From Arcuatula senhousia (lineage: Eukaryota > Mollusca > Bivalvia > Mytilida > Mytilidae): a DNA stretch of 64,000 nt. The stretch lies in contig OZ020304.1 in assembly GCA_963971305.1 (NCBI GenBank), positions 79,174,355 through 79,238,354 on the forward strand. Reading direction: 5' to 3'. Below the pieces are notes generated by a model, which did no database searches, had not been told where the DNA came from, and saw only the letters and a program-made list of their open reading frames with translations. Below are positions 1 to 64,000 of this stretch, piece after piece (the stretch's first letter is position 1; every line of letters starts with the position of its first letter). Position numbers and translations under genes: made by a program.

Positions 1-982
1 TAAAGTAACATTTACAAATCTAAGTACTGCTTTTGTCTCTGTGTGTGCTTTTTTCAACTGTGAAGCTGCTGTTTCTATTTAGTTTCACTTTTATTTATTT
101 TTTTCAATTGTTTTATACAACTTGCATAATTGAGTAGTTTTTGTCAATGTGATTTTAACAAATTAATACTCTCTAAGTCATGTGTAGATTTACCGGTAAT
201 TTGATTTATGGTAATTATCCTTTTTAATGTTTCAGTAGTATGCATTAGGAATTATAGTTTTTTTGTTTTTTTTTTTAAATTTTAACATCTATAAATGAGT
301 TTTAGAGAACTGATTTTAATTCTGTTATTTGACATAACCATACAATTTATATCTTTATTAACAAGCAGTTTGGTGTCATTGGTTTGTATTTAGTGAAAGA
401 AGCTATGTCTTTATATATATAAGTTACATTCCTTATTAGATAAATGAACAGAGACAGTTTAAGGACTTTTAAAAACAATATGCATATATGAGTATATGGA
501 CAGTTTATGATCATTGGAACAGTACTATCATTACTATTCAAGAATTGTTTTTTGTTACACATGGAACTTCACCTCTTTGTTACATTCCAATTGTGATTAA
601 ATGTGCAGTAAAATTATCTGTTACATGTACTAGAATAATGACAAAGAAAGGAAGGGCTTTGTCCACAAAACATCTTTTTTTCAAAAACTATTCAGCATAT
701 TTTCATGAAATTTAGATATGCAAATCATCAAAAAGTGCATAAACAATGTGAAAAAATTCCAATCTGTACCTCTTATAGCATTTATAGATTTTGAGTATTA
801 GCGCTCACATAAAAATTTGGACGGACAGACAGATCAACAGACACCTGATGTGAAAATTATAGGGCTCATAAATAATTGTTAGTTACTGTTAGCATTATCA
901 TATGAAGTGAAATGACCAGTGTTGTAATTTATAAACTTCAAATCATTTATTTTCGTCGGGATAAAATTTCATGGTTAAGAAT

Positions 983-1183
983 TAGGCCAAAACAAAATAT
1001 GTTTGTTTCCTGCTTCATACTCTTGAAAATTAGGGTAGGTAGGTAGGAATTTTTTTTTTTACAAAATTATTTTACATCGAGTCAATGGGGAACAGTGCTT
1101 GTTCCAAAATGCCAATAAAACTTTAGGGTAGGTAGGGAAGCAGGAAACAGACCTATATTTTTTTTGGGGGGGGGGCCTTAGTG
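983..1183. mobile_element. 200-bp MITE with TATGTTTGTTTCCTGCTTC inverted ends
   Basis: The left arm (998-1016) and the inverted right arm (1137-1157) match with few changes, with GGTAGGTAGG motifs inside. A diverged copy lies at 41668-41866 with GTGTTTCC and GGAAACAC arms. This copy appears inserted inside an older 935-1316 MITE. Confidence 0.5.
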
Positions 1184-2382
1184 GGGACAAGTATTCCTGG
1201 ATTTTGTAATTTGAACTCAAACTTTCTAGGATTGAATTTAATGGATTTCTCTTACCAAGGAAAAGAAATCAAAGTTAATCCCCCACGCATATTTCTACTT
1301 CTGCAGTGGATTACTAGTTAGAAAAATGGTTGTTAATTTAATGTTGGATTAGTCATGTTAGTTTGCATTTTGTAGTTCAAGTATTTAGTTTAATCACACA
1401 TTGTTTTTCTTACCTGCTTTTTTCATCAAAGACTCATTTTAAAACCTTATTTCACTTAGAGTTTCTCTACAAATCAAAATGTCTTTATCAGGTAAAGCTG
1501 TTGTATGAAGTGAGGATCTGATCTTGAACAAATCTGTGAACATTTTTTGTGTTGATCATAGTTAGATTGTATGTATCATGAGACACAATCCAATCTTATA
1601 TTGCCCATTATAGTTCATGAAGTTGTTATTGATGTACATGGAATCAAGTTGTGCATTTTTTTAACAGAGATCCTGTTTATCCCAATGGATATCATGTGGC
1701 AACAATAAACAATGAAATATTTCGTGTTATATTTTGTTACAAAATAGCCTCACAAGTCACAACACAGTTCTCTTGTTCATTATTTCCTGTTAATTCAAGG
1801 ATCTACTTGTCTAAATAAATTGTTTTCTCCATAAAAATTCAAAGTTCAAAGGGCTGTAGCTTAAAACTTTGAGGATCAAACTATTTGGTGTAAGCACAAC
1901 TACATGTACATATGGTGCACTACATGTAGCTACATAACAAGTTTCATTAAATTGTTTGAGCACTATGAATGTATTAATGTTGGTGTAATACGAATTGTAA
2001 TCAAGCAAACCATATAAAAAGATTCCATTGAATAAGAAAGTTTTCATTGCTTCCAATTAAGAATTTGATAAAACCAGGAATTCATGAATCTACAAATATG
2101 GAATTCTTTATTCCCATCCTATGAAAATTGATAACAACAAATTTAAGTCATATGACAATAGTTTCAGAGGAGTTGAGGGTAAATGATAATTTATGAGGAT
2201 TTTGTTTAATCCTTTTTAGTTCAAACATGTTGAAAATCAAAACTATTTGGCAGTACCCACAACTACATTATGATTTACTAACTTAATACCAAGTTTTGTT
2301 AAATTTGGTTCAGTAGTGTCAGAGGAGTTGAGCAGAATAACTTTGTGACAGACATACAGAAAGGACAAAAACACCTAGAAAA

Positions 2383-2520
2383 ACAGCGAGCAGCGACATC
2401 ACATTGAAGGCTGCTGGCTGTTTTCCATTGTAGATTTTTTAAATTGTAATTTATATTTTAGGTTGTGTCACATACATTTAGTCCACATCTCATTATTTTC
2501 TATTAAGAGGAGTTGGGGAT
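2383..2520 (+). repeat. Interspersed repeat, CAGCGAGCAGCG family
   Basis: CAGCGAGCAGCG, GCTGGCTGTTTTCCATTG and ATTGTAGGTTGTGTCA-like phrases recur at 50992-51115, 56195-56320 and 15476-15560, and inverted at about 20190-20300 and 30180-30250. A widespread short repeat of unknown class. Confidence 0.5.
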
Positions 2521-2935
2521 AAGAGATGGATATTCCGTTATAGTTGATCAGTAAGTCCATGATTTGCTATGTGAAAGCCCCCCCCCCCCCTAAAAAAAAA
2601 AAATCATTCTGATCAAATTTTAAATCAGAAGGTGCAAATCTACATTATGTCACAAAGATTGTATGAAAGTTTCATGAAAATCCAATCAGGAGTTTAGGAG
2701 GAGTTGCATGTAAGGGATGGGTACCTCTTTTGAGTAGAATGGCTTTGTCCATGTTTAGCTATGGGAAACCCAAAAACTCATTTTGATCAAATTACAAAAT
2801 ATGAGGTTCACATCTATATTATGCCATAAAGATTGTGTGTGTGTGAAACTTTAATGAAAATCCATCGAGGAGTTACGGATAAGACATGTGAACATTGAGG
2901 TGTAACGGAAGGAAGAATGGACACCCTTATTACTA
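2490..2935 (+). repeat. Degenerate tandem repeat, about 155-bp units
   Basis: Phrases AGGAGTTGGGGATAAGAGATGG, TGATCAAATT and TATGTCACAAAGATTGTATG recur two to three times. A decayed copy precedes at 2160-2340. No gene. Confidence 0.45.
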
Positions 2936-3606
2936 TATACCCCTCCTTTTTTAAGCTTTTTTATGTTTTGAAGGCGGTACAAGTATGGTATATATAGCAC
3001 AAATCAAAAGATATTAAGCTTGTCTAATACGGTCCTGGTATAGATGGCATTTTGGAATAAAAATTTGAATACATATAATATCCCTTTAATATCACAGATC
3101 TTTGTCAATAAAACTACAATCTTTTATGGCATACAAGAATTTAGATTGTCTCTTAGAATATTTCATAGTACATGATTAAAAGTAAACATTTTCATGATCA
3201 ATATTTGAGAAGAAATATATTCTACAAATTTCTGTAACTGTTTACTATTAATATATAACTAGGTTTCAAAGAAAATAGCAATTTTCAAACAATAAAACCA
3301 GTAAGTAACATTTTAATGTCACAATCCCAAATAAAAACCATTGTTTTATTCATGAGATACAATTTTTTATGATTTTTGTGGGTTCCAGTGTAGCATGAAT
3401 ATCAGAATCTAATGAAGTGCTATTTAAACATTGAGTACTTTAAAAACTTAATACTAGTATCCAATAAACAGTTTTTTTTTCAATTTTGGTAAACATGAAA
3501 ATTAATGCCAACAAATAAATGAAGCCACTGTATATTTGTTTAACCATGAAAGTTGACATCAAAGTAAATAAATGGATTCATTATGATAAACAATGTGATG
3601 GGTAAA

Positions 3607-14239
<10,633 letters not shown>

Positions 14240-16865
14240 TTTGGAACTTGTGAACAATGTTTTCGGATCTGACACATCATTCATAGAATTTCACAATTTA
14301 TTTGCTTTTATTTGAAGAAAAAGATAATTCAATAATTATTTTATTAAGTATCTTTTGTTAGATATTGAATATATAACCCAAATTTTGTCCACAAAATATT
14401 TTTATTTTGCTTCGAAACAATGGCTTAGAATACGCGGGAAAAATAAATTGTCAAAGGTGAACAAGAAATTTTATTTTGGGTAAAAAGTATTATAACAATT
14501 GCCATTCAGAATGCTTGAAGTTATAAAACTATAATAAATCTTCCTACGCCTTTTTAAATTGTTAACTTATAACTTGCTTCCCTTCCACCCCCACAAATTT
14601 ACAACAAAATAAATAAATAAAAAAAAAGATAAACCACAAGAAACTTATAGGAGTGTACGCTGATCTCATAATTGATGTCATATTCACTAATTTGCATCTC
14701 ATTAAGTGTCAAATTGGATACAAAATACATCATAGATCAGTACATGGTTATATTTAAGACACAAACTGACAAAGTTATACATGTAAATGAAACATACACA
14801 GTCTTAAAAGATTAGCCAGACATACTGGAAATATTCCGTTAAAATTGGTTCAGTCCAGTTAAATTTTTCATTTACAGATAAAAAAATGGGCAAATTTGAT
14901 GAAATTAAGCATTTGGTCCACCGGACTACTCTTCCTATTAATTTCTTTGACTGCATACAAATGTAATATAAATTTTGCGTTTTAAATCGTGATTGATATG
15001 AGGCAGGTTATTAACCTAATACGCTCCCAAAGTTAAAACGTTATAAGCATAAATAATTGAAAATGTTTATCATGCGATATCTATTCTAAAAAAAAATATT
15101 TGAAAATAAAAACAAACTAGCTTTTCTCTTGGGTCACCAATGCGCTTGATGACGTTCGAAATTTGAAGAAAAATTCAGCCCATAGTACAACTAAAATATT
15201 GACATTTCTACCATTAGGGCTCCCTTCGGGAGCGTATAATTATATAGTGATATAATAAGCAAATTAAAGCAAACAACACAGCCAATTGCAATACGTTTTA
15301 TCAGTATGACATATCATTTTCTTAGTTCAAAGCATATAATTGGATGGCAATAAACAAACATTGATTGATAGGATAATTTCCCCAAATTTCAAATCCTCCT
15401 AACTTTTTTTAATTGATAAGATAACAGGTTAAAATACAAACCCTATTTTCCAAATCATTTAACAGATGCAAACCTGTTTTCCATTGTGATTTTTTTAAAT
15501 TGCCGTTTCTTTAATGTTGGTTGTGTCGGGTACACTTATTCAACATCTCTTTATCGTCTGCTCAAAGAGAGTATTTTTTTTCATTGTTACCTGATCGTGC
15601 TGATATTGTATTGTCACAATCATTTTTTGTTTAAGTGTAATACATGTATCAATAAAATTTATATTTAATATAATTGATTAATCATTTTAACAATAGAAAT
15701 ATATTTCAACATACCAGGTTTATTCATTGAAATTGAAAAGTTGAAATAAAGAATTTTTTATGAAAGGATATAAAGTAAATGAAAACGAGTCCAAAAAAAT
15801 TAATTTCAATGAGCTTACCTGTGGAATATTTTTGGAGGGTAATAAGACAATAGAACTGTGTTGAAAATGTCTTTAAACTGCCATAACTTTTTTGTTTTTC
15901 AAGATAATTGAAAAATTCTTTTGGTTCTACAATTTTCAGAAAAAGATCGTTTTTGTAGTGCATTTTGTAAAAAAATATTCAGTGGTTCTAAGGATCTAAA
16001 ATTTGATTGATTTAATATTTTCAATGAAAATTTATTTGTTTACAGAAAATTTATTTTTAAGTCCTATTTTCAAAATTAATTTTAATAAATATGAATAAAT
16101 TCCTCTTCCCAGAACCATTTTATCTCAGACCTGTCAAGTGTCACACAACTCGCGTGAGACTCACGCATCCAGTCAGCAATTTGGCAGCAAATTTCTGTGA
16201 TCTTTTATTTTTTTCCTTTGATCTTTCAATTTTTCGTCGAATCTCATGCAAGCAGCTCATAAAAACTCGACAGCCCTGTTCTTCTGGTGTCATTTGTTAC
16301 TTTTCCAGGTAACTGTATTCAGTGCCATCTTTTAATGGAAAAATGGTAAAAGCCTTGCACCCCATCCTAATACAAAACAAACCACACGACCAAGCTACAG
16401 GTGCCTTTCATTAAAATGAATAACAACAAAATCAATTTTGTGAATAAGGTATAATGATTTTGAATGTTCTTTTACTTCTATTATATACCAATGTTTCTGT
16501 TATGTACAATTTTACCATTACTTAATAGCAACAACCACAAAAGATTTTAATGTAAATTATAACTCCATATTATTGACCGGGTTGGTCATGGGTCAGCTAC
16601 ATGTATTTCAGGGTTCTTTGTTTAAACCTGTAAACCAATAAGACTATGAAATTAAGGCTCCGCCCAATTTTGTGAATGAAATAGCGTAATAAATCTCCGT
16701 ATTAACAATCATTTTAAAGGACAAAAAGAAAGGAAGTACAAATGGAAAGTATAACAACCAAAGATAATTCAAATTAATTGACATTCCATTGTATGTTGTT
16801 TTTTCAATGCAGGTTTCTGGCTGACAGTTTTGTTTACAGATTCCTGGATACATGTACATGTTGTA
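14240..16865. promoter_or_regulatory. Divergent spacer between YIPF4 and EXO1 starts
   Basis: About 2.6 kb containing both gene starts facing away from each other. It holds the GAGGCAGGTTA repeat (14997-15240), part of the CAGCGAGCAG family (15476-15560), and a CTCGCGTGAGACTCACGC-type repeat (about 16130-16300) that recurs inverted near 41580-41640. No further gene seen; individual promoter elements cannot be assigned. Confidence 0.5.
14997..15240 (+). repeat. GAGGCAGGTTA repeat between YIPF4 and EXO1
   Basis: Starts TATGAGGCAGGTTATTAACC with ACGCTCCCAAAG and ends GCTCCCTTCGGGAGCGTAT. Same family as 48943-49086. Confidence 0.65.
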
Positions 16866-19800
16866 ATGGGTATTCAAGGATTGCTTCCATTCCTGAAGAA
16901 GATTCACCAGCCTGTTAACATAGCTAAATTTGCTGGGTGTACTGTTGCTATAGATGCTTATTGCTGGCTTCACAAAGGGGCCTTCTCATGTGCTGAAAAA
17001 TTAGTCCTTGGAGAAAAAACAGATCAGTGAGTAAAATTAGTCCTCAGATAAAAACTGTTCAGTGTGTAAAAGTAGTTCTATGAGAAAACTGATCAGTGAG
17101 TAAAAATACAATTTGTCTATATATGATTTGTTACAACAAATTTGAAGTAAAAGTCTGAAAATAACTAAATAATCAGGCAATAAGGTGTTACACTGGGAGA
17201 ATCTTTCTACAGAGAGATTCTCAAGCATGTGGGAGGGTGCATGTACATCATCAAAACTCATTAAATTGATAAAAGAATCAATGCTGCTGATAAACCTGAC
17301 AACTTGATAAAATAAATATCAAATAATGAGGGGAAAAACTACTGGTCTAAGTTGTATAAATTATTTGATTTTCTTTATATATTTTCAAATATAGAAGTCA
17401 ATCGCGAATGCAATAATTAAAGTGTGAAGCTATGGAAATTTGGATGCTCCAAATGGCCATTTCAAGAATTTATTTCTTCAATAAAGCTTAAGTCTAAAAT
17501 ATTGGAAGTCCAGATTAAAATTTGAATATCAACGATGTAAGCCTTCCTCTGATGGACAATGTCAATCCTTGTTTGTACAGGATTTGATAATATTTTTGCT
17601 CTTCTTTTCAGATATGTATATGTATATTTTTCAGATATGTATATTACTGCATGAAGTTTTTGGAGAATATGCTGAAAAACAATCTTAAACCTATAATGGT
17701 CTTTGATGGCTGTCATCTACCTTCCAAAAAAGATGTTGAAAAATCCAGAAGAGAGTAAGTGTTCGTCAGAAAATAGGTAAAAAGTAGCATGGATACAAAA
17801 AGGTCAAAATCTGCAGTGCAAACTAAATGTGATAGTTACACAAATATCTACACAGTCTAGTGTTTCAAATTTTCAGTGATACAATGTATTAGATAAGATG
17901 TCTAAAAAGATTTTAGAATGTGCAATAAAAGATCTTTAAATGTTCACTATAAAATGATTTTAAGGCTGTTATAGGTATTTATTGTCTTTATTTATAGAAA
18001 GAGGGACATGCATAGGAAGAAGGCAGCCCAGTTTTTACGTGAAGGGAATCGTGCCGAGGCCAGAGAATGTTTACAGAGATGTATTGATATCAGTCCTGAA
18101 ATGGCTCTAAGACTAATGGAGGTAAGTCTTTATTAATACCGAGGAAAATCTTGATGTCACATACATATCAGGGTTTGACACTAACTTTTAGTGGGCAGTA
18201 GCCGGCAGGGCTAGTGCCTTACAAAAGTCACTAGTCCGCGGACAAATTCACTAGTCCTTAAAAATGTACTCTCTTTTAAAGTTTAATCTTCATCTTTACA
18301 TGCTTATGCATGATTGTAACCATTATTTGTTTTCAAAAATGTTTGTAAAAGGAGGTATAAAGTACTTTAAGAAAACTAATTGATTGTATGGTAACTTAAA
18401 TTTATTTTAATATTTCTGCAATTAAACATGTTAAAGCAATTTAACAGTAAAAGTACAATGTACTAACATTACTACTAACTAGCCCTGACGGACAACCACT
18501 TTTCAGCTTTTACTAGTCCTCCTTGATTTTCTGGTAGCCCCGGGCTAGCGGACTAGTGTTAGTGTCGAACCCTGCATATTTATTCTAGATCTATTGTTTC
18601 TATTAAATGAGGATATGTAGTGTTAAAGAAAATATCCCTAACACAAACAATGATTATTTCATGTTATTTAAGAAAGTATTTGCAAATTCTAATATAGACC
18701 CAAAGCACAATCAACCCATGTAAAAATTTTCAATAAACACTGGGTTGACGTCATAGTTATTTTAACCCTAAAACCAGCAAGGTCATACTATGTTTGTACA
18801 CAAGAATACAAAAATGGCAGACATTTTGTCTTGCACTATAGGTTGACCAGAATCACAAAAATGATTATTAGAATTTAAATTATTCTTGACGGACAGTCTG
18901 TGGTTAATAGTCCTATTTTAACATGGGTATCCATTGTTTTTTTTTCTTTTACCCCTCACTCTGTTGCGCTACAATCAGGACAAGATATTAAAGAAAACAA
19001 TGACAACCCTTGTTGTGATCTTCAATAAACCACATGGGCCTTTAATGATTTCTTAGACAACAAAATGGCTAAAAATGAACTCACAAAGGGAAACAACTGC
19101 TGTCGATTGGCGCCATAAAACCCACCATTTATTTTGAAATGCTTGTACCAAATCTGGACCATTTTGGTCTTCAATCTCTCTGGCGTGTACTTGTCTTTTC
19201 ATTTTGGACATATGAAATTGATCATCCCAGTTCCGTCGTTCTGTTGTTACCTTTATTTCATTTTAAAAACCCAGACATTTTAGTATTAATGATAAAGCAG
19301 TAACATACTGTGCTTAATATATAAAATATGTTTAAACTGTAGGTTTGCAGAGAAAGGGGAATTGACTGTATACAGGCCCCTTATGAAGCAGACTCTCAGT
19401 TGGCTTATCTGAGTAAAGCTGGTATTGCTCAAATTATTGTCACAGAAGATTCAGATCTCCTTTTATTTGGTTGTGATAAGGTAAAGAGATATTACAATTT
19501 ACAACTTGGTCTAAAAGAGATATTATGAGTCATTTCTATCAGAGAATTTCGATTTTCTACTTGGTCTATCAAAAAATCTGGGTATGTCATGTCAAAACTT
19601 TTACACAAAATAGGAAAAGAAAATGGGACACAACTTCAATTAATAGCCAATGTCAGAAATTTCACAATTTTCAATGAAAAAAAAAAAACAGTCAACAGAA
19701 CCCAAATTATGTATTCAAAAAGAAATATTATATTTCTTACATATGCAAAAGACCTATGTATTTAAACGATAACATAAATGTGTTGACAGCTTACAAGATT

Positions 19801-22800
19801 ATCAAGTGTATTGTTATGTGCTTGGTCAAGCAGAATGATGTTGTTTTCAGTTACTGTTTGTACTCTTTCCTTCTCAAATCTATTTTATATTCAGGTTATA
19901 TTTAAAATGGATCACCAAGGTAATGGAATTCTGATAGAGAAATCTCATCTGAACGAAGTTCTAGAAATACAGAATGGTTTCTACACGTTTGAGAAGTTCC
20001 GTTACATGTGTATATTATCTGGTTGTGATTATCTCCCTTCCTTGTCAGGGATTGGATTAGTTAAGGCGTGTAAAGTCTTCAAACTGGCTCGACAATCGGA
20101 TCTTAAAACAGTAAGTAACCAACTGTTAAGAACATAAAGTATATATTTATCAATTGAAGTTTACTTTGTTGAGAAATACATAAAAGATATTGAGATGTGG
20201 AATAAGTGTACATGACACAACCTACAATTTAAACAACAAGTTAAAAATCCACAACAGAAAACCTTTCAATGTGATCAGTGGTCACTGCTGGCTGATTTTC
20301 AATTGGCCCTTGATTAAAAATAAACTACATATGATTCAAGCCCAATCCTAAAGTGCAAATGTGGGTTGTTTTTTTTTTCAGTGTCTGATCTGTTTGTCTC
20401 TATCACTCATGTTTACTTTGCATTTCTGTCTTATAGACCTATTTTAGTTAAACTTTACATATGTAATGGTATGAATGAAACAAATATGTCAAAAAGGATG
20501 TTCACTTTGTGATAAAAATTTGTTTCTTGACATGAAAACATTTTAATAATAAAAAGGAACAGGATGATGTGCCTGGTTTGCAAAAAAAAAAAAAAAAATC
20601 CTTCTTTTTTTTTTCTAAATTCTCACTATACTGTTCGGAAATACAACAATAATTTAAGAAATTTGATGTAAATTGTGCATAACTGGATGAAATGAATATA
20701 AAATGCTTTCTTAATCTTACATCAAATCTGGAAAAGTTATGTCTCTCATACAAAATAACGGTATAAGTAGGTAACTTTAGAGTTACTTATACATGATGTA
20801 AATATGTATACATTGGAATGATTATCTATTTTCAGCTGTTGAAGAAGTTTCCCTCGACTTACCTGAAGATGTCGTTACCTGTCAGTGATGAGTACATCGA
20901 GGGTTTTATAAAGGCCAACAATACGTTCCTCTATCAGCTGGTGTTTGACCCGTTGTCAAGGAGACTGGTTCCCCTTAATGATTATGAGCAGGATATGGAA
21001 CCAGGAGAATTACACTATGCTGGACCGTATCCTTTACATCAGCCACCAGAGGATATGAATAATGGAGGAACAGATGTTATCTTAAGGGAAGGATATTGAG
21101 CAACTTTTGCCTTAAAAGAAGTTAGATTTTTGCTGGATTGTTTTGGAATATTAAGTTGCACTTCAGGTCTCAATTTAAATCGCTCCAGGCAAAAAGTTGT
21201 TAACATCTTATTAATGAAACTTTGTATTGAGATGGAAATTTATAGTCTGACATAAGAATTTTTACCTTATTATAAATTTATATTGATAGATTTGCAAATT
21301 TGAATTTATCTTTACAGGTTAAATAATCTTTACAGATTTGTTTTTTAAATGCTGAAATATCAAAAAGAAAAAAAGATTAAAACCTTAACTGTGTTACCAG
21401 ATATATTCCCCCAGAGAAAGCGTTGCAGATAGCTCTTGGTAATATCAATATTTATACCATGCAGAAGTTTGCTGACTTTGACCCAGATACCTTTGTTGTA
21501 AGTATCAAAGTTTGTTTTATTGTATGAAAATTTTAACAACCAAAATTTTTAGATATTTGTACTTTTAATCAGAGATGGAATGAGGATCTAAGAAAGGAAT
21601 TTTCTTTTTTATCAAATACCGTATGTTCTCGAGTATAAGTCGATTCGCTTATAAGTCTGACCCCTTTCTCAGCAGAAAAATTGAGGTATTTGGCATTGAC
21701 CCGCATATAAGTCGGAGTCAGAATCAACTGTTGTATGTGGACTAGAATCATTGAGAAACAAGGAGAAAATTGCAGTCGGCAGTCGCCGATACTTATTTGA
21801 AATGGACTATACATTTTGTTCACTGATGTTTTGATCTATTTATGATAAATAAATTCCTCTATTTCAGATATCTTGATTATTAAATATGTATTGATAAAAT
21901 TGTTTGCTTACTTTTATTGTCCCCCGCCGCAACGCGTCGGAGGGACTTAGTGATGGTCTCCGTCCGTCCGTTCGTCCGTCTGTCCGTCCGTCACGTTTTT
22001 TGTGGGTGCAACTCCTCGGACACCACTGAACGGATGTTGCTGAAACTTTACACACTGATAGGGTACAATTAGTAGATGATCATCCCATATTTGAAATTTT
22101 CAAAATGGCCGCCGTTTCCATGGAAACAGGGAAGAAAGGTCAAAATATAGGACATTCAATATCTCGGTTACCTAGGTGCACAGGGTTCTGAAATTTTGTA
22201 GGATGATAGAGCAAAAGGTACTCTATAATAATACGGGGAAAAAAATTGAAGCGATATTTACGGTTTTCAAGTTAATTACAAATTTGTGATTTTTCAGTCC
22301 GAAAAATGGGACTTTGTCAAACGTTTTTGTGGGTGCAACTCCTCGGACACTACTGAACCGATGTTGCTGAAACTTTACACACTGATAGGGTACTGTTAGT
22401 AGATGATCATCCCATATTTGAAATTTTCAAAATGGCCGCCGTTTCCATGGAAACGGGGAAGAAAGGTCAAAATATAGGACATCCAATATCTCAGTTACCT
22501 AGGTGCACAGGGTTCTGAAATTTTGTAGGCTGATAGAACAAAAAGTACTCTATAATAATACGAGAAAAAAATTGAAACAATATTTACAGTTTTCGAGTTA
22601 TTTACGAATTTGTGATTTTCCGGTCCAAAAAATGGGACTTTGTCATATCAAACATTTTTGTGGGTGCAACTCCTCGGATACTACTGAACGGATGTTGCTG
22701 AAACTTTACACACTGATAGGGTACTGTTAATAGGTGATCATCCCATATTTTGACAACCTATTTCTATCGTTTCTCAGAGAATATATTGCTTGAATTGACA

Positions 22801-25800
22801 TACCACACAACTTTTATGCGGCGGCGGGGGACACATGGCTACGTGTAGCAATCTTGTTTAAAATAAAGAGAAACAAATCCTGCCATGTGTTTACATTTCA
22901 AGTTTGTGTATCATTTTAAATGCCCATGGTTTGTCTGAAAACCTATCTTTATTTTGTTAAAGCAATACACTAATGTGTTCATTCACATACTTATTCAACT
23001 TTATGTAAAGTGGCCAATTAATCAAAGTTACAAGATTTACTAGTTATTTTGGCCTTTAAAATCAATAACTTCAAAGAAATAATCATTTCTTAATTGATTT
23101 CTTGAGTACAGTTCAAAGGTATTGTTCAGATGTCCCATAGCAATTAACTGCTCTTTAGATTAATCATGTTTTTACAACAATTAAATTGTTTGAATTGTTG
23201 TTGACACCTGTCATATTTACAACAGTTATATGATACCTGGGGATATATTGTGTATTGATTTTTTCTTATTTTGACATGTACTGGGGGTACCTTTTATCCT
23301 ATGTTTGCAAATAATCTGTATCTGTATCTGTGTGGGTACGTCGTAGACTACCAATTGATGGTCTCTTATACGACGGGCGCTAGGACGCATGTATTAGTCG
23401 CACTGACAGCAGGTATGGATTGCTGTCTTGAAGGCTGCCACTGTATTTGAGTTTACAATTTCGTTGGCTAGGTTGTTCCACTCTATAGCTGTTTTAACGA
23501 AAAACGAGTGTTTATAAGCTTCTGATCTTGCTTGTGGCACTATTACACTTTTGTTGTTCTTGCGTGATTGTCTTGTGATTATATTAATTGTTTCACAGTT
23601 GGCGTATGATGTTGGGCGGATCTGGCGTTTTCCTTGGTGTAGGTTTATGAATTCGGAAGCTGGTGTAGCTGGTACCTGCCCTTCCACCACCTTGTAGAAG
23701 AAGACAAGTCTTTGTTGTTTTCGTCTTTCTTCGAGTGGCTGGAGTTCTAGTTGTTCCATCATTTTGGCTATACATCCTTCTTCCCTGGATTTATAATCTT
23801 TGGTTATAAATCTCGCTCCTCGTCGTTGTATTCTTTCCAGTTGGTCAATGTCTTTCTTTAAATATGGGTCCCACACTATGGCGCCGTATTCCATGATGGA
23901 TCTTACTAAGGAGATGTAGGCGTTCTTTCTGCATTCTTTAGGGCAGTGTTGTAGGTTCCGCCGTAAGAATCCTAGTGTGGAGCTGGCTTTCTTTGCTATG
24001 TTGTTAATATGAGTATTCCATTTTAGGTCTTCTGATATTTGTAGTCCTAGGTATGGGTTGGTGTTAACTTGTTCAAGTATGTGGTTGTCCAGTTGGTAGA
24101 AATGGTGTTTCCTCTGTTTAATTGAGAGTATGTAGCATTTTTTAGCATTGAAACGCATGCCCCAGTCTGATGCCCATTTTTCTAGGTTTTTCAGGTCTTG
24201 TTGTAACATATGATGATCTTTTATGTTGTTGATTTCTCTGTAGAGCAGACAGTCATCGGCAAATAGTCTGACTTTAGAATTCACCGCTTCTGGTAGGTCA
24301 TTAATATGACAGAGAAATAGGATAGGTCCTAGAACAGTACCTTGCGGGACGCCGGAATCTACGTGGAGTTCTTTGGAGAATGTTCCTTCAATAGCTACTC
24401 TCATTTTCCTGTGCATTAGGAAGTTTTCCAGCCATTGTAAGATTGGTCCTCTGATACCATAACTGTCAAGTTTGTGAAGGAGTTTTTTTGATAATTGGGT
24501 TTTTAGCTATATTAAATGAAAGGGAGAATATCCATGTGTAAACAAACAATGCTTTTGATGCTTATTAAAACTTTATTTTCGGCAAAAATAAACTAAATAA
24601 GATTCTTAATTTTATTTCAAACAATAAATTCATTCTATAAATCGTTCTGAAAGGTAAGGGAAGTCTTGATTCTTCAGTTCAGCTGCATGTCTTGTTCAAT
24701 TTCTGGTCTGGAAAATATCTCGATCTTCCGATATCTCGCCTATAAGTCGGTACCCGTTCTTCAACTTGAATTTTACTCCTCAAAAATCCGACTTATACGC
24801 GCGTATATACGATACCTTGACATTCGTATTTGAATTTGTCTTTTCCAGATTTTTATTTCCATTTAAGAATTTGTATTAATGATTACATCTTACTGTCTAT
24901 CTTTTTACTAATTGCATTGGATGAGTGGTCGCTCCTAAAATATATATAACCAGAATAATTAAACTAACTGTGTTTTATTATACCCCCACTCGTAAGAGAG
25001 GGGGCTATATTGCAATCACCTTGTCCGTCCGTCCGTCTGTCCGTCCGGTTCAATTTCTCTGCTTCTATTGGATGGATTGGTTTCAAATTTGGTACACAGC
25101 TTCAGCATGATGAGTTATACTATGCCTACCCTTTCCAGGTCAGTCCATCATCTACTTCCTGTTTTCCAAGCCGACTTAGACTTTTTTAGGGGGAAAAAAA
25201 TTGAAATGTGAAATTTTTCGTAACAGATTTCTTGGCTTCTATTGGATGGATTGGTTTTAAATTTGGTACACAGCTTCAGCATGATGAGTTATACCGTGCC
25301 TCCCCTTTCCAGGTCAGTCCATCATCTACTTGCCGTTATTAGAGCCGACTTAGACTTTTTAGGGTAAAAAATTTGAAAAGTGAAATTTTGGTAACAGATT
25401 TCATGGCTTCTACTGGATGGATTTGTTTCAAATTTGGTACACAGCTTCAGCATGATTATTTATACCGTGCCTCCCCTTTCCATGTCAGTCCATCATCTAC
25501 TTCCTGTTTTCTGAGCTGACTTAGACTTTTTATGGGTCAAAAATAGACAATATTTCGTAACAGATTTCTTAGCTTCTAGAGAAGGGATTGATTTCAAATT
25601 TGGTATACAGCTTTAGCATGATGAGTTGTATCGTGCCTCCCCTTTCCAGGTCAGTCAGTCATCTTCTTCCTGTTTTCTGAATGGCCGAGTGGGGGTATGC
25701 TTAGCACGACTTAGTGCAACCCCTTGTTGATATTCACTTTGGTACTTTAGTTTTAGAATTTATGTGACAAATCTTTTCAGCCCAGTAAAGCTAGTAAGAA

Positions 25801-28800
25801 GAAACCAGAGAGTCTACACATGCTGAGTATCTGGGATAAGAACTATAGAGTGAAACCTAAATCTTTTCTTACTGAGACACAGAATAGACCAAACCTTAAA
25901 GGCAAGGAAGTGACTGTCAAAGCTAAACTTCCAAAGATAGAACATAAAGTTAAAAAAGGTACACAATTCTTACTACACAAAATCATCCCAACCTAAAAGG
26001 CAAATAAATTACTGTCAAAGCTAAACTACCCAAGATAGAGCATAAAGTTAAAAAAGGTACACAATTCTTACTACACAAAATCATCCCAACCTAAAAGGCA
26101 AATAAATTACTGTCAAAGCTAAACAACCAAAGATAGAGTATAAAGTTAAAAAAGGTACCAAAATTCCTAATACACAAAATCGACCATACCTTAAAGGCTA
26201 AAAAGTTACAGTTAAAGCTAAACTACCAAAGATGGAGCATTTAGTTAAAAAAGGTATCAAATTCTCTATGTACATAACAACCTTACTTGAAACATGTAAA
26301 TTGGAGTCAAAACTAAATTACTCAAGATAGAGCATAAACTTTAAATATAAAAGCAGGAAAGTTCTTGACACACAGAAAAACATTAAAGGCAAAGAAATCA
26401 GGGATAAAACTGGACTTAAAGCATTCTTCAATTTCTTCAGTATGTTTTGTTATACCTTCATTTAAAACCAGAATCAATTAATTGAAGAGAAAATTGACAA
26501 GTTATCAATAGTTAAATATGGAAACCAGCAGATAAGATAAATCAGTTGCTCAATTAAAAAAAGAAGTAAACATTTCTTCAAGCATGAAATTAAATTAAGA
26601 GCATGTTAATAGCATCTTTATCAATTTATTTACATTTTTTAAAGCTGAAGACAGCATTGAAGTAAAAACAGATACAGAACTCAGTGGTATGTACTTAGAT
26701 TCTCCTCAGAGGAATGAAAGGGAGACAACGGAAACTAAGAAGTCAAACAAAAGGAGGCTGGAAAGTGAGAGCAGTGAAGAGGAACCATCACCAAAGAAAA
26801 AGTACAAGTTAAAAGAATCACCGTCTAAAGAGGGACCACCATCAAAGAAAAAATACAACAAATTTACAAGATCTCCATCTAAAGTGGAGTTTTTCAGTTC
26901 CCTAGTAGAAGCTGACAACGAAATGACAGACACTGATCAAGATGATAACAAAGAGAATGGATTTGTATCTCCCAGGAGGAACAGGTTCGCCGTAGCCAGT
27001 CCATCTAAGAAACCTAAGTTTAACCTGAATGCACCAAAGGAAGTAGTCAAGAGCAGGTTTGTGATGAAGTTAATGTAGAAAACAATCCGGCTGACCCTGA
27101 GATAACTTTATAAATTATAACCTGATTACATTTTTTCTTTCATAATTATAATAGAAAAAGAATACAACCTATCATAATCATCTATGCAAAATTTATGCAA
27201 AAAACGTTTGTGGAATCATGTCCCTTAACCAAAAACACCCTAAAATTGTTTTGGTAGGGAACCTTGAAACCAGTGATTTTCTTTAAGATATTTTTTTAAC
27301 TATGGTTTACAAGCTCTGTCTAGTCAGCTGTATGAACATTGATAAAATGTTTAAAAACCATGCATTTACAGGTTTATTATTATTTTCAGGTTTTTCACCT
27401 CAGCATCAATGCCAGATTTGAAACCAAAAGAGGAAACTGATAAAAACAATTGTGATGAGACTGAACCAGAAGAACAACCCTCAAAGGACTCAGGAAAATG
27501 CATATCTAGCGAGACAGACCAAACATTCACATCACCTACCCAGTCAGGAAAACCCTCGTCTGATCAGACCAAACAAAAATCTGCCTTCTCCTGGTGTAGA
27601 TTTAAGTCGACACGCCAGTCAGGTAGTGTCGATGCAAGTCCAGGCTCAAGAAATCCATTCAAAAAAGTTGTCTCACAGAAACCTGACAGCTCACTATCTA
27701 GGACAAGTTCTCAAAATAGCATAGATAAATTTAGTCAAGGGGATTCTCAGGGTGGAGCTTGTAGTCAGATTAGTAGGACCAATAGTATAGATTCTTTCTG
27801 TTTAGCGAACTCTCAGGAGGTGGAATTGTCTCAGAGAGATGACACCATATCAGATTCCAGACTGGCAGATTGTCTGGAAGAAGAATCGTCAATGAACTCA
27901 CCACAAGCCACGCCTGAAGATGTGATTGTGATTAAGGATGAGCCAGTTGATGTATGTTTTGAAGTTCTTTGTTGTAGACCTTATCAGATTTGCACTTACT
28001 GTATAATCATATATTTTTGTGGGGATAAAATTTCGTGGTTTAGAGCACAAAACTGTATTGGTGGGTACAAATTTTTGTGGATTTTTAATTTTGATATACA
28101 CTCTTTACCTAAATATTTTGAATTCATGGGGATTTAATTTCGTGGATTTTTCTAAACCAAGAAATTAATGAAAATTAATCCCCCACGAATATTTCTGCTT
28201 CTACAGTATTTAAGAATTCTGAATATGATCATCACATGATATTCTTAATGATTAGCCAGACAACTGCCAAAGAGCATCAAAACGTTTTGGTTTTCCTCTC
28301 AAACTAATTTTAAACTCATTATTGAAATAATTTGATTACAATATAAGAATGTTATCCTGAAAACAAAGTTAACAACAAAGTACTAGACGACAAATTTTAA
28401 ACTGTGTCTGAAACACAATACAAGACTCAGACAACAGAGATGTGAACAGGCTAAAAACCAAAGGTAACGGTATAGAACATTTGCCTTGCTAAGTCAATAA
28501 CTAGGACACTTAGATAAATTTGTTTGTTCCCTATTTTGAGTGCAAAATTGACGGAGTTGGAGATAGAGTGATTGTAGACAAAAATGTTATGCTCGAATTT
28601 GTTTTTACAGTTTTTATTTGTTTTGTAGATTTCCACAAATAATACAAAGATTATACAAAAAAGTAAGTTAATACCCTACTTCTGATATGAAAATGATTTA
28701 TGTAGGTCATAGAAAGGGGTTGCAATGATTAATCATCCATTTTTTGTCCACTACTTGACAAGACTTGTGAGTTACACTTGATTTTGTATTGGATTCATCA

Positions 28801-30479
28801 GAAAAATTTTATTGAACTCATTAGGTCTTTTTATATAGAATATAGGACTTCATACATGTGACGGATCCGTGATGACAAAGCTGGAGGTTTTGATTTTTTT
28901 GGCTGGAGATTGGACAAAAAAGCGGGAGATTTTCAACGCTCATTAAAATTACATTTCAATGTCAATTGAGGGCACTAGCGTGTGCCAAATATACATGGCT
29001 TCACTGATTAATCTCAAACTGTTTATACAATCATCAGGCCAATTATGGCAATAAACCTTCAATTAACACCATTGCCTGTTAAATTAACATCTACCTAATT
29101 GACAAACCCTAAAAAATTGGAAATGTTTTATGATAGAACAATTAAAATGTCTATAAAACTAAAATTTTGTCATGTCTTGAAAAAGCGGGAGATTGCACAA
29201 AAAGTCGGGAGAACTGGAGATGGGTAAAAAAGTCGGGAGATTTTGTCTCCTGGCCGGAGAATCACATGTATGGGACTTTTTTATTTTGAGATCGATTTTA
29301 TCACTTGTTTTGGCAAACCCGAAGGGTGAACCAAAAAACAAGTGATAAAATTGATCTCAAAATAAAAGTCATATATTCTCATTATCGGTAATTAATTGTG
29401 ATGTAACGTATTGACCCAATAATTTCGGTGATACACACCTGTTCGTGAGACAGACTTTATCAGTCAGTACACATCAAAGGAAAAATGTACCGGTACTAAT
29501 TACTGATAAAAACAAATTTACGAGTGTATAAACTATTGTCTCTAAAAGCTTTTGCCAAAGTCATTGCTGGGTTGTTAAGAAAACTTAACCTGTTTTTTGT
29601 ATAAAAATTTCATACAATTTTCATAATCTATTTGTGAAGATTGAACTCGAATCAATGTTACAAACAAAGGTTCAAGCTGCAGATAATGAGATGTTGTATA
29701 TAAGCATACATGACTCAACCTACAGGCATCAATGACAATTTAAAAATTCAGCAGTTGTTACTTGCTGTTATGAACTTTACTTTAGGTGAATGATATAATG
29801 CAAAGCCATACAACTAGATTAAAGAATTATTTTCTTTATTCCAGCCTCAGTGATGTCTGGTTGTCGTCCATCAGGGTTATCTAAAGGAAAGAAGAAACCT
29901 GTCAATGTTGACGTGAAACAGAAAAGTCTGAAGGACATGTTCTCGAAGTTCTCTAATGACAGAACGTAAGTGACTTGTATATTCAAAAGTCCTATTTTCA
30001 TTTTGTTATTGTTTTTGCATTTTTTACCAATATTAAAAAGGCAATATAATGGCATTATGAAAAGTCAGAGAATAAAATATTCTGACAGCTTTAACTAGCA
30101 GTTCTAAATGTTAGGAATTACCAGTGTGTAATTATACACAATATTGTGATGTGCCTAGTAGCGTCTGCTTGAAATTCTATAGATGTGGAATAAGTGTACG
30201 TGACACAGCCCACAATCAAGCGGCAATTCAGAAAAACCACAATGGTTTCATTTATCATTTATTTTTTTCACCAAAAAATAATATTCATTATCATAGTGGG
30301 AGGGATTTGTACTTTTAATAAATGTTGCATTTAGTAACTACATGTATATTTTATCAACTTTCAGGAAGAATTTACCAAAACTGAAGCATGACAAGAAGGA
30401 AGATTTAAGTGCAACCCCATCATCTGACAATTCTGTGATATCAGCTCGAGGCGGTATTCAGAGGTGTATACTGCCATGA
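16866..30479 (+). CDS. EXO1: Exonuclease 1 (13 coding exons)
   Basis: Exons: 16866-17026, 17635-17754, 17998-18121, 19343-19480, 19895-20110, 20836-21026, 21401-21497, 25781-25958, 26645-27056, 27390-27951, 28629-28662, 29845-29965, 30365-30479; 2,469 nt, 822 aa (human 846). This is a 5'-3' exonuclease/flap endonuclease of the RAD2/FEN1 family, used in mismatch repair and double-strand-break resection in the nucleus. Metal-binding acids sit at the family positions: Asp30, Asp78, Glu150, Asp152, Asp171, Asp173 and Asp226 (human D225), with the H2TH region [11 protein letters not shown] following. The C-terminal half is low-complexity, Lys/Ser-rich and SQ-rich, with a PIP-like [11 protein letters not shown] at about 770-780 (human QIKLNELW region) and a conserved tail ending GGIQRCILP. 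The start MGIQGLLPF matches the family. The exon-6 donor (CC|GTATCC) is weak; exon 11 is a 34-nt microexon required by phase. An AATAAA lies at 30959. Confidence 0.95.
17603..17650 (+). repeat. Duplicated 3' splice site of EXO1 exon 2
   Basis: TTTTCAGATATGTATAT occurs twice, 23 bases apart. The downstream AG (17633-17634) keeps the frame ([11 protein letters not shown]); the upstream one (17610-17611) would shift it. Confidence 0.8.
18169..18574. mobile_element. hAT-like MITE, 406 bp, CATAT target duplication
   Basis: Left end CAGGGTTTGACACTAAC; right end, inverted, CAGGGTTCGACACTAACAC. CATAT flanks both sides (18164-18168, 18575-18579). There is subterminal ACTAGTCC repetition. No ORF. It lies in EXO1 intron 3, 47 bp after the exon-3 donor. 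The CAGGG terminus is typical of hAT elements. Confidence 0.75.
21916..22858 (+). mobile_element. Hairpin-ended GTCCCCCGCCGC-family element in EXO1 intron 7
   Basis: After a T-tract comes the hairpin GTCCCCCGCCGC-aac-GCGTCGGAGGGAC and a CGTCCGTCCG leader. Body: about 2.5 tandem units of roughly 300 bp (TGGGTGCAACTCCTCGGA). End: GCGGCGGGGGAC (inverted 5' end), hairpin GCTAC-gt-GTAGC, then AATCTTGTT. No ORF. Confidence 0.75.
23330..24507 (-). pseudogene. 5'-truncated LINE, reverse-transcriptase C-terminal half
   Basis: An open 340-codon block (24416-23394), readable further upstream to a TAG near 24507, carries [20 protein letters not shown], the catalytic [26 protein letters not shown] and the tail [20 protein letters not shown]. 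These are typical of jockey/CR1-like LINE pol proteins. Upstream motifs (palm start, endonuclease) are absent: a normal 5' truncation. The 3' end closes with a short (TACAGA)n run at about 23320-23335 on the minus strand. The frame is still clean, so insertion is fairly recent. It lies in EXO1 intron 7, antisense to the gene. Confidence 0.85.
24980..25728 (+). mobile_element. Hairpin-ended ATACCCCCACTC-family element in EXO1 intron 7
   Basis: It starts after TTTTATT with the hairpin ATACCCCC-CTC-gtaa-GAG-GGGGGCTAT and a TCCGTCCGTCCGTC leader. Body: four tandem units of about 155-165 bp (ATTTGGTACACAGCTTCAGC). End: GAGTGGGGGTAT (inverted 5' end), hairpin GCAC-gactta-GTGC, then CCCTTGTT. It lies 50 bp upstream of EXO1 exon 8. 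Confidence 0.75.
25889..26420 (+). repeat. 98-bp tandem duplication of the EXO1 exon 8 / intron 8 junction
   Basis: The end of exon 8 with its donor (AAAAAAG|GTACAC at 25958/25959) is repeated downstream with donors at about 26056, 26154 and 26253. A fifth, decayed copy ends near 26345, and part of a sixth lies at 26371-26415 (ACACAGAAAAACATTAAAGG). The period is 98-99. Copies decay with distance from the exon. Confidence 0.9.
28003..28208. mobile_element. Palindromic MITE, ACTGTAGAAGCAG family
   Basis: Left TTACTGTATAATC with ATTTTTGTGGGG; right, inverted, TACTGTAGAAGCAG with ATTCGTGGGG. AATTTCGTGG motifs recur between. It starts about 50 bp past the EXO1 exon-10 donor. Related copies: 57180-57392, 6960-7120, 935-1316 (split) and 63826-64000. 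Confidence 0.6.
28852..29276. mobile_element. MITE-like repeat with CATACATGTGA inverted ends
   Basis: TCATACATGTGACGGATCCG at the left and, inverted, CCCATACATGTGATTCTCCGG at the right. Inside, the phrase GCGGGAGATT recurs four times. In EXO1 intron 11. Confidence 0.5.
29275..29369. repeat. Long near-perfect hairpin in EXO1 intron 11
   Basis: Arms of about 35 bases: GACTTTTTTATTTTGAGATC... and its inverse ending ...GATCTCAAAATAAAAGTC, differing at one inner base and in run lengths. The loop holds ACCCGAAGGGT. Transcribed in the EXO1 pre-mRNA it would fold into a strong stem. Confidence 0.7.
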
Positions 30480-33400
30480 GTTATGTTTAGGAATACCGAC
30501 TGTGATATATCATTTGACTAATGTTTGTTACATTATTTCAGTGGTGAAAATGAAATATTTTCATAGAAATTAATTTCCAGTCCGACTACTGCAATACTCT
30601 AACTAACAAATGACTGTTATATGGCATTGCTCAAATCTTCCAAGGTATATTTCTTCCTGTGTTCATTTATGTTGACAATTTTTTCTGACAATCCTTTCCT
30701 AATGATTCAGTATGATTTGTATTGAATTTATTGTCTAAATATCTAATCTGTTTTGAAGCAAATGTGGGTTTTTTAAAGATTTTATGTTATTTTATATTCA
30801 AGTTTATGAAAGAGATACAACATTTTTTTGGGCATATTAATCACATAAGCAAATTTTTATTATCAATTTTAAATAGTGCTAGAAATTTTACTGTATTTCG
30901 ATTTTAGAGTCTGATGTTGAAATTTCTTACAGAAGTTTCAAAATGTTATGTTTTTTTAAATAAAAGTTATATTTAAATCTAGTGTGAATATGTCCAATGG
31001 TCCAAGCACTTTAATTTTCACAGCTGCTACCTTTTTATTGTCATGTCTGTGACAAACCTTGACAGAAGACAAGACAAAGGTATGACTTTCTGATGACAGC
31101 AGCTAAAGACTGGTGGAAAATGAATTAGTTGAAAAGTAGGCATTTGATATTTGGTAAACAGACATTGGCTTATTGGTCTATGTAACCTTAACCCTATTTT
31201 CCAGGTTCAATAAGTATAACTAAAGTCTATTTTTGAGGCGCAATACAGCAGAGGGTCATTGTTATGGTCTGTGGCTATCTGTCACCCATAAGACAACTCG
31301 AAAAACAATGCAGATAAAATATCACAAAAACACACAAAGGATTACTGGTTAAACTGTCCCCTACAGCAAGACTGAAGCCTAGAAATGCCAGGCATCAATT
31401 ACAAGCTTGTCACCTGTATATTCATTAAGCTTACACACTGACACAATGAACCATATATAATTTGGACAAGTTAGAATCTTGATACAGCATGACACTTTTG
31501 TGGAAGAAGTGGGCTTTTACTTTTACTTTACTCTTAGTATTTTGGGGTGTCTGTCTATGTAGACTTTGCTCAATATTGAACCAATAAAATTTGATAGACC
31601 AGCTTATTTTCAAATATTTGTTGTCATTAAGCATCCATCCATCTGTCATTGATGAACTTTTCTTTTAAGATCTTCCTCTCTGAAACCACTAAAGGAATTG
31701 CTTTGAAACTTTGTACACTTGATCTTGAGGATGTCTACCAAGTTTGTGAAATTTATGCACACCACCAACCAACATGGCTGCTGATGCTAAAAATAGAACA
31801 AGGGGGGTCAGATGTTAGTTTTATAGCTTGATATATTTTAGAGATAAAGAAAATCTGAAGCATCCATCCATCTTCAGCATCAAAAGCTCTACAAAATTCA
31901 CCACAGAGTCTAAGTTGTGGGACAATTTCTTTCTTAGAGATTTTCCCCCTTGACCATTTTCACAGTTGTTGGACTTGATTTTGAAAACTGTAAGTGCTAG
32001 AGGAAAAGTAAGCATTGGAGAATTGTTAAACTCATTGATATATTTAAGGTTCATACTGGTAATTGTCAGATCAACTGTTTAAGAGTTATCTCCCTTTTGC
32101 TGTTTCCTATCAAATTTAACTGATTTTATAAAGCTTTGTAACTTTGTGTAACTCTAAGAGTGTTTTATATGCTGCCTTAAGTTTCTTTAATTTAACTTAC
32201 CAGGAAGTGGTTCATATAGAACATGTTCCACACTAGATAGGAGCTTTTGCATTAGAGATTGATATGGTCTCATGTATGCCTTAGATCATACTAGGATTGT
32301 TAACTAAAATTTGGCAGAAAAATTGTACAGAAAATTGATTTTCAGTTTTAATATGGAAAATGTCGGGCAGGTTGATAGAGACAACAACAGTTTACACAGC
32401 AGCTTGATATTTGGTATGCAGCATCAGCATATATGTAGGATTTAATTTCAGGTCTGTAGCTCGCCTACTTTCTGTTTATCAACATCCAGCATTTTTGTCT
32501 TCGAATGATTTTTTAAATAGTATTGATCTACTGAAAACAAGAAATCCAAAAGTTGTGTATATTCCTTTAATTAGAACAAAAAATAACTCAAAACAATAAA
32601 GTAGATAACTGAACACTTCATAAGCAGTAGCAAACCTAAAATGATCCTACATAAACTTTTATATGTAGAACTACAGCATAAATCATCATTGATGGATATT
32701 TAAGAGTACACTGAACTTATATTTTGAGAATTATTTGTCATCAGATCTACAAATAATATGTCAAAAATGCAGAATAATAATATGTATCTTAACTTAATAA
32801 CATTTAGTCTAAAAAAATCAAATAACAAAAAAGTTGGGCGGTAGTTGTTAACACTGGGAAAATCTTTCCACAAGGGAATTTCAAGCGCTTGGGAGGGCGT
32901 ACATCATTGAAACGCATAAAATAAATCAAGGCCCAAGATGAACAGGACGACCTTGATGAAATAAAGGTCATATAATTCACTTATTTACAAAGTATTAATG
33001 GGAAATCATTGATCTTCAAAATAAAATGAACACAATTTCAATGGAAGAAAATTTAACAAATAAATTTGTTCTTACTACAAAGTTACAACACTTATAAAAA
33101 CAAAAATATGACTTAACAATATAAAAATAATGCTCAAATAGGCAATGAAATTTAGAAAATACTTTGAAAGCCTAGTACGAGTGGTTCCTTACAATTTGTT
33201 GTAATCATTAACTTTATCTAAACATTTCAATAAAATACTCTCTTTGGTAACTTAATTGCCCCTAACAAAATTTCATTTTTTCTCAGTATCTTTAATTGCA
33301 TTGGTTCAAGAATTGCTTTTCATATCAAATTTAACAAAACATTATATATTGTAAAGCTTTTCTCAATGGATATTGCATGGTTGTCTTTGCTCTCTGCATT

Positions 33401-35330
33401 TGAAAATAAATCTTATCAATAAGCATAAATATTAAAGCTAATGTTTGCAATAAAACTGGCCTAAACAAATATGTTGGAATTATAAGTGTATAACTTAAAT
33501 TGGCAGAAAAATGAAATTCCATGACATTTGTCTGGATTTGTAAACTATAAAAAACAACAACAATCTGATACATTACCACATGATTATTGATATACATGTA
33601 TATTTAAGGCCAATATAAAAAATATCCTAGATTCTCATCCCCTCTTGCCTTATCAGCGGCCTCAAAAAATTTATTTGGCAATTTATATTCATTTAGTGGC
33701 AGAATATTTTATCAATCTGGATAAAAATAAAGAAATGGTGCAGTCGCAAACGACAGCTAATCCCCTTGCCTGTTACATTAAATGTAAGTGGAGCTGACCT
33801 TAATATGGAGCAGATGTCAATTACTATCCAATATTTACCCACTTTCCAAATATCATTCCTCTACTAATTGGAATTGCCAAGATATGCACCTTAACCAAAA
33901 CTTTAACCTGAGTCATTCATGCATGACCTTATTTCAATATGGATGCTAATTACTATCCAAGATGTACCCACTGACCCAATATCATCTCTTGAAGTTGCTG
34001 ATATGTGGACCTTTACCAAAACTTTAACTCCAGTTGTTCATGTGGAAAATGTAGGTCAAGGTGACCTAACTTTGGTACAGATGTTGGTTACTTTCTAAGA
34101 TGATCCCACTGACCCAACATCATTTCTCTACCACTTGCAGTTGCTGAGATATGGACCTAAACCAAAACTTTAATCCAAGTTATTCATGCGGAAAATGTAG
34201 GTCAAGGTGATTTAATTTAGGTACGGATGTTGGTGACAATCCAAGATGTACCCACTGACCAAATATCATCTCTCTATCACTTGCAGTTGCTGAGATATGG
34301 ACCTTAACCAAAACTTTAACCCGAGTCATTCATGCCGAAAACATAGGTCAAGGTCACTTAATTTTGGTTCTGATGCTGACTATCTTCAAAGATGTACCCA
34401 CTGACCAAATATCAACCTTCTATGATGTTTAGTTCCCAAGTTATTGACAAAATAAAAACCATTACGTACGTACGAACAAACGAGCAATCGAACCAAACGC
34501 TATATCCTCTCCCCAACTCTGTTGGGCTCGGGGATAATAAAATTTGCCCACACACTATATATTTTCAAGAAATTTTGATGAGAATATAGGAATTATTTTG
34601 TTTTAGCTTAACCTTGAGATTTTAACATTATACATACATCTAACACAAATATATATTGTATATAATAGAAATATCGTAGAAAAATGCACACATTTCTAAG
34701 ACAAATAATATTGCAACAATAGTGTGACTAGATATAATTGCGGGACTATGCGTTATATTGCAAACATGTATACATAAAACTTTATAATATCACATCCATT
34801 GAAAATAAAGTTCTGGTACTAACTACACAATTACATAACAACAACAAACTGATTAAAAAAAATTCTTACTTGTAGATTATTGTAAATGTGATAAAATCCA
34901 TGATTAATAAATATAGAAGTCAAAAGGATTTTAGCCTTCTATTCATTTATCATTTCTGGAATAGCCCTTGATTTGTTCTTTGGTGAAAGTTTTAAATTGC
35001 ACTTTTAAAAATTACATGAAAAATATGATATTGGATGAAGTTGCTAACTAAAGTATTTACCAGGTATTATAATTACTTATTCATATGACAGTATTTACAA
35101 CTTACCATGATACATCAATAGATTTTACTTGTTAGCTTGATCTGTTAAAAAAATATTTCTGTCCTGACAAGTTCAGTGGTCATTTATTATAAAATTCTGA
35201 GAACCTCAGTAGCTATGATAAATACCACTTAATTGTGATTTGATTTTTGACCTACATAAATTGATTATAATGTGCCAGCCTGTGGATGAAGTTATTATTA
35301 ATGAAACCTTTAAACAAAGCACTGGAAACC
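30480..35330. other. Tail-to-tail spacer between EXO1 and LPGAT1
   Basis: It contains the EXO1 3' UTR (AATAAA at 30959) and the LPGAT1 3' UTR. A relic of the AGCTCACCTG-family body is at about 31650-32140 (CAAGTTTGTGAAATTTATG, GAACAAGGGGGGTCAGA). A GGGAGGGCGTACATCATTG repeat lies near 32850-32970, shared with 17180-17290, and the 33760-34540 element follows. No gene recognised. Confidence 0.55.
33760..34540 (-). mobile_element. Probable hairpin-ended element with 128-bp tandem units
   Basis: The minus-strand 5' end at about 34537 reads ATTATCCCCGAGCCCAAC-aga-GTTGGG then CGTACGTACG, matching the hairpin-plus-CG-leader plan. Body: about five degenerate units of roughly 125-130 bp (phrase TTGCTGAGATATGGACC). 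The 3' end near 33760 is decayed. It lies between EXO1 and LPGAT1, tail-to-tail spacer. Confidence 0.5.
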
Positions 35331-38300
35331 TTAATACACTAATTGCACAAAAAAAGATAAAAGAGGGAACATATAAACATACAATATATTCCACATTACA
35401 TAAAAGGACAGGATATAGAACATTTGGTAGAACAATATTAAGACTAAATCCATCTTGATTCCTCCTTCTCTCATTCTAGATAGATGGCGCTTCTGTTGAT
35501 CGGTAACGTCCATAGATTTGTTCTCTTTATAATAAGATTCCAGCAGAGCATCTTTCTCTGTGTATCTGTCGTACAGCCATGATCGGAGACCTTCGCAGTC
35601 CATCGGCACTTCTGACATACGGTAAGCTCTGTAGTGCATGTGTACCTGACATGGTTTGTATATACCTGCGATCATTCCTGGGAAGCTTAGAGATTTGCCC
35701 TCCGGATAACCTATAGTAATATCAATGACCCACTTCTTCTTAGGGGGAACACCATTTACTGAAAACAAAATACAGATATTAACATGATTAAGTAATGTTT
35801 ATTTGAACCAAATATCAAATATATTGCTTAAAAAAACTTTACTTATCAAACTCTGATATATGATTACTTGCTGCATACCAAACATCTGGCAGCTGTGTTT
35901 AAGAGGCTGAGAAAGGGATAGGGCTATAAGGTGCTTATTTGGCCCCAAATTTGTTATCAAAATATATTTGGAGAACAGATCAAGTTAATCCTGTAATTCA
36001 ATTAATAATGTTATGCATGGTTGTAATGTAACAAGCTGAAATACACTTTTCATCGTTGACATGACGTCACAATTATTTGTTTAATGACATCACAGTTCAA
36101 GAAAAGTTAAAAAATGACCAAATTCACAAATTTAAGACCAGTTTTTCAAAAAATTAAATACCCCTGAATGCCTCTACCAAAAATATATCAAAGTATAATC
36201 AAACCAATAATGTGTCACTATATATATTTTTTGCCAAGTTTCATTTTAGTGGAGTCATTCAAATTCAACAAAAACCAATATAAAATGTGATGTTTTTCAC
36301 ATTTTTTGACAAAATTTATAAAATAGTAATGTTTTGAAGACCAGTGTAAAGAAAGGCTCTAAACTTGGCAAATACTTTGTTTTTATCATTTTAAGAATGC
36401 AAATGAAACAAAGTTCATTCAAATAAAAGACACTTGAATTATGGGGCAAAAAAGGTCTTATAGCCCAGCCCCTTCCCTTTACTTTGATGACAATATTATA
36501 AGCTTTTTACCCGAGGTAGATGTATTGGTATTACTGTTTAAGGCATCAGTAATCGTCTTAAAACAGCCGATTCTTGGTAAGGCTACGTTCTGTAAAACTG
36601 GGTGATTATTCTTCTCTGCAAATCTACAATGAGATATATAAAACTGGATGATTGTTCTGGGCAAATCTTCTAAAAATTTCCAATACAAATAATTCTTGCT
36701 TTATTTAAATTGGACTTACATTTGTGATATTTCTTTATGCCCTTGTAATATTAACAATAAATTAGCAGTAGCAAATACAAAACAACACTCCATTTGTCTG
36801 AAAAAATATTTATTTGTTTACCAATTGACATGTTTTGCCCAATGATAACAAAAAGTTGCTACAAGTTTAAATTCACACAATAAATCAATTATGACGTTAC
36901 CGGAAACTTTGTTCTTGTTTACAGTAATGACGCCTGTATTTAGGCAAAAAATATTGACAATGGTAAACAAATAAATATTTGTCACACCACTGGAGAGTTG
37001 TTGTCATCTTTTTGATAATTTTGAATGATGCCCTGCATACCGTAAGTATCCACTTCAATGGCCTCCACCACAATTAGACAAACATGACGTTGATTCACCT
37101 GTTCTAATTAATATTATTATGGCCCGACCACATATAGTTTTACCCTTGTCTGTCAGTACATACGTCTGTCTGAAACACTTTGGTTAAGTTCTTGGTTAAG
37201 GTCAATCACTCGTATACTAGATGTGGGGGGTCAATGATAATTCATGACAAGATGGGTCTTGGGTAGGGACACATCACCCACTATAAATTAGGTCACTGTG
37301 ACCTATACTTTATGCATGAACGACTTTGGTTAAGTTCTAAGTTAAGGTCCATAACTTGGATACTAGATGTTGGGGGTCAATGGTATTTCACCATTAGATG
37401 TGTCTTGGGCAACGTGACACCACCCACTAAAAATTTGGTAACTGTGACCTATATTTTACGCATGAATGACTACGATTAAGTTCTTAGGTAAGGTCCATAT
37501 CTCAGATACTACATGTTGGGGGTCAATGGAGATGTGTATTGGGTAACAATACATCACCCAATAGAAATTTTGATCATTTCTTGGTGAAGGTCCATATTCC
37601 AGGTGATACAAACTGGGGGTCAATGATATTTCAAGAACGGGAGGGTCATTCTGTGGCTCATAGACACATTTTCTAGTTTAATTTAAGATTCTTGTATACC
37701 ACATCTATGTAACTAATTAAGGTTGGCGCAAGGGGCTTCACAAACTATCATCCATGGTAATTTTGATGAAAGAACAATATTCAGCTCAAGTTGCCATCTA
37801 CAATTCAACATTCCTTCACCACCCAATCACATACTCATTAACAGCTGAGTTGACTGTAACAAATACCATGAGTACAAAATCTTGATCAATAATACAATGT
37901 TTTACAACCAGTGACAGACTGGATTAGAACCAGTAAACCACCATACTTTGGAATCATTTTCCTATTATGTGATTGCATTGCACTTATACAATAATATATA
38001 GTTTTTATTTTCATTTGCTCTTCACATAGATGTTATTTTTTCTTTTTATGTCCTTGAGATGGTAAAGAAAATATCAAATTTGTAACAACAATAAACAATA
38101 CTAAAAATTACAACTTAACCATTGGAGGTTATCTTTTTAAAACATTTATTTATATTTAATCTTCATATTAATTTAGAAAAATTAATATCATTAATAAATT
38201 ATTTTCTTACGTTTGGCTTCTTGCTCTTCGTTTATACAAGAATCCTCCTTCAGGAAAAACTACAATCCACTTCTTAAATGTGCTCCAGTAAGTTTCTAAT

Positions 38301-40564
38301 AAATGTTTCTTTAATCTTACAAGCTCAGTCTCACGGTAGGATTTACCCTGAAACAAAAAAATAATGAAAGAAACTATTGATAACGGTTGATCTTTGATGG
38401 TTTGTTGTATAGACTTAACATCTGCGCTATATTTCTATATTCTACATACATGTATATATATATGATAGAAACTGATGGTTAGTAGATGGTTAACATGGAA
38501 AGAAGAAACTGTGCATACTATGGGAAATCAGTTTTATCCAAATTTCTTCTTCCAAGTAAATGTCAAAATATACTTATATCAAGTTTGAATGATGCAGATC
38601 ATTTTGGGTATCCAAATCTGAAAATTTTCTAGTTCCACTTTCTGAGATTTAAAAAACCACTGTTTTAACCCAAAAATGAAAAATCAAAATTTTTACTAAA
38701 TTTAAGGTGTTAACTTTAACACTAAAAGGAGAAAAGTTTTGGTAAATTCAACTGAAAAAAACTTAATTTCAAAAATGTGTGTTGTTTTTAAAGTGTGATT
38801 TTGAGAATACATTGTACCAGATTGACACTACCTAATTTCAAAATGCAAACACAATATCTCTTAAGGGCTTAAAATGAACCTTTTGGTCAAGATCTTAAGG
38901 AAAATAATTTTTCAATACTTTTTTAGTAATTAGTATCAATTATCATGCAAAATATTAAATTTGTGATTTTTCAAAGTGATTCACAGTTTCTTTTAAAATA
39001 CCTGCTGTATAAAGAAATCTCCATGACAGAAGGAGACCCATCCAAAGTTAGTAAACAGTAATATAAAGTCCATGATCCACATCATTGAGCCACAGACAGC
39101 TCCCTTCGAGTAGATACTACTCATAATAAAGGGGACGTCTCCTGTCGATTGATGATTGACCATCACAATGGCTTCTTTGTCCAGTATCGGGGTCAAGTCA
39201 TCACCTGATTCAACCACTGAAAAAAAAATGAAATCATAAATACCTTAGTGGTGGCTATATATACATGTATTGAAAAGCAGTTGGACAAAGATGAGCATTT
39301 TAATGTTAAGTTGAATTTATGTGTATATATACATGTACATGCCTGTTAAAACTCTATTCCTTTATTTTTCAGAATTGTATTCCATGAATATAAGCAAATA
39401 CTATTTTGATATCATAAAAATGTTAAATTGACTGTAATTTCCCATATAATATGAGGGCTGTCAGACAGTAAAGTTCATGGAAGAGTAAAGATTTAAACAA
39501 ATACAGGATTAGTTCTTTACATAATAATAATAATAATAATTTTGAACAAGGTCTTCTCATTTCTGTTTTATTGTTTGCAAATGTTGGACATAAATAATGC
39601 TACATTTTTTATAATTATATGACTCGCTGTGTGGTGGATCAGAGCAATGTAAGAATTTTATTAGAATATGCAGAATGCCTAAAATAAAAACTTGCTGTAC
39701 TTAAAAAATATTTAACAATGAATTTGACTTGGTACTACAGTGTTGCTAATAGTTAAGATGTTGCACATACCAAATTTGAACATTCTGTTATTTGTTCAAA
39801 GTATTTTTTAAATTGACATCGTTTTTATTGACGTAGAAAAATTAATAACTGGAGTAGTGGGATGAAATAAAAATGCATTTTTGTGTCCGAAAAACATCAA
39901 CAGATATACACAACTTCTTTAAATTGTGATAAAACTTAAAAGCTCACTAAGATACTTCTGATGTGCAATTCAGAAAGAGACATGAATTTATTGCACTTAA
40001 TATTGCCATATGGAAAATTAAGATATTATTTTATTTGTGTCAAAAGATGTGAACATATTGCTCCAGGTTGTGATACCATCCATTTTCTATATGCTGAAAG
40101 ATCAACTTAAGGTTTTTTGTTGGTATCTTAAAATTTGGTGCACCAATTTACAAGACTATTCATTTTAATACAAATATATATTTAAATATTTTCCACATAT
40201 TTTACATACAGCTCTTGTATGTCATAAGTTCTTCTCAAAATAAACATAGTAAGATACAAATCCCATTTTACTTTCAGTTTTTGCAGTTTTTTATTAATGA
40301 AATTTGTATTTTTAAACACAACTGGTTGTTTTAGATTTACGAATACAAACCCTTATATCCTCCAATGTATAACCAGCTGGAAACAATACCAAGAAGTGAT
40401 CTAAAAAGTCGAGATTCTAAGTCCTGCCAGTAAAGTTCCGGATAAAATTTCTTTACAGGATACAATATTACACAGTAAGTAAGGTAAGGTGGAATACACA
40501 GAAAATTGGCTATAATAAAGAGTATGACTCGGAGACAGTACTTCAAATAACGCAGGTACTCCAT
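35331..40564 (-). CDS. LPGAT1: LPGAT1-type lysophospholipid acyltransferase (5 coding exons)
   Basis: Exons on the minus strand: 40564-40351, 39216-39002, 38347-38211, 36623-36511, 35758-35331; phases join to 1,107 nt, 368 aa (human LPGAT1 is 370 aa). This is an ER-membrane PlsC/AGPAT-family acyltransferase that transfers acyl chains from acyl-CoA to lysophospholipids. Visible motifs: an N-terminal hydrophobic anchor (residues 10-35), NHQSTGD with the catalytic His93 and Asp98 (NHx4D), the conserved HGDFFIQQGKSYR, VVFPEGGFLYKRR (acyl-acceptor motif, about 172-183), VALPR, and a hydrophobic C-terminal segment ending FVQLVY. The start ATG lies only nine bases after a TTTCAG acceptor, so a 5'UTR exon further upstream is likely. 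A minus-strand AATAAA (35188-35183) follows the stop by about 145 bases. Intron 4 (35759-36510) and intron 3 (36624-38210) are large; the latter holds a tandem repeat. Confidence 0.93.
37110..37680 (+). repeat. Tandem repeat with hairpin-like leader in LPGAT1 intron 3
   Basis: It opens with TTATGGCCCGACCAC and a TACGTCTGTCTG leader, then has about four units of roughly 115-125 bp around TAGATGTTGGGGGTCAATG and CACTGTGACCTA. The right end is indistinct. It resembles the hairpin-ended group in layout but ends are not proven. Confidence 0.45.
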
Positions 40565-41667
40565 ACTGTCAATCTGAAAATAAAGAAACAGTCAATGTGA
40601 TGGTATTCAAAGTTGATTTTTATGTTTTAATTTTATTTCACTTATTGTCCATTATTTTCGTATTGTGTTGTATTCATTTTGACATAACTGCACTGGTATA
40701 TGATGGTTATAGTTATGTCCGTTTTCATGTCATTTATTTGATTTATGAGATGTGCAATAAATGTACTATTTATTGTTATTAAGTCTTCAATTAATAGTTC
40801 AGCCTAATTTACTATTTTAAAAGTAACGAAGACAACATTTGATAAAGTTATGGTATTTCTTTTTTAACTGTTTTAAAGATGTAAGAAATTATACTACGAT
40901 GTATAGTATTGCAGTCTTCAAGAAATGTGCCCGTCCGCTGGACCCAACTGGCAAAAAAGGGCAAATTTAACTCTTGTCCAGCAAATTTATCATTTTACTA
41001 TGGAAATGTTAAGTCAGACCAGCAGTATTTGTGTTTAGGTCCGACAAGCTACGAACAAATTTCGCAAAGATTGCAATTTCCTTATATAAAGTCCTATTTC
41101 AATAACTTGTTTTATGATTTAGAAAATATTGTTATTGTTGTTGTTTTTATTTATCCTATAACCTCATTAAATAGGAAGTAGGTAAACTGCAGACCTGAAG
41201 ACACATCCATCTATATGAGACCCCTTCTTGAAGCTGCATACCAAATATTGAAAGCGATTGCCAAATTTTACAAAATTGTCCGAACAAAGCCAGATTTTGA
41301 GGCTGAAATGCAATGAATGAAGATACATTTGGGTGTTTTGGAAAGGAAAATCATATATATAAAGAATTATATAAGAAAAGGTATGAGATCAATGATTTAT
41401 TAAAAGAAAATCGAATTAAAGAAAAGGGGGGTGGTGAAAGTAGTATCTCCCTTGTGTTTTTTTTCGTACCGCACATTGACTCCTAACAAAATATTGATAG
41501 AGGGAGCAAGTCCCTGTGAGTGGCTCTTGTGAGATTTGCCCAAAAATTGAAAGATCAAAGGAAAAAATAAAAAAATAAAAGGAATTTGCAGTTTACATGC
41601 GTGAGTCTCACGAGAGTTGCTTGTCACTTGACTGCTCTGTATTTAAGCATCTGTTGACTTTTCAATA

Positions 41668-41866
41668 TTAGCCCAAACAAAACATTATGTGTTTCCTATT
41701 ACATGTCTGAAAAAAATAGGTAGGTAGGTTTATTTAATTTTTTTCCCTTGAGTTAATTGAGAGTGGAATTATAGTAAGCAAAAATGGCAATAAAAATGTT
41801 AGGTATGCATGAAAAATAAGTAGGGTCAAGTAACTGGAAACACAGATATATTTTTTTTAGCCTTAG
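41668..41866. mobile_element. Diverged copy of the 983-1183 MITE
   Basis: TTAGCCCAAACAAAACATTA at the left and, inverted, a TAAGGCTAAAAAAA end at the right; arms GTGTTTCC/GGAAACAC and an internal TAGGTAGGTAGG. In the LPGAT1-SRP54 spacer. Confidence 0.45.
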
Positions 41867-42300
41867 ATAAACAAGACATACATGTACCAGCCCTGGGGCT
41901 ATGGTCTAAGCAACTGAAATCATGCCATGTGATCTTGACCGTATTGTCATGCTTAAACGACCCAGTGAACTTAGGTATAGCTTGCGTTCCACATTCAAAC
42001 CCAGGGAGTCCCAGGTAGGAAAATGTCGCTCACTAGGGGCAGAACGAGAACAACCCGGGTAATGATGTATGGTAAACCTAGTTTGTTCCAAATGTACACT
42101 TTTGTTTAAAAAGATCATTGACCCATACAAAACAAAGGTCACCTGCATTCTATTTTATATTTCAACCCAGGAAAAAAATCCCAGGCTGCCTAGGGAAGGA
42201 ATTTCGAATGCGCCCCTTAATTGGTAGTGTAAACTTTTATGAAAGACTTTTAAGGATTAAATAAATGAGGGACTTGGATTTTTGGATCTACAGAATTTTG

Positions 42301-42486
42301 TGTAACCGGAGAGCATGAATTACTTCACAAAATCGACATGTCCTGAGCGGGATTCGATCCCGGGACCTCTAGGTTTACAGTCAGGCGCTCTACCTCTGAA
42401 CCAAAGAAGTACTTCCCTTGTTCAGGGATAAAGGCTGGCTATTTAAATCTACTAATTAATGTACGAAGGGGGGCAACCCCGTTACA
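42301..42486 (-). repeat. TRIM 3' LTR (with tRNA-like segment)
   Basis: 186-bp terminal repeat, identical to the copy at 42595-42780. The tRNA-like part lies at about 42345-42412 on the minus strand. It has an A-box-like GGTTCAGAGGTAGAGCG, a B-box GGATCGAATCC, and the segment CCTGACTGTAAACC between them. The acceptor stem does not pair well, so it is a tRNA-derived promoter rather than a functional tRNA gene. Confidence 0.88.
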
Positions 42487-42499
42487 CTTCCCCCTCCTC
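42487..42499 (-). promoter_or_regulatory. Polypurine tract of the TRIM
   Basis: Minus-strand GAGGAGGGGGAAG abuts the 3' LTR directly, as expected of a plus-strand primer in an LTR retroelement. Confidence 0.75.
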
Positions 42500-42582
42500 A
42501 AGAGTCATCATACCTTCATGTATGACTCTTAACACAACTAACACTGGCTAATTTTCCTGTTCTAACCATCGTGGGTTTTTTA

Positions 42583-42593
42583 GTTGGGCGCCA
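42583..42593 (-). promoter_or_regulatory. Primer-binding site of the TRIM (tRNA-Lys type)
   Basis: Minus-strand TGGCGCCCAAC begins one base after the 5' LTR. TGGCGCCC is the classic start of lysine-tRNA primed PBSs in gypsy-like elements and retroviruses. Confidence 0.75.
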
Positions 42594-42594
42594 A

Positions 42595-42780
42595 TGTAAC
42601 CGGAGAGCATGAATTACTTCACAAAATCGACATGTCCTGAGCGGGATTCGATCCCGGGACCTCTAGGTTTACAGTCAGGCGCTCTACCTCTGAACCAAAG
42701 AAGTACTTCCCTTGTTCAGGGATAAAGGCTGGCTATTTAAATCTACTAATTAATGTACGAAGGGGGGCAACCCCGTTACA
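42595..42780 (-). repeat. TRIM 5' LTR (with tRNA-like segment)
   Basis: 186-bp terminal repeat, apparently 100% identical to the 42301-42486 copy; its tRNA-like segment is at about 42639-42706 on the minus strand. The minus-strand primer-binding site (42593-42583) follows it. Confidence 0.88.
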
Positions 42781-43454
42781 TTTGAAACAGTGATCAGTAG
42801 TTTTACTTTGATTCTTACATTTAGTTTATGTTATTTACATATAAATGACGTAGTGTTTTAAACTTCAACACATCCTGTTACAGATTTACATAATAAGGGT
42901 GATTTAAGCTGTCAAATCTGCATGCCAAAATTCACTTGTGGTTGTAAAAGTTGTCTTCCCTTTTCTGAATTATAACCGGTGTTAGTACAAAAAAAATAAA
43001 GGATCGTTTTCGTTTTCTGATAAAATACTTTTTAATTGGAAACAATACTATCAAATGTATTGTTTGTCCAATTTTCATTTTGATTTATTGAACACACAGA
43101 AGAATATTATTTATTATTTGTAAATTAATGAGCCATAAAAATTTTTATCTTCACCGGTAAGAAGGGGAAGTAACCAGGAAAAATATTGACGAACGTGTCA
43201 ATGCTGTGAAAAATGACTTTAAAACAGTTTATAGTGATTAGATAGGTTGAGTTAAATTAAATTGGTGAAAAAATAAGTTTATACCAGATTTTTATCACCA
43301 CAGCATGTTATAAAGTGTGCCATTAATTGTGCAAGTGACAGTCGGAAAACCCATCTGCCAGAACTTTCCATATTGCACTATTTGTTTACATTTAATCAGC
43401 AGATATTTTTTAAGTTACTTTGTCAATTTTCAGAAGTCGTATTTCTTTCAGTAA

Positions 43455-55502
<12,048 letters not shown>

Positions 55503-56194
55503 TCAGACCATCACAGGTCAAGGACAATCCAAGTTACTTCAGTGTTTAATGGAGCCAATTTAAAACAGTGATCTGAATAACAACTTTATAATGACTCCCA
55601 TAACATCAGCATATAGAACCATTAATGGTTGCTATCAAATGTGAAATAATAAGTTATTGTATGTCAGAAAATTGTTAATATATCATGATTGTTATCATTG
55701 TAACAAATTTTGGTGCAAAATCAAGGATTTTTTGTTGCTTGTACCTCTTCTACGGTACAATCTGGAAATCTTACAAACACATTAAAAGAGAGAATCTTCG
55801 AGGATTTTATTGTCTGTATGTTGTTTACAATAACTAAAACTGCAAGTTTTAGATAAGAGGAATGAGGATATTTGATCCACTTGTTATTCATAAATATAAA
55901 GTTGCTTTTGACTCTCCTTTTTCCCTATTTCTTTTGAAGAATCCTGAAAGTTATTATTCTAAGATTTATTTTGATGTTGGTGATTTTGTACTAGTATACA
56001 CCACCTATTTATAGTCTATAGTGAAGATACTGTATGTTTTCTCATTATGTTTTGATATTGAAATGTATGTCGAAAAATTTGATAAAAAAAAGTTGTTAAA
56101 TAAAAATTTGAATGAACTTTTTGTATTTCTTTTCTACCTTCTACTTTGCAACAACTATCATAACAGGTGCACTGTTGAAGTAAGTTCAATTGCA

Positions 56195-56320
56195 GAACCG
56201 CGAGCAGTGCCAAATGGCCTCGTTGAAGGTTGCTGGCGGTTGTCCATTGTATTTTCTGAATTGCCGCTTGATTGTGGGCTGTGTCAGTACACTTATTCCA
56301 TTATTTTCAATTTAATTCTG
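56195..56320 (+). repeat. CAGCGAGCAGCG-family repeat downstream of SRP54
   Basis: Contains CCGCGAGCAGTGCC, TTGCTGGCGGTTGTCCATTG and GTCAGTACACTTATTCC. An overlapping open frame at 56021-56425 has no homology and is read as chance. Confidence 0.5.
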
Positions 56321-57179
56321 TTGTGGACATTGAGGGTAATTAATGCAAAATATCAATGTATATGGCCAGTCAGTAAATTTTGGTATTGTGAATATGCAGA
56401 TTTCAAATTAACATCTTACCAGTAGTATTTTTAAAAGTATCAAAACTAAGTTGAAGAGAGAAAAACATTTGCAAAAAATTGTCTGCAAATCTATGGGGCA
56501 AGTTGATTAGGGTTATAAAATTTTGAATGTTGGATTGAAGTTGGAGAGTAGGTAAAATATTTTTGTTACAGTTTCTGAGCAGCTACTAATTACAGCTTCC
56601 TGGTAGGTGGTAAGTATTGTGAGATCTGATTTTAGATCTGTCCCTCCTCTTCCTGTTTGGTGATGTTTTCAGGTCTGTAAACCATCTACTTCCTGTTTAA
56701 CAAGTTGACAGTGACTTATTTCAGGGTCGAAATTTCCTAACAGATTTCTCTTGGATTTTGATATTTTGTATGTAGCTTCAGGTAGGGGTCCCATATTGTG
56801 GGATGTGTTTTTAGGTCTGTTGCAGTGTTGCTCATCTACTTCCTGTTAAACGAGCTGACTTTGAAAAAATAATTACAAATTCAAAAATTGTTTTTGTCCT
56901 GATGATTGCTCAAAAATCGCCACAGGACAAAACAAACAACAATCAATCAATTCATTGGGTCTACTAATTTAAGGCTTTAAAGAAAATATTTGGAGTATTT
57001 AAAATGAAACCATAAAACTAATTATTATTGCACTTTTATTATTCAAATAACAAACAAGCTATGAGAGATACTTCATACAGTTGTGATAAAAATGTATATA
57101 ATAATAACAATTTGCTGTGTAACTAACTTGTCAAAAACAAATATAATAAGTTCTTGCTTGTGTACACCTCAACAATAAT

Positions 57180-57392
57180 TACTGTGAATTCATTTATTTT
57201 CTTGGGTACCAATTTTCATGGTTTGATGAAAAAGGATCAGTTCATGGATTCTTAAATTCGTGGTTTTTAAGTCTGCAACATACAGATTATTAATAAATTT
57301 CTTTTTTCAAGGGGTATCAAATTTAGTGGGTAAAGACCACTGAAGAAAACCATAAAAATTGATACACCACAAATATTAATGAAACCACAGTA
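57180..57392. mobile_element. Palindromic MITE, ACTGTGAATTC/ACTGTGG family
   Basis: Left TTACTGTGAATTCATTTATT; right, inverted, ATACTGTGGTTTCATTAATA. Internal GGTATCAAATTTAGTGGG matches the copy at 6960-7120. It lies in the spacer between SRP54 and the KCTD3-like gene. Confidence 0.6.
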
Positions 57393-59182
57393 TATGTCAA
57401 ATTCAATAAAATGTATCCTTTATACTGAAAAGACTGTTAGGGCTTAACAAGTCATAAACATTTAAACACATACAAGATATCAAATTACTTGGTGCTTAAA
57501 GTAACGAATAAATAGAAATCTAAATTAAGATAAACTATGAACTTATTCCAGTTTTTATAATCAGGATAAGAATGTGCAAAAACGTAATTAAAGTAATAAT
57601 AAATCAAAAAATCATAATTTTTTTAACAGTCTTTTTAAGCTTTTAAAATATAAATTGTTAATGTAAACTTTTATTAAAGCTACAAAAAGTCCATTAAATA
57701 GTGTAGTTTTGCAGAATTTAATAAAAAAGTGTATTTAACAACCATTTGCCTCCCGAGTTGTATTATGCAAACTAGATGCATACGACCCAAGTTTGAACTC
57801 ACTCGGAAGTGCCCGCGCAAGCCCATCTAAAAATACTTTAGGAAATGGATGTAAACAAACGTGGTCTGAAAAAGGTATGTTCTGGTTTTTGTAACTGTTT
57901 TGATTTTTCCTTACTCCGTTCCCCTTTAAAATGATATCAATAACAAGAGAAAGTGGTTTAGAAATCCCCCCAATGAGAATATTGTGTCATTGAATTAATA
58001 GAGTTTTCAGTTAAATAGGCCCGGTTAATATATAGCACGGTGAATGGAAAACAGGTGCGTGTGTGTTGTTATTATAACATGTTTAACTTTTTTTAATCAG
58101 TATTTCTTAATAGCGGAAAGGTTTTACTTGTCAAATAAATAAGAAATATGAAATTATATTAAACCCAGAGCTTTACATGCTCTTACTTCAAAATACATTT
58201 TTGTTTGTTTTGAAATGGTCGGTAAAAATCGGAATGTTGTTCACGAAAGTTAAAAAGTGGCCATTGGTATCAATCTTCTCCAAAAATCAGCTAAATTTCT
58301 AGCCGGTACACGCACATTAATAGAATTTTCGTCTTCATGAAAGCGCGAAAGCTTTAATTTTATGATTATGCAACAGTTAAGTGATTATTTTTACATTGCA
58401 ATTTTTTTCCCAAAACTGCTATATTATTACTTTAAATAAGCTGGCATTTAATTAAAATAGATGGAAAACCTGTAGTTTAGTCATATGATGAATAATAGAC
58501 ATCACTGAATGACTCTGTAAACATATTTAAATCTTTTCCATAGCTTGTAAGAGGATACAATGTTTTATAGTAACAAATCAACATCAATAATTTTATAATT
58601 AAATAATATTACTTCATGTCACAAAACAAGTAAAAATTTGTCTACAATTATTTGTACATATCACATTCCTCTAGTACATAAAAATAAGACTACCCATGCT
58701 GATAAAAATATAGAGACAGATCTATCACTGGTTTGTTTGAAAGACAATAACATCAACAAGACTAGCATTGACAATACAGAAGTACATGTATCATAAAATC
58801 AAAATGTATAGTAGCAATAAATGGCAATCTAAGACAATGTTATAATCAGTTTGTCATAAAGCAGCTTTTTGAAATATAGTAATTTTGGATCTGACAGGAA
58901 ATATACTCAAAAGTATGAATTAATGACTCTTCAAAAATTCCATGAGAGATTACTTCTAATTTTCAGTAATGTTTTGTTTATGAAAAGAAACATTTCCCAA
59001 AGTAAAATTTATTACCTACATGTACATCAGGTTTAAACTTGTCACATGTTAAAGTTAATTTTATTGTTTATAAAACTGCCAAGTGTCATATTTTATTTTA
59101 TGTATCTTAAAATTTATTCTCTATAGTTGAATACGTATCACATATTAAAGTTTATTTTGTTTAACACTAAGACTGTCAAAAG

Positions 59183-62100
59183 TTATATTTTAGTCACAAG
59201 GGTTGCTGGGTAAAATTTCCCATCATCCTCCTCTTCAGCCTCACTGTCCATTGCTATTGACTCTGGCCTAGAACTTGGGAAACAGACCGTAGGACCTAGT
59301 GGTACCTGTATAACAGAAGGAGCTGGGCTGACACTTGGTGTATTGTTACGTGTGGTCAGGTCACACTGATCCAGCATCCTCAGAAGTTCATCAGGAGTCG
59401 GACCACCAGGAATGAAGCCTGATTTGTTCATCATCTCTAGGGCTGTTGTCAAGTCCCACATCTGTAATAAATAACAAGGTTAGCTAGTGTAGCAAAAGTC
59501 ATAACTATACACTTTCTGCCATATGTCATGTGACTCAAAAAAACATTCTGGAAGTCTAACAATCATTCAGATTTTGGAAGTTTTCAAAAAATCTGGACAT
59601 GCACAAAAATAAACAGCAGAAAATATTAGCACATTCTCTCTTAATGGTCGTCCCATTGTTCCATTTTTGATTCGATTGTTGGATTTCTTCTGCGCGAGCT
59701 TTTAAGGCCATGCTTTTCATATTAATATACTAAGTCAAATGTAGAGTTTATTCAGTCAAGTCTTAGAAATAGGTAGAAAATACCTTCAAGTTTCTTAGCA
59801 GTCCACATAAATTCCATACTTATAGGCAATGTATTGATTTTACAAAGGTTATAAACATTTCTCTTTTTTTTCACTAAATTTTTCTTTAATGGCTCATTTT
59901 TTAGGTCAAATATGGCAGTAAAAAGTGGTCAGGAAACATAAACATACATACTTCACACATAATGCTTGGGTTTGAAATTCAAGCTAGAGACATTTAGCTA
60001 TATGCACCATCAAATATACTTTTTGCTAAAAGGGTTATATTTACCTGTATAGATCCATTACTGTGGCCAGAAAAAATATATCTCCTGGGCCTCGAACCCA
60101 TTCGGTTGGACCCTTCACATTCATGTACACAGAAGGCTGTTATACTACTGTTGTCTACTGATGATATCACACACACTCTGTAAAGATAACATACAAATAA
60201 AGCAAGACATCTAAATTTGGGCCTGTTTGTACTTTCCTCCCAGGGTACCCAAGGTACATTTTTATCGCTGGTTTATAATAAAATGAAATGTGGGTGACCT
60301 CTGTTTTCTTTGGGACCACTCCATAAAGAGTATTGTACATTTTGAACATTTTTTCCTTTATAACATTAACCTGGATGTTTCTCATTTCTTTTTGTACCTT
60401 GGTCACCCTACGTTTAATTTCCAAAGGCAAGCTTTGATTTGCCACAGCTGTATTATCACAGGGTGGGAACGGAAATTGTACAGTTTCCGGAAGCGCCGTT
60501 CTTATGACAAGCAAAAGTTCAAATCCCACGGATTCGTTAATAAAAGTACTTCTTATTACGTTAAATACACAAAAACGTTCAACCATATCTACCAATAAAG
60601 TGCATATATATGCTTTATGTAATGACAAGTATCTGCATTAAATGCGTTTTATCTGTATGTTCGCGTTTAAGCATGGATTTTTTAACAAAAATGGTAGCTC
60701 GAACATCTCAAAAAGACAAGACCATCTTCTTTTTTCGATCGTTTTAAAAATAAACACACATTGAACGAACGTCGATTTGTACTTTTTGAAGCCTCTTTAT
60801 ATTGAACATTTAAAATCAAATGCATTTGTAAAGCAGATATTAACTATTTAGTGATAACTTCCAATTTTGTCTCAAAATTCTGAAATTAAAAGTGAACGGG
60901 AAGCGCCAAGGCAGTAAAAAATGTATGAATAGTTAGCGCCGAAATTTAGAGTTTTCTTTTGGGGTATCTTTTGGGTAATTTCTCATTACAAGTCGATTTA
61001 GGAATATAACTAAAATTCCCCCGATGTAACTGAGTTTTTGGTAACACTGTTCATGACTTTGTGGCATTAAGTAGTATAACTATTTTCCGGGTATTACATG
61101 TAAAGTCCTCGTCCATATTTTTTTTAGCCTTGTGAGATTAACACCTCCCCCATTTTTTTCCCTGCACCTAATACAATGTTATCTAAAAGTAAATTAATAC
61201 AGGAATAATATCTAACAAAAGATTTATCATTATAAACACATTTACGTGCATGAGTCAGACAAGTTGAAATGGCAATATGCAAATTATAGCTGTGTTCCGA
61301 TGAAATCAAGCTATCATTTAACATTAGATTACATTATACAGTGATACGAAAAAGGGGGAGGTTAAATTTAAAACGGTAGTTAGTTGTTTTCTAGGTCGTG
61401 TCAAGGTTGTGGTCTGTTCGAATGAAATAGGCAAAGAAGGTATGTATATATTAAAATGTGTAGAATTTGTTTTTCATTAGATAATTTGCGCAAGTAATTC
61501 ACAGAAGTTATATCTTACAAAAGGAATTATTTAAATATGCACTAAATCTTTTCAAAGCATGTCTATTTATAGATATATTTATGTTTATGGACTAATACCT
61601 AGCATGCATCCGTGTTTTGAAGTTTATTGTATAGTTTTTATTTAAATTTCATGAAAGACCCCCTTCTTGACAAAAAAACAATTAACATAAAAATTTGACA
61701 AACACAAACATTAGCTTTAATGAAGATTCCTGGCATAGGACAGGCACATTAATATTGGCACTTATAGTTTTAAAAGTTTTTCTTTCTTTTCTTCGTTTTT
61801 TTTGGTTATTTTTATTTTGTTTTTTTGTTTTTATTTTTTGTTTGTTTGTTTGTTTTTGTTTGTTTGGTAGATGAGTGACGTGTTAACGATTGCCTCTATT
61901 GACCAAGTTCTTGAGACAGAGGCCCGCACCACTTATAGCTGCGAACAATGCAGTTTTTCTTCAAACCACAAAAATAGCGTCGACCGGCACGCCAGGAATA
62001 TTCACAGGAAAATTGAAGAAGGAGAGGTCACACAACCTAAGAGTATATTGTGTGACCAGTGCGTCAGCTGGTTTGACAGCCGTTCTGGATTTGGATCGCA

Positions 62101-63715
62101 CTATAGAGAGAAGCACTTTTTTGAGTTCCGCTTCATGTGCAATACATGTAATAGAGGGTTCGACAGAAGGTGGAATTACAGGGGGCATCTTTCGTCGCAC
62201 CATGAAATCGTAAGAGAGTCCTGCACTTGATTTTATAATTGACGCGCGTTTCGTATATTTAAGACTCATTAGAGAAGCACTAAAAACAAAGTGGGTGAAT
62301 GTAATTGTTTTGCACATAAATCACACAGGGCGGTCATTTATGATTCCGAAGGATACCGGAGTATCCGGAAACCTGTTCAGTGCATATTACGTTTTTATTG
62401 TTTTAAGGTGCTGCATAAAAACACTTTTTACAATGATACGCGACCACAGGACAATTTTTGTAACGATTAAATATTAATATAGAGATAATTATTGTAGTGT
62501 ATCGATATCAATGCAGATGTTGCTAAAGCTATATGATGTTCCTAAGGTAATTTCAGCAATTCCTAAAGGTCGGTTTAGCATTTTTAACGCACAAATGACT
62601 TCATAAAGAGCATTCAAATTTGTGATTATCAATTTGGTGCAGTGAGTTCATTTTTATGTTTCATTTGTTCATTATTAGCATTTGTAGTGTTTTAATGCGC
62701 TTATCAAATGAATTATATTGGTTTTTATAGTGTGAGCTACCCGTTCAAAAAAAAAAAAGAATTTTGGAGCTTACTGTTCAATACACCGGACGCTTCCCGT
62801 TCAAGTGTTAAAATTTAGGGGTGATATAAAAAATGCAATAATACAATTTAAACGTAAAGATAGCACAATACTTTTACAATGTTTTGATTCTTGCTTGTTT
62901 GATCTGTGGATTGGTGCTTTAAACTAGGTCTACATTGAAACCGATTTCACATCAGACCCCGAAAAAGACACGGCATGTCAAATTTTTCGTCTACTTCTCA
63001 GTGTTCGTGATGAATTAGATAGTCAAAAACATGGCTGATTGCACTATTATGAACCTTACTGCTCACATAACTTACCTTCAAATATTTTCGTTATATTTTT
63101 TGTCTTTCTCTCTTCATATTGAACTTGCAAATGCATTCTAAATTTCGTGTTTTGGCATTTTTGAATTTGTCGCTAACTGTATCAAAAAATATCCTCGCTT
63201 CGCGAACGGCGCTTCCGGAAACTGTACAATTTCCGTTCCCACCCTGTGATTATGTTTAGATATAAATTTTGCTCAAAAGAGGAACATGTTAACTTTTATT
63301 TACTAACTCACATATCACTCTTTGAGCCAAAATATTGCCAAAACAAGTCTAATGACCTATCCTTATTTTCATTTTAAATGAAAGATATGAACATATTTTG
63401 CCCTAAGTTCTTAGATCATAAAATCAAATCTTCATGGGCAGGATTTTTTCAGCAAAGTGTCCTTTTCTACCTAAAGATAATGTTTTTAGACAGAATATTT
63501 CCACATCTTTATCATTAAAGTACTAAAATTGTGCTTCCTAGGTGATTTGTATATGATCTTGGTAGTAAGCTGTCTCATGCACTATCATTCCTCACCCATG
63601 TATTTTGTAAAATATTACCTCTCCCCATTAGAAGACAGTCTGATAAACAGTTTATCTGTTTCTGGGATTATTTTCTGTATAAAGACCTGTAAATCATCCT
63701 GTTCCCCATAAGGAC
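59183..63715 (-). CDS. KCTD3: KCTD3/SHKBP1-like BTB-WD40 protein, C-terminal exons (partial)
   Basis: Three 3'-terminal exons on the minus strand, 63715-63619, 60177-60045 and 59461-59183, join in phase; the rest of the gene lies beyond the right edge. Exon one reads [14 protein letters not shown] then [11 protein letters not shown]; the second reads [17 protein letters not shown] and [18 protein letters not shown] (last WD-type blade); the third reads [15 protein letters not shown], then [16 protein letters not shown], an Ser/Pro stretch and an acidic [12 protein letters not shown] before the stop. These blocks are diagnostic of the KCTD3/SHKBP1 pair, which in vertebrates have an N-terminal BTB domain and bind HCN channels or SH3KBP1/Cullin partners. 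The C-terminal tail after MWDLTTA is about 90 residues, shorter than in human KCTD3. A minus-strand AATAAA lies 27 bases past the stop. The 3.4-kb intron between the first two exons is mostly a recent transposon. Which of the two vertebrate paralogues it represents is undecided. Confidence 0.88.
60457..63248. mobile_element. TIR DNA element, 2,792 bp, perfect 45-bp inverted repeats, ATTAT target duplication
   Basis: Left end 60457-60501 and right end 63204-63248 are exact inverted copies over 45 bases (outer sequence CACAGGGTGGGAACGG). Both are flanked directly by ATTAT (60452-60456 and 63249-63253), a perfect 5-bp target-site duplication. A near-palindrome GGAAATTGTACAGTTTCC sits inside the TIR. 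A second, internal inverted motif (TGAACGGGAAGCG) occurs near 60890 and, reversed, near 62790. The only convincing ORF is a three-zinc-finger protein (61871-62230); no transposase is recognisable. It sits in an intron of the KCTD3-like gene. The CAGGG-like end and 5-bp duplication are compatible with a hAT (5-bp class) or Transib-like origin, but the family is unresolved. Identical TIRs imply a young insertion. Confidence 0.9.
61871..62230 (+). CDS. Three-finger C2H2 zinc-finger protein encoded inside the TIR element
   Basis: A 119-aa ORF starting [15 protein letters not shown]. Three C2H2 fingers are visible: CEQC-X12-H-X4-H (about residues 24-45), CDQC-X12-H-X4-H (about 61-82) and CNTC-X12-H-X3/4-H (about 90-112), with a short acidic linker between fingers 1 and 2. 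It would be a small DNA-binding protein; no catalytic domain is present. The ATG directly follows a T/G-rich stretch ending GGTAG, which looks like a 3' splice site. A possible upstream non-coding exon ends at 61439 with an AAG|GTATGT donor, so a two-exon transcript is plausible. It lies antisense to the KCTD3-like gene and wholly between the two TIRs, so it travels with the element. A role as TIR-binding factor or repressor is inference; it could also be a captured host gene. Confidence 0.7.
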   Translation: MSDVLTIASIDQVLETEARTTYSCEQCSFSSNHKNSVDRHARNIHRKIEEGEVTQPKSILCDQCVSWFDSRSGFGSHYREKHFFEFRFMCNTCNRGFDRRWNYRGHLSSHHEIVRESCT

Positions 63716-63825
63716 CTACAATAAATACACTTTATAATCATAAATGGCCAAAATCAACTTGGATTTAAACAAAAGGCATGTATAGATTTCCTCTACAATG
63801 TAAAATCCATTACTGTAAACCAATT

Positions 63826-63905
63826 AATTTTCGCGTGCTATAAACTTTCGCGAGATTCGCGGAAGCTTTGCATACGCGAAAGTTTATAGCCACGAAACAG
63901 TCTGA
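63826..63905. repeat. Palindromic TTTCGCG hairpin repeat
   Basis: Perfect 16-base inverted arms GCTATAAACTTTCGCG (63838-63853) and CGCGAAAGTTTATAGC (63876-63891), with further ACGAAA units up to the window end. It looks like the ACTGTAAA/TTTTCGCG arm of the MITE family at 28003. Confidence 0.55.
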
Positions 63906-64000
63906 GTGAAAAGGTTGTACCATGGAAAATTACGAAACCACGAAAGATTATCTCCTTGAAAATGTTCATTCTTAGGAAACCGCAAAAGTTTGTAGCCGCG

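Follow-up and report, generated by a model that had tools for sequence, protein, structure and literature searches.

A 480-bp element on the minus strand of the window is a TRIM, a miniature LTR element, and belongs by its structural features to the recently described Helenus group; a few copies of its family carry pieces of tRNA-Lys(CTT) joined to the LTR end, which indirectly point to this tRNA as the reverse-transcription primer. The window is the whole 64-kb stretch of DNA analysed here (C2:79174355-79238354), and searches were run over the 1.04-Gb genome. Our joint explanation, which we hold to be very probably correct, is a non-autonomous Helenus-type TRIM with a proposed Pol III start, mobilisation by a Gypsy-like element and priming by tRNA-Lys(CTT).

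The element in the window and its genome-wide family

The element occupies positions 42301-42780 and is made up of an LTR of 186 bp, an interior of 108 bp and a second LTR of 186 bp. Its 5' LTR (42595-42780, minus strand, as are all parts of the element) and 3' LTR (42301-42486) both run from TGTAACGGGG to CCGGTTACA with TG...CA ends and are identical at 186/186 positions. Between them lies the interior (42487-42594), a segment that was found again genome-wide. A one-base spacer (T) separates the 5' LTR from the 11-nt PBS TGGCGCCCAAC (42583-42593), which complements host tRNA-Lys(CTT) at its 3' end, as given by the tRNA loci, together with the added CCA, and the PPT GAGGAGGGGGAAG (42487-42499) abuts the 3' LTR. 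The insertion is flanked by a TSD of TTTG (plus strand, 42297-42300 and 42781-42784). The repeats, PBS, PPT, interior and flanks were all as the first-pass annotation had described them from the sequence. Despite its identical LTRs, the window copy has two interior substitutions that are rare in the family, at position 44 (C in 40 of 41 other copies) and position 52 (G in 39 of 41). A blastn search with the element as query found no second copy in the 64-kb window. Downstream lies what we take to be SRP54, judged by inspection of 26 protein letters at 43492; the first-pass annotation had suggested that the element could influence its promoter.

Copies were collected genome-wide with the LTR as query (1022 first-look candidates, a provisional number, of which the best 40 were scored, giving 43 matches) and with the interior (467 candidates, also provisional, best 40 scored). 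The census was taken from loci L001-L078, with repeats of one insertion merged by their flanks, and is biased towards close relatives, since such searches favour the best matches. It comprised 56 distinct insertions, parsed as 40 complete, 8 solo LTRs and 8 partial. Counting complete and solo insertions together, 43/48 had an exact 4-bp TSD (35/40 complete, 8/8 solo) and 5 lacked a perfect one; mismatched flank pairs, used as a control, agreed in 19/2256. The PBS was intact in 46/48 interiors and the PPT in 45/48, and LTR pairs were identical in 7 of the 40 complete insertions. With the same layout found genome-wide, the element in the window is not a chance structure.

The repeats could in principle be a tandemly duplicated SINE, as each contains a tRNA-like promoter, and the first-pass annotation had named this reading for the case that only the tRNA-like part was conserved while PBS and PPT varied. 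That pattern was not seen: copies occurred genome-wide as flanked pairs and as solo LTRs with 4-bp TSDs, and PBS and PPT were conserved with them. Repeats of the kind a tandem SINE would leave, lacking an LTR-type PBS and PPT, TSDs and solo copies, were not what the census returned, and the by-products primed by tRNA described below speak against a SINE as well. The TSDs, the PBS and PPT and the solo LTRs together exclude it, leaving it practically no chance; the window element is a TRIM.

Two large copies, L025 (2.5 kb) and L019 (4 kb), were considered as autonomous partners and rejected, being TRIMs split by other insertions. Insertions within TRIM copies, perhaps DNA transposons, were seen at L019:2061-5603, L025:1873-3842 and L049:206-1416, with short inverted ends that are plain in L019, present in L049 and less clear in L025. 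L014, on a chromosome-size contig (C1), and L015, on a small one (C835), hold one TRIM insertion with the same flanks and are probably two haplotypes.

In 2024, TRIMs whose LTRs resemble tRNA were described under the name Helenus, within a proposed TRIMp3 group, and they include 51 bivalve families (Kojima, PMC10886601). The first-pass annotation had proposed a tRNA-bearing analogue of Cassandra in an animal; the tRNA-like LTRs were borne out, but the group to which they belong had already been described. Compared with the published families by description only, the window family is a member of Helenus: it has two LTRs around a short non-coding interior, a length of 480 bp (below ~1.3 kb and inside the published range of 311-1263 bp), a PBS and a PPT flanked by the LTRs, solo LTRs, the 4-bp TSD of animal Helenus, a tRNA-Lys PBS as in some bivalve families, and tRNA-like A and B boxes in each LTR (scores given below) (PMC10886601). 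It differs in the support for its primer, which comes from captured tRNA here and from PBS complementarity in the earlier work (PMC10886601). One genome's well-sampled member is thus added to the group, and which tRNA primes Helenus, so far an inference in the field, becomes for this family a near-direct observation. The Helenus paper is mentioned in the available part of a later meeting report (PMC12859917).

Cassandra of plants is likewise a miniature LTR element with a piece of a small-RNA gene, and so a Pol III promoter, in its LTR, but the piece is 5S rRNA and not tRNA (per PMC10886601). Another animal TRIM, biv-TRIM, resembles the window family, in the available text of its description, in its repeats of 202-218 bp, short interior, PPT and solo repeats (Satovic 2019, PMC6934838). 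It differs in that the same text gives a PPT of GGGGAGA, no unambiguous canonical PBS, and no tRNA-like LTR among the features reported (PMC6934838).

The tRNA-like segment of the LTR

Each LTR contains a tRNA-like segment (42641-42697 in the 5' LTR and 42347-42403 in the 3' LTR, minus strand). In the 5' LTR it includes the A-box-like (42680-42696) and B-box-like (42644-42654) stretches that the first-pass annotation had noticed, starting at LTR positions 85 and 127. The tRNA covariance model gave the window LTR a sub-threshold 18.7 bits (E 0.45; gathering score 29) over model positions 8-63 of 71, a match that excludes the acceptor stem. A variant copy, L104, reached 28.8 bits in its 5' LTR, which has the B box GGTTCGAGTCC; this match, also below gathering, was truncated at the 5' edge of the piece searched. 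The B-box consensus is GGTTCGANTCC, from which the window B box GGATCGAATCC deviates. No match at E up to 1 was obtained with the model on L061, L065 and L067, ARAGORN called no tRNA in the window, L001, L031 or L066, and the RNA of the tRNA-like part folded no better than shuffles (z 0.11). The boxes are present and the model matched, but with scores short of gathering. Given the weak match, the absence of an ARAGORN tRNA and the shuffle-level folding, the segment resembles the remnant of a promoter more than a tRNA; a tRNA gene with a full cloverleaf in the LTR is ruled out by the ARAGORN result and the fold.

When the tRNA-like segment was used as query, all 27 places examined (among the best 40 of 923 candidates) lay within LTRs of the family. 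Conservation was measured on 84 LTRs and 41 interiors, after the window copy and repeat loci, 11 loci in all, had been dropped. Mean minor-allele frequency was 0.020 in the tRNA-like part, 0.023 at LTR positions 21-83 and 0.010 over the last 16 LTR positions, so that across these 84 LTRs the tRNA-like part showed no special conservation relative to its flanks. The motif GATTTTG was present in 89/95 full LTRs. A TTTT that is a candidate weak Pol III terminator lies 28 nt past the B-box start in the 5' LTR (42623-42626, minus strand) and at the matching position in the 3' LTR (42329-42332); T4 runs gave no signal of avoidance (1 observed, dinucleotide-shuffle mean 1.5).

We propose that the TRIM is probably transcribed by Pol III. 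A Pol III start upstream of the A box would have the TTTT of the 5' LTR read through, and the RNA might terminate at the TTTT of the 3' LTR, with R repeated. The chance-level number of T4 runs and the unexceptional conservation of the segment speak against this scheme. The tRNA-like segment might instead be vestigial, with inert A and B boxes and Pol II transcribing from the TATA-like box TTTAAATAG at LTR position 40, and the weak tRNA score, the lack of extra conservation and the T4 runs that are not avoided would all suit that reading. We consider it rather unlikely, as neither AATAAA nor ATTAAA occurs in the LTR or interior, the A/B-box region is retained in the copies compared (84 LTRs), and a sister family (see below) has A/B-box-like stretches, read by eye, at the same place in its LTR. 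Conservation of the boxes has, moreover, been reported for fungal and animal Helenus (PMC10886601), and Pol III remains our preferred reading.

Captured primer tRNA and the mismatch at nt 58

The LTR end and PBS, followed by a base other than T, occurred at 23 places genome-wide and at none in a reversed control. Eighteen of these were family interiors, some truncated or rearranged, with no tRNA complement. The other five (L098, L101, L104, L109 and L110) run on as GTGG..., which is absent from the element's own interior, and extend the tRNA-Lys complement beyond the 11 nt that the element itself matches.

The segment captured in L113, an apparent LTR element of another kind as judged by its PBS register and an upstream AATAAA, was used as query and gave 17 places, all of which were scored: 14 tRNA-Lys loci and 3 long captures, namely L101 and L104 of the window TRIM family and L113 itself. 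The tRNA-Lys loci form two groups (C2:28.90-29.13 Mb and C6:47.46-47.49 Mb), and ARAGORN assigned 10 of them, but not the other 4, to tRNA-Lys(ctt); L125, L126 and L138 turn T-rich after the anticodon or D-arm region, and some look like pseudogenes. The long captures start with TGG, the complement of CCA, and match 50 to 53 nt beyond it, past the anticodon, whereas none of the 14 matching genomic loci has the TGG. Mature tRNA, in PBS register, is thus their source, and it is in this indirect way that the captures show tRNA-Lys(CTT) as the probable reverse-transcription primer on the 11-nt PBS.

L104 is a whole element with a TSD of AGTA, in which the capture lies between the 5' LTR and a second LTR end with PBS. 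The junction falls at TCATGCTCT, the last nine letters of the capture, which occur in the LTR end too and may derive from either. The two LTRs of L104 have different B-box types, which would follow from the involvement of two templates. L098, which lacks the LTR start and carries 16 nt of tRNA complement, and L101, whose LTR has a deletion, show no TSD and may be strong-stop DNA inserted by end joining.

Neighbouring tRNA genes or pseudogenes, or relics of an ancestral longer PBS, might also account for the captured pieces, given that tRNA-Lys loci are grouped on two contigs and that retroviruses have an 18-nt PBS (PMC13191261, in its available part). Against this, all three long captures open with the CCA complement in exact PBS register, which the 14 loci lack, and the L104 capture sits inside a single insertion flanked by AGTA. 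One capture is found in a different apparent LTR element (L113), and a longer PBS does not predict that nt 58 differs from all 14 loci in 3/3 captures. We regard both versions as improbable and read the pieces as captured primer.

Most copies keep TAAAAAA after the 11-nt match and not the tRNA's GTGGGGC, interior positions 13-19 differing in no more than 2% (41 copies). Ty1 and Ty3 inherit their PBS strictly and HIV and MLV copy the tRNA, according to the available part of a review (PMC7472051); by analogy, PBS inheritance in the TRIM would be Ty1/Ty3-like, with rare retrovirus-like exceptions.

The exact 18-nt Lys PBS occurs at 6 places in the genome, 3 of them TRIM by-products and 3 apparent LTR elements (L112-L114) with LTR ends that differ from the GTTACA of the TRIM. 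Neither these places nor the large copies L019 and L025 yielded an autonomous partner.

Against the tRNA loci, L101 and L104 have two mismatches each and L113 has one, and the only mismatch position common to all three is the nucleotide that we take to be nt 58 in tRNA numbering; L101 and L104 thus have one further mismatch each. Opposite nt 58, the tRNA loci have T in 14/14 cases, against A, C and C in the captures (in L113, at L113:189-241, minus strand, C within ~50 nt of captured tRNA-Lys). Given the mismatch numbers, the chance that all three captures would include nt 58 is ~3e-5, and that of any one common site is ~0.0015 (0.04 x 0.038); the latter is the fairer figure because nt 58 was noticed after seeing the data. 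In retroviral primer tRNAs, A58 is m1A, which blocks pairing and sets the normal end of plus-strand strong-stop DNA (PMC13191261, available part), and m1A58, when passed, reads as misincorporation (PMC11417395, available part).

The fold-back copies L109 and L110 run from an LTR through TGGCGCCCAACGTGGGGC into an inverted copy of the LTR end, where GGGC at the strand end can pair with GCCC over a six-letter loop. The reverse LTR copy extends for 24 nt in one and up to 82 nt in the other (two mismatches allowed) and is followed by a forward LTR; neither has an interior, and the TSDs are CACC (L109) and GGTT (L110). These copies contain 14-18 nt derived from the tRNA, a range that allows for an origin of the last four letters in fold-back copying. 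The tRNA part accordingly stops at or before nt 59, consistent with, though no proof of, a halt before A58.

We propose that TRIM RNA starts in the 5' LTR, probably at the internal A/B-box (Pol III) promoter, and would be packaged and copied by proteins of a Gypsy-like element. Mature tRNA-Lys(CTT) primes reverse transcription on the 11-nt PBS, and plus-strand DNA copies the LTR and part of the tRNA, two steps that the captured pieces show indirectly; plus-strand copying would normally halt before the methylated A58. Two rare failures may follow: A58 is misread and copying runs on for ~50 nt, or the strand ends by nt 59, folds back on GGGC/GCCC and copies the LTR in reverse. Some failure products were still integrated, with TSDs. 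That TRIM copies archive tRNA priming and modification in this way, with mature tRNA-Lys(CTT), 11-nt pairing, an m1A58 block and run-on and fold-back by-products, we consider probable.

The proposal resembles retroviral plus-strand strong-stop synthesis, with its stop before m1A58 and read-through when the base is unmodified (PMC13191261, available part). In HIV-1 the primer is tRNA-Lys,3, studied in vitro and in cells (PMC13191261, same part), whereas here tRNA-Lys(CTT) takes its place and the traces are integrated in a genome, within a TRIM and a further apparent LTR element. Our results suggest that m1A58, the plus-strand stop of HIV-1, may also have marked a retrotransposon primer in this host. 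If so, screening genomes for such junctions could read the primer identity of LTR elements and A58 modification without biochemistry, by the searchable signature of an LTR end, the CCA complement and a tRNA complement with the wrong base at nt 58. Among titles and the starts of abstracts, from a literature with few subscription journals, we found no captured primer tRNA or self-primed inverted LTRs in integrated elements, and the term self-priming occurs in the available parts of PMC4668388 and PMC10085805; captured primer tRNA in integrated elements may thus be a new observation.

Sister family, interior hairpin and neighbouring features

An interior of 73% similarity within L030 revealed a second, more diverged TRIM family in the genome. 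A search for it gave 455 candidates, of which the best 40, first-family copies among them, were scored. Of 12 loci parsed, 5 had a repeat pair of at least 136 bp, 5 a shorter pair and 2 none. Shared between the two families are the interior and, in variant forms, TGTAAC at the LTR start and CATGCTCTCCGGTTACA at the LTR end; the LTR middle of the sister family differs, being swapped or diverged. Its tRNA-likeness rests on A/B-box-like stretches read by eye because the tRNA model gave no match at E up to 5 (10 loci, 31 kb). A Hammerhead type I ribozyme (36.5 bits, gathering 34) was found at L090:1724-1767 (minus strand), near a sister-family copy.

The interior of the window element is predicted to fold into a hairpin, AAGAGTC...GACTCTT (42498-42531, minus strand). 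In 18 chosen copies its folding z ranged from -6.6 to 0 against mononucleotide shuffles, from -6.6 to -4.8 in the first family (10 copies) and from -5.6 to 0 in the sister family (8 copies). The weakest hairpins were those of L090 and L083, both of the sister family, and the inner pairs differ. A function such as a packaging or dimer signal would be a guess.

Elsewhere in the window, an RNase MRP RNA gene (135 bits) lies at 49866-50112, reverse transcriptase ORFs (RVT_1), by their look non-LTR retrotransposons, lie at 11241-12577 and 23394-24506, and a reading frame of tandem repeats, in units of 16 protein letters, lies at 54402-55085, all on the minus strand.
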